A stretch of DNA of 64,000 bases from Lysinibacillus fusiformis (GTDB taxonomy: Bacteria > Bacillota > Bacilli > Bacillales_A > Planococcaceae), in NCBI RefSeq assembly GCF_007362955.1, contig NZ_CP041696.1, positions 2,790,001 to 2,854,000 on the forward strand, written 5' to 3'. A program made the position numbers and the translations under genes. This document shows positions 1 to 64,000 of this stretch, in pieces. Positions within the stretch are counted from its first letter, which is position 1. The number at the start of each line of letters is the position of its first letter. The notes under the pieces were generated by a model. The model did no database searches. It saw only the letters and a list, made by a program, of their open reading frames with translations, and was not told where the DNA came from.

Positions 1-222
1 TTAATGAGCTATGGCTTAATGATACTTTCAGTAGGAAATCTGATTTTGTACTTAAATTACCGAACACTCGGTTATTCATGGTCCGTTGTTTTTAAGTTCA
101 TGGTCCATACAACCGAATTTTATTTGGCAATTGGCGCCTGCATTGTTTTATGTGGCGTTGTGCTTGACTTTGGTTTTGACCGGACTCCTAATCTAAAAGA
201 TAAGGAGAGAACGTCACTTTAA
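1..222 (+). CDS. Hypothetical small membrane protein, possibly cut at the left edge
   Basis: An open frame runs from the window edge to the TAA at 220-222. The first Met codon is at 4, but the frame is also open at 1-3 and no ribosome-binding site can be seen, so the true start may lie outside. The readable 72 residues hold two hydrophobic stretches (about residues 3-17 and 40-55) and a charged C-terminus, suggesting a small integral membrane protein. Its last 35 bases overlap, tail to tail, the gene on the other strand that ends at 188. I do not recognise the family. Confidence 0.45.
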   Translation, partial: LMSYGLMILSVGNLILYLNYRTLGYSWSVVFKFMVHTTEFYLAIGACIVLCGVVLDFGFDRTPNLKDKERTSL

Positions 223-508
223 TTCCTAGTTCAGTTGCTACCGCTTCGGCCAAGATTATACCTTGGTCATCATGTATTTTTGCTAAATGTTCCATACCTT
301 CGATGAATGAATCCGTTTCAAGATTAATCCATTCACCAAAGTTACACATCCATGACGTCAGCTCAGTTAGCAAAGCTTCATTTAATGGAAGGTTTTCTAA
401 GTCTAAATTGGCAAGACACTGACCACACCATAGAGGATCAGCACCAAAGTCAGCTTCTAAAATAAGTGTTTGTATTGGCTTTTTACACTGCTCGCAGAGC
501 ATAGGCAT
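188..508 (-). CDS. Hypothetical Cys-pair (zinc-ribbon-like) protein downstream of trpS
   Basis: About 106 residues. The N-terminus has two CxxC pairs (CEQC and CGQC, about 20 residues apart), the layout of a small zinc ribbon; the rest is acidic and probably helical. I chose the ATG at 508 because AGAGG lies about seven bases upstream; a TTG at 514 would sit too close to it. It begins 11 bases after the trpS stop on the same strand, so co-transcription with trpS and control by the trpS T-box are likely. Family not recognised; zinc binding is inferred from cysteine spacing only. Confidence 0.7.
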   Translation of the reverse strand: MPMLCEQCKKPIQTLILEADFGADPLWCGQCLANLDLENLPLNEALLTELTSWMCNFGEWINLETDSFIEGMEHLAKIHDDQGIILAEAVATELGIKVTFSPYLLD

Positions 509-519
509 AGACAAACCTC

Positions 520-1557
<1,038 letters not shown>

Positions 1558-1639
1558 CTAAATTTCTAATCAAACCTTCAATGACGGACGGAAAGCCACT
1601 ATACTATCAAGTAGAGCGTCCGAATGAATACTAAATAAC

Positions 1640-1910
1640 ATAAAAAAACACCATGCGTCCTCATTAGTTTTTCTAATGAAGGGACGAATGATGTTAGTAT
1701 CCGCGGTACCACCCAGCTTGCCAAAAAAAAGGCCACTCTACTTCGTAACGTGAAGGGACGAGCTTTGCTAGTAGTCAATCGTGACTTACTTGAACGTTCG
1801 CAAAACTAACTCGGAAGTCCATTCCAAATGCGCACACGATCTGTTTACAGCAACCACAGACTCTCTAAACGTGCACATTGCATTTGTACTACTCTTCGTC
1901 AGCGTTTTTA
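1640..1910 (-). promoter_or_regulatory. T-box leader (tRNA-Trp responsive) of trpS
   Basis: Read on the minus strand, the stretch carries the T-box GGGTGGTACCGCGG (1714-1701). It is followed by a terminator: arms around CTTCATTAG / CTAATGAGG at about 1655-1685, then a T run near 1640-1650. Upstream, stem I elements AGAGAGTCTGTGGTTGCTG and GGAATGGACTTCCGAG are present. The TGG in GAATGGAC (1821-1819) sits where the specifier codon is expected and encodes Trp, agreeing with the downstream gene. Antitermination by uncharged tRNA is family knowledge. Confidence 0.93.
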
Positions 1911-2268
1911 ATTATTGCAAAAATTATATTATAAAGAGTGAGCTAATTGCAAGCTTATAAAATCAGACTTTTAGCGGTGTTTTTTTTATGAAAAAAACTA
2001 TATGCTAATTATGCTGTGTTTTTTTGTTAAAAAAGCAACCTTTATTATTACCGATACGTCTCAATTGTACACGTGAAATTGACAGTATTCTCGTTTAAAT
2101 TTTTTAAATGAGAATAAAAAGTTTGAATAAATGAATGTTTAAAAACGCTGATAAGTGGGAATATTACTATTAGTTCATTGGACACCTTTCAATAATTAGC
2201 TTCTTTGAAAGCTATATAAATAGACAGAATATTTCGCGATAAGGTCATTCTTTTTTTCAATGGAACTA

Positions 2269-2297
2269 TATTCAAATACAGCAGAGTGCTGTATAAT
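2269..2297 (+). promoter_or_regulatory. Candidate sigma-A promoter of spx
   Basis: A perfect TATAAT lies at 2292-2297 with a weak -35 (TATTCA, 2269-2274) at 17-bp spacing, about 85 bases before the spx start. The rest of 1911-2268 is AT-rich divergent intergenic DNA in which I see no gene. Confidence 0.45.
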
Positions 2298-2381
2298 GGA
2301 GATGTAGATTTACATTACATTAATTCTAATTTAAAAATCTGGTTTATAGATATCGATTACAAACAGAAAGGATGTGTCAGT

Positions 2382-2780
2382 ATGATAGTAACTTTATTTA
2401 CGTCACCAAGTTGTACGTCTTGCCGAAAAGCGAAAGCATGGTTGGAGGAGCACGAAATTCCATATACAGAGCGAAATATTTTTTCTGAACCATTAAGCAT
2501 TAGTGAAATAAAGGAAATTTTACGCATGACGGAGGATGGGACGGATGAAATTATTTCAACTCGTTCTAAAATTTTCCAAAAACTAAATGTAGATGTTGAA
2601 AGCTTACCATTACAACGCTTATATGAGTTAATTCAAGAATATCCTGGATTATTACGTCGTCCGATAATATTAGATGAAAAACGTTTACAGGTAGGATATA
2701 ACGAAGATGAAATTCGTCGATTCTTACCACGTAAAGTTCGAGCTTATCAATTACAAGAAGCACAGCGTATGGTGAACTAA
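2382..2780 (+). CDS. spx: Global redox regulator Spx (ArsC-like)
   Basis: Binds the RNA polymerase alpha-subunit C-terminal domain and redirects transcription during disulfide stress; normally degraded by ClpXP with the SpxH adaptor. The 132-residue product has the typical size and begins [14 protein letters not shown], with the redox-switch cysteines at 11 and 14. The ArsC-like fold is recognisable through LLRRPI and LQVGYN near the C-terminal third. The ATG at 2382 has AAAGGATG upstream; the frame opens 96 bases earlier but that extension looks non-coding. mecA and spxH, the other members of this proteolysis circuit, are nearby. Confidence 0.96.
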
Positions 2781-3214
2781 TATCTCCCTAAACTGCATAT
2801 AATGTATTAGGTGTTACAAATGCAAAGAGCATGTTGTGACATCTATTTTTTTATGCTTTTCTTATGTAAAAACCTTTTGTACAAGATATAATATTTAATA
2901 GTGGAAAGTCATATATTTCCGTAAAAGTATGTTAAACTTGATTTTAGCCCAATTGTTTACTACAATTTCAATAATTCAAATATCTTTTGTGAAACGGTGT
3001 ATATCCTTTTCATTTTATGAAAGAACAGCATACAATAGAATTAGAGACAACTGTGAACTGTAAATACAACGATCTCAGTTGCTCGATGCTTTAATTGTGG
3101 TGTGGTCAAAGGTTGAAAAACAAAGGAGTATGAAGGTTAAAAACAATGAATCAAAGCATACTAATGAAATAATACTGTTTTTCGACAAATGACAGTGAAG
3201 GGAGATGAAGTCTA
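2781..3214. other. Intergenic region between spx and mecA
   Basis: About 430 bases without a credible gene. A 20-codon frame at about 3129 follows an AAAGGAG that lies too close to its ATG to be convincing. No strong terminator hairpin follows spx. The region probably carries the mecA promoter, but I cannot assign boxes with confidence. Confidence 0.5.
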
Positions 3215-3883
3215 GTGGACATCGAACGTGTAAATGAAAATACACTCAAGCTCTTTATTACGTACAATGATATAGAGGATCGCGGCTACAGTCGTGAAGA
3301 AATTTGGTACAACCGAGCAAAGGGTGAACAACTTTTTTGGGATATGATTGATGAAGTAAATACTGAGGATTATTTTGATGTAGAAGGTCCGATTTGGATT
3401 CATATCAATGCGTCTGAAGTTGGCTTGGAAATCATTGTCACACGTGCACATATATTAAAAGACGGTGAAACATTAGATGGTCATTCGCATTTTGATGAAC
3501 ACAAGGAAATGTTTGCCTCATTTGACGAAGTTGGAGAGGATCTTCTCAGTCAACTAACTCAATTCGGTGACATTGATGAGTCAGAATTATTTATGGATAC
3601 AGATATTTATGTTTATAAATTTAAAGATATTGATGAGTTAATCCCTGTTGCAAAACGTATGACAGATGAATTAGTGGATTCCTCATTATTCAAATATGAA
3701 AATTGGTACTATCTAGTTGTAGACTTCACAAATGCAGATGACGATTTAAATCGCCATGACAAAAATGCGGTTATTAAAGAATTTCTAAGCCCATCGAATT
3801 TCACGATTCATCGCCTAGAAGAATACGGCGATATGATTATGGAATATGATTGCTTTGAAACTATTCGAAAGTATTTTATTTAG
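3215..3883 (+). CDS. mecA: Adaptor protein MecA
   Basis: Adaptor that delivers substrates such as ComK to the ClpCP protease and assembles the ClpC hexamer. The 222-residue product starts with the family signature (M/V)DIERVNENTLKLFI followed by DIEDRGYSREEIWYNR, then an acidic linker (about residues 90-130) and a C-terminal domain from about 130, matching the usual two-domain layout. The start is GTG at 3215 with GGGAG about ten bases upstream. A strong hairpin terminator follows at once, so it is probably monocistronic. Confidence 0.96.
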   Translation: MDIERVNENTLKLFITYNDIEDRGYSREEIWYNRAKGEQLFWDMIDEVNTEDYFDVEGPIWIHINASEVGLEIIVTRAHILKDGETLDGHSHFDEHKEMFASFDEVGEDLLSQLTQFGDIDESELFMDTDIYVYKFKDIDELIPVAKRMTDELVDSSLFKYENWYYLVVDFTNADDDLNRHDKNAVIKEFLSPSNFTIHRLEEYGDMIMEYDCFETIRKYFI

Positions 3884-3890
3884 ATGATTC

Positions 3891-3920
3891 AAGCCTCTGA
3901 GATTTTTCAGAGGCTTTTTT
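3891..3920 (+). terminator. Rho-independent terminator of mecA
   Basis: AAGCCTCTGA and TCAGAGGCTT form a ten-base stem around a short GATTTT loop, followed by a T run. Confidence 0.9.
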
Positions 3921-4067
3921 GTATGGCTAGTTTTCAGGGTTTAAGAGTGAATGATGATGAGAGGAGAAAGGATTATCAATTCAAAAATCGAATTTGCAAA
4001 AATAACCGATATTTCATTGTAGATAGTGAAGTTACATTTTACAATTGGACAAAAAGGAGAAAATTTT

Positions 4068-5186
4068 ATGCTTTTTGCCTATACAGAGCATTTAAAGCCT
4101 TTTATCACATATCAACATACAAGAGAAGAACTACAACACTATCGTCGGCATTCCAAATTTTATTGCCCGCAATGTCAGCAACCTGTCCAGTTGAAAATTG
4201 GTACTGTCAATATCCCGCATTTCTCCCATATTGCGAATCAAGTTTGTGAACAATTATTTGCTGAGGGTGAATCCATGCTCCATCTACAGGGGAAGATTCA
4301 ATTGTTCGAATGGCTGAAGAGGCTTGGTCATACAGTAGAGTTGGAACCATTTATAAAAAGGCTATCTCAACGACCGGATATACTTGTGACAAAAGAACAT
4401 CAACAAATAGCAATTGAGTTCCAATGTAGCACACTCTCTTATGAAAAGTGGCAGTTGCGCACAGCAGGTTATGAAAATATCCATATCCAAGCATTATGGC
4501 TTTTTCAAACACCCCAGAAAAATCTTGCTTCACAGGACATACTAAAAATGACTGTTCCTCCTATTATGCAAAATGCATTTAAATATTCATCAAAGGGTTT
4601 GCCCTATTTATTGACATATGATGCACATTCAGCAAAATTTAATTATTGGACGAATCTTCTTTATGTTCATGGGTATACTTTTATAGCAAAAGTACAATAC
4701 GTGCCGATTAATAAACAGCAATTTCCGTTTTATGTTCCTATGCCAATTACAAGAGAAGAGTTTCATTATTATTGGCAACTCTATAAAAGGTTTTGTGCGC
4801 AGTATATGTTTCAAAGATTACTACGTAGTAAAAAAGGGGTGCAAGATTCTTTTCTACGAAGTTGTTATGAGTTGCGTTTTTCAATCGAGTCAATGCCTCA
4901 TTACGTTGGATTACCCGTTAAATATGCTGAATCAATTCCAATTTTTTCAATTGAATGGCAAACGATTTTACATCATTTTTGTACCCAATACCAATTGCAG
5001 CTTCATAAGTTATGCAAGGAAGAAATGCAGCTTTTTCTTCATCAACTTGATTTGGAGGCGACACAAGAGGCCGTACAGGCTGTGGAAAATTATTGTACCG
5101 TGTTTGAAAAGTGGTCTCAAAGCAAAGATGGTTTTCCAGATATTTCTGAGCAAGTTTATATTCATTTGTACAGTGTGAATGGATAA
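4068..5186 (+). CDS. coiA: Competence protein CoiA
   Basis: CoiA proteins act with RecA/DprA in processing DNA taken up during competence and contain a nuclease-like fold. The 372-residue product has an N-terminal Cys pair CPQC (33-36) followed by HFSH (51-54), resembling a zinc finger, then RPD (102-104) and EFQ (117-119), the acidic residues of the PD-(D/E)xK-like domain. The ATG at 4068 is chosen because AAGGAG stands just upstream; a Met 14 codons earlier lacks one. It lies in the conserved mecA-coiA-pepF order. The repeat array starts four bases after its stop codon. Confidence 0.93.
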   Translation: MLFAYTEHLKPFITYQHTREELQHYRRHSKFYCPQCQQPVQLKIGTVNIPHFSHIANQVCEQLFAEGESMLHLQGKIQLFEWLKRLGHTVELEPFIKRLSQRPDILVTKEHQQIAIEFQCSTLSYEKWQLRTAGYENIHIQALWLFQTPQKNLASQDILKMTVPPIMQNAFKYSSKGLPYLLTYDAHSAKFNYWTNLLYVHGYTFIAKVQYVPINKQQFPFYVPMPITREEFHYYWQLYKRFCAQYMFQRLLRSKKGVQDSFLRSCYELRFSIESMPHYVGLPVKYAESIPIFSIEWQTILHHFCTQYQLQLHKLCKEEMQLFLHQLDLEATQEAVQAVENYCTVFEKWSQSKDGFPDISEQVYIHLYSVNG

Positions 5187-5190
5187 GTCC

Positions 5191-5645
5191 TTTACCCCGC
5201 ATAAACGGTCAGTAGGACGTCCACCTCAAGATGGTAGATGAAAAAAGTAAACGAGGTGGTCGAACAACTGACCGTAAAAGCCCGATTGGTTCAACTAACA
5301 ATCAGTGGGAGGAAGAAGAAAATCCCCACTGATTGAAGTTTCACTTTACCCCGCATAAACGGTCAGTAGGACGCCTCAAGATGGTAGATGAAAAAAGTAC
5401 ACGAGGTGGTCGAACAACTGACCGTAAAAGCCCGATTGGTTCAACTAACAATCAGTGGGAGGAAGAAGAAAATCCCCACTGATTGAAGTTTCACTTTACC
5501 CCGCATAAACGGTCAGTAGGACGTCCACCTCAAGATGGTAGATGAAAAAAGTACACGAGGTGGTCGAACAACTGACCGTAAAGCCCGATTGGTTCAACTA
5601 GCAATCATTGGGGGATGAAGAAAACCCCACTGATTGAAGTTTCAC
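5191..5645. repeat. Tandem array 1: three units of a two-hairpin repeat
   Basis: Three near-identical units (5191-5344, 5345-5494, 5495-5645) of 154, 150 and 151 bp, each beginning TTTACCCCGCATAAACGG. Each unit holds hairpin A (ACGGTCAGT...ACTGACCGT enclosing CCACCTC...GAGGTGG, for example 5204-5275) and hairpin B (CAATCAGTGGG...CCCCACTGATTG, for example 5299-5335) with a purine-only loop. Unit 2 lacks four bases of the hairpin A left arm. A diverged fourth copy can be followed to about 5766. No frame is conserved across units, so they appear non-coding. The same repeat recurs in the same orientation after pepF. Confidence 0.93.
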
Positions 5646-5737
5646 CTTATCACGAAAGATGAGCAGAATGTTAAAGTGGGAAGCCAGGTCTCAGTAAGTA
5701 TCTGGTTGGTTCAATTATTCATCGTTAAGAGATAAAA

Positions 5738-5770
5738 GACCCTATCGATTATAGGGTCACTTTATTTGCA
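5738..5770 (+). terminator. Probable terminator at the end of array 1
   Basis: GACCCTAT and ATAGGGTC form an eight-base stem at 5738-5758 followed by ACTTTATTT. It occupies the hairpin B position of the diverged fourth repeat unit and could end transcription coming from coiA. Confidence 0.6.
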
Positions 5771-5836
5771 ATTGTCACAATATATTGAGAAAATATGAGA
5801 GTAAAGGAAAAACTAACATATAGAGGGGGCTGGCAT

Positions 5837-7654
5837 ATGGCTAGTAACAGCAATCAGGTTTTAATGAGAAATGAAATACCAGAAGAGTTAACTTGGCGCT
5901 TGGAGGACATTTTTGCAACAGATGCGCAGTGGGAAGAGGAATTAAAAGAAGTCGCAGCATTTGCAAAAGAGGCACCAAGCTATGCAGGTACTTTAAAAAA
6001 TGGTGCAGACGCCTTATTAGCAGTCCTAACGTATTACGATCAAATTTACGAACGCACGATGAAGCTCTACACGTATGCTCATATGCGTTACGACCAAGAT
6101 ACAACGAATAGCTTTTATCAAGATATGAATAGCCGTATCCAAACGTTAGCGACAAATATTTCAGCCGCCCTATCGTTTTTAACGCCAGAAATTTTATCTT
6201 TAAGTGAAGATACAATCGAAAGTTACTTAGCGGAAAATAAAGATTTACAATTATATAAGCAATCTTTGAAAGAGATTACCATGGCACGCCCACATGTATT
6301 ACCTGCTGAACAGGAAGCGATACTTGCACAAATGTCTGAGGTAACCGGTACAGCATCGAATACATTTAGTATGTTGAACAATGCTGATATGGTCTTCCCA
6401 AAAGTGAAAAATGAAGATGGGGAAGAGGTTCAGCTCACACATGGTAACTATATTAAGTTTTTAGAAAGTAAAGATCGAACTGTGCGGGAAGCGGCATTTA
6501 AAGCAATGTACGAAACATATGGTCATTTTAAAAATACATTTGCTGCTACACTAACAGGCAATGTGAAAAAACATAATGTGAGTGCACGAATTCGTCATTA
6601 TGATTCGGCTCGTCATGCAGCAATGTCGAATAATTTTATTCCAGAAAATGTGTACGATCAATTAGTGGAGACAATTCACAAGCATTTACCAGTTATGCAG
6701 CGTTACATTGCATTACGTAAGAAACTGTTAGGTGTGGAAGAATTGCATATGTGGGATCTATTCACCCCGCTTGTAAAAGAGGTAGACATGAAAATGCCTT
6801 ACGATGAAGCCAAGGCCATTTTAGTGAAGTCTTTAGCCCCACTTGGTGAGGAGTATCAGGATATTGTACAAAGTGGTCTGGATCATCGATGGGTAGATGT
6901 GAAAGAAAATAAAGGAAAGCGTAGTGGTGCATACTCATCAGGTGCATATGGAACGAATCCTTATATTTTAATGAACTGGCAGGATAATGTGGATAATCTA
7001 TTTACATTAGCACATGAGTTTGGTCATAGTGTTCACAGTTATTACACGCGCAATAATCAGCCGTTTGTCTATGGAGACTATTCAATTTTTGTGGCAGAAG
7101 TGGCGTCCACATGTAACGAAGAGTTATTAAACGATTATCTACTTAAAACAATCGAAGACCCTCAACAAAAGATTTATTTATTAAACCATTGGCTTGATGG
7201 CTTCCGCAGTACAGTCTTCCGACAAACAATGTTTGCTGAGTTTGAACATTTGATTCATCAAATGGATCAAAATGGAGAGTCCTTAACATCAGAACGTTTA
7301 ACCGAAGTTTATTATGATTTAAATAAGCAATACTTCGGCGAAGATATGGTGGTAGATAAGGAAATTGGTTTAGAATGGGCACGAATTCCACATTTCTACT
7401 ACAATTACTATGTCTATCAATATGCAACAGGAAAATCAGCGGCAACTGCATTAAGTAAACAAATTCTAGAAGAGGGTGCACCGGCTGTGGAACGTTATAT
7501 TAATAACTTCCTAAAAGCAGGTTGCTCAGATTTCCCAATTGAAGTATTAAAAGCAGCAGGTGTTGATATGAATGTGGCGAAACCAATTGATGATGCTTGT
7601 AAAGTATTTGAAGAGCGTTTAAATGAACTGGAAAAATTATTGTTAAATAATTAA
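5837..7654 (+). CDS. pepF: Oligoendopeptidase F
   Basis: Cytosolic zinc metallopeptidase of family M3 that cleaves oligopeptides. The 605-residue product is full length. The zinc site HEFGH is at about residues 393-397, followed about 25 residues later by EVASTCNE, where the third zinc ligand Glu is expected. The ATG at 5837 is chosen over one at 5795 because AGAGGGGG stands just upstream and the protein begins directly before the conserved RNEIPEELTWRLEDIF. It is followed by a terminator and is bracketed on both sides by arrays of the same hairpin repeat. Confidence 0.96.
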   Translation: MASNSNQVLMRNEIPEELTWRLEDIFATDAQWEEELKEVAAFAKEAPSYAGTLKNGADALLAVLTYYDQIYERTMKLYTYAHMRYDQDTTNSFYQDMNSRIQTLATNISAALSFLTPEILSLSEDTIESYLAENKDLQLYKQSLKEITMARPHVLPAEQEAILAQMSEVTGTASNTFSMLNNADMVFPKVKNEDGEEVQLTHGNYIKFLESKDRTVREAAFKAMYETYGHFKNTFAATLTGNVKKHNVSARIRHYDSARHAAMSNNFIPENVYDQLVETIHKHLPVMQRYIALRKKLLGVEELHMWDLFTPLVKEVDMKMPYDEAKAILVKSLAPLGEEYQDIVQSGLDHRWVDVKENKGKRSGAYSSGAYGTNPYILMNWQDNVDNLFTLAHEFGHSVHSYYTRNNQPFVYGDYSIFVAEVASTCNEELLNDYLLKTIEDPQQKIYLLNHWLDGFRSTVFRQTMFAEFEHLIHQMDQNGESLTSERLTEVYYDLNKQYFGEDMVVDKEIGLEWARIPHFYYNYYVYQYATGKSAATALSKQILEEGAPAVERYINNFLKAGCSDFPIEVLKAAGVDMNVAKPIDDACKVFEERLNELEKLLLNN

Positions 7655-7660
7655 TTGTAT

Positions 7661-7694
7661 GGCTGTAGTGAACTTACTACAGCCGTTTTCTTTG
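7661..7694 (+). terminator. Terminator of pepF
   Basis: GGCTGTAGT and ACTACAGCC form a nine-base stem followed by GTTTTCTTTG, seven bases after the pepF stop. Confidence 0.87.
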
Positions 7695-7947
7695 TGCAGT
7701 AGAAAATATGGTCAGGAATAAATTAAAACAATAATGATTTTCTTAGATTTCTAAATGAATAAAACTATCCATCTTAAAAAAATACCGTACTGTAATCGCT
7801 TTCTATTTGACAAATTTGTGAATCTAGAGCATGTTTCATTGCTAAATTTATTATTCCATGATAAAGTGATTCTTGTGAAATAAATCACAAAACAAACATA
7901 CACCCCTTTGTTTGAACGTGAACATTTCTCCCATCCCCTTTGTGAAA
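7695..7947. other. AT-rich intergenic stretch without a recognisable gene
   Basis: About 250 bases between the pepF terminator and the next hairpin. No open frame with a ribosome-binding site is visible on either strand. A small non-coding RNA ending at the 7948-7992 hairpin is possible but unsupported. Confidence 0.4.
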
Positions 7948-7992
7948 AAGAGGCGTCTCTATCTGTCGAGGATAGTGGCGTCTCTTTTATTT
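7948..7992 (+). terminator. Long hairpin with T-rich tail just before repeat array 2
   Basis: AAAGAGGCGTCTCTATC pairs with GATAGTGGCGTCTCTTT (about 16 of 17 positions including G-T pairs) around CTGTCGAG or similar, followed by TATTTTAT. It has the form of a strong rho-independent terminator, yet no gene is visible immediately upstream after the pepF terminator. Confidence 0.65.
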
Positions 7993-9031
7993 TATCCCGA
8001 TGAACGGTCAGTAGCCGCCCACCTCAAGTTGAAAGATGAAAACGAGTCAATTAGGTGGGCAATCAACTGACCGTAAAAGCCCGATTGGTTCAACTAACAA
8101 TCAGTGGAGAAGAAGAAAATCCCCACTGATTGAAGTTTCACTTTATCCCGCATTAACGGTCAGTAAGCCGCCCACCTCAAGTTGAAAGATGAGAAAGATG
8201 AGAACCAGTTAGCTAGGTGGTCGAATAACTGACCGTAAAAGCCCGATTGGTTCAACTAACAATCATGGGGAAGAAGAAAACCCCACTGATTGAAGTTTCA
8301 CTTTATCCCGCATTAACGGTCAGTAAGCCGCCCACCTCAAGTTGAAAGATGAGAAAGATGAGAAAGATGAGAACCAGTTAGCTAGGTGGTCGAATAACTG
8401 ACCGTAAAAGCCCGATTGGTTCAACTAACAATCAGAGGGGGAGAAGAAAACCCCCACTGATTGAAGTTTCACTTTATCCCGCATTAACGGTCAGTAAGCC
8501 GCCCACCTCAAGTTGAAAGATGAGAAAGATGAGAAAGATGAGAACCAGTTAGCTAGGTGGTCGAATAACTGACCGTAAAAGCCCGATTGGTTCAACTACA
8601 ATCAGTGGGGAAGAAGAAAACCCCACTGATTGAAGTTTCACTTTATCCCGCATTAACGGTCAGTAAGCCGCCCACCTCAAGTTGAAAGATGAGAAAGATG
8701 AGAACCAGTTAGCTAGGTGGTCGAATAACTGACCGTAAAAGCCCGATTGGTTCAACTAACAATCAGTGGGGAAGAAGAAAACCCCCACTGATTGAAGTTT
8801 CACTTTATCCCGCATTAACGGTCAGTAAGCCGCCCACCTCAAGTTGAAAGATGAGAAAGATGAGAAAGATGAGAAAGATGAGAAAGATGAGAACCAGTTA
8901 GCTAGGTGGTCGAATAACTGACCGTAAAAGCCCGATTGGTTCAACTACAATCAGTGGGGAAGAAGAAAACCCCCTACTGATTGAAGCTTCACTTTATCCC
9001 GCATTAACGGTCAGTAAGCCGCCCACCTCAC
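7991..9031. repeat. Tandem array 2: six full units and one partial unit of the two-hairpin repeat
   Basis: Units begin TTTATCCCG(C/A)(A/T)T(T/G)AACGG at 7991, 8142, 8302, 8473, 8642, 8804 and 8993 (the last truncated at about 9031). Lengths are 151, 160, 171, 169, 162 and 189 bp. Hairpin A (ACGGTCAGT...ACTGACCGT with CCACCT...AGGTGG) and hairpin B (CAATCAGTGGGG...CCCCACTGATTG) are kept in most units. Much of the length variation comes from an inner GAAAGATGA nonamer present 1, 2, 3, 3, 2 and 5 times. The array lies between the convergent genes pepF and spxH. Confidence 0.94.
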
Positions 9032-9090
9032 AGTAAAGGAACGAAAGCTAAAAGCATCACGTCCTGTGATAACGCCTTCATGACCAATAT

Positions 9091-9155
9091 CCTATTGCCC
9101 CAAGCGGCTCATCGGACGCTCCCAGGAAAACGCCCAGTCGGAACGGAAATCAACC
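9091..9155. repeat. Remnant of a GC-richer dispersed element
   Basis: Contains GGACGCTCC and GGAACGGAAATCAAC, which also form the right end of the inverted-repeat element at 56075-56206. The left end is not clear, so this looks like a partial or diverged copy beside array 2. Confidence 0.45.
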
Positions 9156-9214
9156 CCACGTTACGGTGATGAACATTTTTTTTTACTATTTAATTCAAAA
9201 TAATATAAATATAA

Positions 9215-9257
9215 AAAGGATAGGGACTCGTCAATATTGTTTGAGTCCCTATCCTTT
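9215..9257 (-). terminator. Terminator of the globin-spxH transcript
   Basis: A perfect 15-base stem (AAAGGATAGGGACTC / GAGTCCCTATCCTTT) with a 13-base loop. On the minus strand it is followed by a T-rich tail, 18 bases past the spxH stop. Confidence 0.9.
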
Positions 9258-9275
9258 GAAAATAGAATAATTGCA

Positions 9276-10085
9276 TTATTTTGTACGCCATAAAGTAGCG
9301 TGGTCTGTTTGAATACGTTCAATTTTTTGTTGCAGCATTCGTTTTTTTAATTCGCGTTCAGCTGATTGTTCGGTTAATGAATAGATGAAGGCTATTTCAT
9401 TTGTAGATAGTGTATGATATTTCAGAAATAATTCTTCAATTGTTGGTAATGGTTGACGGATGAGTTGTTCATCCATCATTTCTTGTAATATTTGCTCGTA
9501 AACTTCATAAGCGTAGCTACCACTTACTTTTAGTCCCTCATCTTCAATGCACTCATTGAAAAATACGATACTTGGTACTTCATCTACTTCCATTTCGCGT
9601 TTAATATATAAATCGCATTGGAAGGCGCGTGCAGCTTCCTTAGAACCGAAATCTACAGTGAATTCATTCATATCTAATAGGACATCCTCTGCAATTTTTA
9701 AGAGAGTCGCATAGGAATTTACATCTTCATGATTCAGTACTACATATTCTTGTAATTTGGACAAATAGCGTGCTCCTGCACGTTTCCCTTGTAACTCTGC
9801 TGCCTTGATGGCAATAGAAGGTAAAACAGGGTGGTTGATGTCGAGCTCAATACCAGATTCACAGCCTTTCGTACGTTTGCTCAGACAATTAAGAGAAGAA
9901 AGCTCTGTGCTTAGTACAAAGCGCCATGTGAAATAATGATTATACTCTAGTTGTAATTTGCGAATAATAGCTTGCATACTGAAAGCTTCAGGGCAAAGTG
10001 GATCTACGAAAATATACAATTCAATTGGCTTATTGGCAGTAGAAATCGTAGGAGTTGGCTCTTGTAGCATTTGAATATTATTCAC
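9276..10085 (-). CDS. spxH: Spx degradation adaptor SpxH (YjbH), DsbA-like
   Basis: Thioredoxin/DsbA-superfamily adaptor that promotes Spx proteolysis by ClpXP. The product is about 269 residues. The thioredoxin-like segment ELYIFVDPLCPEAFSM is near the N-terminus and the cis-proline region VDEVPSIVFF is near residue 190. The usual CxxC is reduced to C-P-E-A, with a single cysteine. I prefer the GTG at 10085 because GAGGGGG lies about ten bases upstream, overlapping the globin stop; ATGs at 10109 and 10070 are alternatives. The gene overlaps the globin gene, so the pair should be co-transcribed. spx lies about 7 kb away. Confidence 0.92.
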   Translation of the reverse strand: MNNIQMLQEPTPTISTANKPIELYIFVDPLCPEAFSMQAIIRKLQLEYNHYFTWRFVLSTELSSLNCLSKRTKGCESGIELDINHPVLPSIAIKAAELQGKRAGARYLSKLQEYVVLNHEDVNSYATLLKIAEDVLLDMNEFTVDFGSKEAARAFQCDLYIKREMEVDEVPSIVFFNECIEDEGLKVSGSYAYEVYEQILQEMMDEQLIRQPLPTIEELFLKYHTLSTNEIAFIYSLTEQSAERELKKRMLQQKIERIQTDHATLWRTK

Positions 10086-10485
10086 GTAATAATTCCCCCT
10101 CATCGTCATTAGGTTTATTAATCATGTGATGAGCTGTTAATACTAAACGCTGATAATAGGTTTCACGGAACTTTCCTTCCAAACCAACTTCATCCATCGC
10201 TTCGGCCATACATTCAAGCCAAGCTTGTGCTCGATCAGGTGTAATGGCAAAATTCATGTGTCGTGCACGCATCATTGGATGTCCGTGTTCTTCAGTAAAA
10301 AGATTTGGTCCACCTAAATACTGTGTTTGAAATTGAATTTGCTTGCGGGCAGTTTCTGTTAAATCTTTCGGAAAGATTGGAATTAGTTCAGGATGCTGAG
10401 CGACTCTTTTATAGAACGCATGTATGAGTTCTGAAAGTTTTTCAGCTCCCAGCTCCTCATAAGGAACAGTGTATTTTCGACTCAT
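10078..10485 (-). CDS. yjbI: Group II truncated hemoglobin (YjbI-like)
   Basis: Heme-binding globin of the 2-on-2 (trHbO) family, cytosolic; proposed family roles are oxygen/NO chemistry and oxidation control. 135 residues, typical length. The start MSRKYTVPYEELG and the segment QTQYLGGPNLFTEEHGHPMM, followed by RARHMNF with the probable proximal His, are characteristic. The ATG at 10485 has AAAGGAG upstream; the frame reaches 10539 without a site there. It overlaps spxH by a few bases. In B. subtilis yjbH and yjbI are likewise adjacent. Confidence 0.93.
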   Translation of the reverse strand: MSRKYTVPYEELGAEKLSELIHAFYKRVAQHPELIPIFPKDLTETARKQIQFQTQYLGGPNLFTEEHGHPMMRARHMNFAITPDRAQAWLECMAEAMDEVGLEGKFRETYYQRLVLTAHHMINKPNDDEGELLRE

Positions 10486-10686
10486 AGGTAAATGCTCCTT
10501 TAATTCTTTATATGAAGTATATCGTAAAGTACGAATCAATTTGTTGGTATGACAAATTGTCTTTTTTATAGATTTTGAATTTGTTCGTCTGGAAAATGTG
10601 AATATCTTGTGACTACCTTCATTCTATCAACGTCTTTTCGTTTACACAAACAAAGAGCTCTCGATAAGGTTTTCGCTAGAAAAGCA

Positions 10687-10714
10687 CAAATTTCACCATC
10701 AAGGGTGAAATTTG
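10687..10714 (-). terminator. Hairpin downstream of cwlQ
   Basis: CAAATTTCACC pairs with GGTGAAATTTG around a six-base loop. On the minus strand it is followed by TGCTTTTC, and it lies about 35 bases past the cwlQ stop. Confidence 0.7.
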
Positions 10715-10747
10715 CTGATAAAGACTGAAAATATAGGTTTTATGCGA

Positions 10748-11542
10748 TTAAGCTGTGAAGTAATTCATCACTTTTTTGACATAATTCTGCGTTTCCTTAA
10801 AAGGTGGGATGCCGCCATATTTTGTCACCCGCGAAGCACCGGCATTATAGGCTGCTAATGCTAGGGATGGATCGTTATCGAATTTATCGAGCATTTGACG
10901 TAAGTATTTTGCTCCTGCCATTATATTTTGCTCTGGATCAAAGGCATTTGTAACACCTAAATATTGAGCTGTTTTTGGCATTAATTGCATTAAACCCTGT
11001 GCCCCTGCACGACTTACAGCAGTAGCATTAAAATTAGATTCTTGTTTTATAACAGCAGCGATTAGTTTATCGGGTACATTATACGTAGCTGCAGCCTTTT
11101 CAATGATTGAGGCATAACTGCTTGCCCCTGCAAGCGAATTTGCATAAGCTGTTGAGCCGATAACATCATCTGAAACATAGGAATCCAACTTTGTGCTAGA
11201 TGGTGCATTTGCTAAGGCTGTATAAACAGATGCAGGTATATAAACTGAATTAGCACCTTTATAAAGTAACGATTGAATGGTCATATTTGACGTATTGCCA
11301 AATGCATTTGTTAAATTACCAAGCTGACTCATGATATCTGAAGTACTGGAAGAAGAACTCATCCCGAGTAAACTCGACATTTTTGCACTGCTAGCTGTTG
11401 TGGCATCGCCAAGCAATTCGCCAATCATATCAGAAAAGATAGAGTTATTGTCTGTTAGAGCATTCGATGCCGAACTTTCAGTAGAACCTAGTGTTTGCAG
11501 TGCTTGTATTTCAAGTAAAGTCTTAAGTGATTGGATATCCAA
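10748..11542 (-). CDS. cwlQ: Lytic transglycosylase (CwlQ/YjbJ-like)
   Basis: Cleaves peptidoglycan glycan strands. The C-terminal 110 residues form an SLT domain: IAAVIKQESNFN with the catalytic Glu, then GLMQLMP and AYNAGASRV, in the usual order. The N-terminal half is Ser/Thr/Asn-rich and low in complexity, with no clear signal peptide. A TTG at 11542 is eight bases after AGAGGTGA and gives a start MDIQSLKTLLE; a GTG at 11554 overlaps the putative ribosome-binding site. 264 residues. The neighbouring yjbI and yjbK match the B. subtilis order. Confidence 0.9.
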   Translation of the reverse strand: MDIQSLKTLLEIQALQTLGSTESSASNALTDNNSIFSDMIGELLGDATTASSAKMSSLLGMSSSSSTSDIMSQLGNLTNAFGNTSNMTIQSLLYKGANSVYIPASVYTALANAPSSTKLDSYVSDDVIGSTAYANSLAGASSYASIIEKAAATYNVPDKLIAAVIKQESNFNATAVSRAGAQGLMQLMPKTAQYLGVTNAFDPEQNIMAGAKYLRQMLDKFDNDPSLALAAYNAGASRVTKYGGIPPFKETQNYVKKVMNYFTA

Positions 11543-11577
11543 GTAGCTGGTCACCTCTTCTTTCTGCTGTTAAGCAA

Positions 11578-12171
11578 TCATTCTTGTTTTTTATTTGCTT
11601 GCAATGCTTTCATAAAGCGTGCAATTTTTTTATCTGTAACTTGTTTTTTAATCTCATATTGTTGTAGAAATTCGTCGAAGATTACATTACCTTTTATTAC
11701 ATCATTTGATTCATATTCTACCTCATAATCGTCACACTGCAAATAGAAAGAATGATCAAATACAAGAAGTCCTTCTTTGTAAGGAATTTCGACACGGTCC
11801 GTAGTAAGAGAACCAAATACTTCTAATTCATCTAAAGGGATATCATATTTAGCCAGTCTTTTAGCTACTTCAGGGGCAAAAAAGCCCTCACCATTCAGCA
11901 TTTTCTTTGCCTGCTCGGCACTTAATTCATTCGTCGTTTCAAGGTGTTCATGTGCTGCTGTTCTTTCTTTTAAGGTACATTCATAATAGTTGTCGATTTG
12001 TCGAATACGTAGCCCACTTTTTAAATTTCGAAGAGCATGAAGTGGTGTGTCGTAATAATGATTTGTTTGACGATGAATAGCATTGTCGTGAATATGGAAA
12101 TCTTTTAATAATTGCTCGTATTGTTGTTTTGTTAAGAGATTTTTAAATTCAATTTCAAGTTGTTGTGACAT
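11578..12171 (-). CDS. yjbK: CYTH-domain protein (YjbK-like triphosphate tunnel enzyme)
   Basis: 197 residues. The N-terminal EIEFKN is the ExExK metal/triphosphate-binding motif of the CYTH superfamily. Further alternating charged strands (GLRIRQI, YECTLKE, DRVEIPYKEGLLVFDHS) fit the eight-stranded tunnel. Substrate in this family is usually an inorganic or organic triphosphate; the exact one here is unknown. The ATG at 12171 follows AAAGGTG. Adjacent to sasB on the opposite strand, as in B. subtilis where yjbK and yjbM lie together, which may hint at a link to nucleotide or polyphosphate metabolism. Confidence 0.9.
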   Translation of the reverse strand: MSQQLEIEFKNLLTKQQYEQLLKDFHIHDNAIHRQTNHYYDTPLHALRNLKSGLRIRQIDNYYECTLKERTAAHEHLETTNELSAEQAKKMLNGEGFFAPEVAKRLAKYDIPLDELEVFGSLTTDRVEIPYKEGLLVFDHSFYLQCDDYEVEYESNDVIKGNVIFDEFLQQYEIKKQVTDKKIARFMKALQANKKQE

Positions 12172-12374
12172 TTTTTTTCACCTTTCTGTTTGTTTTTTAG
12201 TATTAAAAAGGAATTGAATGCGCATCCTTTCGGCCAAAGCGAGTCACATATTAACACTTGCAAATGCACTTTTTTCGATTGAAGTTTGTTAAGGGTTTTA
12301 ACAATTACACACTGCAACTATTTACCCCATATGCTAAAATAAGAGGAAGAGTAAGACGAAAAGGGGACCATCAA

Positions 12375-12758
12375 GTGCGTAAAATTTATACGATAGAATT
12401 ATTTAATTTTGAAAATCAGCAACTTCATTTTAGTTTAAACGACAATGAAATAAATTTACAGTTAAAGCCTGCGGCACAATTGATTGCAGATTCAGATGAT
12501 TTTGCATTTATTTATTTACTCGATGCAGGAGAGGACTATCATTACTTGCGTTTTCCTACGAGTAGTTGGGTAAATCTTGTACATATTTTACAAACAAAGC
12601 AAAATCCAATGTTACAAGTAGGAGAAGAAGCGATGGAGCTTACTAACTTCTACGAAGAATTGGAAATGCTCGTGTATAATATTGAAGGAAATTACAATTA
12701 TGGAGCAGAATTTGTTCAAGCAGTGGAACAACACTTCAAGGCAGTTCTCGCTGAATAA
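12375..12758 (+). CDS. yjbL: UPF0738 family protein (YjbL-like)
   Basis: 127 residues of unknown function, rich in acidic and aromatic residues (for example DSDDFAFIYLLDAGEDYHYLRF), without membrane segments. The GTG at 12375 is chosen because AAGGGG lies just upstream; the open frame reaches back to 12258 without a site. It starts the co-directional run yjbL-sasB-nadF-rluD. Assignment to the YjbL family rests on size, position and recalled sequence features. Confidence 0.82.
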   Translation: MRKIYTIELFNFENQQLHFSLNDNEINLQLKPAAQLIADSDDFAFIYLLDAGEDYHYLRFPTSSWVNLVHILQTKQNPMLQVGEEAMELTNFYEELEMLVYNIEGNYNYGAEFVQAVEQHFKAVLAE

Positions 12759-12820
12759 AAAGACAAAACGAACAGACGGTGTTAGTTTTGTTCAATGCCG
12801 TATGTCGGGAGGTTTTAGCG

Positions 12821-13492
12821 ATGGGACAATGGGAGATTTTTTTAAGTCCTTATAAACAAGCAGTAGATGAATTAAAAATAAAATTAAAGGGTATGCGTTC
12901 TCAGTTTGGCATTGTTAATGCAAACTCACCAATAGAATTTGTAACAGGACGTGTAAAACCGTTAGCAAGTATATATGATAAAACTTTAGAAAAGGGACTA
13001 GCCTTTGAACCTTCGAAGCAACTAGGCGATGAACTTGGGGATATTGCAGGTGTACGTATTATGTGTCAATTTGTAGACGATATCTCTACCGTGACTGAGC
13101 TGATCCGACAGCGTAAGGACATGCGAGTAGTGGAAGAGCGAGACTATATTACACATAGCAAACCAAGTGGCTATCGTTCGCATCATATGATTGTAGAATA
13201 TCCAGTTGAGACGATACAGGGAAAAAAAGTTGTACTAGCAGAAATTCAAATACGTACACTCGCCATGAATTTCTGGGCTTCGATTGAGCATTCCTTAAAC
13301 TATAAATATAAAGGCATGTTCCCAGAGGAAATTAAAAATCGCCTACAGAGTGCAGCGGAGGCAGCTTTCCGATTAGATGAAGAAATGTCATCGATTCGCA
13401 GTGAAATCCAAGAAGCACAGGCCTACTTTAGTGAATACAAAGAAGCATCGAATCCTAATTTACTAACAGAGAAGGAGCGTGACGCGCAATGA
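12821..13492 (+). CDS. sasB: Small alarmone synthetase SasB/RelQ (YjbM)
   Basis: Makes (p)ppGpp from ATP and GDP/GTP; in B. subtilis the enzyme is a tetramer activated by pppGpp. 223 residues, synthetase domain only. Recognisable are [25 protein letters not shown] (the RelA/SpoT motif), [18 protein letters not shown] and [22 protein letters not shown]. No hydrolase or TGS domain. The ATG at 12821 is eight bases after GGGAGG. It overlaps nadF by four bases, so the two are translationally coupled. Confidence 0.96.
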
Positions 13493-14283
13493 AGTTTTCC
13501 ATTCAATCACGTAGAGATGCACAATCGAACGAATTAATGGAGTTAGCAAAAACATATTTGCAGGATTTTGGATTAACATATGATGAAGAAATGCCTGAAA
13601 TTGTCGTATCTATTGGAGGAGATGGTACGCTACTACATGCCTTCCATCGCTATTCGCACTTATTAGATCAAGTTGCTTTTGTGGGTATCCATACAGGACA
13701 TTTAGGCTTTTATGCAGACTGGAAGCCATCAGAATTGGAAAAACTGGTTTTATCCATTGCTAAAAAGGATTTTAATGTTGTTGAGTACCCATTATTGGAA
13801 GTGAAAGTAGAACATCATAATACAGAGTCAAATACGTATTTGGCCTTAAATGAAGCAACCGTGAAATCACCAGATGTGACGCTTGTTATGGATGTGGAGT
13901 TAAACGGCAATCAGTTTGAACGTTTCCGTGGTGATGGTCTTTGTGTTTCAACGCCATCTGGTAGTACAGCCTATAACAAAGCCCTTGGTGGAGCAATTAT
14001 TCATCCGACGTTGGCAGCACTTCAAATTACTGAAATTGCTTCGATTAATAATCGTGTCTTTCGTACAGTGGGTTCACCACTGATTTTACCAGCGCACCAC
14101 CACTGTATATTACGTCCAGTCAATGAACAAAACTTTAATATGACGGTAGACCATCTGCAAGTCACACAAGGTGATGTGAAGTCCATTGCTTTTAACGTAG
14201 CAAATGAAAAAGTACGGTTTGCACGTTTCCGCCCATTCCCATTTTGGGAGCGAGTACATGAATCGTTCGTTGCAAATGAATAA
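13489..14283 (+). CDS. nadF: NAD kinase
   Basis: Phosphorylates NAD to NADP in the cytosol. 264 residues. The GGDGT signature is at 43-47, followed by LNEATVKSP and the nucleotide-binding [20 protein letters not shown], all typical of the family. It starts at an ATG overlapping the sasB stop and overlaps the following pseudouridine synthase by 26 bases, so the three genes probably form one operon. Confidence 0.97.
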
Positions 14284-15187
14284 TATAGATGCACGGTATA
14301 CATTGAGTTTTACAGCAGAGAAGGATGGCCAGCTTTTACGTGAAGCATTAAGCGAATGGCGTATTTCTAAACGAGCATTGACAGCGATTAAGTTTGAAGG
14401 GGGCTTACTGACAGTGAATAGTGTCGAACGTAATGTGCGACACCCTCTTCAAATCGGAGATCGAGTAGAAGTGAAATTCCCACTTGAAGAAAAAAGTGAA
14501 GGTCTTGTTGTTGAGTATGGTGAGCTTACAATTGTTTATGAAGATGAAGCGATTTTAGTGCTCGATAAGCCAGCACATCAAAGTACGATTCCTTCACGTG
14601 AGCATCCAACAAAAAGCATCGCAAATAATGTTTGTGGTTACTTTGCGCAACAAGGACTAGCATCGACAGTTCATATTGTGACGAGGCTTGATCGTGATAC
14701 GTCAGGCCTGCTATGCGTTGCCAAGCACGCACATATTCATCATTTAACAGGACTTGCACAACGCGGTGGAGAAGTGTCGCGCGAATACGAAGCCATTGTC
14801 CATGGACATGTAATAGAGGATTGTCAGTCCATTGTTGCCCCAATTGGTCGTAAAGATACAAGTATTATAGAGCGTGAGGTACGTGAAGATGGTCAGTTTG
14901 CGCATACGGACGTTTCCGTGAAACGCCGTTTTTATAGACAAGAGGAGCCAATGACACATATATGCTTAAAGCTTCATACCGGACGAACGCATCAAATTCG
15001 TGTACATATGGCTCATCTTGGTCATCCACTTGTGGGGGATGAATTATATGGCGGAACACGAAAACTGATAGATCGTCAGGCATTGCATTGTGTTTCATTG
15101 TCTATGAAACACCCATTAACTAGTGAGGTTTTGCATTTTACGAGTCCTTTAAATGAAGACATGCAACAATTAATCACGAATAGCTAG
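14258..15187 (+). CDS. RluD-family pseudouridine synthase (YjbO-like)
   Basis: Converts specific uridines in RNA, usually 23S rRNA, to pseudouridine. 309 residues. An S4-like RNA-binding region at about 30-75 ([19 protein letters not shown]) precedes the catalytic domain with RLDRDTSG, catalytic Asp about 145, then [31 protein letters not shown] lies seven bases before the ATG at 14258, inside the end of nadF. Which uridine is modified cannot be told from sequence. Confidence 0.93.
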
Positions 15188-15257
15188 ACTAAAATTTATT
15201 TTTTAATTTCACCACTTACAGATGTAGAAGATTTCTAGTGGATAAAGTTTAATAATT

Positions 15258-15299
15258 AGGGAGATGTTCGCAAAAACGGGCATCTCCCTATCATTTTTT
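15258..15299 (+). terminator. Terminator of the yjbL-sasB-nadF-rluD operon
   Basis: AGGGAGATG and CATCTCCCT form a nine-base stem, followed by ATCATTTTTTC. Confidence 0.9.
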
Positions 15300-15394
15300 C
15301 GTAGTAAGAACGGTTCTTAACAGCATAAATACAGAAAATAGCGCGATTGTAGGGTATAGTAGAGTAGAAAGTTTAGGTAAAAGTAAAAAAGAGT

Positions 15395-15424
15395 TTGCAG
15401 AATTAGTACATTACACACTATTAT
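15395..15424 (+). promoter_or_regulatory. Candidate mgtE promoter
   Basis: TTGCAG (15395-15400) and TATTAT (15419-15424) at 18-bp spacing lie about 65 bases before the mgtE start. I see no M-box-type magnesium riboswitch in this short leader. Confidence 0.4.
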
Positions 15425-15489
15425 ATAAAAGGTAGATTTACGTTCTTGTACGTACAAATGAATTCAATGCTCGGAAGGAGGGGACAAGC

Positions 15490-16866
15490 ATGATAGAGGA
15501 AAGAAATGAAAAGGATGATGTGCAATTTGACGAAGCACGTTTACGAGAAATGCTCGTGGGGCATGATATTGACGCATTCCGTGATGAGTTTTTAGAACTT
15601 CATCCATATGATCAGGCAACGTTTTATGAAAAGGTGGAACCTGATATAAGGAAGATCATCTATTCGTTCTTGTCTCCGACGGAAATGGCTGATATTTTTG
15701 AGGCAATTGAAATAGATGATGATGAATATAAAGCGTATTTAGCTGAAATGGATCCGGCCTATGGGGCAGAGATGCTTTCACATATGTATGCAGATGATGC
15801 AGCGGACGTTTTAAATGAGCTAGATACCAAACAACGTGAAAGCTATTTAGGAATGATGGATGAGGAGACGGCTGAAGAGATAAATGAGCTATTAAGCTAT
15901 GATGAATATACAGCCGGCTCTATCATGACGACTGAATATGTAGCTATACCGGAAAACTCAACAGTACGTTCAGCCATGGCTATTTTACGTAAAGAGGCCC
16001 CGAATGCTGAAACCATTTATTATATTTTTGTTGTTGATGAAGCTCATCGACTCACAGGCGTCATTTCACTGCGTGATTTAATTATTGCGGATGAGGATAC
16101 ACTTATTCGTACCATTATGAATGAACGAGTTGTGATGGTACATGTTGGAGATGACCAGGAAGAAGTTGCCCAAATTATGAAGGATTATAATTTCCTAGCT
16201 ACACCGGTTATTGATGATAAGGGCGAGCTACAGGGGATTATTACGGTCGATGATATTATCGACGTCATCGATGAGGAAGCGTCAGAGGACTATTCTAAAT
16301 TAGCCGGTATCTCCGATATGGATAAATTTGATACGAGCTCTTGGCAAGCTGCGAAAAAACGGTTACCATGGCTTGTAATCTTGTTGTTTTTAGGCATGTT
16401 GACTGCAAACTTAATGGGGCAATTTGAAGACACACTAGATAAAGTTGCGTTACTTGCTGTCTTTATTCCGCTCATTTCAGGCACTTCAGGAAATAGTGGG
16501 ACTCAGGCATTAGCCGTAGCCATACGAGGAATTGCGACAGGGGATGTCGAAGAACATAGCAAGATGAAGTTGTTACTTCGTGAGGCAGGCACAGGTCTAA
16601 TGACAGGCGTTGTTTGTGGAATAATTGTAATTGGTGTAGTTTATATATGGAAGCATGAGCTTATCCTTGGGATGCTTGTAGGTGCAGCGATTTGCGGTTC
16701 GATTTTAGTGGCAACCCTTGCAGGATCATTTATCCCTTTGCTGATGCATCGCTTGAAAATTGACCCTGCTGTTGCATCAGGGCCGTTTATTACAACGTTG
16801 AATGATATTACGAGTATTTTAATTTATTTAGGATTAGCGACAATGTTTTTAAGTCAAATAGGCTAA
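15490..16866 (+). CDS. mgtE: Magnesium transporter MgtE
   Basis: Dimeric Mg2+ channel gated by cytosolic Mg2+. 458 residues in the usual order: an acidic helical N domain (about 1-130), a pair of CBS domains (about 140-265, with MTTEYVAIPENSTV and ATPVIDDKGELQGIITVDDIIDVI), then five membrane segments (from about 290) containing the pore signature PLISGTSGNSGTQALAV. The ATG at 15490 follows GGAGGGG. No obvious partner gene nearby. Confidence 0.96.
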   Translation: MIEERNEKDDVQFDEARLREMLVGHDIDAFRDEFLELHPYDQATFYEKVEPDIRKIIYSFLSPTEMADIFEAIEIDDDEYKAYLAEMDPAYGAEMLSHMYADDAADVLNELDTKQRESYLGMMDEETAEEINELLSYDEYTAGSIMTTEYVAIPENSTVRSAMAILRKEAPNAETIYYIFVVDEAHRLTGVISLRDLIIADEDTLIRTIMNERVVMVHVGDDQEEVAQIMKDYNFLATPVIDDKGELQGIITVDDIIDVIDEEASEDYSKLAGISDMDKFDTSSWQAAKKRLPWLVILLFLGMLTANLMGQFEDTLDKVALLAVFIPLISGTSGNSGTQALAVAIRGIATGDVEEHSKMKLLLREAGTGLMTGVVCGIIVIGVVYIWKHELILGMLVGAAICGSILVATLAGSFIPLLMHRLKIDPAVASGPFITTLNDITSILIYLGLATMFLSQIG

Positions 16867-16919
16867 GAACCTATTCCTTTCCTTTCGCATATTGTATGGA
16901 AAAAAGGGAAGTGATAATT

Positions 16920-17342
16920 GTGGATCGAGAGCCACGTTTGTTTATTAAATCACCCACTTATTTTTTAAATATTTCCAAAATGCTTCATGAACTTGATTTG
17001 GAAGAAGATTTAGAAGATGATTTGGATGAAAGTACGTCGGTGTTTATAAAAGACCATTATGGCAATGAAACGAACATTTCAGAAAAAGATGTGCGAAAAG
17101 ATTTGCAAATCGATGAATACGTACTGAAACAGCTACAATTTTTAGAAAAGCCATTTCGTCAAAAAGTATATCAACCTTTATTAATAGTGTTAAATGATGG
17201 TAGAAAACTCAGTGGAACTGCATCTGATTTACAGGTTGATTCATTGATGCTTACTTCTTTAGAATTGCAAACACAAGAGATTATATATTTTGAGGAAATT
17301 CAACAAATACTTTGGCGAGGCAAAAACTTACCAACATTATAA
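16920..17342 (+). CDS. Hypothetical protein, possibly a CotO-like spore coat protein
   Basis: 140 residues from a GTG at 16920 that follows AAGGGAAGTGA; an in-frame ATG at 16896 lacks a site. The first third ends in an acidic run (LDLEEDLEDDLDES). The C-terminal part (KPFRQKVYQPLLIVLNDGRKLSG...IIYFEEIQQILWRG) looks like a small beta-domain ending in an I-x-x-I pattern, resembling the C-terminus of CotO-type coat morphogens. It stands beside a CotY/Z gene, which fits. I am not sure of the family. Confidence 0.6.
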   Translation: MDREPRLFIKSPTYFLNISKMLHELDLEEDLEDDLDESTSVFIKDHYGNETNISEKDVRKDLQIDEYVLKQLQFLEKPFRQKVYQPLLIVLNDGRKLSGTASDLQVDSLMLTSLELQTQEIIYFEEIQQILWRGKNLPTL

Positions 17343-17380
17343 AAAAGTGTACAGCAGAGGATGCTGTACACTTTTTTTTG
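17343..17380. terminator. Bidirectional terminator
   Basis: AAAAGTGTACAGCA and TGCTGTACACTTTT form a long stem with A and T runs on both sides, placed between the convergent genes ending at 17342 (+) and 17406 (-). Confidence 0.92.
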
Positions 17381-17405
17381 TGTAGTGTGTCAAAGGAGGA
17401 AAGAA

Positions 17406-17930
17406 TTAATTACAAATCCCTAAGTCAACATCAGCAATACATTGTACTGCGCAGAAACAAGCTAAGTCTACAGTGATACAGCTGTCAGTAGAGTTCCAAT
17501 CATCTACTTTACAAATTTTCTTCATATTAATGCAACAGCCGTCACGACTTAATAAGTCTACAGTGCTTTCACTAGAATCGAATGTGCATAAAGGTTCTAA
17601 AACGCGTAAAGTAGCACAGCACTCATCAAACATATCTTCTACACGGAAAAATACAGATGTACATATACATGGATCTGCTGAAGGTGAGCTAAAGAATGCT
17701 TTGAATGGAGTACCGTCTTTAGTAATTAACATAAATACACGAGTATCTGCTGCTGAGCGAGCAGGACTAACGATGCCGCCAAGTGGTTCTAAGAAACAGT
17801 TTGACGTACATGGTGAACATTCATCTTGCACCGCTTGATTTTGAATATCTAAAATTGCGCGTACTACGTCACAAACGCAGCCTGCTGAATGGATAGGGCT
17901 AATAGGATTTGTTGGTTTACCACAACCCAT
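17406..17930 (-). CDS. cotZ: Spore coat/exosporium protein of the CotY/CotZ/ExsY family
   Basis: Cysteine-rich structural protein of the spore crust or exosporium that self-assembles into disulfide-linked lattices. 174 residues with about 20 cysteines. The N-terminal CVCDVVRAILDIQNQAV matches the CotY/Z family, and the pairs C-I-C-T, DECC, DGCCI and CFCAVQC are spread along the chain. The ATG at 17930 follows AGGAGGTGACAAT; the longer frame to 18110 is not coding. Expression in the late mother cell is expected from the family; I did not identify a sigma-K promoter. Confidence 0.93.
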   Translation of the reverse strand: MGCGKPTNPISPIHSAGCVCDVVRAILDIQNQAVQDECSPCTSNCFLEPLGGIVSPARSAADTRVFMLITKDGTPFKAFFSSPSADPCICTSVFFRVEDMFDECCATLRVLEPLCTFDSSESTVDLLSRDGCCINMKKICKVDDWNSTDSCITVDLACFCAVQCIADVDLGICN

Positions 17931-18064
17931 ATTGTCACCTCCTTTCCTGGTTACTACTCTTACAATATGTGCTTTTGAAAAATGGACTCGGGCTTTTGTA
18001 TATATCACGAATGAATAGTTTTTTTTATGTGTGGTGAAACTGTAAAGAAAAGGAGGGTAAATAC

Positions 18065-18469
18065 TTGAGGTTATTAGGGATGATGCTGCCGATAGTTTTC
18101 TGTATGGCACTACTTAATGGTTGCACAGAAAAAGAAAAATTTATTGTTTATGGTTCGCCTCAAAATGAAGAAGAAGTTGAGGCGGTTTTAAAAGAGGAAA
18201 AATTTGTTGAAAAAACAACGGTTATACAGTATGACGATAAAATGCTTGTCGCGGTGCAATTTAAACCGTGGGATAAGTGGAAAAAAACCAAATTAGAGAA
18301 GAAGTTACAAAAGAAATTTGATGAAAAATATCCTAATAATGAAGTATTTGTTTCGGCAGATTACAAAATATTTTATGAAGCCAATAAAATAAAAAAGGAT
18401 CAACTTGAAGATAATAAGCTAAGCGATAAAATCACAGAACTGAAAAAGCTAGCACAGGAGGAGACATAA
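18065..18469 (+). CDS. YhcN/YlaJ-type sporulation lipoprotein
   Basis: 134 residues. The signal peptide ends in the lipobox LLNGC, predicting a lipid-anchored protein on the outer face of a membrane, and is followed by a short charged alpha/beta domain and a Lys/Glu-rich C-terminal helix. The start is TTG at 18065 after AAAGGAGGG. It abuts spoVAC (stop overlaps the next start by one base). In known second-type spoVA operons a YhcN/YlaJ-like lipoprotein precedes spoVAC, which supports the call. Confidence 0.78.
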   Translation: MRLLGMMLPIVFCMALLNGCTEKEKFIVYGSPQNEEEVEAVLKEEKFVEKTTVIQYDDKMLVAVQFKPWDKWKKTKLEKKLQKKFDEKYPNNEVFVSADYKIFYEANKIKKDQLEDNKLSDKITELKKLAQEET

Positions 18470-18924
18470 TGGAGAAAGAGCAATACCAACAATTAGAACA
18501 AAGTGTAACACCAAAGCCACCTTACTTCAAAAATGTTGCAAAGGCATTTTTTGTAGGAGGTATTATTTGTACAGTCGGACAAGCTGTTTCTCTTTTTTAT
18601 ATTATTTTCTTTAATTTTACAGAAGCAACAGCAGGTAACCCAACGGTTTCCACGATGGTATTTTTCGCGATGATTTTAACTGGCTTTGGCTTATATAAAA
18701 AAATTGGTCAATTTGGAGGAGCAGGATCGGCAGTGCCTGTTACTGGGTTTGGTAACGCTGTTATCTCTGCAGCAATTGAACATAGATCTGAAGGCTTAGT
18801 ACTAGGCGTAGGCGGAAATCTCTTTAAATTAGCGGGTTCAGTTGTATTATTCGGTGTTGTGTCAGCATTTTTCGTTGCACTCATTAAATATATTCTTGTG
18901 ACGTTAGGGGTGGTGTCATGGTAA
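18469..18924 (+). CDS. spoVAC: Stage V sporulation protein AC
   Basis: Membrane component of the SpoVA channel that moves Ca-dipicolinic acid into the forespore and out at germination. 151 residues with four to five hydrophobic segments. Characteristic stretches are YFKNVAKAFFVGGIICTVGQ and GAGSAVPVTGFGNAVISAAIEHRSEG. It overlaps spoVAD by seven bases. In B. subtilis spoVA genes are transcribed by sigma-G; I do not see a confident promoter here. Confidence 0.96.
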   Translation: MEKEQYQQLEQSVTPKPPYFKNVAKAFFVGGIICTVGQAVSLFYIIFFNFTEATAGNPTVSTMVFFAMILTGFGLYKKIGQFGGAGSAVPVTGFGNAVISAAIEHRSEGLVLGVGGNLFKLAGSVVLFGVVSAFFVALIKYILVTLGVVSW

Positions 18925-19913
18925 TTGTCTTTCAATCGAAACCGTCTCTATTAGCTGGTGGTGTGGTAGCAGGACCATTGGAGAATCGTAGTATTTTCAG
19001 TCAGTATTTTGATACCATTTACGATGATGAACGTTGGCAAATGGAAACAAATGAACAAGGCCATCGAAAGATGATCCAAGAAGCTTGTGAAATTTTGATG
19101 AAAAAGTCAGGCGTGAAAAATTTAGAAATTGATTTCTTTTTGGGTGGCGATTTAGTCAATCAAATGACGCCTACCAATTTCGCTGCAAGGGAACTAGCCA
19201 TCTCATTTATTGGATTATTCTCCGCATGTGCCACTTCGGTTTCATCCGTAATCGTTGCTAGTCTTTTAACTGAGTTAGGTGCGTCAAGTTTATCGATTGC
19301 TGGAGCATCTAGTCAGCATAATGCGATTGAGCGACAGTTTCGATATCCAGTCAATTATGGGGCACAGAAGCCTCAAACTGCACAATGGACTGTAACGGCT
19401 GCTGGTTTTGCTTTAGTAGGCAAGCACCGTGAAGAATTCCCTTGTATTGAGGCAGCGACAATCGGTAAGGTAATTGATTATGGCATGGATGATCCTCTTC
19501 ATATGGGTGCAGCAATGGCACCGGCTGCCTTTCAAACGATTCAATCCCATTTAGAGCAACGGAATCAAAAGTTCTATAATTATGATTTAATTTTAACGGG
19601 TGATTTAGGACAGCTCGGATTAAAGCTTTTGAAAGGAATGCTCGTAGAAAATGGTGTAAAAAAAGAAGAATTAACACTACTACGCGATGCTGGAGCAGAG
19701 TTTTATGGACAGGATGAGGCATTCCAATCAGGGGCAAGTGGAGCAGGCTGTTCAGCGGCTGTTTTTTTTAGTTATATAATGCAACAATTGCGAGCAGGGA
19801 GCTATAAAAGAGTGCTTCTTGTGGCAACAGGCGCTTTGTTGTCTCCACTTTCTTATCAACAGGGAGAGACAATTCCATGTACTGCACATGCAATTGAAAT
19901 TACAATGAAATGA
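18918..19913 (+). CDS. spoVAD: Stage V sporulation protein AD
   Basis: Dipicolinic-acid-binding subunit of the SpoVA complex with a thiolase-like fold. 331 residues, normal length. Recognisable are the [19 protein letters not shown] block, the SACATS segment at the thiolase nucleophile position and GGxxG-type turns such as [13 protein letters not shown]. Start ATG at 18918 overlaps spoVAC; spoVAE follows ten bases after the stop. Confidence 0.96.
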
Positions 19914-19923
19914 GGCCAAATCT

Positions 19924-20289
19924 ATGGTTATGACATTTGTATTTGCTTTTATCGTTGGCGGCATTATTTGTGTCATCGGACAGTTATTAATGGATGTTGG
20001 CAATTTAACGCCGGCGCATACATTAAGTACACTAGTCGTATTCGGTGCAATTTTAGATGGGATGGGTTTGTATGAGCCGCTCATTCATTTTGCAGGTGCA
20101 GGTGCAACCGTGCCAATCACATCCTTTGGTAATTCCTTAACACACGGTGCAATGGCTGAGGCAGAAAAGCACGGCCTTGTAGGTGTATTAACTGGGATGT
20201 TTGAAGTGACAAGCTCAGGTATAAGTGCAGCCATTGTCTTTGGTTTTATTGGCGCATTAATTTTTAAACCAAAAGGAAATGTTGACTAG
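19924..20289 (+). CDS. spoVAE: Stage V sporulation protein AE (AEb type)
   Basis: 121-residue membrane subunit of the SpoVA channel, homologous to SpoVAC. Contains [16 protein letters not shown] and [20 protein letters not shown], closely parallel to the SpoVAC motifs. It is the last gene of the lipoprotein-AC-AD-AE operon. No spoVAA, spoVAB, spoVAEa or spoVAF gene is nearby, so this is a reduced operon. Confidence 0.94.
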
Positions 20290-20353
20290 ACGAATACCCC
20301 TCTCTTATTTACAACCATACATATTATAGGTTGTAGAAGGGAGGGGTGCTTTT

Positions 20354-20527
20354 ATGGGATATCAAGGCTGGTGCGCACAACCGTATGGTAATAATGTTGC
20401 AGGTGCAAATAGCTGGAACAATAATTATTGCGGAGGCAGTAACAACTATGGCTATGGCTCAACATTTGTGCTAATTGTTGTCCTTTTCATTCTACTAATT
20501 ATTGTTGGCGCTACTTTCGTTCATTAA
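20354..20527 (+). CDS. YjcZ-family small sporulation peptide
   Basis: A 57-residue gene: MGYQGWCAQPYGNN, then a Gly/Asn/Tyr-rich stretch, then a hydrophobic C-terminal segment FVLIVVLFILLIIVGATF. This is the classic YjcZ/YjcM-type layout of tiny spore-associated membrane peptides. A GGAGGGG site lies eight bases before the ATG. It sits between spoVAE and spoVIF, consistent with expression during sporulation. Confidence 0.88.
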   Translation: MGYQGWCAQPYGNNVAGANSWNNNYCGGSNNYGYGSTFVLIVVLFILLIIVGATFVH

Positions 20528-20719
20528 TTTGACTCTGTTTACGTACCGAATTCTAAGTGTTGAAAAAATTTATATGCTTTAGCTTTTATTCAGTGAGTGA
20601 CTAAAACAAGTCTGAATAAGGTTAAAGCCTCCAACAATTGTCAAAAATGCTTCGTGCACGAAAGTGACAGCAAGTATTTGTGGCAATTATGTTGAGGTGG
20701 AATTGATAGGAGGGGGAAC

Positions 20720-20968
20720 ATGCATCGCTCGTTTTTTAATTCTATTGAACAAAAAACAGGTGTATCGATGGATGAAATCTTCGCATTAGCAAATGCAATT
20801 CAACATGCTGATTTTACAAACGAAAAACAAGTTAGAAAAATCGTACGTCGTGTAGCCAAAGTGTCCAATAGAAGAATCACACAAGAACTTGAAGATAAAT
20901 TAGTGAATTCTATTATTCAAGATGGCGCTTCTTTAGACTTTGATAAGATTACAAAAATGATGAAATAA
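20720..20968 (+). CDS. spoVIF: Stage VI sporulation protein F
   Basis: 82 residues. In B. subtilis SpoVIF is a mother-cell protein needed for late coat gene expression (GerR stability). The sequence FFNSIEQKTGVSMDEIFALANAIQ...VRKIVRRVAKVSN...LEDKLVNSII...LDFDKITKMM follows the family pattern closely from end to end. The ATG at 20720 has AGGAGGGGG upstream. Confidence 0.88.
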   Translation: MHRSFFNSIEQKTGVSMDEIFALANAIQHADFTNEKQVRKIVRRVAKVSNRRITQELEDKLVNSIIQDGASLDFDKITKMMK

Positions 20969-21078
20969 AATGGCATTTCCATTAGAGGGAGTCATCCCGT
21001 TAAGTATGGGGAATGCCTGCTTAAGTGCTTATTTATACAATAATCGAAATTCCAAGTATGTAAGCAGACAAATAAAAA

Positions 21079-21114
21079 GGTGTTACGACTATGCAATAGC
21101 ATTTTCGTAACACC
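21079..21114 (-). terminator. Terminator of the yjcG-yjcF transcript
   Basis: GGTGTTACGA and TCGTAACACC form a ten-base stem; read on the minus strand it is followed by TTTTTATTTG. It lies about 110 bases beyond the yjcF stop. Confidence 0.75.
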
Positions 21115-21161
21115 TATTCATCTTCATTCAGAGAAGACTTCCTCGGGTAGATGCCATCCAT

Positions 21162-21195
21162 GGATTTTGAATTGTGCTAACGCAATTCAAAATCC
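21162..21195. repeat. Perfect 13-bp inverted repeat
   Basis: GGATTTTGAATTG and CAATTCAAAATCC are separated by eight bases. No clear T run follows on either strand, so it is a hairpin of unknown role between spoVIF and yjcF. Confidence 0.7.
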
Positions 21196-21223
21196 GGACG
21201 TAATTACGCCAAGGAGCAACTGA

Positions 21224-21652
21224 TTAAATCGTTTTTTCCATAGCACGATGTGGGATACCAGCATCCATAAATTCTGGAGATGTTACTGTGTATCCAAGCT
21301 TTTCATAAAAAGGAATAGCATAACTTTGTGCATGAAGTTTTAACTTTTTCTTTTTCACAGAAATGGCGTGTTTCTCCATTTCTTTCATAATTAGAGCACC
21401 TAGTTTTTTGCCACGCTGTGATTGTAGAATACAGACACGTTCAATTTTTGCTGTATCATTTTCTATACCACGGAGACGTGCGGCACCAACAGGCTCATAG
21501 TCATCATACATAATGAAATGCGTTGCAGTTGCATCCTCAGCATCACATTCTAGGTGAAGAGGCACACCTTGTTCCTCTACAAATACTTGTTTACGGACAG
21601 CGAACGCATCATCATGTTCTTTCTTTGATTCAACAATTTTTACATTATACAA
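21224..21652 (-). CDS. yjcF: GNAT-family N-acetyltransferase (YjcF-like)
   Basis: 142 residues of the GNAT fold. AFAVRKQVFVEEQGVP at the N-terminus, a GAARLR strand, and the acetyl-CoA loop VCILQSQRGKKLGALIMKEME (Q/R-x-x-G-x-G/A type) followed by AIPFYEKLGY. Substrate unknown. It lies four bases downstream of yjcG on the same strand, the pairing seen in Bacillus. Confidence 0.92.
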   Translation of the reverse strand: MYNVKIVESKKEHDDAFAVRKQVFVEEQGVPLHLECDAEDATATHFIMYDDYEPVGAARLRGIENDTAKIERVCILQSQRGKKLGALIMKEMEKHAISVKKKKLKLHAQSYAIPFYEKLGYTVTSPEFMDAGIPHRAMEKTI

Positions 21653-21655
21653 AGG

Positions 21656-22171
21656 TCATTCAGCTCCAGTCAGTCGGAATGTTTCGTAAGTTGTCCAGGA
21701 GCCATCCTCCAATTGGTATAAAAGATGAATGCGATCAATCGTATCTTTCTCGTCAACACCTGTCATACGTAATTGGCCAAAGATGTCGTCGTGCTCAGAG
21801 TCGGTCATTTTTTGTGCAATCGTAATATGCGGTACGAAGACATGTTTAGTATTGCCAAAAGAAATTTTTTCTTCTAGTACATTATGGAACGCTACTAATT
21901 GTTCTGTTGGTTCAATGCGGAAATAAATTGCATTGGTTGTTGGGAAAAACGAACTTATGCGTGATGCATGAATGTTTAAAGGCGCATATTTCGCAGCGAT
22001 TTCATCTAATTGCCTAACGATGGATTGAATATCCTCATCCGTTGCATCAAAGCTGTCCTTTAACGTCATATGCGGTGTGATTTTCGCATAATGCGGATCG
22101 TAACGCTTGCGGTACGTGTTCGCTAAGTCTTGTAATTTTTTTGATGGAAAAGCCACAATTCCGTACTTCAT
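21656..22171 (-). CDS. yjcG: 2H phosphoesterase (YjcG-like, 2'-5' RNA ligase family)
   Basis: 171 residues with the two HxT motifs of the 2H superfamily: PHMTLK (His34, Thr36) and PHITIAQ (His115, Thr117), spaced about 80 residues apart as expected. Such proteins hydrolyse or ligate cyclic phosphodiester or 2'-5' linked substrates; the substrate of YjcG is not established to my knowledge. Probably co-transcribed with yjcF. Confidence 0.93.
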   Translation of the reverse strand: MKYGIVAFPSKKLQDLANTYRKRYDPHYAKITPHMTLKDSFDATDEDIQSIVRQLDEIAAKYAPLNIHASRISSFFPTTNAIYFRIEPTEQLVAFHNVLEEKISFGNTKHVFVPHITIAQKMTDSEHDDIFGQLRMTGVDEKDTIDRIHLLYQLEDGSWTTYETFRLTGAE

Positions 22172-22254
22172 AGTCCATTACCTCCCGAAAATAAACAATT
22201 TTTCTATCTAAGTATAACAGAAATTTCGTATTTCGTAATTTGAATCACCTAATA

Positions 22255-22983
22255 TTAATTGAAATTTTCAATTAATGCTCGGCGAAGATCAGGTTTCCAA
22301 TATTTCCATGTATGATTGCCATCAAACTCATCATAAAATGTAGAAAAGCCTTTACTTAACATAAGATTATGCAATTGGCGATTTGGGGTTAAAAAGTCCT
22401 TTATCGTTTTATCCATTGTGATAACTTTATCTTCTTTTTTGCCAACGATATGATAAATGGAAATCGCACCTGGATCTTTGAAATTTTCAACAGCTTTCAA
22501 GACATCTTCGTCGACAAGTGGTGATTGTAAAATGACTTTACCGAAAATGCTTGGGTACTTTAAAGCTGCCATTAAAGAAGCAGTTGCAGCCATAGAGTCA
22601 CCGATTACTGCGCGGCTCATCCCCATTTGGTAGGTTGCATATTCTTCATCTAAATAAGGCACAAGCTCATGAGCTAAAAAACGTAGATAAGCTTCATGTT
22701 GTGCACCGCTTGGCATATATTTGTGACGTCGATCTTTAATATCTTTGTATGGAACGAATACAATAATTAAATTTTCGATTTCATAGTCATCAATAAGTTC
22801 ATCAGCTAGTTTTGTAATACCCCCAAGTTGAAAGTAATCTTTGCCGTCTGATGCAATTAATATATTATATTTATATAGTGGAGAATAATTTGCAGGGACA
22901 TAAATATACAGCTGTAATTCCTCATGCAACGCCTCACTATAAAACTTTAAATCCTGAACTGTTCCCTTATCCAACGATGACAC
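22255..22983 (-). CDS. yjcH: Alpha/beta-hydrolase, esterase D-like (YjcH)
   Basis: 242 residues. The nucleophile elbow is GDSMA with Ser at about 130, and GNHTWKYW near residue 225 supplies the catalytic His. The N-terminal YIYVPANYSP and ILIASDGKDYF fit the Fes/esterase-D type enzymes, some of which act on ester siderophores. Substrate not determinable here. It forms the usual yjcF-yjcG-yjcH series. Confidence 0.9.
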   Translation of the reverse strand: MSSLDKGTVQDLKFYSEALHEELQLYIYVPANYSPLYKYNILIASDGKDYFQLGGITKLADELIDDYEIENLIIVFVPYKDIKDRRHKYMPSGAQHEAYLRFLAHELVPYLDEEYATYQMGMSRAVIGDSMAATASLMAALKYPSIFGKVILQSPLVDEDVLKAVENFKDPGAISIYHIVGKKEDKVITMDKTIKDFLTPNRQLHNLMLSKGFSTFYDEFDGNHTWKYWKPDLRRALIENFN

Positions 22984-23089
22984 TCCTTCATGTAGTTAGT
23001 AACAAAATTGTACCATATTACGTAAGTAAAGGTATAATAGATTGGGCTAGCCTTGTACTAGCAATAAAAAAGGAAATGAGGGTAAGAAT

Positions 23090-23671
23090 ATGCATGATAA
23101 AAGTATTCGTGTGCATTCCGACGAAGTAGCTAAAGCAGCTTTAGGTGCGCTAATTCGTCGTGGTGTAACGCTAGAAGACATTGCTAAAATTGTTTATGAA
23201 ATGCAAAAAGCGTATAATGATGGCTTGACATTAGAGCATTGTATTCATTCTGTTGAGCGTGTACTGCGTAAACGTGAAGTCCAGCATGCGGTATTAGTAG
23301 GTATAGAATTAGATGAACTTGCAGAGAAAAAGTTACTATCATCACCACTACAACAAATTATTGAATCGGATGAAGGATTATTCGGCGTTGATGAAACAAT
23401 TGCACTTGGATCTGTATTTACATATGGCAGCATAGCTGTAACAACTTTCGGTCACTTAGACAAACAAAAAATTGGTATCATTAAAAAGCTTGATACAGAA
23501 CCTGGGCAACATGTCAATACATTTTTAGATGATTTAGTGGCAAGTATTGCAGCTTCTGCAGCTTCGCGCATTGCACACCGCATGCGTGACTTAGAAGAAG
23601 AAGGCGAAACATTTGCAGATATTGAGCCTGAAGAGCTCGGACCAAAACCAAAATCACATAATGAAATATAA
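23090..23671 (+). CDS. Phosphatidylglycerophosphatase A family protein (YutG-like)
   Basis: 193 residues. The family core is visible: RRGVTLEDIAKIVYEMQK, ECIHSVERVLRKREVQHA-like HCIHSVERVL, DEGLFGVDETIALGSVFTYGSIAVTTFG and TFLDDLVASIAASAASRIAHRM. Unlike enterobacterial PgpA it has no strongly hydrophobic membrane spans. The expected reaction is removal of phosphate from phosphatidylglycerophosphate, but activity of this soluble subgroup is less certain. ATG at 23090 has GAGGG upstream. Confidence 0.85.
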   Translation: MHDKSIRVHSDEVAKAALGALIRRGVTLEDIAKIVYEMQKAYNDGLTLEHCIHSVERVLRKREVQHAVLVGIELDELAEKKLLSSPLQQIIESDEGLFGVDETIALGSVFTYGSIAVTTFGHLDKQKIGIIKKLDTEPGQHVNTFLDDLVASIAASAASRIAHRMRDLEEEGETFADIEPEELGPKPKSHNEI

Positions 23672-23747
23672 TTTAGTTAGAAGAAGTCTCCGAAGCGATG
23701 AAAGTTGCTTAAAACTGTAATTAATAGAGTTTCTTCTATATAAAATA

Positions 23748-24000
23748 GAGGCTGGGACAAAAGAGAAAAAGTGTTAGATTGACTGCTGTCGATCTAACAC
23801 TTTTTTGCTGTAAGCGTTGATGTCCGCTACGGCGGACGCTTTCCGGGGGCGTGGCCTTCGCTACCATCAACTAGTGCTCTCTTCTGAATTTTATTTATTC
23901 CAAAAGGAAGGACGTCTAAATTTTTCTTCATTTTAGATAGCAAAAATTTAATAACGACGTTGCTCCTCTTTCTTAAAATTTAAAGTTATGTCCCAGCCTC
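23748..24000. mobile_element. MITE-like dispersed repeat, copy 1
   Basis: A 253-bp non-coding element with terminal inverted repeats GAGGCTGGGACA and TGTCCCAGCCTC. Inside lie a strong hairpin (GTGTTAGAT...ATCTAACAC followed by TTTTTT at about 23775-23813), a GC-rich core (GTCCGCTACGGCGGACG) and an AT-rich tail. A second copy in the same orientation is at 45444-45713. I cannot identify a target-site duplication with certainty. Confidence 0.85.
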
Positions 24001-24005
24001 GTTTT

Positions 24006-25805
24006 TTATTTTGATTTGTTAGCTGTTTTTAATAATTCTTTTACTTTTTCACTGTCTGCTTCAAGTTTTAATCCTGTATTTACTAAAGGAGAAACGGTTG
24101 AAACCGCAGGCTTCTTATTGCCTTGGTAGTAGCTGATGAATTCATCTTGGTTAATGGAGTAAAGAATCGCTTTACGTAAATCTGCTGAATCAGATACAGC
24201 ACGGCCAGATGTATTCATTTGCAAATATGCTACTGCATTACTATCAGCAGTATTTAAAGTTAATTTTGCATCGGACTTTACAATATCCAGCTTTGTTTCT
24301 GGTACTGTTTGAAGAACATGAATTTCACCATTCCGTAAAGCTGATAGAGCACTATCATTATCTGCAATAAATCGAACGTTGATTTTAGCAATTTTTGGTT
24401 CATACTCACTGCCTACACGATAGGCAGGGTTTTTCACAAATTGCGCTTCATAATCATTTTTTTGGATAAGAATGTAAGGGCCACTTGCAAATAGCTGGTT
24501 ATTGTATGTTGCAGTACCTTCAGTGATTGTTGCTTGATCGCCATATGCGATATCTTTATCAGGGTTATAGTTTGCTACGTCATATGTGTTAATGCTTTTT
24601 ACTTGTTTTTCAGAAACGATACCACCAGATTGATGTGCTAAGTAGTTTAATACTTGCGGGAATGGTGTTGGTGTTGTAATTTTCACCACTTGATAAGCAC
24701 CAGAAGCATTTTTTACTGCACCTTTATCTTTCACTAATTGTGCTACAGAAGAAGGTAAATTTTGAGATAATACATCCAAAATAGATTTGTCAGAGCCTGC
24801 CACTTTTTTATTTTGTAGTTCTGTTAAGTCTGTAACGGCCTCTACAGTTTCAATGTTTTCATGAATACTATAAGTACGATGGTCTGGTACTGAATTAGCA
24901 TCTTTTGCACGATTTAAGGAGAACACAACATCTTCAGCCGAAACTAATTCACCAGTATCAACTGCAGCTCCGTCCTTTACGGCTGCAAAATGAATATCAT
25001 CACGTAAAATAAAGTAGTATTCTTGGTTTCCTTCCGCAATAGCATGGTTATATGATAAAGAGCCATCTGAAACAACTTCATCCGTATCCGTTAAGTTGAC
25101 AAGTCGAACATACATATTTGTATTAAGTGTGTTAATGGAACCATCATTGCCTTTAATAGGGTCAAGAGATGTTAATGAATCAAGTGTTTGATGTAAACTT
25201 AATGTTTCTGTTGAATTTAAGGATGCATCATTAAATTCTATGTTCTCCCATACTTGGGCACGTGATTTTGGCAAAAGTACAGATTTTGGATTGACTAATT
25301 CAGAATAAATTCCTTGATATTTATTGGAAATGTATAGTGGTGCAATATATGCTTGATCGAATACTAATAGTTCTTCTAATTCTTTATATTTGGCTACTGC
25401 TTCATCGCCCGTTAAAGTACTTGCCTCATCAATCAAAGCATCTAAATTTGAGTCGGCAACAACACTATAGTCACCGCCCGTTTTGAATAAACCACGTACA
25501 GCATAGTCTGGATTTCCAGTTACTGTTGTCCAGCTAGAAAGAGCAATATCGTAGTTGCCAGCTTCTTTTTGCGCTGAAAATGATCCATAATCAGGTTGAA
25601 TGTTTAGCTTCACATCAAAGCCATTTTTTACTAGTTGATCACGCACAATATTCATATCTTCCTCTGAAGCGGCCGTACCTAATAGTTCAATTGTCGATTT
25701 ATCATCGCTTTTATCGTCTTTACCGCCCTCTACATCTGTTTTTGTTTGTACGCAACCTGCTAATGCTAAAACTACGATGGCTAAAAATAATAGTAATTTT
25801 TTCAT
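24006..25805 (-). CDS. Peptide/nickel-type ABC solute-binding lipoprotein, circularly permuted
   Basis: 599 residues with a lipoprotein signal ending LALAGC. It belongs to the SBP_bac_5 (OppA/DppA/NikA) family, but the order of the parts is altered. Residues about 38-190 (IELLGTAASEEDMNIVRDQL, DVKLNIQPDYGSF, DIALSSWTTVTGNPDYAVRG, AYIAPLYISNKYQG) correspond to the C-terminal third of normal family members. Residues about 203-599 (LHQTLDSLTSLDPIKGND, YFILRDDIHF, SAEDVVFSLNRAKD, DLRKAILYSINQDEF, ending EKVKELLKTA) correspond to the N-terminal two thirds. It is the last gene of a divergent importer operon with two permeases. Ligand unknown. Confidence 0.9.
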   Translation of the reverse strand: MKKLLLFLAIVVLALAGCVQTKTDVEGGKDDKSDDKSTIELLGTAASEEDMNIVRDQLVKNGFDVKLNIQPDYGSFSAQKEAGNYDIALSSWTTVTGNPDYAVRGLFKTGGDYSVVADSNLDALIDEASTLTGDEAVAKYKELEELLVFDQAYIAPLYISNKYQGIYSELVNPKSVLLPKSRAQVWENIEFNDASLNSTETLSLHQTLDSLTSLDPIKGNDGSINTLNTNMYVRLVNLTDTDEVVSDGSLSYNHAIAEGNQEYYFILRDDIHFAAVKDGAAVDTGELVSAEDVVFSLNRAKDANSVPDHRTYSIHENIETVEAVTDLTELQNKKVAGSDKSILDVLSQNLPSSVAQLVKDKGAVKNASGAYQVVKITTPTPFPQVLNYLAHQSGGIVSEKQVKSINTYDVANYNPDKDIAYGDQATITEGTATYNNQLFASGPYILIQKNDYEAQFVKNPAYRVGSEYEPKIAKINVRFIADNDSALSALRNGEIHVLQTVPETKLDIVKSDAKLTLNTADSNAVAYLQMNTSGRAVSDSADLRKAILYSINQDEFISYYQGNKKPAVSTVSPLVNTGLKLEADSEKVKELLKTANKSK

Positions 25806-25824
25806 ATAAGAACCTCCGATTTTT

Positions 25825-27321
25825 CTAATTTGTTTTTGGATCTAAAGCATCTCGTAAACCATCGCCAAAGAAGTTAAAGGACAGGACGAGAAGCATAATA
25901 CAAAGACCTGGGAAAATAGCGACATAGGAATGTGTTTCCAGGTACGTACTACCAACCTTTAAAATGTTACCCCATTCTGGAATATGCGGCTCAATGCCAA
26001 GCCCTAAAAAACTTAAACTACTTGTTGAAATCACTGCACCACCAATTGTTAATGTTGCTTTGACAATCATCGGTGCTAAAGCGTTAGGAACAATATGTTT
26101 AAAGATAATCGCTGCATCAGAAGCTCCAAGAGCCCTAGCTGATTCAACAAATTCATAATTCGAAAGCTGCATCACATTTGCACGCATCGTGCGCGCATAG
26201 GTAGGGATTGCCCCAACACTTAGTGCGATGATTAAATTAACGGTATTTGCACCAAAAGCGGCAATTATGGCAATGGCAAGTAATATTCCAGGAATCGCAT
26301 ACAAAATATCTAGACTGCGCATGATGATGTTATCTGTCGCTTTGCCATAATAGCCAGAAAACGCACCGAGAGCTCCCCCAACTAGTGCTGGAATAACCGT
26401 TGAGAAAAATCCAACGATTAACGAAATTTGAGCACCGAAAACGATACGAGAAAATAAATCACGGCCATAATTATCAGTTCCAAGAGGGTACTCCAATGAA
26501 GGTGTTTGCAACAATGCCTCATAATTATTTTTAGTTGCAAAGTCGTAATCGAAAGTCCAAGAACTTGTCACAGATAATGAAAAGATAAAGACGATGAAAA
26601 ATAAGCCAAATACGGCCATCGTGTTGCGTAAAATCTTTTGCCACATTTTTTGCCATTTTTCAATGGCGGATGGATTCAATTTTCTAGCTTTTTGAATAAG
26701 GCTAAATCCTAGCAAAGTTGCAAATAGATTACCTGTAAAGGAGGCAATGAGCAGCAAGATACCAGGCACGAGCATCCATTTAGGGGCCTCCTTTGCAGTA
26801 ACGAATTTTGTACATAGGAATAGCATCACAATATAAAACAAAGCAAGTATTAAAAATAACCCCATTGCAAGGAGAAATGTATCTGTTACATAGGATTTAA
26901 ATAAATTCAAAGCTGAAATACCGATTATAAATAGCTGAGTCATAAACGCATAGGCTGCAAAAGTATATTCAACTGTCTTTGTTTTTGACACGAGCATAAA
27001 AGCAAAAGAGACTGCGAAAATATTGCCTGAAGCAATAGTCAACAATAACGGATAACCAAGCAAACGAGTTCCTTTTTGTATATCACCAAACTTGGCTAAA
27101 TCTTTCTTTATACGTAATGTCAGGTAACCAACATAAACGGTCGTTATTAAATAAGTAAAGAAAAATAGTAAAATGATAGGTCGCCAACTCTGGCTAGAAA
27201 AATTGTAGCTATAAGCTAGAAATAATAAAGAAAACAGTAAGGAAAAGACAAATGTAAAATGTGCATTGACATATTCCTGTGTAATTTTCAAAAGTAGTTT
27301 GACATGCATGATCGTTTTCAC
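25825..27321 (-). CDS. OppC/DppC-type ABC permease with an extra N-terminal membrane domain
   Basis: 498 residues, well above the roughly 300 usual for this family. The C-terminal 280 residues are a standard permease: PLGTDNYGRDLFSRIVFGAQISL, then the EAA loop ESARALGASDAAIIFKHIVPNALAPM, then SSLSFLGLGIEPHIPEWG. The first 210 residues contain about six additional hydrophobic segments of no recognised family. It follows the OppB-like gene by 13 bases and precedes the binding-protein gene by 19, so the three form one operon. Confidence 0.9.
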   Translation of the reverse strand: MKTIMHVKLLLKITQEYVNAHFTFVFSLLFSLLFLAYSYNFSSQSWRPIILLFFFTYLITTVYVGYLTLRIKKDLAKFGDIQKGTRLLGYPLLLTIASGNIFAVSFAFMLVSKTKTVEYTFAAYAFMTQLFIIGISALNLFKSYVTDTFLLAMGLFLILALFYIVMLFLCTKFVTAKEAPKWMLVPGILLLIASFTGNLFATLLGFSLIQKARKLNPSAIEKWQKMWQKILRNTMAVFGLFFIVFIFSLSVTSSWTFDYDFATKNNYEALLQTPSLEYPLGTDNYGRDLFSRIVFGAQISLIVGFFSTVIPALVGGALGAFSGYYGKATDNIIMRSLDILYAIPGILLAIAIIAAFGANTVNLIIALSVGAIPTYARTMRANVMQLSNYEFVESARALGASDAAIIFKHIVPNALAPMIVKATLTIGGAVISTSSLSFLGLGIEPHIPEWGNILKVGSTYLETHSYVAIFPGLCIMLLVLSFNFFGDGLRDALDPKTN

Positions 27322-27334
27322 AGATGCTCCCCCT

Positions 27335-28765
27335 TTAAGACTTCTTCATTTTCGAACGAATACGTGGATCGAAAAAGGCATACAGAATATCGATCAACAA
27401 ATTGACAATAGAAATAGTAATGGCAATATAGACGACGCCACCAAGAATAGCTGGAATATCAGGTATAAATTGCTTATCAACGATATAGCTGCCAATTCCA
27501 TTAATATTGAAGACTTTCTCTGTAACTGAAGCCCCTCCTAACATTCCTCCGAAGAGTAATCCAATCACCGTGATAATAGGAATCATGGCATTGCGTATTG
27601 CATGTTTTGTAATCACTTTATATTCATTTAGACCCTTTGCTTTAGCAGTAATAATATAGTCTTCATGAATAACCTCGAGCATACTTGACCTTGTCATCCT
27701 GGCGATGGATGCCGTAATAGAAGTACCCAAGACAACGACAGGCATCAATAGTGATAGCCAGTTTTGTGGATTATACGTGGCTGGTAACCATTGTAGCTTT
27801 AACGCGAAAGTTAAAATGAATATCAAACCTTGCCAAAAGCTTGGAATCGATAATCCAATTAGAGCAATAAACATGAATGTGTAATCTAAGTACGAATTTG
27901 GACGGACTGCTGAAATAATTCCGACTGGAATTGCAATGGCAATAGCCATTAACAGCGATAATAGGGCAATTTCAAGCGTGATAGGAAATTTATTTGCGAT
28001 GCTATGTGTAATATCTTCTTTCCCAGCAAATGATGTGCCCAAATCAAATGTGAATAACCCAGAAAGTGCATGCCATAGTTGTGATAAATAGGATTGATCT
28101 AAGCCATAAATACGATTAAAATTTGCAACTTGATCAGGCGTTGCCTCAACTCCTAGCAAGTTTCTCGCTGGGTCAAATGGTGACAAATATAAAATTGTAA
28201 AAACGAGTGTGGCAACACCAACAATTACGATGAAGCTTTGTAAAATCCGTTCAATAACAAATTGTAGAAATGGATTCGCAAACAATAGTAGCAATACATA
28301 AAATAAAATTGCTGGTATAAACGTGATGGCTATAAATTTTTGTTTTTTCAGTTGCTGTCCAAAAAACTGTAGATAGGATTGATCAACGTGGCCTTCATTG
28401 GCTAAATCTTTCTCTACTATTCGCTTGAGTTTTGCGTCTGCTAAAGAAGTAGCGGATGATTGTAACTGCTGTTTAGACATAGTTTCATTGAAAAACTGTG
28501 CCTTGGCCTGTTCTTGTTGTGCAAATGCAACTTGCCACTGTCTATAGGACCCATTTACTTTGTAGTACTGACATTGTTGCTCAAACCTTTGCTTGTATAT
28601 ATGCGGATCTTTTCTTTTCCGATAAAAGAAATATGTAAATGGATGTACCAAGATACTAAAAAGAAAGAGTAACAACGTATAGGATCGGTGATGCATAAGC
28701 TTTTGATAAACCGTAAAAAAGAAATCATGCTCCTTTGTTGTTGAATGATTTTTTGAAATAACCAT
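27335..28765 (-). CDS. OppB/DppB-type ABC permease with an N-terminal extension
   Basis: 476 residues. The C-terminal 310 residues are an OppB-type permease: VFTILYLSPFDPARNLLG, NRIYGLDQSYLSQL, FPITLEIALLSLLMA, and the EAA loop ITAKAKGLNEYKVITKHAIRNAMIP. The first 160 residues hold one or two hydrophobic segments and a Gln/Lys-rich, probably coiled-coil cytosolic part (FAQQEQAKAQFFNETMSKQQ) not found in standard OppB. First gene of the operon; it is transcribed away from the fused ATPase gene, with a 120-bp shared promoter region between them. Confidence 0.9.
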   Translation of the reverse strand: MVISKNHSTTKEHDFFFTVYQKLMHHRSYTLLLFLFSILVHPFTYFFYRKRKDPHIYKQRFEQQCQYYKVNGSYRQWQVAFAQQEQAKAQFFNETMSKQQLQSSATSLADAKLKRIVEKDLANEGHVDQSYLQFFGQQLKKQKFIAITFIPAILFYVLLLLFANPFLQFVIERILQSFIVIVGVATLVFTILYLSPFDPARNLLGVEATPDQVANFNRIYGLDQSYLSQLWHALSGLFTFDLGTSFAGKEDITHSIANKFPITLEIALLSLLMAIAIAIPVGIISAVRPNSYLDYTFMFIALIGLSIPSFWQGLIFILTFALKLQWLPATYNPQNWLSLLMPVVVLGTSITASIARMTRSSMLEVIHEDYIITAKAKGLNEYKVITKHAIRNAMIPIITVIGLLFGGMLGGASVTEKVFNINGIGSYIVDKQFIPDIPAILGGVVYIAITISIVNLLIDILYAFFDPRIRSKMKKS

Positions 28766-28885
28766 GCATTTCCTCCAAACGTAAATGAAATAACAGCATT
28801 ATATTGTATAATTCCTATCAGTATTGTAAAGTATGGATTATACATGGTATTAAGTCAATCATAAAATTTAAAAAGGATGGATTGA

Positions 28886-30625
28886 ATGAGTGAAAAGCTT
28901 TTAGAAATCAACAATCTTCGCGTGTCCTTTATTACTGGGGAGACAGAATTTGAAGCAGTAAAAGGTGTCAGCTTTCATATAAAGAAAGGCGAAACACTCG
29001 GAATAGTAGGAGAGTCAGGTAGTGGGAAAAGTGTAACAGCTCGTTCAATTATGCGGTTATTACCATCACCACCTTCTTTTCTGAAATCAGGAGAGATTCT
29101 ATTTAAAGAACAAGAGATTACTGCGTTAGACGAAAAGCAGATGGAAGCAATTCGTGGGCAAGACATAAGTATGATTTTTCAAGACCCTATGACATCTATA
29201 AATCCTACCATCCGAGTAGGAGAACAAGTAGCTGAAAGTTTAAGAAAGCACCAATCGTTATCCAAAACGGATGCTTACAAGCAAACGATTGAATTACTAG
29301 AACTTGTAGGAATTCGAGATGCAGAACAACGCTATAAACAATACCCGCATGAATTTTCAGGTGGCATGCGTCAACGGGTTATGATTGCTATGGCGTTAGC
29401 ATGTAATCCGTCATTACTGATTGCCGATGAACCCACGACAGCACTGGATGTGACAATTCAAGCGCAAATATTAAAATTAATGCGTGATATGCAAAAGAAA
29501 ATGGGTACTTCAATTATTTTAATTACGCATGATTTAGGCGTTGTTGCTGGTATGTGTGATCGAATCATTGTCATGAAAGAAGGCGAGATTGTTGAGCAAG
29601 GTACGACAGAGGAAATTTTTGCGAATGCTCAGCATCCATACACAAAAAAACTGCTAAGTGCTTTACCTAAGTTACATGAGAAGAAACAGCCAAAGCCATT
29701 AGCGAATTTATTGACAGGAATAGATGCGACGAAACCATTAATTGAAGTAGAGCATCTTTCAAAAGAATTTGGATTGGGACGTGGTCAAACAGTAAAGGCG
29801 GTTAATGATTTATCATTCCATATTTATCCTGGAGAAACGTTAGGACTTGTAGGGGAATCTGGCTCAGGTAAATCCACTACAGGACGGACTATTTTGCAAC
29901 TTCATCAACCGACAAATGGTGAAGTTTTGTATCAAGGGGTACCAATTACGAGACTAACAGCTAAGCAATTAAAAGCGATGCGCCGTCATATGCAAATAAT
30001 TTTCCAAGATCCGTATTCTTCTTTAAACCCTCGGAAAAAAATATTGGATATTGTGGGAGAGGCTCTTGATATTCATAAACTTGTGAAAACAAATGAGGAA
30101 CGCCAACAGCGAGTTGAACAATTACTTGAACTTGTAGGCTTAAACAAAGAACATGCAATGCGTTATCCACATGAGTTTTCAGGTGGTCAACGCCAACGTA
30201 TTGGTATTGCACGAGCATTGGCTGTTGAACCGAATTTTATTGTCTGCGATGAACCACTATCTGCACTAGATGTATCGATTCAAAAACAAATTGTTGATTT
30301 ATTAAAGGATTTACAGCAACGGCTTGGCTTGACATATTTATTCATTGCGCATGATTTATCTATGGTAAAGCATATCAGTGATCGTGTGGCTGTCATGTAT
30401 GGTGGGAAAATTGTTGAGCTTGCGGAAAGTGAAGAACTATATACGAATCCACAGCATCCTTATACACGTGCATTGTTGCAATCTATTCCAATTCCAGATC
30501 CAGTCATAGAAAAACGAAAATACGCTGATTCAAAAAATGAGGAACCACAAGTACAATATGATGTAGAAAATAGTGAACTCGTTGAAGTTTTACCTAATCA
30601 TTGGGTTGCAATAACATCTACATAA
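28886..30625 (+). CDS. Duplicated ABC ATPase (DppD-DppF type fusion) for a peptide/nickel importer
   Basis: 579 residues with two full nucleotide-binding domains. The first has Walker A GESGSGKS at 42-49 and signature FSGGMRQRV near 157; the second has Walker A GESGSGKS near 322 and signature FSGGQRQRI near 430. Each carries the oligopeptide-binding-protein C-terminal motif ([26 protein letters not shown]). Both ATPases that normally come from separate dppD and dppF genes are thus on one chain, as in YejF/GsiA. AAAAGGATGG precedes the ATG. It presumably energises the two divergent permeases. Confidence 0.95.
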
Positions 30626-30836
30626 CTTGAATGTAGTAGCTTGATATTTTACAATAGAAACAACGTGAAACTTTTTTCATTCGGCCGGGACTTTTACTCA
30701 TCCTCGCCGATGATTAGTAGAACCAATCATACTTTTATAAGGGTCTCTTTCTTAACTTCAGTAAATAGTTAAGTAATGGAGCAGGGATTACTTATTACGG
30801 TGTGATAATGACTAATAGTTGTGAGGAAACTACTAC
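30626..30836. other. Intergenic stretch
   Basis: About 210 bases without a gene. A modest GC-richer piece (CGGCCGGGACTTTTACTCAT) may be repeat-derived. No convincing terminator after the ATPase gene. Confidence 0.35.
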
Positions 30837-31052
30837 ATGAAAATGCAAGACATCAAAACGTTAATAATGAGTGGTACAATCATTCTTGCTGTTGTATTAT
30901 ATATGATCTTTGGCAGAACGCCAGCAGAAGATAAGGATTCAACTACTTCTGAACAACAAGGCATTATTTCGATTGAAGCGGTTGAAGAAAAGACCGGGAA
31001 TGATCGCTTTAATGTAGAGTATATAAAAGCTTATGATGGCTTATCACTATAA
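30837..31052 (+). CDS. Small single-span membrane protein, paralog of the 26-residue peptide at 31445
   Basis: 71 residues: MKMQDIKTLIMSGTIILAVVLYMIFGR is a short charged start followed by one membrane segment, then a 45-residue acidic tail. The first 25 residues are about two thirds identical to the peptide at 31445-31525. GAGGAAAC precedes the ATG. A hairpin terminator of the same type lies about 230 bases downstream. Function unknown. Confidence 0.6.
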   Translation: MKMQDIKTLIMSGTIILAVVLYMIFGRTPAEDKDSTTSEQQGIISIEAVEEKTGNDRFNVEYIKAYDGLSL

Positions 31053-31444
31053 AACTGTACATTAAATTATTGTACACATTAAAATTGTAAAGTGTTGATA
31101 TTACTGTAATTTCATGTAGTTCGTCAAAATATAGGTGTACACAATAAAATTTAGTTAATTATAGATTATAGTCATATCTTGATTAACTATGATTGTATAA
31201 AAGTGTACATATTTAGTTGATATAAAATAATGATATATCAAGCTGTGATGTATAAATATTGCTTAATAATAAAGGCATTATGATCTTCGGTTTTTGAGAC
31301 TGGAGATTTTTTTATGTGTAAGGTAATAATTGAATTATTATTGAAAATTCTTAGTAGAGAATAAATCAAATTCATTGTGATATTAATGTATTGATAATAG
31401 ACTTAAATAAGATATTAATGAATGCTAGAAGAGAGGTACGGAAA
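31053..31444. other. Very AT-rich gap between the two membrane-peptide genes
   Basis: About 390 bases with no frame that has a ribosome-binding site. TGTACA occurs at 31056, 31071, 31136 and 31204. The terminator at 31283-31313 lies inside it. Confidence 0.5.
31283..31313 (+). terminator. Terminator between the paralogous peptide genes
   Basis: ATCTTCGGT and ACTGGAGAT pair around GTTTTTGAG-like bases and are followed by TTTTTTT. Nearly the same hairpin follows the second paralog. Confidence 0.7.
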
Positions 31445-31525
31445 ATGAGTGACAAAGATATTAAGACGCTAATTACAAGTGGAACAATTATTTTAGCTTT
31501 TGTATTATATTTGATATTCAAATAA
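31445..31525 (+). CDS. 26-residue single-span membrane peptide
   Basis: Reads MSDKDIKTLITSGTIILAFV then LYLIFK and a stop: a charged head, one hydrophobic helix, and a C-terminal Lys. GAGAGG lies about eight bases before the ATG, and a terminator follows at once. Its similarity to residues 1-27 of the upstream 71-residue protein argues that it is a true gene. Size and layout recall small membrane toxins or regulatory peptides, but nothing proves that. Confidence 0.6.
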   Translation: MSDKDIKTLITSGTIILAFVLYLIFK

Positions 31526-31532
31526 ATTTAAG

Positions 31533-31565
31533 ATCTTCAGTTTTAATTTAACTGAGGATTTTTTG
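31533..31565 (+). terminator. Terminator of the 26-residue peptide gene
   Basis: GATCTTCAGTT and AACTGAGGATT pair around a short AT loop, followed by TTTTG. Confidence 0.8.
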
Positions 31566-31605
31566 TTTTATAAAGGGATATAAATTAGAAAGTAGGGTGT
31601 ACAAT

Positions 31606-32418
31606 TTGAAGAATATTATTTTTGCTTTATTCATTTCTACATTGGTTCTGAGTGCATGCACAGAAGAAACTAGTACGAATATTATTGAGAATGAAGATAT
31701 AGAAGCTCTTATATCATCAACGATAGAAAATGCTGAGAAACACGATGTAAGTAAGTTTGAAGAATATGAGCTAGAAAGTGTAATTGACGGTGATACAATA
31801 AGAATAAAATATAACGGCAGCTCTGAAAAAGTTCGTTTTTTACTTGTTGATACCCCTGAAACTAATCATGAGACATTAGGAGAGCAACCGTACGGACCAG
31901 AAGCTAAAGAATTTACTAAGCAACTATTAGCTGGTCAAGATACAGTATATTTAGAATTTGATGTTTCTTATCGTGATAAATATAAAAGACTACTTGCCTA
32001 TATTTATACCAAAGAGGGTATAAGTGTTCAAGAGCAGTTATTGAAAAACGGATTAGCACGTGTGGCTTATATATATGATCCGAATACGAAGCACGTAGAT
32101 TGGTTTAAATCGATTCAAAAAACTGCACAACAGTCAGCTATTGGTATTTGGTCAGTTGAAGACTATGTAACGAATCGTGGTTATGATAAAGAGGCGTATT
32201 ATGCTATTACAGAAAAAAATAAAGATGATAAGAAAACAGAAAATGATAAATCTATTACTAATAATAGCAGTTGTGTAATTAAAGGTAATATCAATTCAAA
32301 AGGAAATAAAATTTATCATATGCCTGGTCAACGTGATTATGACAATACAATAGCTGAAGAAATGTTCTGCACTGAAAAAGAGGCAGAGGATGGTGGATTT
32401 CTTCCAGCAAAACAATAA
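31606..32418 (+). CDS. Thermonuclease-family (SNase) lipoprotein
   Basis: Ca2+-dependent nuclease predicted to be anchored outside the membrane: the signal peptide ends LVLSAC. The SNase core spans about residues 50-185, with VIDGDTIRI, KVRFLLVDTPE (catalytic Arg/Asp), RDKYKRLLAYIY and NGLARVAYIY. After a Lys/Asn-rich linker the last 50 residues (IKGNINSKGNKIYHMPGQ...FCTEKEAEDGG) are a common small C-terminal domain of such nucleases. Start TTG at 31606 is placed eight bases after AGGG; a GTG at 31597 is possible. Confidence 0.9.
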   Translation: MKNIIFALFISTLVLSACTEETSTNIIENEDIEALISSTIENAEKHDVSKFEEYELESVIDGDTIRIKYNGSSEKVRFLLVDTPETNHETLGEQPYGPEAKEFTKQLLAGQDTVYLEFDVSYRDKYKRLLAYIYTKEGISVQEQLLKNGLARVAYIYDPNTKHVDWFKSIQKTAQQSAIGIWSVEDYVTNRGYDKEAYYAITEKNKDDKKTENDKSITNNSSCVIKGNINSKGNKIYHMPGQRDYDNTIAEEMFCTEKEAEDGGFLPAKQ

Positions 32419-32819
32419 AATAATTCCAATTTTCTATCTCTATAAAGAAGGGGTTTCGGTTTTTCTTGTGGATTAAGAACCTATTAAGTGATAATAAAGT
32501 TATTCCATTAAGGGGCCATTTTAAGGTCAAATGACGGAATGTAGCTTTGTAAAAAAGATTGATTATTTGTAATAAAGTTTGATAAAAATCATCTCTTTAG
32601 CTATTCTTTGAGATGATTTTTTTGTTGGATATTTATGTTAAAAATGATATTTATCTTGTGAAGAATTATACTTAAACTCCCATGAAAGAACTTAATTATC
32701 TTTCATCTTCTGTGGTGAAGTGCTGATTTTTGCGCTTCATGGATGGCTAACGGGCAGTTTAGTGCAAAAGGAACTAAGAAATATATGGTGAAATTGAAAT
32801 AAAAAATATGGGGGAAACA
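32419..32819. other. Intergenic stretch with one terminator
   Basis: About 400 bases without a gene. Apart from the terminator at 32588-32623 I see nothing definite. Confidence 0.5.
32588..32623 (+). terminator. Terminator downstream of the nuclease gene
   Basis: AATCATCTC and GAGATGATT form a nine-base stem with a T run. Confidence 0.82.
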
Positions 32820-33293
32820 ATGAGTAATTCAGTAAATTATAAAATGTGGACTGTTTGCATGATTCAAAAAGAAGACAAGGTTTTACTACTTGATAGACAA
32901 CACGATAATTTCAAAGGGTTTATTCCACCTGGTGGCAAAGTTGAATTTCCTGAAAGTATAGTAGAAAGTGCAATTAGAGAAGTAAAAGAAGAAACTGGAT
33001 TAGAAGTAAGCAACCTTATTTTTAAAGGTCTCTATGAATATGTAAATCCAGTTGCTATGGATAGATACATGATTTTTAACTACATCACAAAAGATTTCAA
33101 AGGAGATTTACTTGAAGATGTACCAGAAGGAAAGGCAGTTTGGGTAAATATAAGGGAAGCATATAACCTTCCGATGCAGGAATCTATTCGAAGAAGATTC
33201 CCTTTATTCTTTGAAGAAGGGACATTTGAAATACAAGTTGAATGGAATCATGCAGAAAATAAAGAGGGAAAAGTTAATATAAAGAAGACTTAA
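32820..33293 (+). CDS. NUDIX hydrolase, MutT/8-oxo-dGTPase-like
   Basis: 157 residues. The Nudix box is complete (GGKVEFPESIVESAIREVKE with the E-E-T-G following, residues about 38-62), so hydrolysis of a nucleoside diphosphate derivative is expected. The start VNYKMWTVCMIQKEDKVLLLDRQ resembles the 8-oxo-dGTP diphosphatases of Firmicutes, but substrate cannot be fixed from sequence. ATG at 32820 follows GGGGGAAAC. Confidence 0.9.
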   Translation: MSNSVNYKMWTVCMIQKEDKVLLLDRQHDNFKGFIPPGGKVEFPESIVESAIREVKEETGLEVSNLIFKGLYEYVNPVAMDRYMIFNYITKDFKGDLLEDVPEGKAVWVNIREAYNLPMQESIRRRFPLFFEEGTFEIQVEWNHAENKEGKVNIKKT

Positions 33294-33406
33294 ACGTAAA
33301 TGTTGTGCAACTAATGGGTGTGTTTTTTCAATAGAGCAGCCGCGTTTCACTAGTGTCGAGGATAGTTCGATACATATATAAGTGAAAAAATAAATAAAGG
33401 AGTAAG

Positions 33407-33939
33407 GTGACACATTCTGGTATAGAAATTGTTAAATTCAATGAACAATGGGCAGAAACATTTCAAGCAATAAACCAAGTTATTAGTAAGTCTTTAAATG
33501 ATTTAATTATTGGGATTGAACACGTTGGAAGCACTTCAATCCAAGGTCTTGGAGCGAAACAAATTTTAGATATAGACATTGTAATAGAAAGTTATGATGA
33601 TTTTCCTAAGGTAATCACGGGACTTGAACAAATAGGATATTTTTACCAAGAAGAATGGAGTTTTTAAGGTAGAGAAGCATTTGGCAGAAAGGGTATATCT
33701 ACACCGTGGGATGGAAAAGGGACGCAATGGGTGGAGCACCACCTTTATGTTTGTAACAAAAATAGTAAAGAACTTGCAAAGCATTTAGCACTTAGAGATT
33801 ATTTACGAAATAACCCACAAGTTGTAATTGAATATGAAAATATAAAAAGGCATTTAGCTGATACAATAAAGACCGAAAATCCTATACATTAGGTAAAACA
33901 GAATTTATAAATAAGATATTAGAAAAAGTAATGGATTAA
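33407..33939 (+). pseudogene. Broken GrpB-family (UPF0157) nucleotidyltransferase-like gene
   Basis: Reads from a GTG at 33407 (after AAAGGAG) as a GrpB protein: VEHVGSTSIQGLGAK-like EHVGSTSIQGLGAKQILDIDIVI. A TAA interrupts the frame at 33665-33667; the same frame continues with GREAFGRKGISTPWDGKGT and EHHLYVCNKNS up to a second stop. The expected tail (LGKTEFINKILEKVMD, ending 33939) is in another frame. So one nonsense change and one frameshift are visible. GrpB proteins are small nucleotidyltransferase-fold enzymes of uncertain role. Confidence 0.85.
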
Positions 33940-34021
33940 AAATTAAATAATCGATGTTTATATTCAATTAACGGAACAGTTTAGTTGTCTTTTTTATAAA
34001 AAAGACGCTATTAAATCAATA

Positions 34022-34072
34022 AAATCCCACCGTTTAGATCAATCTTTTTTTTCAAAACGGTGGGGTTTTTAT
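34022..34072 (+). terminator. Terminator after the grpB remnant
   Basis: AATCCCACCGTTT pairs with AAACGGTGGGG across a T-rich loop and is followed by TTTTT. Confidence 0.8.
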
Positions 34073-34235
34073 AATGTAAATCAACGTTAGCAGCATGCTC
34101 TTAATCAAATTTATTCAAAGCTACTTCATTATATTCTCAAAAACACTAATCACAGGATTTTCACAGAAGATATGGCTATACTTCTTCATAGAGCATTCAA
34201 ATGAAATAGCCTCTGATACTTAAACTGGTACAAAG

Positions 34236-34373
34236 ACACTTATTGAAAATGATGTCTTTAAAAATAATGCAACTAATAATGGAAAAATCTATTACTTAGA
34301 TCCAGATGATTGGTATCAAGCAGGGGATACCCAATCTGAGAAGATGAAAATCGCAAATAAATTCTTCATTTAA
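34236..34373 (+). pseudogene. C-terminal fragment of an iron-siderophore-type binding protein
   Basis: An ATG-less frame reads TLIENDVFKNNATNNGKIYY, LDPDDWYQAGDTQ, then SEKMKIANKFFI and a stop, followed by a terminator. The pattern NDVFKN...NGKIYYLDPDxWY is that of the last 45 residues of FecB/FpuA-type siderophore-binding lipoproteins. Nothing upstream continues the frame, so the rest of the gene has been lost. Confidence 0.7.
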
Positions 34374-34378
34374 GTAGA

Positions 34379-34413
34379 AAATCCATGAGGTATTAATCCT
34401 CGTGGATTTTTTT
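34379..34413 (+). terminator. Terminator after the binding-protein fragment
   Basis: ATCCATGAGG and CCTCGTGGAT pair (one G-T) around TATTAAT, followed by a T run. Confidence 0.82.
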
Positions 34414-34502
34414 CCAAAAACATTGATTTTATGAAGGCTCAATTTTATTTTTTTTAACTCAAGTGTATGTCTACGAGTGAAGTTTTTTCTATTTTAATAT
34501 AA

Positions 34503-34856
34503 ATGCTCGCAGCATACTTGTTGTATTACAAAACAAAAAATAGAAGACCAGATAAACTAGTAATGCTTAAATTTGATCGGATTACCCTTGACTCAGAAGG
34601 TGAATATGAGTTGACTGAAGAGAGGCAAAGTAAGGTGCTACAAAATGCATTTCAGTTTATTTATAATAGGCCTCAAGAATTGGCAAATAACAAATCACCA
34701 TTTGAATTGCCTCTAGCACCTAGCATTCCACCTAATAACGAAAAAATAGCTTTATATGAATATTTAAATAAGAAATTTCCTAACTTAGGAAAAGATGCTC
34801 CAGCAATCGTTGAAAATGAAATAAGATCACTAAAAAAATACATTAAGAAAAAATAA
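34503..34856 (+). CDS. Hypothetical protein, doubtful start
   Basis: 117 residues with a balanced, protein-like composition: a basic start, an acidic middle (LDSEGEYELTEERQSKVLQN) and a Lys-rich C-terminus. There is no ribosome-binding site, and a stop codon stands directly before the ATG, so this may be the tail of a decayed gene. Family not recognised. Confidence 0.4.
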   Translation: MLAAYLLYYKTKNRRPDKLVMLKFDRITLDSEGEYELTEERQSKVLQNAFQFIYNRPQELANNKSPFELPLAPSIPPNNEKIALYEYLNKKFPNLGKDAPAIVENEIRSLKKYIKKK

Positions 34857-34968
34857 ATATAATTAAGGAAGCTAATAAATTAAGAAAAAGTAATGGAAAA
34901 TAAACTATTATATTGTACTTTGAATCAAAAAAGTATTGAAATGACGGATGATTTAGGAGTGAATAGTT

Positions 34969-35448
34969 TTGAATTACAAAACCATGGTAGAAGAGAAATT
35001 CGGGAAACCTTTAAAGGAAATTATGTATGATGTTTGTGTAGGAAAAGGATTGGAGAAGTGGGAAGGTGCTAAATTACTAGGTGTTCCAGTGAAAACATTT
35101 ACAGCTTGGCGTTTAAAATTTCGTTTCGGACCATTGCAAATTCAAGCAGATAGAGCTGACAAAATGAGAAAAGAAACAATTAAAAAGTATAAAGACGAAT
35201 TAAATGATATTAATTTAGAACGACCATTTGAGCATGAAGGAAACTCACTAAAAGCGTTTAAAGAACATATTGAAAGAAGTTTAGAGTTAGAAAAATATAA
35301 ACGTACAATTCAAGCAGGAGGGAAAACATCGGTAATAGAGACCTCATTGAAAATTGGAATATTAGAGTCAACTCTTGAGTCAATAATCCAGTTTGAGAGT
35401 GGTAAACTATACGATCGATATATGTTTGAAGTACGATATTTAAAGTGA
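34969..35448 (+). CDS. Hypothetical protein with a helix-turn-helix-like N-terminus
   Basis: 159 residues from a TTG at 34969 preceded by TTAGGAG. The segment KGLEKWEGAKLLGVPVKTFTAWRLKF resembles a DNA-binding helix-turn-helix (about residues 25-52). The rest is mostly charged helices, possibly coiled. No partner gene is evident. DNA binding is inferred. Confidence 0.6.
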   Translation: MNYKTMVEEKFGKPLKEIMYDVCVGKGLEKWEGAKLLGVPVKTFTAWRLKFRFGPLQIQADRADKMRKETIKKYKDELNDINLERPFEHEGNSLKAFKEHIERSLELEKYKRTIQAGGKTSVIETSLKIGILESTLESIIQFESGKLYDRYMFEVRYLK

Positions 35449-35475
35449 TTAAAATTAAAATATATTTATACTAAA

Positions 35476-35525
35476 ACAAACCCACTCATTTTGGTTAGGC
35501 GATACTCAAAACGGCGGGTTTTTAA
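35476..35525 (+). terminator. Weak terminator
   Basis: AAACCCACT...TTTTG and CAAAACGGCGGGTTTTT pair imperfectly, followed by TTTAAA. Placed 30 bases after the preceding gene. Confidence 0.45.
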
Positions 35526-35682
35526 ATTATAAAAGTGTATCTTTGCATTTAAAACTTAATGAGCTTGTATGAATTATAAGTTTCTTAGTTTCTTAATTGA
35601 TCAGACGCATTTTATTCGTAGGGATAGCAGTAGCTTGGGGGAGTCCCAAATCATCATATATGAGCTCTTTAAGTAATCTGTA

Positions 35683-36164
35683 CTAGTTTATACTCACCTG
35701 TTTAATGGTTTCCTTAGCTTCTTTTTCTCTCTCAACAAGTTCGGCAAAACGCTGAAAAGATGTACGCCAATCCAAACAATGATCAAGAATTACTGTAATA
35801 AGTAATTTGTTTAAAGGTTTCGTACAAAAATGAATGTGAAAAATCACCAATAAAAATCTAGTTTTGCTTCTAGTAATAACTTTAATTGTAATGCCAATCT
35901 TCTCTCATAATCATCATGTTCCATCTCCTGGTGTTTATAACATTCAAAAACTTCTACTGGATGTATTCCTTATGCTACTAGATTATCTTGAACTATCTGA
36001 GCTAAAGTATTTCTGCTAATTTTCTCATTAAAGTGATTCTTCACGTATTCTATGCTTTGTTCAATGCCATTGCTTGTTGCGGTAACATCAATTCTTTCTA
36101 AACTTTCATAAGCATAATGTAGCAATTCTTGTAGTTGAAAGTCTAATAAGCTTCTGTCAACAGT
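35683..36164 (-). pseudogene. Decayed reading frames, possibly an AraC-type regulator with a siderophore-binding domain
   Basis: On the minus strand a frame without a start (36158-35844) reads RSLLDFQLQELLHYAYESLE, then SIEYVKNHFNEKISRNTLAQIVQ, a TAA, and in the same frame GIHPVEVFECYKHQEMEHDD to a stop. Further on (35793-35683) comes DHCLDWRTSFQRFAELVERE, which looks like part of a siderophore-binding domain. IEYVKNHFNEKIS recalls the first helices of an AraC HTH, so a Btr/YbbB-like gene in decay would fit, but the middle piece does not match that model. The rest of 35449-36366 shows no gene. Confidence 0.45.
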
Positions 36165-36185
36165 TTAACCAATATTTTGGTTAAA
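36164..36185. promoter_or_regulatory. Perfect 9-4-9 palindrome, candidate operator
   Basis: TTTAACCAA, four bases, TTGGTTAAA. It stands just upstream of the decayed minus-strand frames and about 180 bases before the response regulator gene. Symmetry and size fit a repressor or activator site; the cognate protein is unknown. Confidence 0.5.
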
Positions 36186-36366
36186 TAACTTAAATATCCT
36201 TCTATTTAATTCCGAAATTTAGTATATTATACATATTTATTGTAAATTTGTACAAATCTATCCTGATAAGTTGTTATAATAGTTTTTTAGAAATTTAAGA
36301 TTTATAAATCCGATATTCTTTTGTGTGATAAATTATCTTATGTAATGAAGTAGAGGTGAACCGTAG

Positions 36367-37044
36367 GTGAAGCAGGTGCTGGTAATTAAGAATGAACGGT
36401 CTTTAGCAAAGAAAATCGTAAGCGGTCTAAAACAAGAAGGCTATTTCATTTTAACACTTCACAATGAAAACAAAGGTTTAAATATAGTATATGAGCAAGA
36501 TTGGCATATTATCATATTGGATTGGGATTCGTTAAGTATATCTGGACCGGAAATTTGCAGACAAATACGGGCTGTTAAAACGACACCGATAATCATTGTG
36601 ACTGACAATGTGTCCAGCAAGGATTGCATAGCAGGATTACAAGCAGGAGCAGATGATTATATAAGAAAACCATTTGTGAAAGAAGAATTAGTAGCAAGGA
36701 TAGAAGTCATTTTAAGAAGAGGGGATGGTATCCTGCCAAACGAGACTAACTTCTTTCGGTTTAAAGATCTCTTCGTTGATGCATCCCGCAATATTGTGAC
36801 AAAAGGTGGAGAAAATTTCCTGCTTACTAAGCGAGAGTATGACCTACTTGTATTTTTAATCAAGAATAAAAATACAATATTGAGCCGTGAAATGCTTATG
36901 AATCAGGTTTGGGGATATGACGTAGCAGTCAATCCAAATGTAGTGGATTTATATATTGGGTATTTAAGAAAAAAGCTAAAGTGCGAGAAGAAAGACCGAT
37001 ATATTCAAACAATTCATGGCAGGGGCTATTCAATGATTGAATAG
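36367..37044 (+). CDS. Orphan OmpR/PhoB-family response regulator with a degenerate receiver
   Basis: 225 residues: receiver domain (1-115) and a winged-helix DNA-binding domain (about 128-224, ending IQTIHGRGYSMIE). In the receiver, the usual acidic pair after the first strand is replaced by Lys8-Asn9 (VLVIKNERS), while the acceptor Asp52 (IIILDWDS), a Thr (IIIVTDN) and the Lys of RKPF remain. GTG at 36367 follows GAGGTG. No histidine kinase gene follows, so phosphorylation-independent control is possible. Confidence 0.9.
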   Translation: MKQVLVIKNERSLAKKIVSGLKQEGYFILTLHNENKGLNIVYEQDWHIIILDWDSLSISGPEICRQIRAVKTTPIIIVTDNVSSKDCIAGLQAGADDYIRKPFVKEELVARIEVILRRGDGILPNETNFFRFKDLFVDASRNIVTKGGENFLLTKREYDLLVFLIKNKNTILSREMLMNQVWGYDVAVNPNVVDLYIGYLRKKLKCEKKDRYIQTIHGRGYSMIE

Positions 37045-37344
37045 TAAAAATAGATAATAGGTAAAGTACAGTTTGTCACAGTAATCAATATCAAACATAA
37101 TTGAAAAAACACGAGTATAAACAGTTTCTTCCAGTTTTGCTCGTTTTTTTGTTCTATAAAATCTGAAAACTCAAAAGTTTCTGGAAGATATTGAAGATAC
37201 GGAAACTATCAAAAGAACACTTCACGTATTGCTTTTTTGTATCCAATCTATACTTAATGCAAAAAGCAACTTTATTTATCAATTTACATCCTTCACAAGA
37301 TTTTCACATAATTAATGATTATACTATTCCACAGGACGTTCAAA
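37045..37344. other. Intergenic region upstream of the siderophore operon
   Basis: About 300 bases. A 62-codon frame at 37191-37379 has no ribosome-binding site and runs through the Fur box, so I do not count it as a gene. A hairpin-like ACGAGTATAAACAGTTTCTT...GCTCGTTTTTTTG near 37110-37152 could end the response regulator transcript. Confidence 0.4.
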
Positions 37345-37359
37345 TGAAAATGATTATCA
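37345..37359 (+). promoter_or_regulatory. Fur box upstream of the siderophore importer
   Basis: TGAAAATGATTATCA matches the 7-1-7 Fur consensus TGATAATNATTATCA at all but one position. A weaker second match (AATTAATGATTATAC) lies at 37310-37324. Both are about 90-140 bases before the binding-protein gene, so repression by Fur-Fe(II) under iron sufficiency is expected. Confidence 0.82.
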
Positions 37360-37448
37360 ATAGCAATTGGGGTGGATAGCAATTACTATCCAATTCAATC
37401 TATAGACTTCATCATTTTCAAAACAAATTCATTATAAGGAGTATATGT

Positions 37449-38480
37449 ATGAAAAAATCTATGTTTTTAAAATTAGTTGGTATTATGGCAGTTTTGACTT
37501 TGATGTTAGTAGCTTGCTCAGATTCAAGTAATAAAACTAATCAAGAGTCAAAGCCTAATGAGAATAATGGAAGTGAAGAGGTTGCTGTGCCTACGACAGT
37601 AGAAATCACTGATATCCATGGAACTGTTACTGTTCCTGTAAACCCAAAGAATGTAGTTGCTTTGGATAATAGAACTTTTGAAACTTTAGAAGATTGGGAA
37701 ATTGAATTAGTAGCTGTGCCAAAGGATGTAATGCCTGCTGATTCATCATATGTAAAGGATGAATCAGTTCAAAATATTGGAAATCACCGTGAACCAAACC
37801 TTGAAATTATAGCAGCAGCAGACCCTGAACTTGTAATTGTCGGTCAAAGATTTGCTGACTATTACGAAGATATAAAAAAATTAGTGCCAAATGCCACTGT
37901 GATTGATCTTAGTTTTGATGTTTCTGGGGAAGCTGGTGCACCTGGAGAAAGCTTTGTAAATGGATTTAAGGATACTACAATTGCTTTGGGTCAAATTTTT
38001 GATAAAAATGAAGAAGCTAAACAATTGGTAGCTGATTTTGATAAATCTATCGAAGATGCTAAGTCTGCATATAATGGAACAGATACAGTGATGAGTGTGA
38101 TTGTTTCTGGTGGAAATATTGGTTTTTCAGCTCCTCATTCTGGACGTGTTTGGGGACCAATGTATGAAATTTTCGGATGGGTTTCAGCATTAGAAGTTGA
38201 TGGTTCTTCGTCAGATCATCAAGGTGATGAAGTTTCTGTTGAGGCGATTGCACAAAGCAACCCTGATTGGCTTTTCGTACTAGATCGTGATGCTGCAACA
38301 TCTGATGCAGCCACTTCAGCTCCTGCTCAGGATGTTATTGATAACTCACCTGCTCTTCAAAACACAACTGCTGTTTCTAAAGGACAGACTATTTATGCAC
38401 CGGCGGATACTTACACAAATGAATCCATTCAGACTTATATAGAGTTATTTGAAAACCTTGCAAATACTTTAGCTAAATAG
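37449..38480 (+). CDS. Siderophore-binding lipoprotein (YclQ/FatB-like)
   Basis: 343 residues; signal ends LMLVAC (lipid-anchored Cys about 23), then a low-complexity Asn/Glu linker and a two-lobed class III binding fold: TVEITDIHGTVTVPVNPKNVVALD, NIGNHREPNLEIIAAADPELVIV, and the C-terminal NTTAVSKGQTIYAPADTYT. This is the FatB/YclQ group, which binds catecholate or petrobactin-type siderophores; the ligand here is not proven. GGAG precedes the ATG. First gene of a four-gene importer behind a Fur box. Confidence 0.93.
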   Translation: MKKSMFLKLVGIMAVLTLMLVACSDSSNKTNQESKPNENNGSEEVAVPTTVEITDIHGTVTVPVNPKNVVALDNRTFETLEDWEIELVAVPKDVMPADSSYVKDESVQNIGNHREPNLEIIAAADPELVIVGQRFADYYEDIKKLVPNATVIDLSFDVSGEAGAPGESFVNGFKDTTIALGQIFDKNEEAKQLVADFDKSIEDAKSAYNGTDTVMSVIVSGGNIGFSAPHSGRVWGPMYEIFGWVSALEVDGSSSDHQGDEVSVEAIAQSNPDWLFVLDRDAATSDAATSAPAQDVIDNSPALQNTTAVSKGQTIYAPADTYTNESIQTYIELFENLANTLAK

Positions 38481-38499
38481 TGTAAAGGAGTTTAAAATA

Positions 38500-39516
38500 G
38501 TGCCAAAAAATATCACTTCTAGGGTTGAGAATTTTTCTCAACCCCAGTTTTATAACCACAATAAAATATGGACAAAATCTTTTATAGTAGCGATTATAGT
38601 TGTTGTTATTTTAGGCATTATATCACTGTTTACTGGAGTTTACGATATACGTGGACAAGAGGATGGATTAGAGATGTTTTTCATCACTCGTGTTCCGAGA
38701 ACAGTTGCATTAATGCTTACTGGAGCTGCAATGGCAATGGCAGGGCTCGTCATGCAACTGCTTACACAGAATCGCTTTGTTGAACCTACTACAACAGGAA
38801 CGATGGAATGGTCAGGTTTAGGATTGCTTCTTGTTTATTTATTATTTCCCGCCCCAACTTTAGTTATGAGAATGACGGGTGCCATCCTTTTTTCTTTTAT
38901 TGGCACGATGATTTTCTTTTTATTTTTAAGAAGAGTGAAACTTCGTTCGTCTTTAATTGTCCCGATTATTGGACTAATGCTTGGCGCAGTCATTTCTGCA
39001 ATTTCTACTTTTGTTGGACTCCTTTTTCAAATGACGCAAAGTATTGAAAATTGGTTTGTAGGTTCTTTTGCGCCCGTTCAGGTAGGGAGATATGAATATT
39101 TATGGCTAATTATTCTCGTGACGTTGCTTATTTTTATTTATGCCAATAGATTGACTTTAGCTGGACTAGGAGAAGATGTCGCAACAAGTCTTGGTGTTAA
39201 TTACAATAGAGTTGTGTTTGTAGGTACCGCTCTTATTTCTGTTGCAGTTGGAATTGTTGCAGCAGTTATTGGAAACTTACCTTTCTTAGGTTTAATTGTC
39301 CCAAACATTGTTTCAATGTTTAGAGGTGATGATCTTAGGAGCAATTTGCCTTGGGTATGTCTGATAGGAATGGGTACTATAACTGCTTGTGATATCATTT
39401 CTAGGACAATTATCATGCCTTTTGAAGTACCTGTTTCTTTAATACTTGGAACAGTAGGGGCAGTCATATTTATTACTATTTTATTGAGACAAAGAAAACC
39501 AAGGAGGCTACGATGA
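38500..39516 (+). CDS. Siderophore ABC permease (FecCD family, YclN-like)
   Basis: 338 residues with about nine hydrophobic spans. Typical FecCD blocks: RVPRTVALMLTGAAMAMAGLVMQLLTQNRF, VEPTTTGTMEWSGLG, GEDVATSLGVNYNRV and NLPFLGLIVPNIVSMFRGDD. GTG start at 38500, with AAAGGAG upstream. It overlaps the next gene at ATGA. The MEW(S/A)GLG block fits the YclN side of the heterodimer. Confidence 0.93.
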   Translation: MPKNITSRVENFSQPQFYNHNKIWTKSFIVAIIVVVILGIISLFTGVYDIRGQEDGLEMFFITRVPRTVALMLTGAAMAMAGLVMQLLTQNRFVEPTTTGTMEWSGLGLLLVYLLFPAPTLVMRMTGAILFSFIGTMIFFLFLRRVKLRSSLIVPIIGLMLGAVISAISTFVGLLFQMTQSIENWFVGSFAPVQVGRYEYLWLIILVTLLIFIYANRLTLAGLGEDVATSLGVNYNRVVFVGTALISVAVGIVAAVIGNLPFLGLIVPNIVSMFRGDDLRSNLPWVCLIGMGTITACDIISRTIIMPFEVPVSLILGTVGAVIFITILLRQRKPRRLR

Positions 39517-40577
39517 CCACATTAGAATATAGAAATAAAGAAAATGTCGAAATCGATTCTAGCCTCCATCATAAAAATAGGTCAGCTAGGGCTTTTCGTT
39601 CAAAGAAAGAAGAAAAACGTTATTGGATTTTGCTAATAACATTGATTGCTTTCGGTCTCCTTGCTTCATATGGACTTTTAGTTTATAACAATCCAGTTCC
39701 AATCGATTCACCTTCTTTTATCCCAGTTGTGATGAGAAGGATTGTAGCACTTGTTGCAATGATTATTGCTGCGGTTTGTCATAGCTTGTCAACCGTTGCT
39801 TTCCAATCGATTACAAATAATAGAATTATAACGCCTTCACTTTTAGGTTTTGAATCGCTTTACTCAACAATACATACGAGTACAATATTTTTCTTTGGTG
39901 TTAGTGCATTGATCAATTTTAGTGGTATTGGCTCATTTGTTTTTCAAGTTATCCTGATGGTCTTGATGAGTTTGATCCTTTATGGATGGCTACTTTCGGG
40001 GAAATATGGAAATTTGCAACTTATGCTTTTGGTCGGAATCATTATTGGCACTGGGCTGAATTCTGTGTCAACTTTCATGAGAAGACTCCTTGCACCTTCT
40101 GAATTTGATATTTTACAGGCAAGGTTGTTTGGTTCTGTCAATAATGCTGATTCTGCATATTTCCCTATTGTCATTCCGATGGTGATAATTGTAGCATTAT
40201 TAATTATTGCTCATTCTAAAAATTTAAATGTATTGTCACTCGGAAAGGATGTCTCTACCTCTTTTGGCGTTAGACATCAATCTAGTGTAATTTATACGCT
40301 GATATTAGTTGCTATTTTAATGTCCATTTCCACAGCTTTGATTGGACCACTTACTTTCTATGGATTTTTAGTAGCAACTTTGAGTTATCAAGCAGCGCCA
40401 ACTTATGATCATAGATATATTTTTCCAATGGCTCTCGCTATAGGATTTTTAATAATAACGAGTGCATACTTTTTGATGTATCATGTGTTTAACGCGCAAG
40501 GTGTGGTTTCAGTTATTATTGAACTATTTGGTGGAATTATATTTTTAATTGTAATTTTAAGGAAGAGGGCTTTATGA
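39513..40577 (+). CDS. Siderophore ABC permease (FecCD family, YclO-like)
   Basis: 354 residues, membrane protein. A charged cytosolic start of about 40 residues precedes the first span. Family blocks include RRIVALVAMIIAAVCHSLSTVAFQ, ITPSLLGFESLY, GKDVSTSFGVRHQ and LIGPLTFYGFLVATLSYQ. It is the second half of the permease heterodimer and is translationally coupled to both neighbours by four-base overlaps. Confidence 0.93.
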   Translation: MTTLEYRNKENVEIDSSLHHKNRSARAFRSKKEEKRYWILLITLIAFGLLASYGLLVYNNPVPIDSPSFIPVVMRRIVALVAMIIAAVCHSLSTVAFQSITNNRIITPSLLGFESLYSTIHTSTIFFFGVSALINFSGIGSFVFQVILMVLMSLILYGWLLSGKYGNLQLMLLVGIIIGTGLNSVSTFMRRLLAPSEFDILQARLFGSVNNADSAYFPIVIPMVIIVALLIIAHSKNLNVLSLGKDVSTSFGVRHQSSVIYTLILVAILMSISTALIGPLTFYGFLVATLSYQAAPTYDHRYIFPMALAIGFLIITSAYFLMYHVFNAQGVVSVIIELFGGIIFLIVILRKRAL

Positions 40578-41326
40578 TAAAAATCGATAATGTTAAAAAG
40601 TCGTATACGGATAAGGTAGAAATAGGACCTTTGAATATTGAAATACCAAAAGCAGGTTTTACTTCTTTAATTGGACCAAATGGCGCTGGTAAGTCTACAA
40701 CACTTTTGATGATTGGAAGACTTTTGGATATGGAAGAAGGTCAAATCCAAGTGGCAAATATGGATATTTCTGAATCCAAATCAAAAGACTTAGCCAAAAT
40801 TGTGACGATATTGCGCCAAGAAAATCATTTTGTAACGAGGCTGACGATTAGACAACTAGTTGGATTTGGACGTTTTCCTTATTCAAAGGGAAGATTAACC
40901 AAAGAAGATGAAGCTATTATTTCTAAATATATCGACTTTCTAGAATTGACTGATTTAGAAAATAGATATTTAGATGAGCTTTCTGGTGGTCAAAGACAAA
41001 GGGCATATGTAGCGATGGTTTTGTGCCAAGAGACTGAATATGTACTTTTGGATGAACCATTGAACAATCTTGATGTTGCTCGTTCTGTTCAAATGATGGA
41101 GCATTTGAGACGCGCGGCTAATGAATTTGGAAGAACCATTCTGACGGTTATGCATGATATAAATTTTGCAGCCAAATATTCTGATAGAATTTGTGCGATG
41201 AAAGATGGACAAATTGCCACTTTTGGAACAGTAGAAGAGGTTATGGACTCAAAAATTTTGACAGATATTTTTGAAACAAAAATAGAAATTATCGAAGGTC
41301 CTTATGGGCCAATGGCTGTTTATTAG
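40574..41326 (+). CDS. Siderophore ABC ATPase (YclP-like)
   Basis: 250 residues. Walker A GPNGAGKST near residue 36, Q-loop LRQENHF, signature LSGGQRQRAYVAM and Walker B YVLLDEPLNNLD are all present. Starts at an ATG overlapping the previous stop. Completes a binding protein-permease-permease-ATPase operon of about 3.9 kb, ended by a terminator. Confidence 0.94.
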   Translation: MIKIDNVKKSYTDKVEIGPLNIEIPKAGFTSLIGPNGAGKSTTLLMIGRLLDMEEGQIQVANMDISESKSKDLAKIVTILRQENHFVTRLTIRQLVGFGRFPYSKGRLTKEDEAIISKYIDFLELTDLENRYLDELSGGQRQRAYVAMVLCQETEYVLLDEPLNNLDVARSVQMMEHLRRAANEFGRTILTVMHDINFAAKYSDRICAMKDGQIATFGTVEEVMDSKILTDIFETKIEIIEGPYGPMAVY

Positions 41327-41429
41327 TTACAAAATTTAAAAAAAGAAGCATCTCAAAAAATGAGTATGCCCAAAAGACTAATAGAAAATTATATTCTGTA
41401 GCTTGCACAGATCATAACAGCTACTCTAG

Positions 41430-41468
41430 TTGAAGTTGCTGTCTGTATTTTACAGGCGGCAGCTTTTT
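41430..41468 (+). terminator. Terminator of the siderophore operon
   Basis: AAGTTGCTGTCTGT and ACAGGCGGCAGCTT pair with a few G-T pairs around TATTTT, followed by TTTTT. Confidence 0.85.
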
Positions 41469-41524
41469 TGGGTCTCCCTCTCGCAAGAGGGATTTAGATT
41501 ATTATGTAAGAAAAGAAAAAACAC

Positions 41525-41560
41525 AAGTCGCCCTATTAACTTCTTGGGCGACTTTGTCTG
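41525..41560. terminator. Second hairpin terminator, bidirectional form
   Basis: AAGTCGCCC and GGGCGACTT with a 12-base loop. Read on the minus strand a TGTGTTTTTTC tail follows; on the plus strand TGTCTGTTTTTTA. Confidence 0.7.
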
Positions 41561-42512
41561 TTTTTTACAGTAGTCGCTTTTAAATTCTAGCTCTAATATA
41601 TCAGTGGTGGAACGATTAAGGAATAAAGAAAAATCCATTTTATTCTACTGTCCTAGATAATAATTGAATCAATTTCATCATTCATTTTCATATCAATAAA
41701 TGCGAATATTATTAAAGAGATAAAGTAATTGTTCCTATCACATCGTACTATTCCGCTACAGGTGGATGCTTTCCACGGACAAGCTTTATGAAATGAATTC
41801 AATTATATAAAACATATAGTTCTTTACTTCTCACTTAACCACTTCTAACATTTCACAACTTTACAAATCTATTTTTTCTTGATAATGCCCAAACAATGAT
41901 TTTTGAAGAGCATTATCCTCGCAATTTTTCGCAATCATTAACCTATCTTTATAAGATTTACAAACTTTAGGAATAGGTGGAACGAAAATGGATAAACAGA
42001 TCTTCAACGAATGATATAGAAAACTTCTCTTTGGAATCTGTTCACAGCATTTAAGCAATCGTGTCGTTGAGAAAGAACTCCTAATGGAAACTAACCTCTA
42101 AACTATAGGCTAAGTTAACGAATGATGCTTTAGATTCATTAAATTCGTTTATTAAAAATTATATCAAGGAAAATTAATTGTCAAAATATGTTCTAAAAGA
42201 AGCAAAGAGTGATTTTGATTATTGAGAAATAGTTGTTATGATTTGAATATTCTTGATAATGGTGACTATATACCTATTTATCTAGCATTAAATGAAAATT
42301 CTAAAGTTTTTACATAAAACGAATTAACCTAATGGATCTCTGGCTCCTGCTTTTAACTTTGATTATGTTATTAGTTTCAATGTTTTGTGGGATTCAGACT
42401 GTGAAAAAGCGGCACGATATTCTATAAAGAAGTTGAATAAACTCGTTTATGGGAAACTATGTGTAAACATGACGCTGATAGGAATGTTGGTTGAAGACTT
42501 TGGGGTGAGACT
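41561..42512. other. Gene-poor stretch with decayed sequence
   Basis: About 950 bases without a credible gene. A GC-richer piece at about 41749-41785 (TTCCGCTACAGGTGGATGCT) resembles the core of the MITE-like repeats. Short frames (a minus-strand 65-codon one at 41861-42058, and plus-strand pieces such as GDYIPIYLALNENSKVFT near 42261-42316) look like remnants, but I cannot name their parents. Confidence 0.45.
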
Positions 42513-44006
42513 ATGCATAATTTTTTAGATCGATCTACTTTACATAAAGTACAAGTACTACATCTTATTTATAATGAAAATCGATTTTTTTCGAGTTTTG
42601 AGTTAGCTCAAGTTACGGAGTTGTCGGAGAGAACCATTTTGAAGATACTATCGGAAATTTCTTTAGATTTACAAATAATAACAGAATCTGCTTATATAAA
42701 GGAAGAAAAGCCAAAGTATTTTAAATTGGATTACCAAGATCATTTTTCAATTAAAACCGTAGAAAGGCATTATTTACAAAATTCATTAACATATAAAGCT
42801 TGTGATGAGATTTTTCATAATACATTTGATGATATTACTACGTTTTCATTAGAGAATTTCACAAGTTTGGCCTCTATGTATCGACGTATAAATAAAATTA
42901 AGCCCTTGTTAAATCAATTTCATTTGAAATATAAATCTCTACAAACGGTAACTCTTGAAGGTACAGAGAAACAATTTCGTTATTTTTACTATTTGTTCTA
43001 TTGGAATTCATGTTGGGGAGAAGTATGGCCTTTTTCATTAGTTACAAGAGAGGCAATTCTGGAAGTAATGGAGGAAGTGAATATAGAGCTTCCACATTCG
43101 GCGATATATTGGCTCGCCATTTGCTTAACACGTGTGAAATTAGGCTTTCCTATTGGGCAGGATCCAGTGTATTCCACTTTTACAAAACATCATTATCATT
43201 ATGGGGATTTTTCCGAGGTAGTTAAGCGTATATTTAAGAAATTAACCACATTGTCGGACGAAGAGATTGAATTAGAAATAATGTTTTCATTTACATTCAC
43301 TTGTTGTTTACGACATTATGACAAAAAAGATAAAGCAATAAGTTTAATGATGAACTTTGCTCAGCACCATAATCAAGACTTATTCGTGCAAGCGACTTTG
43401 TATTGGATAGAAACATTTATGGATTATTTCTCCATTACACTAAATGTAGAAGAATATGGAGGATTATTTGTGAATTTATTTCATCTCCATTATTTTATTA
43501 TGATTTTTTCTGGTCCATCTTTTTTATTCAAAGAAGATCCTTATCAGAAGAGATTTGAAATGCATGAAACTACTCAAATAGAAATAATGAATCAATTTTA
43601 TGATCGTCTTATGGAAAATGAAGATTTTTCAATTGTTTTTAAACGGAGAGATACTCTGATAGGGCGGTATCACAAATTATTGAAACAAACGATTGATATT
43701 ATTAATAGAGAAGCAATTAAAATTAAAATTGTTTCGATGATAAATGATATTCCACATATATTTGAGCAAATTAAACGTGTCTTTATACATGTTGAATTAT
43801 GTTCAGAGGGTGAAGATGCGGAGTTAATCATTACAGATAGTCTATACTTAAACCTTAAAAAAGAAGCAGGAGAATTGTTTGTATGGAATACGATGCCTAA
43901 AAAAAGTGACTATGAAAGGGTGGGAAAAAGATTACAAGAAATCTATTTAAATAAAAGCCAAGAAACAAATAATCTTTTAATTAAAGCTTTAATATGTCAA
44001 ATCTAA
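42513..44006 (+). CDS. Mga/AtxA-type helix-turn-helix transcriptional regulator
   Basis: 497 residues. The N-terminal winged HTH of the Mga family is visible at about 25-62 (NRFFSSFELAQVTELSERTILKILSEI), followed by a second wHTH-like part and a long helical region in the place of PRD domains (His-containing WLAICLTRV at about residue 205). The C-terminus has an EIIB-like look (KIVSMINDIPHIFEQIKRVF, AELIITDSLY). ATG after GGGGTGAG. Target genes unknown; no PTS genes nearby. Confidence 0.78.
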   Translation: MHNFLDRSTLHKVQVLHLIYNENRFFSSFELAQVTELSERTILKILSEISLDLQIITESAYIKEEKPKYFKLDYQDHFSIKTVERHYLQNSLTYKACDEIFHNTFDDITTFSLENFTSLASMYRRINKIKPLLNQFHLKYKSLQTVTLEGTEKQFRYFYYLFYWNSCWGEVWPFSLVTREAILEVMEEVNIELPHSAIYWLAICLTRVKLGFPIGQDPVYSTFTKHHYHYGDFSEVVKRIFKKLTTLSDEEIELEIMFSFTFTCCLRHYDKKDKAISLMMNFAQHHNQDLFVQATLYWIETFMDYFSITLNVEEYGGLFVNLFHLHYFIMIFSGPSFLFKEDPYQKRFEMHETTQIEIMNQFYDRLMENEDFSIVFKRRDTLIGRYHKLLKQTIDIINREAIKIKIVSMINDIPHIFEQIKRVFIHVELCSEGEDAELIITDSLYLNLKKEAGELFVWNTMPKKSDYERVGKRLQEIYLNKSQETNNLLIKALICQI

Positions 44007-44049
44007 TAGACAATCAATATTAAAGAAAAAATTATAAGAAATTACATAT

Positions 44050-44300
44050 GAAATGCAAGCCATCTTAGATATTGTAACCAAAATTTAGGATGAAAAAAAT
44101 TATTGTTATTAAATACCACAATTGAAGCAGTAAGAGTTGAAGAACCTGGAAGAGGCTATGATATTGTCGTAGAGGTGGTTAAACGTTAACTTCTAATGTA
44201 ACTGATGGAACTCGTAGAAACTCTCGTAGAAACTAATAATGCAAAGTCAACACTTCTCTTGAAACGATTAATACCTTTGTTCAAGATGGGAATCAAATCA
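44050..44300 (+). pseudogene. Remnant of a methyl-accepting chemotaxis protein
   Basis: Two frames together read ILDIVTKI-stop-DEKN and LLLNTTIEAVRVEEPGRGYDIVVEVVKR-stop (to 44189). These match the signalling hairpin tip of chemoreceptors ([41 protein letters not shown]). A further piece LETINTFVQDGNQIMEGM runs to about 44300. Stops, a frameshift and the absence of the sensor half show it is dead. Confidence 0.82.
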
Positions 44301-44323
44301 TGGAAGGGATGAGGGGCACTAAT

Positions 44324-45313
44324 ATGTATGAAAGACTAATACCAGTTGAACTAACCTATTATTTGAAATTGGGAGACGCAGTCGTAATTACGGATGAAAA
44401 TCTAATAATCTTAGATGTCAATAATCAATACAAAAATATCACAGGTTATAAGAAAGAAACTATTATCGGATCACCAGCCAAATTTTTAAACTCAAATATG
44501 AAGCCTATTCTGTATAAATCGTTAAGAAGTGTATTAAGTAATGGTAAATCATGGTCTGGTGTAATGGTCGATATAAAGAATTCACCAGGATTTTGGTATT
44601 CCTTTATAACGATTACGCCTATTAAAATAAATGAACAGATTTACTATGTAGGAATCACACGAAGTGCCGAACAACTTGTAGTAGAAGACAACTATCGAAG
44701 AAAGGAGGAACAAAAAGAATTATTTAAAGTGTTAGCTATATCAAGTGAAATTCGTGATACAGGTATAGTAGATCATCTTTTAAACGTGCAAAAATTAACA
44801 GAAAAATTCTTGTTAACTCTTACTGAAGAGAAAATATATAGCTTATCTGTGAAGTATATAGATAAAATTATTCAATATAGTATATTGCATGACATTGGAA
44901 AATCAGGTATTCCTGAATCAATACTTTATAAACCTGGTCCACTTACATTTTATGAGAGGAAAATAATCGAAATGCATCCGTTAATCGGAGTTGAAGTCTT
45001 ACATAAAATTTCTGATGGAATGAATTATAATATTTTTAATGATATAGAAATAGCAAGTAATATTATTAAATATCATCATGAGAAATGGGATGGTACGGGA
45101 TATCCTGAAGGACTAAAAGGAGAAGATATTCCTTTTGAGGCGAGGGTAATAGCCATAGTAGATGTATTTGAAGCTTTAGTTAGTAAAAGATCTTATAAGA
45201 AGCCTTGGTCAAAAAAAGATGCTTTGTCCTATTTGAAAGAACAAAAAGGAATCCAATTTGATCCTTTCTTAGTTGATGCTTTCATAGAGAGAGTTATTGA
45301 TTTATCAAAATGA
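44324..45313 (+). CDS. PAS and HD-GYP domain protein, probable cyclic-di-GMP phosphodiesterase
   Basis: About 329 residues. An N-terminal PAS domain (about 10-125: GDAVVITDENLIILDVNNQY...ITGYKKETIIGS) is followed by an HD-GYP domain (about 140-325) with ILHDIGKSGIP, PGPLTFYERKIIEMHP and HHEKWDGTGYPEGLKGEDIP, so the HD and GYP signatures are both intact. The ATG at 44324 follows GAGGGG; one at 44300 is possible. No membrane span, so it should be a cytosolic sensor. Substrate specificity is inferred from the family. Confidence 0.9.
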   Translation: MYERLIPVELTYYLKLGDAVVITDENLIILDVNNQYKNITGYKKETIIGSPAKFLNSNMKPILYKSLRSVLSNGKSWSGVMVDIKNSPGFWYSFITITPIKINEQIYYVGITRSAEQLVVEDNYRRKEEQKELFKVLAISSEIRDTGIVDHLLNVQKLTEKFLLTLTEEKIYSLSVKYIDKIIQYSILHDIGKSGIPESILYKPGPLTFYERKIIEMHPLIGVEVLHKISDGMNYNIFNDIEIASNIIKYHHEKWDGTGYPEGLKGEDIPFEARVIAIVDVFEALVSKRSYKKPWSKKDALSYLKEQKGIQFDPFLVDAFIERVIDLSK

Positions 45314-45443
45314 TGAATAGTAGCGAATTCTCTGCTATTATCGAGTAACTAACTACAATGAGTGCATCTTTTAGAAATGTCACAATGGTTTGTATGTCTC
45401 TAAGTGCCACAGACGAACAATATAAGAATTATTTAATATTGAA

Positions 45444-45713
45444 GAGGCTAGGACAAAAGAGAAAAAGTGTTAGATTGACTGCTGTCGATCTAACACTTTT
45501 TTGCTGTAAGCGTTGATGTCCGCTACGGCTGACGCTTTCTGGGGGGCGGGGCCTGAGCCTGTAGTCTCAGGCGTCACGCTAATTCCCCAGGAATCGCTGC
45601 CTTCGCTATTATCAACTAGTGCTCTCTTCTAAATTCCCCTTCATTTTAGATAGCAAAAATTTAATAACGCCTTTGCTCCTCTTTCTTAAAATTTATAGTT
45701 TTGTCCCAAGCTC
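45444..45713. mobile_element. MITE-like dispersed repeat, copy 2
   Basis: 270 bp, same orientation as copy 1 (23748-24000). Ends are GAGGCTAGGACA and TTGTCCCAAGCTC, so each terminal repeat has about one change. The terminator-like hairpin (GTGTTAGAT...ATCTAACAC, TTTTTT) and the TTAATAACG...TTGCTCCTCTTTCTTAAAATTTA tail are almost identical to copy 1. The GC-rich core differs: an extra stem CCTGAGCC...GTCTCAGGCGT is present here. Confidence 0.85.
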
Positions 45714-45974
45714 TTTTTATGTGCGATTTTTTTACTACAACCTTGATGGTACGAACAACTTGGTACTTCACAGGTATGTGAGGTTGAAGCGCGAGAATAC
45801 AGATTTTTTGAGAAGATAATTTTATACAATTCACGGGTATTGTTGTACATAAAGAGCAGGAAAATGATTTGAATTTCTCCAAACAGAAGTTACGCAAAAA
45901 GCCATAACTGAACAAAATATTTTTTTACTCATATTATATAGAAACATTGATAATCAAATTTGAGGAGGTTAAAA
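45714..45974. other. Intergenic region upstream of ytaF-like gene
   Basis: About 260 AT-rich bases. I looked for a yybP-ykoY type manganese riboswitch and did not find its conserved core. No gene seen. Confidence 0.4.
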
Positions 45975-46547
45975 ATGCATTGGATTACCATCATTTTTAT
46001 AGGTATCGCTGCTAATCTAGATAATTTAGGAATTGGTCTTGCCTATGGCGTTAAAAAGATGAGAATTCCAGTCCTATCAAACGTAGTTATTGCCATTATG
46101 TCAATGATTGTCACATTTGTTGCAGTAACTGCAGGGAGCACAGTTATCGAGTATATCTCAGCGCATACGGCAAATCTTTTGGGAAGTCTTTTGTTATGTG
46201 TTATTGGAATGTGGACGTTATTGTCCAATCGCTTTTCTAAAAAGGGGATCATGAGCAGTCCTGAATTATTTGATGAGGATAAAAATCATGTTATCTCAGT
46301 CAGGGAAGCCATTACACTTGGATTCGTCTTATCAGCAAATTGTTTAGCAGGCGGAATTGCAATTGGAGCGAATGGTATTTCAGCCATATGGACTGTTATA
46401 TCGATTGGTACATTTTCATTTTTAACTGTCGCGGTTGGTAGTCATTGTGGATCCTTACTAACAAAAACGTTCATAGGAAAGTATTCGACAGCCATTTCTG
46501 GTTGGCTATTAATTATGATTGGTGTATTTGAGATATTTGCTAAATAG
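45975..46547 (+). CDS. YtaF/MntP-like membrane protein
   Basis: 190 residues, six hydrophobic segments with a hydrophilic loop in the middle (SKKGIMSSPELFDEDKNH). Two repeated motifs, AANLDNLGIGLAYGVK and SANCLAGGIAIGANG, match the inverted-repeat layout of the MntP/YtaF (DUF204) family: manganese exporters and the sporulation membrane protein YtaF. The Asp-containing first motif with AANLDN is closer to YtaF. ATG at 45975 follows GAGGAGG. Confidence 0.8.
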   Translation: MHWITIIFIGIAANLDNLGIGLAYGVKKMRIPVLSNVVIAIMSMIVTFVAVTAGSTVIEYISAHTANLLGSLLLCVIGMWTLLSNRFSKKGIMSSPELFDEDKNHVISVREAITLGFVLSANCLAGGIAIGANGISAIWTVISIGTFSFLTVAVGSHCGSLLTKTFIGKYSTAISGWLLIMIGVFEIFAK

Positions 46548-46710
46548 CCTTGTTATAGTTTACTAAATGAGAATAGCTTTATCTAAATAATAAAGATATT
46601 ACTTAGAAATTGTATTAAATTTAATTTTGTAAATGTACATTGTGGATTTGGATTAAAAATCCATTCAAAATCAGATTAAAAGTGATTTTTGTACATAGTC
46701 ATATTTACAT

Positions 46711-46755
46711 AAAAAGGGAGCAAAACAGAGGTCTTCTGTAGTGCTCCCCTTTTTA
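46711..46755. terminator. Bidirectional terminator
   Basis: AAAAAGGGAGCA and TGCTCCCCTTTTT pair across ACAGAGGTCTTCTGT, itself partly self-complementary. Lies between the ytaF-like gene and the heme operon. Confidence 0.85.
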
Positions 46756-46891
46756 TGGAAGGTAATTTTGACATATTAAGGACGAATTTGGTTTAATAGT
46801 TGACATACACTGGTATTAACGATTATTCTTGGAAATAAGATTGTAATTGAGAATTGTTTTCGTTTGCAAGGAAATGCTTTCATGGAAAACA

Positions 46892-46928
46892 TTGTGCATA
46901 TAAATTATTTCAATTATAATGATTTGTG
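46892..46928 (+). promoter_or_regulatory. Promoter and candidate Fur site of the isd operon
   Basis: TTGTGC (46892-46897) and TATAAT (46915-46920) at 17-bp spacing form a good sigma-A promoter. The -10 box lies in TTATAATGATTTGTG (46914-46928), which agrees with 10 of 14 Fur consensus positions. A second possible site is TGAGAATTGTTTTCG at 46848-46862. Iron control is expected for isd operons. Confidence 0.55.
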
Positions 46929-46975
46929 GAAAATGGATAAAAATTTTCCATTATTATAGAGGAGGCATGCAACAC

Positions 46976-47575
46976 ATGAAGAAAATAATGATGTTGGTCA
47001 TGCTAGTCAGTATGTTTGTATTTAATGTAGCTTTACCTCAAGCATCTGCTCAACTAGCTGATGGCACACATTCTGTAAAATATCAGGTGAATAAACCGGA
47101 TAGTAGTTCTGCATCCATTGCGAATGATTATTTCGTAAAGCCTGCAAAGGTGACTGTGAAAAATGGGACAGCTACTGTACAAATCACCTTGAAGAATAGC
47201 GCATGGATAACTAAATTCCAACCACCTGGTGGTGCTTCTGTTGTAAGCGAAGATAAATCAGCTGACACTCGAGTTGTACAATTTACAGTAAAAGATTTAA
47301 CAAAACCGGTAGTTACATCGATGAAAATTGATATTGATGATATTAATTATCACCATGAGTATAGCGTGTCATTAGTATTCGAAGCATCATCAGTAGGAAG
47401 TTCAACAGCAACGACAGCAAACGATACTAAATCGCCTACGCCGACTACTTCCGAAAGTCAAGTGTCTAATCCTCAGACAAGCGATGCTATGCCGTATTTA
47501 TTAATCGTTGCTTTAGCAGGGTCAGCATTTTTACTTTATAGAAAAAAACTACAAACAAAATCGGAGGCTCAATAA
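46976..47575 (+). CDS. isdC: Heme uptake protein IsdC, NEAT domain, sortase-anchored
   Basis: 199 residues: signal peptide (1-25), one NEAT domain (about 29-136), a Thr/Ser-rich linker, then the sorting signal NPQTS (165-169), a hydrophobic span and a basic tail. The heme-iron motif YxxxY is present as Y125-HHE-Y129. NPQT(N/S) signals are cut by sortase B, whose gene is the last of this operon. It should pass heme across the cell wall. ATG at 46976 follows AGAGGAGG. The next gene overlaps by one base. Confidence 0.93.
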   Translation: MKKIMMLVMLVSMFVFNVALPQASAQLADGTHSVKYQVNKPDSSSASIANDYFVKPAKVTVKNGTATVQITLKNSAWITKFQPPGGASVVSEDKSADTRVVQFTVKDLTKPVVTSMKIDIDDINYHHEYSVSLVFEASSVGSSTATTANDTKSPTPTTSESQVSNPQTSDAMPYLLIVALAGSAFLLYRKKLQTKSEAQ

Positions 47576-49089
47576 TGACTAAAAAACGTCAATCACGCGC
47601 AACAAAAATCGTACTAGCTTCACTATTAGCTGCGTCACTTTCAGTACCATCTTTTGCATCTGCGAAAGCAGCTGAAGTCACAACAGTAAATACTGAAGTG
47701 AAAGCAGAAACTACAAAGGAATCAGTCGTTACACAAGAAGGAACAACTGTAAAATTCCAAACATTCAAACCAGGTACAGATGAAGCTGGTTACATGGACA
47801 AGTATTTCGCTGGAACTGGTTTACTAGTTGAAAAAGATGGTACATACACTGTGAAATTAACAGTGCCAGCTCAATTTGCGGCTATGATTCCTGGTTTCCA
47901 AGTGAAACAGGGCGATAAATATGTTGATGCAACAATTGAAAAACAAACAGATGGTTCAAGCATCGTGTCATTCCTGGTAGATCCAAAAGCGAAAACAGCA
48001 GCAAAAGTACATGTTGTTGTGGCTGAAGCTAGCATGGACAAATGGTACGACTTTGATTTCCAACCAGTAGCTGCTACAGAAGAAACTGTTACTGAAGAAA
48101 AACCAGTTACTGAAGAAGAAGTAGTAGTAACGGATGAAGAAGAAGATGCGGATGTATATGAAGGAACAGTAACTGTTTATAAAGACGGTACTAAAGAAGA
48201 GTCTATGATGAAAAATTACATTGACTCTACAGTAGCAGTTGCTAAAGCAGACGGCACATACGTTGTAGGAATGCACTTCCCGAAAGGTCAATATGTTCAA
48301 TCATTCAAAGTGGATGGCAAGGACGCTGTATTAACAGAGGAAAATAAAGAAACAAACGAACGTATTTATACATTTAAAGTAAAAGATTTGAAAGCACTAA
48401 CAACTGCACAGATTCATATTATTGTAGATGAGCCTGCTGCAGGAGTGAAATATGACTCAGTTCATACTGTTCAATTTGGCTTTGATGTAAAGCTCGATCA
48501 ACCAGTAACAGAGACAGAAGAACCAACAATTGTAAATCCATTTAAAGATATTGATAATAATGAAAACAAAGATGCAATCTTAAATTTACTTGCTTATGAC
48601 ATTATCGTAGCGCAAGATAAATTCAATCCGAACAACAGCCTAACTCGTGCACAATTTGCATTAATGATTGCACGTACATTAGAGCTAGAAGCTACTGAAG
48701 TTGCTGGCTTCCAAGATATTAAAGGTATTGAAGCAGAAAATGCTATTAACGCTCTTGCTGAATATGGCATTGTTGAATCACGTGATAAATTCAATCCAAA
48801 TGGCACGTTAACACGCCAACAAGGTGCTTTAATGATTTACCGCGCAATTCAGGCTGTTACTGAAGGCGAGTTAAAAGTTGAAATTTCATTACCTTATGCT
48901 GACGTATCTACTATTGCTAATGATGAAGCGAAAGAAGCATTCTCGTTACTAAACAAAGAAGGCATTATGACTGGGGCTGTTGCAAAAGATGGTAAAACTT
49001 ACATCAATGCAAACAAACCATTAACACGTGGACAAATGGCGAAAATACTAAATAATTCTTTAGATTTCTTCTATGAAATTGAAGAATAA
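47575..49089 (+). CDS. Surface protein with two NEAT domains and three SLH domains
   Basis: 504 residues. Signal peptide to about 30; NEAT-like domain 1 (about 50-165); an acidic Glu/Val-rich linker (TEEKPVTEEEVVVTDEEEDA); NEAT-like domain 2 (about 194-310); then three S-layer homology motifs (about 320-500, with NPFKDI, NSLTRAQFALMIAR, GTLTRQQGALMIYR, KPLTRGQMAKIL). It resembles B. anthracis BslK-type hemophores that are held non-covalently at the wall. The YxxxY motif is not intact in either domain (WYDFDF; YDSVH), so heme affinity may differ. Confidence 0.9.
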   Translation: MTKKRQSRATKIVLASLLAASLSVPSFASAKAAEVTTVNTEVKAETTKESVVTQEGTTVKFQTFKPGTDEAGYMDKYFAGTGLLVEKDGTYTVKLTVPAQFAAMIPGFQVKQGDKYVDATIEKQTDGSSIVSFLVDPKAKTAAKVHVVVAEASMDKWYDFDFQPVAATEETVTEEKPVTEEEVVVTDEEEDADVYEGTVTVYKDGTKEESMMKNYIDSTVAVAKADGTYVVGMHFPKGQYVQSFKVDGKDAVLTEENKETNERIYTFKVKDLKALTTAQIHIIVDEPAAGVKYDSVHTVQFGFDVKLDQPVTETEEPTIVNPFKDIDNNENKDAILNLLAYDIIVAQDKFNPNNSLTRAQFALMIARTLELEATEVAGFQDIKGIEAENAINALAEYGIVESRDKFNPNGTLTRQQGALMIYRAIQAVTEGELKVEISLPYADVSTIANDEAKEAFSLLNKEGIMTGAVAKDGKTYINANKPLTRGQMAKILNNSLDFFYEIEE

Positions 49090-49104
49090 GAATAGACACT
49101 AAAA

Positions 49105-49149
49105 CAGCAACTTCCTTTCTCACTTAGATGAGGAAGGAAGTTACTGTTG
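49105..49149 (+). terminator. Long hairpin inside the isd operon, possible attenuator or processing site
   Basis: CAGCAACTTCCTT pairs with AAGGAAGTTACTGTTG (one bulge) around TCTCACTTAGATGAGG, followed by CTTCTATAG rather than a clean T run. It could lower downstream expression relative to the SLH protein. Confidence 0.55.
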
Positions 49150-49177
49150 CTTCTATAGAAAATGGAGGGGATTCATT

Positions 49178-50458
49178 GTGAAAATAAATAGAAAAAACTA
49201 TCTTTTGTTAGCGTTTATTCCTATTTTTTTTGCATTCCTCCCTCCATTTGTATGGATGCATGCACAGGCTGAAGAACATAGATCCATAGAAAATGGATCG
49301 TATCAAGTTGAACTAAGTTTTCCATCACTTGATGGAGTGGAACAAAGTCCTTTATTCAATAAAGAATCAAAACTTATCGTCAAGAATGGACACTATACAT
49401 TGGCTTTGACGATAGAAAGTAAAAATAGACTAACAAATATACATATTGAACAAGGCGAAAAAATGCTTCCCTTTAAAAAAGATAGTACTGAAAATTTAGT
49501 TCAGTTTGATGTAATAGATTTAACGCAGCCGATATTTGTAATGGGTTTAATGACTATGGATAACCTTCCTTTTACACAAGAGCTTCTAATTAAATTAGAG
49601 ACTATTAAACCGCTAGAGACTCAAAGTGAAGAGTCTCTATTAGGGAATGAGGTAGAAGAAAACTCTACAATAGATATTCCTGAAAAAGAGTGGACAATGG
49701 ACTATGTACTACTAGCTGATGGAAAAAAAGAGCCCTCAATTATGAATACATATGTCAATCCAGTGGCAAAGATGATAGAAAAAGAAGGCGTATTTTATGC
49801 GCAGCTGACGCTCTTAAAATCGGCTTGGATAACAGGGCTTACGGTGGAACAACAGGGGCAGCAAGTGGAACCAAAGCTTATATCCCTTAAAGATAATGTG
49901 CGAATTATTGAATTTGAAATTGAAGATTTACAACAACCACTACGAATGTGGGTAAAAGTTGATATTCTGGAGCTTTCTTATCATCATCAATATTTCGTTC
50001 ATCTAAATTTTGATCAACAACAGGTGGCCAAGTTTTTAAATAAACTGTCAGACGCGGAATCCCCTGGACAGGTAGTCAAAGTGGAACCTCCCATCATTAC
50101 TAAAGAAGAAGTTAAGAAAGCAACGGAGAAATCGACAGTCGAGCCTGTGAAAAAAACAACTATGCTAGCACCTCCGATAGTTCAAGCTACACCTTCTATA
50201 CCAAAGGAAGAACTGTTAGCTTTTGACCGTACACTAGATGCAAATACTAAAGAGGATATTGAAGATGAAGCCAATAAAGCTGAAGTCAACAAGGAACCGG
50301 TTACTGAAAAGGTAGTGATGGATACAATGACAACCCAGCAGCTTGCTCTTTTAGATAAGGTGAAAATTGCATTGCTCATCATTATTTGTATTTTATCGGG
50401 TTGGTTGCTTGTTCGCCGCATCAAAAATGCTAAAAATAAAGCAACGGAACAGAAATAA
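49178..50458 (+). CDS. Membrane-anchored protein with two NEAT-like domains
   Basis: 426 residues: signal peptide (1-32), NEAT-like domain 1 (about 36-150, lacking the Tyr motif), NEAT domain 2 (about 172-290, with YHHQY), a Lys/Glu/Pro linker and a C-terminal span (KIALLIIICILSGWLLV) with a basic tail. No NPxTx or LPxTG signal is seen, so it is probably retained in the membrane rather than sortase-linked. GTG start after GGAGGGG. It stands between the SLH protein and IsdE and probably hands heme to IsdE. Confidence 0.88.
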   Translation: MKINRKNYLLLAFIPIFFAFLPPFVWMHAQAEEHRSIENGSYQVELSFPSLDGVEQSPLFNKESKLIVKNGHYTLALTIESKNRLTNIHIEQGEKMLPFKKDSTENLVQFDVIDLTQPIFVMGLMTMDNLPFTQELLIKLETIKPLETQSEESLLGNEVEENSTIDIPEKEWTMDYVLLADGKKEPSIMNTYVNPVAKMIEKEGVFYAQLTLLKSAWITGLTVEQQGQQVEPKLISLKDNVRIIEFEIEDLQQPLRMWVKVDILELSYHHQYFVHLNFDQQQVAKFLNKLSDAESPGQVVKVEPPIITKEEVKKATEKSTVEPVKKTTMLAPPIVQATPSIPKEELLAFDRTLDANTKEDIEDEANKAEVNKEPVTEKVVMDTMTTQQLALLDKVKIALLIIICILSGWLLVRRIKNAKNKATEQK

Positions 50459-50473
50459 GTAGGAGATGACATT

Positions 50474-51385
50474 ATGAACAAATATTTGAAAGCGTTGATG
50501 CTCTTCATGGCACTTATGACTTTATTCGTAATTGCTGGGTGTAGTGGTGGAGAAGACAAGACTGAAGCACCTGCTGAAAAAATTAAAACAACAGCAGCAT
50601 CAACTGAACAAAGTGAACATCGTATTATTGCAGGTACAGTTGTCGTTGCGGAAATTTTAGATAAGCTAGAGTTGGACGTGATTGCTGTACCAGAAACAGA
50701 AAAAGTATTGGCTCCACGCTTTGACGGTTTACCAACTATCGGCAATGCAATGGAACCTGATATGGAAATTGTGAAATCTTTAAATCCAACAGATGTATTA
50801 TCAGTTTCAACATTAGAATATGATTTACAAGATAAGTTCAAACAATTAAAAATTCCCGTAAACTTTTTAAATTTTCAAAGTGTCGATGCGATGCTTAATG
50901 AAATTAAATCTCTAGGCGAACAATATGACCGTACTGCACAGGCTGAAGAATTAGTCATGGGCTTACAAAAAAATATTGATGCTGTCCAAACGGTTGCGGC
51001 CAATAAAGAGGGCCCACGTGTGCTAATTTTACTTGGTATTCCAGGTAGTTATTTAGTGGCAACTGAAAATTCTTACGCAGGTGACCTTGTGAAACGTGCG
51101 GGTGGTATTAATGTAATGGAGGGGCAGGATGCAGAGTATTTATCTTCAAATACAGAATACCTGCATAATAGTAACCCAGATATTATTTTACGCCTTTCGC
51201 ACGGTATGCCCGACGAGGTGGTAAAAATGTTCGATGAAGAATTTAAAACCAATGATATTTGGAAGCATTTTGACGCAGTGAAAAATGGCAAAGTATATGA
51301 TTTAGAAGAAGAATTATTCGGTACAACTGCTTCATTACAAGTGCCACAAGCTTTAGGACAGCTGATGGAAATCTTCTATCGTTAA
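50474..51385 (+). CDS. isdE: Heme-binding lipoprotein IsdE
   Basis: 303 residues; lipobox FVIAGC (Cys23). Class III binding fold. The Met and His that ligate heme iron in S. aureus IsdE have counterparts in GNAMEPD (Met93) and LSHGMP (His243). ATG follows AGGAGATGAC, 15 bases after the previous stop. Delivers heme to the IsdF permease. Confidence 0.94.
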   Translation: MNKYLKALMLFMALMTLFVIAGCSGGEDKTEAPAEKIKTTAASTEQSEHRIIAGTVVVAEILDKLELDVIAVPETEKVLAPRFDGLPTIGNAMEPDMEIVKSLNPTDVLSVSTLEYDLQDKFKQLKIPVNFLNFQSVDAMLNEIKSLGEQYDRTAQAEELVMGLQKNIDAVQTVAANKEGPRVLILLGIPGSYLVATENSYAGDLVKRAGGINVMEGQDAEYLSSNTEYLHNSNPDIILRLSHGMPDEVVKMFDEEFKTNDIWKHFDAVKNGKVYDLEEELFGTTASLQVPQALGQLMEIFYR

Positions 51386-51489
51386 TAGCAAGTAGAAATT
51401 GACGCTCGTATCACAAGCCAGCCTTGTTATAGAGCGCTTTTCTTATATTTAAGGTAAGAGTGAATTAGACAAGAAAAAAGGAAATCGAT

Positions 51490-52455
51490 ATGACAAAAAA
51501 AATAATAAGTTTTTCGATCGTAATAGTGTTGTTGCTTGTCACAGTGGTATATTCGGCAACAACAGGTAGTATTAAAATGGGCTTTTTTGAATTTATAGAT
51601 GCACTATTTGACAAAGAAAATAGCCAAATGGAGGCAATACGTGATTTACGCTTCCCGCGCATTATTGTTGCGCTATTTGCCGGGGCGGCCCTTTCTGTTT
51701 CAGGTGTACTTTTACAATCTGTCATGCGGAATCCTTTAGCGGACGCTGGGGTTATTGGTATATCTTCTGGGGCAGCATTTGTACAGTTATTTATTATTTC
51801 ATTTTTCCCTGCCTTATTTTTCATGACACCCGTTCTAGCGTTTATGGGCGGGGCTTTGGCCTGTGCGCTCGTTTTTGCCTTGTCATGGAAATCGGGTTTA
51901 AGTCCTCTGAAATTGATATTAGTTGGGATTGCTATTAATGCCATGTTTACTGGCTTAACGGAGGCGTTTATTAGCTTAGGGGGCTCATTAAATACATCAG
52001 CTTCTAGTGTCATTGGTTCGAATTTAACAATGCGCACTTGGAAAGATGTCTCGACAATTGTAACATACGGTTCAGTGGGGTTAGTTACCGCATTGGCGTT
52101 ATATAGTTGGTGTAATCTTCTTGTGCTACAGGATAAGACAGCAAAAAGCTTAGGCTTCAACGTTGCACGTGCTCGATTATTGATAGCAGCAGTTGCCGTA
52201 CTGTTATCAGCTGTTTCTGTTGTCGTAGCAGGAGTTATTTCGTTTGTCGGCTTGTTAGTGCCACATATTGCAAGGCGTGTAGTAGGCCACGATCATAAGG
52301 TGCTTATCCCGTTTACCGCCTTGGCAGGGGCATTACTAATTCTGGTGGCAGATACAATTGGTCGGACAATTGTTGCACCACTTGAAATTCCTGCTTCCAC
52401 TATAATGGCAATTATCGGTGGACCGTTCTTAATATTCCTACTGCGAAAAGAGTGA
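51490..52455 (+). CDS. isdF: Heme ABC permease IsdF
   Basis: 321 residues with eight to nine membrane spans. FecCD blocks include LRFPRIIVALFAGAALSVSGVLLQSVMRNPLADAGVIGISSGAAF and VIAGVISFVGLLVPHIARRVVGHDH-type sequence near 245-270. It follows isdE after about 100 bases and precedes the ATPase gene by six bases. Probably works as a homodimer. Confidence 0.93.
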   Translation: MTKKIISFSIVIVLLLVTVVYSATTGSIKMGFFEFIDALFDKENSQMEAIRDLRFPRIIVALFAGAALSVSGVLLQSVMRNPLADAGVIGISSGAAFVQLFIISFFPALFFMTPVLAFMGGALACALVFALSWKSGLSPLKLILVGIAINAMFTGLTEAFISLGGSLNTSASSVIGSNLTMRTWKDVSTIVTYGSVGLVTALALYSWCNLLVLQDKTAKSLGFNVARARLLIAAVAVLLSAVSVVVAGVISFVGLLVPHIARRVVGHDHKVLIPFTALAGALLILVADTIGRTIVAPLEIPASTIMAIIGGPFLIFLLRKE

Positions 52456-52461
52456 CGAAAA

Positions 52462-53232
52462 ATGGAAATACAAGATATTATCGTATCTCATGATAATACG
52501 CGAAATCATTTAGACGGTGTGACGACGGCCATTCAAAAAGGCAAAATAACGACAATTATTGGTCCAAATGGTTGTGGGAAATCCACATTGTTAAGTGTAA
52601 TGTCGCGCAATAACATGCCAAAATCAGGTCATGTCTCATTAGAAAGTAAAGATTTAGTGCATTATAAGTCAAAAGAATTTGCTAAAAAGTTGGCGATTGT
52701 CTACCAGCAGAATGAGATACCGAAGGATTTAACCGTTGAAAAATTAGTGAGCTTTGGACGACTACCACACAATACAATGTTAAAGCGCAATCAGGAGGAA
52801 GATGCCAAGGCTATTGACTGGGCGCTTGCTTGTACAAATTTACTAGGAAAGCGTGGCACTGATTTAGAGGCGCTTTCGGGTGGAGAACGTCAGCGTGTGT
52901 GGATTGCGATGGCGTTAGCACAGCAATCTGAAATTTTATGTTTAGATGAACCAACGACGTATTTAGATATTTATTATCAAATTGAGCTATTGGAGCTTGT
53001 CAAAACATTAAATGAAGAGCATGGCTTAACGATTGTCATGGTACTTCATGATATTAACCAAGCGATTCGCTATAGTGACCATATTATACTGATGAACGCG
53101 GGGCAGATTGTCACTGAAGGAGTGCCGCGAGACGTTATTACGAAAGCAGTCATAAAAGAAGTATATGGAGTTGAAACCATCTTCAATGAGGATGAACAAC
53201 TTGGTCTTTATATGGTGCCCTTGGGGATATAA
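52462..53232 (+). CDS. Heme ABC ATPase (FhuC-type)
   Basis: 256 residues. Walker A GPNGCGKST (about 32-40), Q-loop VYQQNEIP, signature LSGGERQRVWIAMALAQQ, Walker B CLDEPTTYLD and the switch His in VLHDINQ. Energises IsdEF heme import. S. aureus isd lacks its own dedicated ATPase gene in that operon, whereas Bacillus-type operons carry one here. Confidence 0.94.
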   Translation: MEIQDIIVSHDNTRNHLDGVTTAIQKGKITTIIGPNGCGKSTLLSVMSRNNMPKSGHVSLESKDLVHYKSKEFAKKLAIVYQQNEIPKDLTVEKLVSFGRLPHNTMLKRNQEEDAKAIDWALACTNLLGKRGTDLEALSGGERQRVWIAMALAQQSEILCLDEPTTYLDIYYQIELLELVKTLNEEHGLTIVMVLHDINQAIRYSDHIILMNAGQIVTEGVPRDVITKAVIKEVYGVETIFNEDEQLGLYMVPLGI

Positions 53233-53241
53233 GTTGGTGGA

Positions 53242-54021
53242 ATGATGAAAAAATGGACATCTAAACTTTTAACCTGTGTATATTTAGCGATATTTTTATA
53301 TTCAGGCTATGCACTTGTAAAGTATTTTTATACGTATTATGAGACGTCGAAAGCCCTTAAGGAAGTACAGAGCATTTATGAAGAAACATTGGTAACTATT
53401 GAAAAAGAAGCTGATGTTTCGTTAACTTCGACAGACGATTTACTAGCGAAATATACGATACGCCCACAATTTAATGAGCTATTAGCTGTAAACGATAGAA
53501 TTGTTGGTTGGATTTCTGTGGATAACACGAAACTTAATAATCCAATTTTGCAAGCGGACAATAATGATTTTTATTTGAATCGTAATTTCAAAGATCGTGA
53601 AAGTCGTGCAGGAAGTGTCTTTATGGATTATCGTAATGATGCGCTTGATATGAACCGAAATACTATTTTATACGGACATGCTATGAAAAATGGGACGATG
53701 TTTGGGAGTCTGAAAAATTATTTGAACCAGGATTATGCAGATGCACATCGTACGATTTACTTGGACACGCTTTATGAAGGTTATGATATTGAAGTTTTTG
53801 CAGCATATGAAACAACAATTGATTTTTATTACATTGAAACAGAATTTAACAGCAATGATGACTTCCTACAATTTATTAAGAAAGTTCAAACACGTTCTAC
53901 TATTGATATGAATATAGATATAGGACCAGACGATAAAATCCTTACGTTGTCCACTTGTAAAGATTCCGTAATGAGTGATGATCATCGCTTTGTTGTACAA
54001 GGAAGGTTAGTAAAGCGATAA
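53242..54021 (+). CDS. srtB: Class B sortase
   Basis: 259 residues: N-terminal membrane anchor (about 8-30), then the sortase barrel with catalytic His146 (LYGHAMKNG), Cys239 (TLSTCKDS) and Arg249 (DHRFVVQGRL). Expected to cut the NPQTS signal of IsdC and join it to peptidoglycan. Last gene of the operon, followed by a perfect terminator. No heme oxygenase gene follows within the window. Confidence 0.95.
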   Translation: MMKKWTSKLLTCVYLAIFLYSGYALVKYFYTYYETSKALKEVQSIYEETLVTIEKEADVSLTSTDDLLAKYTIRPQFNELLAVNDRIVGWISVDNTKLNNPILQADNNDFYLNRNFKDRESRAGSVFMDYRNDALDMNRNTILYGHAMKNGTMFGSLKNYLNQDYADAHRTIYLDTLYEGYDIEVFAAYETTIDFYYIETEFNSNDDFLQFIKKVQTRSTIDMNIDIGPDDKILTLSTCKDSVMSDDHRFVVQGRLVKR

Positions 54022-54039
54022 AAGATTCTCTAGCAGAAA

Positions 54040-54077
54040 GGAGTTGTCTCAAATGAATTTTATGAGACAACTCCTGT
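54040..54077 (+). terminator. Terminator of the isd-srtB operon
   Basis: GGAGTTGTCTCA and TGAGACAACTCC form a perfect 12-base stem followed by TGTTAT. Confidence 0.88.
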
Positions 54078-54164
54078 TATATTCGTAATTTCCTTAAGAC
54101 AAGTCAAAGAAAGACTGAGGTGTAGAAAGAAAAATAAAAAAACTATTAAATAAAAAACAATTAC

Positions 54165-54193
54165 TTGACGTAATTTATTTATTAATATATAGT
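54165..54193 (+). promoter_or_regulatory. Candidate sigma-A promoter upstream of yceI
   Basis: TTGACG (54165-54170) and TATAGT (54188-54193) at 17-bp spacing. It would give a leader of nearly 180 bases containing the palindrome at 54331. Confidence 0.6.
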
Positions 54194-54330
54194 AAGTTAC
54201 ATAAAGTAATCAAATGCTTTTAGTATCTACAATCAGTCATCATAGAAATTCAGCTAAAGTAACTGCAAATGTTTAACCTTTTTAGTAACGGGGTAACATA
54301 AAAATAGTAGTTACTTCATATTTTATCATA

Positions 54331-54348
54331 TATCTCGAAATCGAGATA
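54331..54348. promoter_or_regulatory. MhqR-like operator palindrome
   Basis: TATCTCGAAATCGAGATA is an 18-base palindrome with only the central AA asymmetric. It agrees closely with the B. subtilis MhqR operator as I recall it (tATCTcgaAtTCgAGATa). It lies 30 bases before the YceI gene. A MarR-type quinone-responsive repressor is the likely ligand, but no such gene is in the window. Confidence 0.65.
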
Positions 54349-54377
54349 AAAAACAATTCAATTGGAGGAATTTACAA

Positions 54378-54905
54378 ATGGCAAAATGGAACATCGATTT
54401 AGGGCATTCAGCAATTAACTTTCAAGTAAAACACATGATGGTATCAAAAGTAAAAGGAGTATTTGATACTTACTCAGCAGATATTGAGGCAGCAGATTTA
54501 ACAGATTTAACTACTGCAAATATTAGCATTAGTATTGATGCAGCAAGCATCAACACACGTAGCGAAGACCGTGATAATCACTTAAAAGCAGAAGATTTCT
54601 TTGATGCGGAAAAATATCCAAAAATTACATTCATTTCTACTAGCATCACAAAAAAATCAGAGGATACGTATAACCTTACTGGTGATTTAACGATTAAAGA
54701 TGTAACAAAATCGGTAACATTTGCTACAGAGTTTAATGGTAAAGGTACAAACCCATGGGGCCAAGAAGTCTACGGTTTTGAGGCAGAAACGACAATTAAT
54801 CGTGAAGAATTTGGTTTAACTTGGAACGCAGCTCTAGAAACAGGTGGCGTACTTGTTGGGAAAGACATTAAAGTAACAGTAGAACTTGAAGTTAACCCTG
54901 CTTAA
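54378..54905 (+). CDS. YceI-family protein (lipocalin-like isoprenoid/quinone-binding fold)
   Basis: 175 residues, cytosolic (no signal peptide). Matches the YceI fold from end to end: WNIDLGHSAINFQVKHMMVSKVKGVF, RDNHLKAEDFFDAEKYPKITF, LTGDLTIKDVTKSVTFATEF and NREEFGLTWNAALETGGVLVG. Family members bind long polyprenyl chains; the physiological role is unclear. GGAGG precedes the ATG. The upstream MhqR-like palindrome suggests induction by quinones or related electrophiles. Confidence 0.93.
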   Translation: MAKWNIDLGHSAINFQVKHMMVSKVKGVFDTYSADIEAADLTDLTTANISISIDAASINTRSEDRDNHLKAEDFFDAEKYPKITFISTSITKKSEDTYNLTGDLTIKDVTKSVTFATEFNGKGTNPWGQEVYGFEAETTINREEFGLTWNAALETGGVLVGKDIKVTVELEVNPA

Positions 54906-54929
54906 TAATACAGACTTAACGATTTAGCT

Positions 54930-54964
54930 GTGCTCGAGAAATAAATTCTCGGGCACATTTTTTT
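54930..54964 (+). terminator. Terminator of yceI
   Basis: GTGCTCGAGAA and TTCTCGGGCAC (one G-T) form the stem, followed by ATTTTTTTT. Confidence 0.9.
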
Positions 54965-55061
54965 TGCTTATAGTTTGTAAAAAAATCCATAAAATAAGTT
55001 GTCTGCATATTTTTAGTAATTACTGCATATAAAACATCATATTGTTTTTGGGGGCGATGGG

Positions 55062-55988
55062 ATGAATGTATTAGTGACAGGTGGTTATGGGTTTATTGGT
55101 AGTGCTGTAGCGAGGCGCTTCTTTGAGCAAGGTGCAAATATTTATATTATTGATAATTTAAGTACAGGGCATTTACGCAATATAGACTTTGAGCACAAAT
55201 CTTATCTATTAAATGTGGAGGATGAGGTTTGTGAGCATGTCTTTAAGGAAGTGGCATTTGATGTAGTGATCCACTGTGCAGCACAGACGAGTGTCCAAAA
55301 ATCAATGCATGAGCCAGTAAAGGATATTTTAACGAATATAGTGGGGCTTAGTCAGATGCTCTTTTTATCGTCAAAATATAAGGTAAAGCATTTTGTTTTT
55401 GCCTCGTCGGCTGCTGTGTATGGTGATAGTCACTATCCACCACTTGACGAAAATGATATTAGCGAACCTGTTTCTATGTATGGTTTAAACAAAAGTATCG
55501 GCGAAACATATTGTGAGAAGTGGCAACGAGATTATCATTTACCGACATTAATTTATCGCTTTGCCAATGTGTTTGGTCCTAGTCAATCCATGCAGGGAGA
55601 AGCGGCAGTCATTCCAAGTATGTTAAAAAGTATTATAGAAGGAAAGCCTTTTACCATTTATGGCGATGGTGAACAGTCTCGTGATTTCATCTACGTTGAT
55701 GATATTGCAGATGCCATTTATGCAGGTGTAGAAGTTGGTCTTAAAGGAATTTACAATGTGTCGACAAATGAAGCATGGTCGATTCATCAGGTTATTTTAT
55801 TATTACAGCATTTAAATCATCCTTTAGAAATTCAGTATGCCCCTTCAAGAGAAGGTGATATTGAGCACTCTTTTTTAAATAATGAAAAACTGACGAAAGC
55901 AATTGGCTGGAGGCCGAAAATTTCCTTTGCTGAAGGTATAGAACGAACATTACAGGCATTACAGAATGAAAAAATAGTTGAAATTTAA
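55062..55988 (+). CDS. NAD-dependent sugar epimerase/dehydratase (UDP-glucose 4-epimerase-like)
   Basis: 308 residues of the extended SDR family. NAD-binding TGGYGFIGSAV at the N-terminus, the active-site YGLNK (Tyr-x-x-x-Lys) near residue 147, SSAAVYGD, and substrate-region RFANVFGPSQ plus GDGEQSRDFIYVDD. These features fit GalE-like UDP-hexose epimerases or related enzymes for surface polysaccharides. No other polysaccharide genes are adjacent, so the pathway stays open. Confidence 0.9.
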   Translation: MNVLVTGGYGFIGSAVARRFFEQGANIYIIDNLSTGHLRNIDFEHKSYLLNVEDEVCEHVFKEVAFDVVIHCAAQTSVQKSMHEPVKDILTNIVGLSQMLFLSSKYKVKHFVFASSAAVYGDSHYPPLDENDISEPVSMYGLNKSIGETYCEKWQRDYHLPTLIYRFANVFGPSQSMQGEAAVIPSMLKSIIEGKPFTIYGDGEQSRDFIYVDDIADAIYAGVEVGLKGIYNVSTNEAWSIHQVILLLQHLNHPLEIQYAPSREGDIEHSFLNNEKLTKAIGWRPKISFAEGIERTLQALQNEKIVEI

Positions 55989-56074
55989 CTTTTTTGAGTA
56001 GAATTTCTTCACTTTATAGAGCTTCTAGTGGATTTCAGGTTAGGAGCAGAAAAGTCTATCAGTAGACGATACAA

Positions 56075-56206
56075 GTTGATTGGAGTGGAAGGCGCGACGC
56101 TCCTGCAGGAACAGCACGTGCGGAAAACCCATTTTTGAGGCGATTCGCCGCGAAAATTAGTTGGAGACGTGCCTGCGAAAAGGGAGCGTCTGGAACGGAA
56201 ATCAAC
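56075..56206. repeat. Inverted-repeat element of GC-rich composition
   Basis: About 132 bp bounded by GTTGATTGGAGTGGAAGG...GCGACGCTCC and GGAGCGTCTGGAACGGAAATCAAC, which are imperfect inverted copies of each other. The interior is clearly GC-richer than the flanks. The right-end sequence GGAACGGAAATCAAC also occurs at 9140-9154. No coding frame. Confidence 0.72.
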
Positions 56207-56236
56207 GGTTTCTTACTATTTATTCTAAAAAGAGAA

Positions 56237-56317
56237 AGACTGTAGGCAACCCTCAAATTTCTTTGAAGTTTGTCTACAGTCTAAAGCATCTACTTTTTGG
56301 TGTGGATGCTTTTTTTG
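56237..56317. terminator. Back-to-back terminators between convergent genes
   Basis: AGACTGTAG/CTACAGTCT (56237-56282) has a T-rich tail on the minus strand. AAGCATCTAC/GTGTGGATGCTT (56284-56311) has a T run on the plus strand. They can serve the SRPBCC gene and the epimerase gene respectively. Confidence 0.8.
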
Positions 56318-56327
56318 TTGTTATTCA

Positions 56328-56783
56328 TTAGCTACTAATTTCGGTTTCAGCTACTTTTTTGACACGCTCTATAAAATCTACTACTACTTTGTCAGTAGCA
56401 AACATTAAAAATAATTTTACAAACCATTTTAAAGGGCGATTCGTTACAGTATATGTAAAAGAAGTCTCTTTTTCATTTATTTTATTTAATTCATAAAAAG
56501 CCGTGATTTCAAACATTTTAGCAAGTGTAAAACCCACTTTTAGCTTTTTTTTATCAGGTGTATTCGTATATTCTAAAGTTTCTACATCATACTCTTCTAT
56601 GCGCTTTCCTTCTTTATATTTCTGGCGATATACACTACCAACTACTTCTTCCGTTATCTTAACAGGCTTATTTTCAATGACTTGTGGCATAATCTTTTGC
56701 ATTTCAGCCAAAGATCCATCAAGAAATTTCCAAATATCTTCTATTGGGGCATTTATTTCAATACTTTTTGTCCATGCTTTCAT
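56328..56783 (-). CDS. SRPBCC-family protein
   Basis: 151 residues of the START/Bet v1-like fold: WTKSIEINAPIEDIWKFLDG at the N-terminus and a long C-terminal helix (KVVVDFIERVKKVAETEIS). Such proteins bind hydrophobic ligands in a deep pocket; function unknown. The ATG at 56783 lies seven bases after GAGGTG. The 270 bases upstream (56784-57054) are AT-rich without a gene. Confidence 0.85.
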   Translation of the reverse strand: MKAWTKSIEINAPIEDIWKFLDGSLAEMQKIMPQVIENKPVKITEEVVGSVYRQKYKEGKRIEEYDVETLEYTNTPDKKKLKVGFTLAKMFEITAFYELNKINEKETSFTYTVTNRPLKWFVKLFLMFATDKVVVDFIERVKKVAETEISS

Positions 56784-57054
56784 CGAAAAACACCTCGTGT
56801 TTCTATAATATTAATTGATTCTTTATCATCATAATATCCCGTAAAACTTTACTTCAAACAGTATATTTAAAGCTATTTCTAATCAAACTGATAATATAAT
56901 TGTCCTAAACATTTGTAAAGCATTAAAACTATTTGAACGTTATTATCTTTATATGCTATGCATGGTATTAATTATACGATGAGTAATATGTCTTTTTTTA
57001 GGTATATTGTATAATTAATTAAGGAATGTTGTGGAATTGAACGGAGGCTATTTC

Positions 57055-58332
57055 ATGCTAGTAGATTTTAGAGTGAAAAATTGTTTAAGTTATAAAGATG
57101 AAACAATATTTTCAATGGTGGCAGGCAATCGAATTCGAAAATTGAAGGATACACACACGATGAAGATCGAATCATTACGTCTGGTGAAAAGCGCCTTTAT
57201 ATTTGGGCCAAATGGGAGTGGAAAATCGAATTTATTCGCAGCCATTAAGGTTCTACGTTCGTTGTTGTTTAACTTTGAAAATTTAAATAATGTCAAACAG
57301 CTTCGTTTGCCCTATCAGCCTTTTAAACTAGGTGGTTATCAAGGGATACCAACAGAATTTATGATCTCGTTATTACTAGACGGTTCTCTTTATGATTACG
57401 AAGTACAATATAATGCAGAGCAGGTACTTTTTGAGCGCCTAACAAAAGCAACGAAAACGAAAAAAGAGGAGTTATTTGTTAGACGATGGGATGGCACGGA
57501 CTACACATATGATACTTCACAAAGTACATCACTTGAGCTGACAAAATATACACGCAATAATACTGCTTTCTTATCAGTATTAAATGTTTTTAATGATGCT
57601 GATGCAACGAAAATTTTTGATTGGTTTTTACATAAAATCTTATTTTTAGATGAGGCACATCGTTTATCAAGTCATCCGCTCATTCGTAAGCTTGAGGAGG
57701 AGCCATTTAAAAGAGAGGTTATTAAGTTACTAAAAATTGCAGACTTTTCGATTCAGGATTTGACAGCGAGACGTGTAGAACGTAGAGAAAAAAATACAAT
57801 TAGTTATGATTTTGATACACCAGAAATTATACAAGAGATAGATATTGATTTACATTATTTCTCGTTTGATGAAGTGGGTACACCGCTTGGCACAGAAACA
57901 ATTAATTGGACCATGGATTCAAAGGGAACAGTGCGTATGCTTCATTTGGCATGTGTCATGGTGGATGCATACAATAAAGGGAAGACAATTTTTATAGATG
58001 AGTTTGATACGGCTTTTCATGTGTCGATTTGCGAATTTTTAATGGCTATTATGAATAGTAAGCGCAATGAAAACAATCAATTTGTTGTGACCAGTCATGA
58101 AATTGATTTATTGGATCAGCCACTACGCTCCGATCAAATTTGGTTCGTCAATAAAAATTTTAAAAATGAATCAGAGCTATATTCTTTATTTGATTTTGCT
58201 GATTTGCAGAAAAAACGAGGAGATATGTCGTACGCAAAGCGTTATTTAAAGGGAGAATTTGGGGCAACACCAGTTATTAATGAATACTTATCAAATCAAT
58301 ATTTAAATGAATTGGAGGTATCTGAGCAGTGA
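57055..58332 (+). CDS. AAA-family ATPase, RloA-like, of a two-gene defence module
   Basis: 425 residues of the AAA_15/OLD-like SMC-type ATPase group: Walker A GPNGSGKS at 51-58 right after KSAFIF, a long middle region, and Walker B TIFIDEFDTAFH near 311-322 followed by FVVTSHEIDLLD. The starting MLVDFRVKNCLSYKDE is typical. ATG at 57055 follows GGAGG; the frame opens at 57031. It overlaps the rloB-like gene by four bases. ATPase plus RloB pairs are known from restriction-linked loci and AbiL-type phage abortive infection. Confidence 0.87.
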   Translation: MLVDFRVKNCLSYKDETIFSMVAGNRIRKLKDTHTMKIESLRLVKSAFIFGPNGSGKSNLFAAIKVLRSLLFNFENLNNVKQLRLPYQPFKLGGYQGIPTEFMISLLLDGSLYDYEVQYNAEQVLFERLTKATKTKKEELFVRRWDGTDYTYDTSQSTSLELTKYTRNNTAFLSVLNVFNDADATKIFDWFLHKILFLDEAHRLSSHPLIRKLEEEPFKREVIKLLKIADFSIQDLTARRVERREKNTISYDFDTPEIIQEIDIDLHYFSFDEVGTPLGTETINWTMDSKGTVRMLHLACVMVDAYNKGKTIFIDEFDTAFHVSICEFLMAIMNSKRNENNQFVVTSHEIDLLDQPLRSDQIWFVNKNFKNESELYSLFDFADLQKKRGDMSYAKRYLKGEFGATPVINEYLSNQYLNELEVSEQ

Positions 58333-58904
58333 GAGTACGTCACCAAGGAAATCGCACGCTGCGTAAAACGATATTAATTTATTGCGAGGGTGAAACTGAG
58401 CGCATTTATTTTGAGCAATTGCGTATTTTAAAGCGATCAAAAATGGTGAGTGTCAAAATTAAAAATGTTAAACGCTCTGCCATCAAGTTAGCACAGCATG
58501 CTTTTCGAGATTCTAGCTACCAATATTTTGATGAGGTATGGGTTGTTTTTGATAAGGATGATTTAACAGAAAAGCAGTTAGAGGAAGTTAATGTGTTCTG
58601 TGAGGAAAAAAATATTCATATCGCCTATACAAACGAAGCCTTCGAACTGTGGCTCCTGCTACATTTTGAAGAAGTCGATGTAAAAGAAAAATATCCTCGT
58701 GCCGTGTTAAATACCAAGATGCAACAGCATCTTGGCGTGACGCGCTATTTCCGACATAAGGCCGACGAGTCTATCATTGCACCGATAGCACTACGACATG
58801 AGGTAGCTATTAAAAATTGTACTGATATGATGGCACTTCAAAACAATGAAAGTCGTGACAATCCTTATTGCAACATACATGAAATGATCCAATACATATT
58901 CTAA
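58329..58904 (+). CDS. RloB-family protein (TOPRIM-like effector)
   Basis: 191 residues. ILIYCEGETERIYFEQL places acidic residues at 20 and 22, and VWVVFDKDD puts DxD at 75-77, the arrangement of a TOPRIM-type metal site. AFELWLLLHFE is a further family signature. GTG start inside the end of the ATPase gene gives translational coupling. It is presumably the nuclease-like effector held by the ATPase; activity is inferred from the family. Confidence 0.88.
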   Translation: MRVRHQGNRTLRKTILIYCEGETERIYFEQLRILKRSKMVSVKIKNVKRSAIKLAQHAFRDSSYQYFDEVWVVFDKDDLTEKQLEEVNVFCEEKNIHIAYTNEAFELWLLLHFEEVDVKEKYPRAVLNTKMQQHLGVTRYFRHKADESIIAPIALRHEVAIKNCTDMMALQNNESRDNPYCNIHEMIQYIF

Positions 58905-58913
58905 AAAACACAG

Positions 58914-58952
58914 CAGGTTTTCTGTCCATAGACGGAAAGCTTGCTTTTTTCA
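58914..58952 (+). terminator. Terminator of the RloAB-like operon
   Basis: AGCAGGTTTTCTGTC and GACGGAAAGCTTGCT pair with few mismatches around CATA, followed by TTTTT. Confidence 0.85.
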
Positions 58953-59068
58953 TCTATGTTATCTGTTTGAAAATTTCTGTCTTGCACTTAGAAAGATTAA
59001 AAAATATTTACATTGAATTTTCCGAATTAATTTTTTTTTTATAGAATTTAGGTTGTAATTTTAAACTG

Positions 59069-59085
59069 AGTATAATAAAATAACT
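59069..59085 (+). promoter_or_regulatory. 17-bp element shared with 62289-62305
   Basis: AGTATAATAAAATAACT, containing a TATAAT box, about 60 bases before the ABC ATPase gene. The identical 17 bases occur before the DUF4242 gene. It is either a shared -10 region or a regulator site. Confidence 0.55.
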
Positions 59086-59141
59086 TAAAACATATTAAAC
59101 CTAGTAAAATTATAAAGATTAAAAGAGGTGACAGGATATAT

Positions 59142-59912
59142 ATGACAGCACCGTTAATTTCTATACAACAAGTAAGCAAAACATTTGCTGAGCAGGCTGT
59201 GCTCAATCAAATATCATTGGATATACAAAAGGGCGAAGTGATTGCCATTTTAGGAAAGAGTGGTTGTGGTAAAAGTACCCTATTGAATTTAGTAGGTGGC
59301 TTTGAAGAGCCTACAGCAGGACAGATTTTATTGGACAACCAAATGGTAACAAAGGCGAGTAAACGCTGTATTATGCTGATGCAAAATTATGGCTTACTTC
59401 CTTGGCGTTCAGTTCAAAAAAACGTTGAATTAGCACTAGAGGGGACAACAATGACGAAGATAGAACGTCAACAACGTGCACAATATTACTTAAAACTTGT
59501 TGGATTAGAGAATCGTTTAACAGCATTACCAAGTGAGTTATCGGGTGGGATGCAACAGCGTGTAGCAATTGCCCGTGCATTAGCGATTCGACCAGAAGTA
59601 ATTTTGATGGATGAACCATTTGCGGCACTCGATACTTTTACACGCTATTACTTACAAGATGAGCTACTTGCCATTCAAAAAGAAGAGCAAACGACAATTT
59701 TATTAGTGACACATGATATTGACGAAGCTATTTATTTGGCGGATCGCATTTTTATTATGAGTCCAAATCCTGGACGTATACACCGTGAATTACAAATTCG
59801 AAGTACGAAACCAAGGGATCGATCAGATTCGGAATTTCAATATTTCCGTGAAGTCATTTTCAATGAATTCCAGTTTACTCATCCACAGGATACAATCGAA
59901 TACAACATTTAA
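59142..59912 (+). CDS. ABC ATPase, nitrate/sulfonate/taurine type (SsuB-like)
   Basis: 256 residues. Walker [10 protein letters not shown] (about 39-47), the QNYGLLPW Q-loop, signature [19 protein letters not shown], Walker [12 protein letters not shown] and the switch [13 protein letters not shown]. This combination marks the SsuB/NrtD/TauB branch. First gene of a three-gene importer. Substrate could be an alkanesulfonate, another organosulfur or a pyrimidine-like compound; sequence alone does not decide. Confidence 0.92.
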
Positions 59913-59927
59913 AATGGAGGAAAAGAC

Positions 59928-60881
59928 ATGAAAAAGAAATTAGGCTTATTCTTACTTGTATTAACATTACTACTCACATTAGTCGCGTGTGGAAAGAATG
60001 AAGAAAGTACAGGAGCGCAGGTTGCAGGGGATAAAAAAGTAGTGAAAATCGGCTACTTACCGATTACACATGCAGCACCCCTTTATATGCAAACTGACAA
60101 GGAGTACGAAGGTTATGCCATTGAGCTTGTGAAGTTTGGGTCATGGCCTGAGCTGATGGATGCTTTAAATACAGGCAAAATTGATGGAGCATCTGTGCTT
60201 ATTCAATTAGCGATGAAAGCGAAGGAGCAAGGAATTGACTTAAAGGCGGTTGCTCTCGGACACCGAGATGGCAATGTTTTAGTTGGGGCACCGGATATTG
60301 AGAAAGTAGAAGACTTAAAGGGGAAAAGTTTTGCCATACCAAATAAATACTCTACCCACAATATTTTATTATATCGTATGTTACAAGACGCAGGCTTAAA
60401 TTATGATGATGTGGACGTTGTAGAATTACCACCAGCAGAAATGCCAGCTGCGTTAGCGGAAGGTCGTATCGCAGGATATGTAGTTGCTGAACCATTCGGC
60501 GCTCTATCTGTGGCACTTGAAAAGGGGAAGGTATTATTCCAATCTGAGGAAATTTGGCCGAATTCAATTGACTGTGGATTAGTCCTTCGTAGTGCATTTA
60601 TTGAGGAAAATAAAGAAACAGCCAAACAGTTTGTAAAGGATTATGCAACCGCTGGTGAGCAGATGAATGCAGGGGATGAGCATGCGCATGATGTAGTTGC
60701 AAAGTACATTAAAGTTGACGAGGAAGTATTGGATTTATCGTTAAATTGGATTTCTTACAATAACTTAAAAATTGAAGAGGATGCGTATGCTATTTTAAGA
60801 GATTCGTTAATGGAAATGGGCTTATCTGAGGAGCCTCCAGCGTATGAGGAGTTTGTAGATTCAACGTTAATTGAACAATAG
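59928..60881 (+). CDS. ABC solute-binding lipoprotein (SsuA/NrtA/NMT1 type)
   Basis: 317 residues; lipobox LTLVAC. The binding fold begins VVKIGYLPITHAAPLYMQTD and continues with FGSWPELMDALNTGKIDGASVLIQLAMKA, AVALGHRDGNVLVG and ELPPAEMPAALAEGRIAGYVVAEPFGA. The GYLPITHAAP opening is closer to nitrate/NMT1-like binders than to classic SsuA. GGAGG precedes the ATG. Second gene of the operon. Confidence 0.92.
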   Translation: MKKKLGLFLLVLTLLLTLVACGKNEESTGAQVAGDKKVVKIGYLPITHAAPLYMQTDKEYEGYAIELVKFGSWPELMDALNTGKIDGASVLIQLAMKAKEQGIDLKAVALGHRDGNVLVGAPDIEKVEDLKGKSFAIPNKYSTHNILLYRMLQDAGLNYDDVDVVELPPAEMPAALAEGRIAGYVVAEPFGALSVALEKGKVLFQSEEIWPNSIDCGLVLRSAFIEENKETAKQFVKDYATAGEQMNAGDEHAHDVVAKYIKVDEEVLDLSLNWISYNNLKIEEDAYAILRDSLMEMGLSEEPPAYEEFVDSTLIEQ

Positions 60882-60896
60882 TAGGGTGGCTTAGGT

Positions 60897-61661
60897 ATGA
60901 ATAAATTGAACAAAATTGGTCCCATATTGCTTGGATTTGTGTTATTAGTTGGAGTCTGGCAACTGGCAACGGTCATCGGAGGACATGATGCAGCATTATT
61001 CCCACCACCGTTAGCGGTATTTTCTGCATTACTGGATACGATTAAAGATGGCTCCATTTTTGAACATATACAAATAAGTCTTTTTCGCTTTTTTAGTGGT
61101 TATTTGCTAGCGGTTATTGTGGCTGTTGTGCTTGGATTGTTTTTGGGGAGATGGACAAAGGTTTGGGCTGTTCTAGATCCAATTGTGCAAGTATTGCGCC
61201 CTGTATCGCCAATAGCTTGGTCACCATTTATTGTTTTATGGTTTGGAATTGGAAACATGCCAGCTATAGTCATTATCTTTATTGCAGCATTTTTTCCAGT
61301 ACTATTATCGACAGTATCAGCCGTGAAAAAAGTCGACGGTGTATATTTACGCGTAGCAGCTAATTTTGAAATGTCACAGTTTGATTTATTGCGAAAAATT
61401 GTCTTTCCTGCAGCGTTTCCGATGATTGCAAACGGATTACACATGGCATTAGGGAGTGCATGGATTTTTCTTGTGGCTGGAGAGATGGTTGGTGCGCAGT
61501 CAGGGCTTGGTTTCCTAATTGTAGATGCAAGAAACTCACTAAGCCTAGATTTAGTAATGGCAGCCATTATTGTCATTGGTGTACTCGGTTTGCTACTAGA
61601 TAAAGCGATACGCTATTTCGAGAGCTGGGTTGCAAAAATTTGGGGTGGTCAAGGAGCTTAG
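60897..61661 (+). CDS. ABC permease (SsuC/NrtB type)
   Basis: 254 residues with about six spans. Family motifs are PPPLAVFSAL, LGRWTKVWAVLDPIVQVLRPVSPIAWSPFIVLWFGIG and, in the coupling region, DGVYLRVAANFEMSQFDLLRKIVFPAAFPMI. The spacing of 15 bases after the binding-protein gene supports an operon. Single permease gene, so it should form a homodimer. Confidence 0.93.
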   Translation: MNKLNKIGPILLGFVLLVGVWQLATVIGGHDAALFPPPLAVFSALLDTIKDGSIFEHIQISLFRFFSGYLLAVIVAVVLGLFLGRWTKVWAVLDPIVQVLRPVSPIAWSPFIVLWFGIGNMPAIVIIFIAAFFPVLLSTVSAVKKVDGVYLRVAANFEMSQFDLLRKIVFPAAFPMIANGLHMALGSAWIFLVAGEMVGAQSGLGFLIVDARNSLSLDLVMAAIIVIGVLGLLLDKAIRYFESWVAKIWGGQGA

Positions 61662-61759
61662 TTTTACACTTTTTTCAGAGGTATCGGCGATTTGTGCTGG
61701 GCGTTTAGCGGAAATAGGGATTTTCACAGCGCTGTTGTAAGTGCCGGTCTCACAGAAAA

Positions 61760-61792
61760 GAACTGCTCCAATGATTTATTGGGCAGCTCCAT
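61760..61792 (-). terminator. Terminator overlapping the end of the HxlR gene
   Basis: On the minus strand GAGCTGCCCAAT pairs with ATTGGAGCAGTTC (few mismatches) and is followed by TTTTC. The stop codon of the HxlR gene lies inside the hairpin. Confidence 0.65.
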
Positions 61793-62216
61793 TTTGTATG
61801 GCACGTATTTGAATTGTTTCGATGCGCTCGCCTGTATTTTTTGAATAGTAACCAAGTTCTACTTTTTCCCCAGACTTGGCATCGACGATTTCTTTATAGC
61901 AAGGATCTAGGTGTTCACTGCCCCATAAAATCATTGCGTTAAACACGGGCTCTAATGCCTTTCCAGCCTCGGTTAAGGAATAGGCATAGCGAGGAGGATG
62001 AGCTGAATAGAGCGTGGATGCTACAAGCTCTGCATCTTCTAAAGATTTTAAACGAGCAGACAATAAATTTGCTGAGAGTCCTGGCAAATTTAATTTAATA
62101 TCATTAAAATTTGTTTGTCCGATTAATAGCTCATGCAAAATGAGCAAAGTCCAGCGATCACCGATAATATTCAAAGTTTGTGCAATATTGCATGGTAAGT
62201 CATAACGTGTTTTCAT
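61776..62216 (-). CDS. HxlR-family transcriptional regulator
   Basis: 146 residues with a winged HTH: CNIAQTLNIIGDRWTLLILHELL, then GQTNFNDIKLNLPGLSANLLSARLKSLEDAELV and the wing YSLTEAGKAL. The single Cys19 at the usual HxlR position could sense electrophiles. ATG at 62216 follows GGAGGG; a longer frame to 62246 lacks a site. Lies between the importer and the divergent DUF4242 gene, so it may control one or both. Confidence 0.92.
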   Translation of the reverse strand: MKTRYDLPCNIAQTLNIIGDRWTLLILHELLIGQTNFNDIKLNLPGLSANLLSARLKSLEDAELVASTLYSAHPPRYAYSLTEAGKALEPVFNAMILWGSEHLDPCYKEIVDAKSGEKVELGYYSKNTGERIETIQIRAIQNGAAQ

Positions 62217-62288
62217 AGTACTTCCCTCCATGCAGTAGTGTAGCACAAAATATAATTTTTAGTAAATTCAGTTGTTTTTATTAAGTAA

Positions 62289-62305
62289 GTATAATAAAAT
62301 AACTC
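62289..62305 (+). promoter_or_regulatory. Second copy of the 17-bp element; candidate promoter of the DUF4242 gene
   Basis: AGTATAATAAAATAACT, identical to 59069-59085. TTCAGT lies 17 bases before its TATAAT, so it can be read as a promoter. It is in the divergent region next to the HxlR gene. Confidence 0.55.
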
Positions 62306-62343
62306 ACATAAAGAAAAAAACAAACTATTCGGAGGTATTTACT

Positions 62344-62862
62344 ATGAGTTTATTTTTAGTGGAATCAACAGTAAGTGAAGTAACGAACAAAGAGCAATTT
62401 GCAGCATTAGTAGAACGTGTTGGGCAAACGCAAGATGTTTCTGTTATTGAAGTACAAGTTGCAAAGGATTTTAGCCGTGCATACTTCATCGTGGAGGCTA
62501 ATGAAGAGGCGCAAGCAACAGCTGCCCTATCGGAACAAAAAATTCAGGCAGATTTAGTAAAAGAAGTTCGTCTTGTTGGGAAAGAGCTTGAAGATGTGAA
62601 ACAAAATCAAGAGGTCGTAAACTACTTAGTGGAATGGGAGATTCCAGCGGAAATTACAATGGATCAGTACCTTGCTCGTAAAAAGAAAAACTCAGTGCAT
62701 TACGAAGAAGTACCTGAAGTGCATTTCTCTCGCACATATGTCTGTGAAGATATGACAAAATGCTTGTGCTTCTATGATGCACCAGACGAAGCAGCGGTTA
62801 AGCGTGCACGTGAGGCAGTACAAACACCAATTTCGTCGTTAACAGAATTAGCCGATAAATAG
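62344..62862 (+). CDS. DUF4242-domain protein, duplicated
   Basis: 172 residues. The C-terminal half (NYLVEWEIPAEITMDQYLARK, VHFSRTYVCEDMTKCLCFYDAPDEAAVKRARE) is a DUF4242 ferredoxin-like domain. The N-terminal half (LFLVESTVSEVTNKEQFAAL...SRAYFIVEANEEAQAT) looks like a diverged copy of the same fold, so the protein may be an internal dimer. Some family members bind nickel. ATG at 62344 follows GGAGG. It precedes the acyl-CoA-dehydrogenase-like gene by 135 bases. Confidence 0.82.
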   Translation: MSLFLVESTVSEVTNKEQFAALVERVGQTQDVSVIEVQVAKDFSRAYFIVEANEEAQATAALSEQKIQADLVKEVRLVGKELEDVKQNQEVVNYLVEWEIPAEITMDQYLARKKKNSVHYEEVPEVHFSRTYVCEDMTKCLCFYDAPDEAAVKRAREAVQTPISSLTELADK

Positions 62863-62997
62863 ATTCTGTAATCGGTGGATCTTAACCGATATCTAGTTGA
62901 ACTAATCGTACAAGTGTGGGTGCAAGTCTTCCCGTTGCGAAGTAGGAAACTTAGCGTCTGTTAGTGTATGGAAAATATAGGATAGGAGTGAAAAACC

Positions 62998-64000
62998 ATG
63001 GCAGTAGATGCAGTAGCGTTACAAGCTTTAATTGATGAAAAATTAAAACCGTTGGTAAAAAAGATTGATGAGGAAGCTTATTATGCGGAGGATTTTTTAT
63101 ATGCGCTAGGTAAGGCTGGATTTTTTGCTTCAACACAAAAGGATGAGCAGACAACGCTACTAGATGAGCTAACGATTGTACAAGAGACGGCGAAAGTTTG
63201 TATGACGACTGCATTTTGCCTATGGTGTCACCTTGCTGCCTTAACGTATATACGTACAACGGAGAATGAACAATTACGTGCTACTATTTTGCCATTACTT
63301 GAAAATGGCGAAGTACTTGGCGCGACAGGATTATCAAATCCAATGAAATATTATGCTGGCTTAGAGAAGTTACATTTATCAGCGGAGCGTGTAGAGGATG
63401 GCTATATTATCAATGGCGTCCTACCAGCGGTGTCGAATTTAGGGAATAATCACTGGTTCGGTGCCATTGCACATAATGGGGAACAGGAAGTAATGGTGTT
63501 CGTAAATGCTGACAATGCGGATATTACGCTAAAAGCAAAAATACACTTCTTAGGCGTGAATGGTAGTGCGACCTATACATGTAAGTTTGACAACGTGTTC
63601 GTTGCGGATGACTATGTCGTTACACATGACGCGAGCTCTTTTGTTGATACAATTCGTCCAACATTTGTACTGTATCAAATCCCACTTGGCTTTGGCGTTG
63701 TTGAGGCTTCCATTGAAGGCATTGAAAAAGTCTCGGCAAAACAAAATGGCTGCAATGGATATTTACAGGTACAGGCAGATAAAATTGCAGAGAAGCAACA
63801 ATATTTACAAGGAACCTTAAAAGCTCTCGTGCAATCGGATGAGGTCAGTTTACAAGCTATTTGCCAAATTCGTTTACAAGCAGTTTATGATACATTGGCA
63901 GCAGTACAAGCGAATATGCTTCATAATGGCTCGGCGGGCTATATTGTTGGAAGTGTCCCATCTCGTAAACTTCGTGAGGCATACTTTTTTGCCAACTTAA
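62998..64000 (+). CDS. Acyl-CoA dehydrogenase-like flavoprotein, cut by the window end
   Basis: At least 334 codons from an ATG at 62998 preceded by TAGGAG; no stop before the window ends. Segments such as EETAKVCMTTAFCLWCHLAALTYI-like VCMTTAFCLWCHLAA, LPLLENGEVLGATGLSNPMK, LSAERVEDGYIINGVLPAVSNLG and YQIPLGFGVVEASIEGIEK follow the acyl-CoA dehydrogenase fold (helical domain, beta domain, C-terminal helices). Because it is next to an SsuABC-like importer, a flavin-dependent oxygenase or dehydrogenase of the SfnB/DszC kind is as likely as a fatty-acid enzyme. Confidence 0.85.
   Translation, partial: MAVDAVALQALIDEKLKPLVKKIDEEAYYAEDFLYALGKAGFFASTQKDEQTTLLDELTIVQETAKVCMTTAFCLWCHLAALTYIRTTENEQLRATILPLLENGEVLGATGLSNPMKYYAGLEKLHLSAERVEDGYIINGVLPAVSNLGNNHWFGAIAHNGEQEVMVFVNADNADITLKAKIHFLGVNGSATYTCKFDNVFVADDYVVTHDASSFVDTIRPTFVLYQIPLGFGVVEASIEGIEKVSAKQNGCNGYLQVQADKIAEKQQYLQGTLKALVQSDEVSLQAICQIRLQAVYDTLAAVQANMLHNGSAGYIVGSVPSRKLREAYFFANL

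Follow-up and report, generated by a model that had tools for sequence, protein, structure and literature searches.

In Staphylococcus aureus, GisABCD-Ggt has been described as a glutathione importer; transposon mutants in five Gis/Ggt genes grew poorly on GSH or GSSG, and a deletion mutant took up less GSSG (PMC10355420). Complete systems were reported only in the S. aureus-related cluster, by a homology search that kept only Ggt-containing genomes, and Lysinibacillus is among the genera said to encode Ggt homologues; the main text holds no word beginning with 'permut' (PMC10355420). Natural circular permutation has been described for a different type of binding protein, TpMglB-2 (Tp0684) of Treponema, a permuted cluster B protein for which a 'Type Ic / cluster Bc' was proposed and for which its authors suggested tethering as the driver of permutation (PMC4990184). 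For the OppA/DppA class (cluster C), we found no report of natural circular permutation in open-licence PubMed Central, yet such a permutation is kept across many Bacillota. Two further sources were searched by term: the main text of a preprint on circular permutants contains none of six binding-protein terms looked for, and a 2018 paper on GsiB yielded no contact residues.

The window, which is the whole stretch of 64,000 nucleotides analysed here (Lysinibacillus fusiformis, NZ_CP041696.1, positions 2,790,001 to 2,854,000), contains a minus-strand open frame at 24006-25805 that translates into a protein of 599 aa with a signal peptide and an LAGC lipobox (Table 1). SBP_bac_5 is the sole Pfam family of this protein at E up to 1, and a score of 144.3 bits against a cut-off of 32.4 places it in SBP_bac_5, or cluster C. 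The family matches in two stretches. In the search of its own genome, Pfam profile positions 276-366 lie at the N-terminal side of the protein (E 2.6e-7) and positions 12-283 at the C-terminal side (E 8.6e-34).

Table 1. Parts of the permuted binding protein and of its importer operon, in window coordinates.
Feature	Position	Strand	Basis
Signal peptide and lipobox, residues 1-18 (...ALAGC), lipid-anchor Cys18	25752..25805	(-)	translation; alignment; canonical profile
Variable polar linker from anchor Cys to fold, residues 19-37	25695..25751	(-)	indels among 19 rows
C-terminal lobe segment of SBP_bac_5 protein, placed first, residues 38-193	25227..25694	(-)	hmm 393-527 at 47-174; Pfam 276-366; hhalign 94%
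Short junction of old C-terminus and old N-terminus, about residues 194-202, presumed limits	25200..25226	(-)	residues 185-215 indel-free
N-terminal two thirds of SBP_bac_5 protein, placed last, residues 203-599 and stop	24006..25199	(-)	hmm 43-363 at 197-595; Pfam 12-278 at 256-597
OppC/DppC-type permease core	25825..26676	(-)	BPD_transp_1 and OppC_N
OppC-type permease N-terminal extension, about 215 aa, six hydrophobic segments	26677..27321	(-)	no Pfam match over cut-off; alignment, segment count
OppB/DppB-type permease core	27335..28270	(-)	BPD_transp_1 and BPD_transp_1_N
OppB-type permease N-terminal extension, about 165 aa, a polar stretch flanked by two hydrophobic segments	28271..28765	(-)	no Pfam match; alignment, segments
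Divergent fused double ATPase, DppD-DppF type, 579 aa	28886..30625	(+)	two ABC_tran and two oligo_HPY stretches

A profile of 12 canonical solute-binding proteins (SBPs; eight from the window's genome, two from G114 and one each from G563 and G564) resolves this arrangement. Residues 3-36 correspond to profile positions 6-41 (a weak match, 6.3 bits), residues 47-174 to 393-527 (i-E 1.7e-10) and residues 197-595 to 43-363 (i-E 4.4e-33). The pieces are complementary and without overlap, and along the protein they run 6-41, 393-527, 43-363; both SBP_bac_5 lobes are present and the canonical linear order is not. The protein is a permuted variant of SBP_bac_5, or cluster C, homologous to the canonical members without being one of them. 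The missing canonical columns, 364-392, would be the loop in which the new termini lie. All 16 of the permuted proteins examined place the C-lobe first on this profile, and each of the 12 canonical proteins gives one linear match, the profile having been built from those same 12.

Alignment of profiles with hhalign points the same way. Residues 36-196 fall on canonical columns 394-515, within the C-lobe (94%, E 1.3e-7), and residues 197-599 on columns 56-366; the final 100 residues map to columns 268-366, which are not C-lobe columns. The two outcomes that would have refuted the initial annotation, a front segment that fails to match the C-terminal lobe and a second full C-lobe at the end, were looked for here and not seen. 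A search of the PDB returned 29 matches, and the five alignments examined each consist of three pieces in permuted order. In Lmo0135 (5isu), for example, protein residues 273-328 align to chain residues 76-132, 435-570 to 171-302, and 33-166 to 338-474.

We also rotated the protein in silico, re-reading the mature sequence in steps of five residues and scoring each version against the canonical profile. Starts at residues 174-209 give the best single-domain score, about 130 bits compared with 101 for the native start (residue 19). Within this range there is a dip at a cut at 194, with only 110 bits, where the match is apparently split. A staphylococcal-type relative (L125) rises under rotation to 115 bits from 82 in its native order. 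As a control, six canonical proteins out of the 12 were rotated in steps of 20, each against a profile built without it; the natural start was best in four, and in the other two the best start lay 4 (L090) and 22 residues (L093) before it around the circle, with gains of a bit or less.

The same order, looked for in related genomes, recurs widely. Within the genus, 24 of 32 genomes, the window's own included, hold a protein collinear with the query (E up to 1e-20), and within the family it is found in 62 of 151 genomes and 11 of 19 genera, with no internal stops. The class sample gave 35 matches among 398 genomes at E 1e-25, own included: 11 in the window's family, 18 in family f2 (genomes of 5.4-7.6 Mb), three in f146 and three in f158. 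These are 34 full-length proteins and one fragment (G873). In the phylum sample, 4 of 398 genomes matched at E 1e-60, own included, and in the class of the Tissierella genome there were matches in 2 of 391, one of them a fragment. Across these samples, the permuted form is frequent within the window's family and a part of f2, and seldom met outside Bacilli. The G873 fragment is an isolated stretch of a permuted protein, 215 aa long (L128 9186-9833), with the other transporter genes absent alongside.

A scan of genome contigs collected 24 loci whose binding proteins are 57-93% identical to that of the window. They come from Lysinibacillus, Ureibacillus, Metasolibacillus, Bacillus ndiopicus, Tetzosporium, Chryseomicrobium, a Tissierella and a MAG named Negativibacillus; NCBI taxonomy assigns Lysinibacillus to Bacilli, Tissierella to Tissierellia and Negativibacillus to Bacillota incertae sedis. 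A Metabacillus plasmid carries the operon too. Mean column identity is 81% in an alignment of 18 locus proteins with the window's (19 rows), and many residues are invariant, G17 and C18 of the lipobox among them. In all 19 rows residues 185-215, around the junction, are free of indels, whereas the anchor linker varies: the stretch at residues 19-40 is 20-32 residues long, with indels.

A tree of 16 permuted and 12 canonical proteins was calculated from the two segments aligned separately and then concatenated. The permuted and canonical proteins are split with a support of 1.000 in the concatenated, the N-only and the C-only trees, and a single origin of the permutation would be the simplest reading. 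When the canonical side is taken as the root, the long-branched staphylococcal-type pair splits off first. The Tissierella and Negativibacillus proteins group with that of L129, a genome of the window's class (0.977 concatenated, 0.934 C-only; not grouped in the N-only tree), and L129 shares with these partners separate ATPases and the order B-C-ATPase-ATPase-SBP. This is tentatively suggestive of transfer between Bacilli and Tissierella/Negativibacillus.

Two readings would dispense with a permutation altogether. The front 200 residues might be a separate C-lobe-like domain joined to a truncated SBP, the two pieces being unrelated. The front segment does match strongly only with profiles; single-sequence comparison is weak (5isu, for instance, gives 11.5 bits), and taken by itself its Pfam stretch reaches 31.4 bits, short of the cut-off of 32.4, which was set for whole proteins. 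Against this, the pieces complement each other on the canonical profile, the only good match of the segment is to C-lobe columns, and either segment alone gives the same split in the tree, which makes an unrelated front domain very improbable. Nor do we give any real credence to an assembly or annotation artefact, or to a decaying rearranged gene: one S. aureus record among the relatives (L096, NZ_CP077929.1) does hold the transporter genes twice, in inverted arrangement and with broken frames, by its looks an assembly artefact, but the same intact order and the many invariant residues recur from genome to genome. No duplicate C-lobe, internal repeat or remnant was found at E up to 10 in the protein and within about 600 bases on either side. 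On the evidence of recurrence, alignment, profile and tree, we reject the artefact, pseudogene, duplicated C-lobe and unrelated-domain readings.

ATPase, B, C and permuted SBP stand together in 24 of the 24 loci from the contig scan, as in a cluster C operon. The genes flanking the operon differ between lineages among the loci examined. Both permeases carry N-terminal extensions (Table 1). That of the OppC-type protein had no PDB match at E up to 1. Its two halves, cut at 116, align to each other over 96 columns (hhalign 96%, E 7e-9), with cuts at 120 and 124 giving only 41 columns, and the extension is probably a duplicated three-segment unit, as read from this alignment. In the C protein of L125, the extension counts no more than three hydrophobic segments. 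An OppC-type permease of Tissierella lies in two frames (L049 2408-3924) with part of the extension split off, either a sequencing error or a real split.

The OppC extension and the permuted SBP also travel together. The extension is found in 63 of the 151 family genomes, including all 62 with the permuted SBP, and in each of these 62 the two features share a contig and are a few kilobases apart at most, judged by eye from the coordinates. G114 is the exception: its divergent ATPase and extended B and C (L083 6373-10837) have no SBP adjoining, and elsewhere in the genome the SBP profile meets nothing better than weak, partial matches. In the phylum samples (398 and 396 genomes), SBP and OppC extension are both present in the same four genomes. 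The OppC-extension profile was built from these operons, such that distant extensions elsewhere may be missed, and the OppB extension was seen in fetched loci only.

The permuted cluster C form appears to include the experimentally studied glutathione importer. The SBP of the S. aureus record L096, a match from a plasmid-collection search, also begins with the C-lobe. Moreover, three genomes of f146/g290 have divergent ATPase, B, C and a full-length permuted SBP followed by a gamma-glutamyltranspeptidase-like gene, which is PF01019 in the two of three that were scanned (L125 and L127). Their binding proteins match at positions 2-595, 2-595 and 1-595 of 601 with 537-569 bits, in the same permuted order. 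The L096 ATPase is 78% and its partial SBP 74% identical to those of L125. From this identity and the gene order, we infer that g290 is Staphylococcus, that the S. aureus locus is SAUSA300_0200-0203 and that the f146/g290 proteins belong to the GisD lineage.

The window protein is 38-41% identical to the staphylococcal-type members. PF01019 was not found in the window's genome at E 0.001, in a search that found it in 8 of 14 control genomes, and Ggt presence in Lysinibacillus may vary between species. Since the published search required Ggt, genomes like the window's, without PF01019, would be missed by it.

What the importer carries is more finely balanced. The initial annotation had called the binding protein peptide/nickel-type, and the nickel part is not supported: no NCBIfam binding-protein model comes near its cut-off (NikA 45.4 of 393, Opp5A/NikA 42.5 of 600), nickel binding has no support in these scores, and the closest characterised relatives point to ligands of the glutathione/dipeptide type. 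The equivalogs GsiB (47.1 of 594), SapA (64.5 of 560) and Opp4A (26.5 of 650) likewise stay under their cut-offs. The best PDB matches of the permuted-protein profile include YliB (GsiB) and heme-binding protein A, which we take to bind glutathione disulfide as well. Because the protein shares a clade with GisD-type proteins, its most likely ligand would be glutathione or glutathione disulfide, or else another small peptide of similar kind (gamma-glutamyl or cysteinyl), and we put the chance of a glutathione-like ligand at about even. Next after the permuted SBP in Tissierella lies a gene of the SDH_alpha family (L049 7880-9220), presumably of a kind able to act on serine or cysteine, which may fit serine/cysteine catabolism.

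With a slightly lower probability, not quite even, the permuted protein is real and binds something else in most Bacilli, such as an oligopeptide, an opine or a metal chelate, glutathione being special to the staphylococcal branch. The lack of Ggt and an identity of about 40% to that branch agree with such a division, as does the finding that no shared metabolic neighbour was seen in the loci examined. The common operon design and the clade shared with GisD-type proteins speak against it, as does the SDH_alpha gene next to the SBP in Tissierella.

Setting the ligand apart, we consider it very probable that the window protein is the once-permuted, then kept, lipid-anchored binding subunit of a peptide-type (cluster C) ABC importer, for which a glutathione-like ligand is proposed. 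The gene would have been circularly permuted once in a common ancestor and kept thereafter, with the old N- and C-termini joined by the short junction. In OppA both termini are part of domain I, a position in which a short junction would suffice to connect them. The 'VKELLK' helix is followed by the loop that would hold the new termini (canonical profile 363/393), and the lipid anchor would in consequence sit on the C-terminal lobe and no longer on the N-terminal lobe. The outside-facing subunit, with a predicted OppA/DppA-like fold, would enclose its ligand and pass it to the OppB/OppC-type pair, with the fused ATPase supplying the drive. The profile, rotation, conservation and synteny tests bear out the permuted order that the initial annotation had read from the sequence, and support its view of an intact frame, a complete importer operon and a probable function. 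The wide sharing of the arrangement by a large clade and the conserved permease extensions go beyond that annotation. Its phrase 'after duplication and trimming' describes a putative origin, by tandem duplication; within some 600 bases of flank on each side no remnant was found.

We hypothesize, as a tentative proposal that we hold for possible and still rather doubtful, that these loci represent a distinct importer architecture. In it, the binding protein would have its anchor on the other lobe, and the permeases would have gained membrane modules (C with six segments, B with two that flank a polar stretch) working with the re-anchored protein, for example by holding it in a docking orientation. 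GisABCD would then represent a single branch of a 'cluster C, permuted' class that is wide and has gone unrecognised. The tight link between SBP and extended permease offers a natural test of anchor position and membrane domains in ABC import. In permuted binding proteins, linear comparison misplaces residues; the remark that the sequences of GisD and GsiB indicate different recognition (PMC10355420) deserves re-examination with the order corrected.

Compared with known systems, the window protein shares with the cluster C proteins OppA, DppA, GsiB and HbpA both lobes, the lipobox and the cognate permease types, and differs in the permuted order of its segments and, putatively, in an anchor on the other lobe. 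Like TpMglB-2, it is a naturally circularly permuted, tethered binding protein of an ABC importer, and Gram-positive homologs exist (PMC4990184). TpMglB-2, however, has the sugar-binding fold of cluster B, and there the first strands were transferred to the end, whereas in the cluster C protein the last third has moved to the front (PMC4990184 for TpMglB-2). Cluster Bc membership was rejected by sequence, SBP_bac_5 being the only Pfam family, and the best PDB matches are by name dipeptide-, murein-peptide-, heme- and YliB-type binding proteins; we saw no hint that the two permutations share an origin. The nearest counterpart is GisD of S. aureus. It differs in the ggt gene after the SBP, which has no equivalent in the window's genome, in an identity of 38-41% between the window protein and the staphylococcal-type relatives, and in an OppC extension with three hydrophobic segments (L125), and it resembles the window protein, as far as the partial S. 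aureus sequence reaches, in its permuted order, divergent fused ATPase, B-C-D gene order, lipobox and N-terminally extended permeases.
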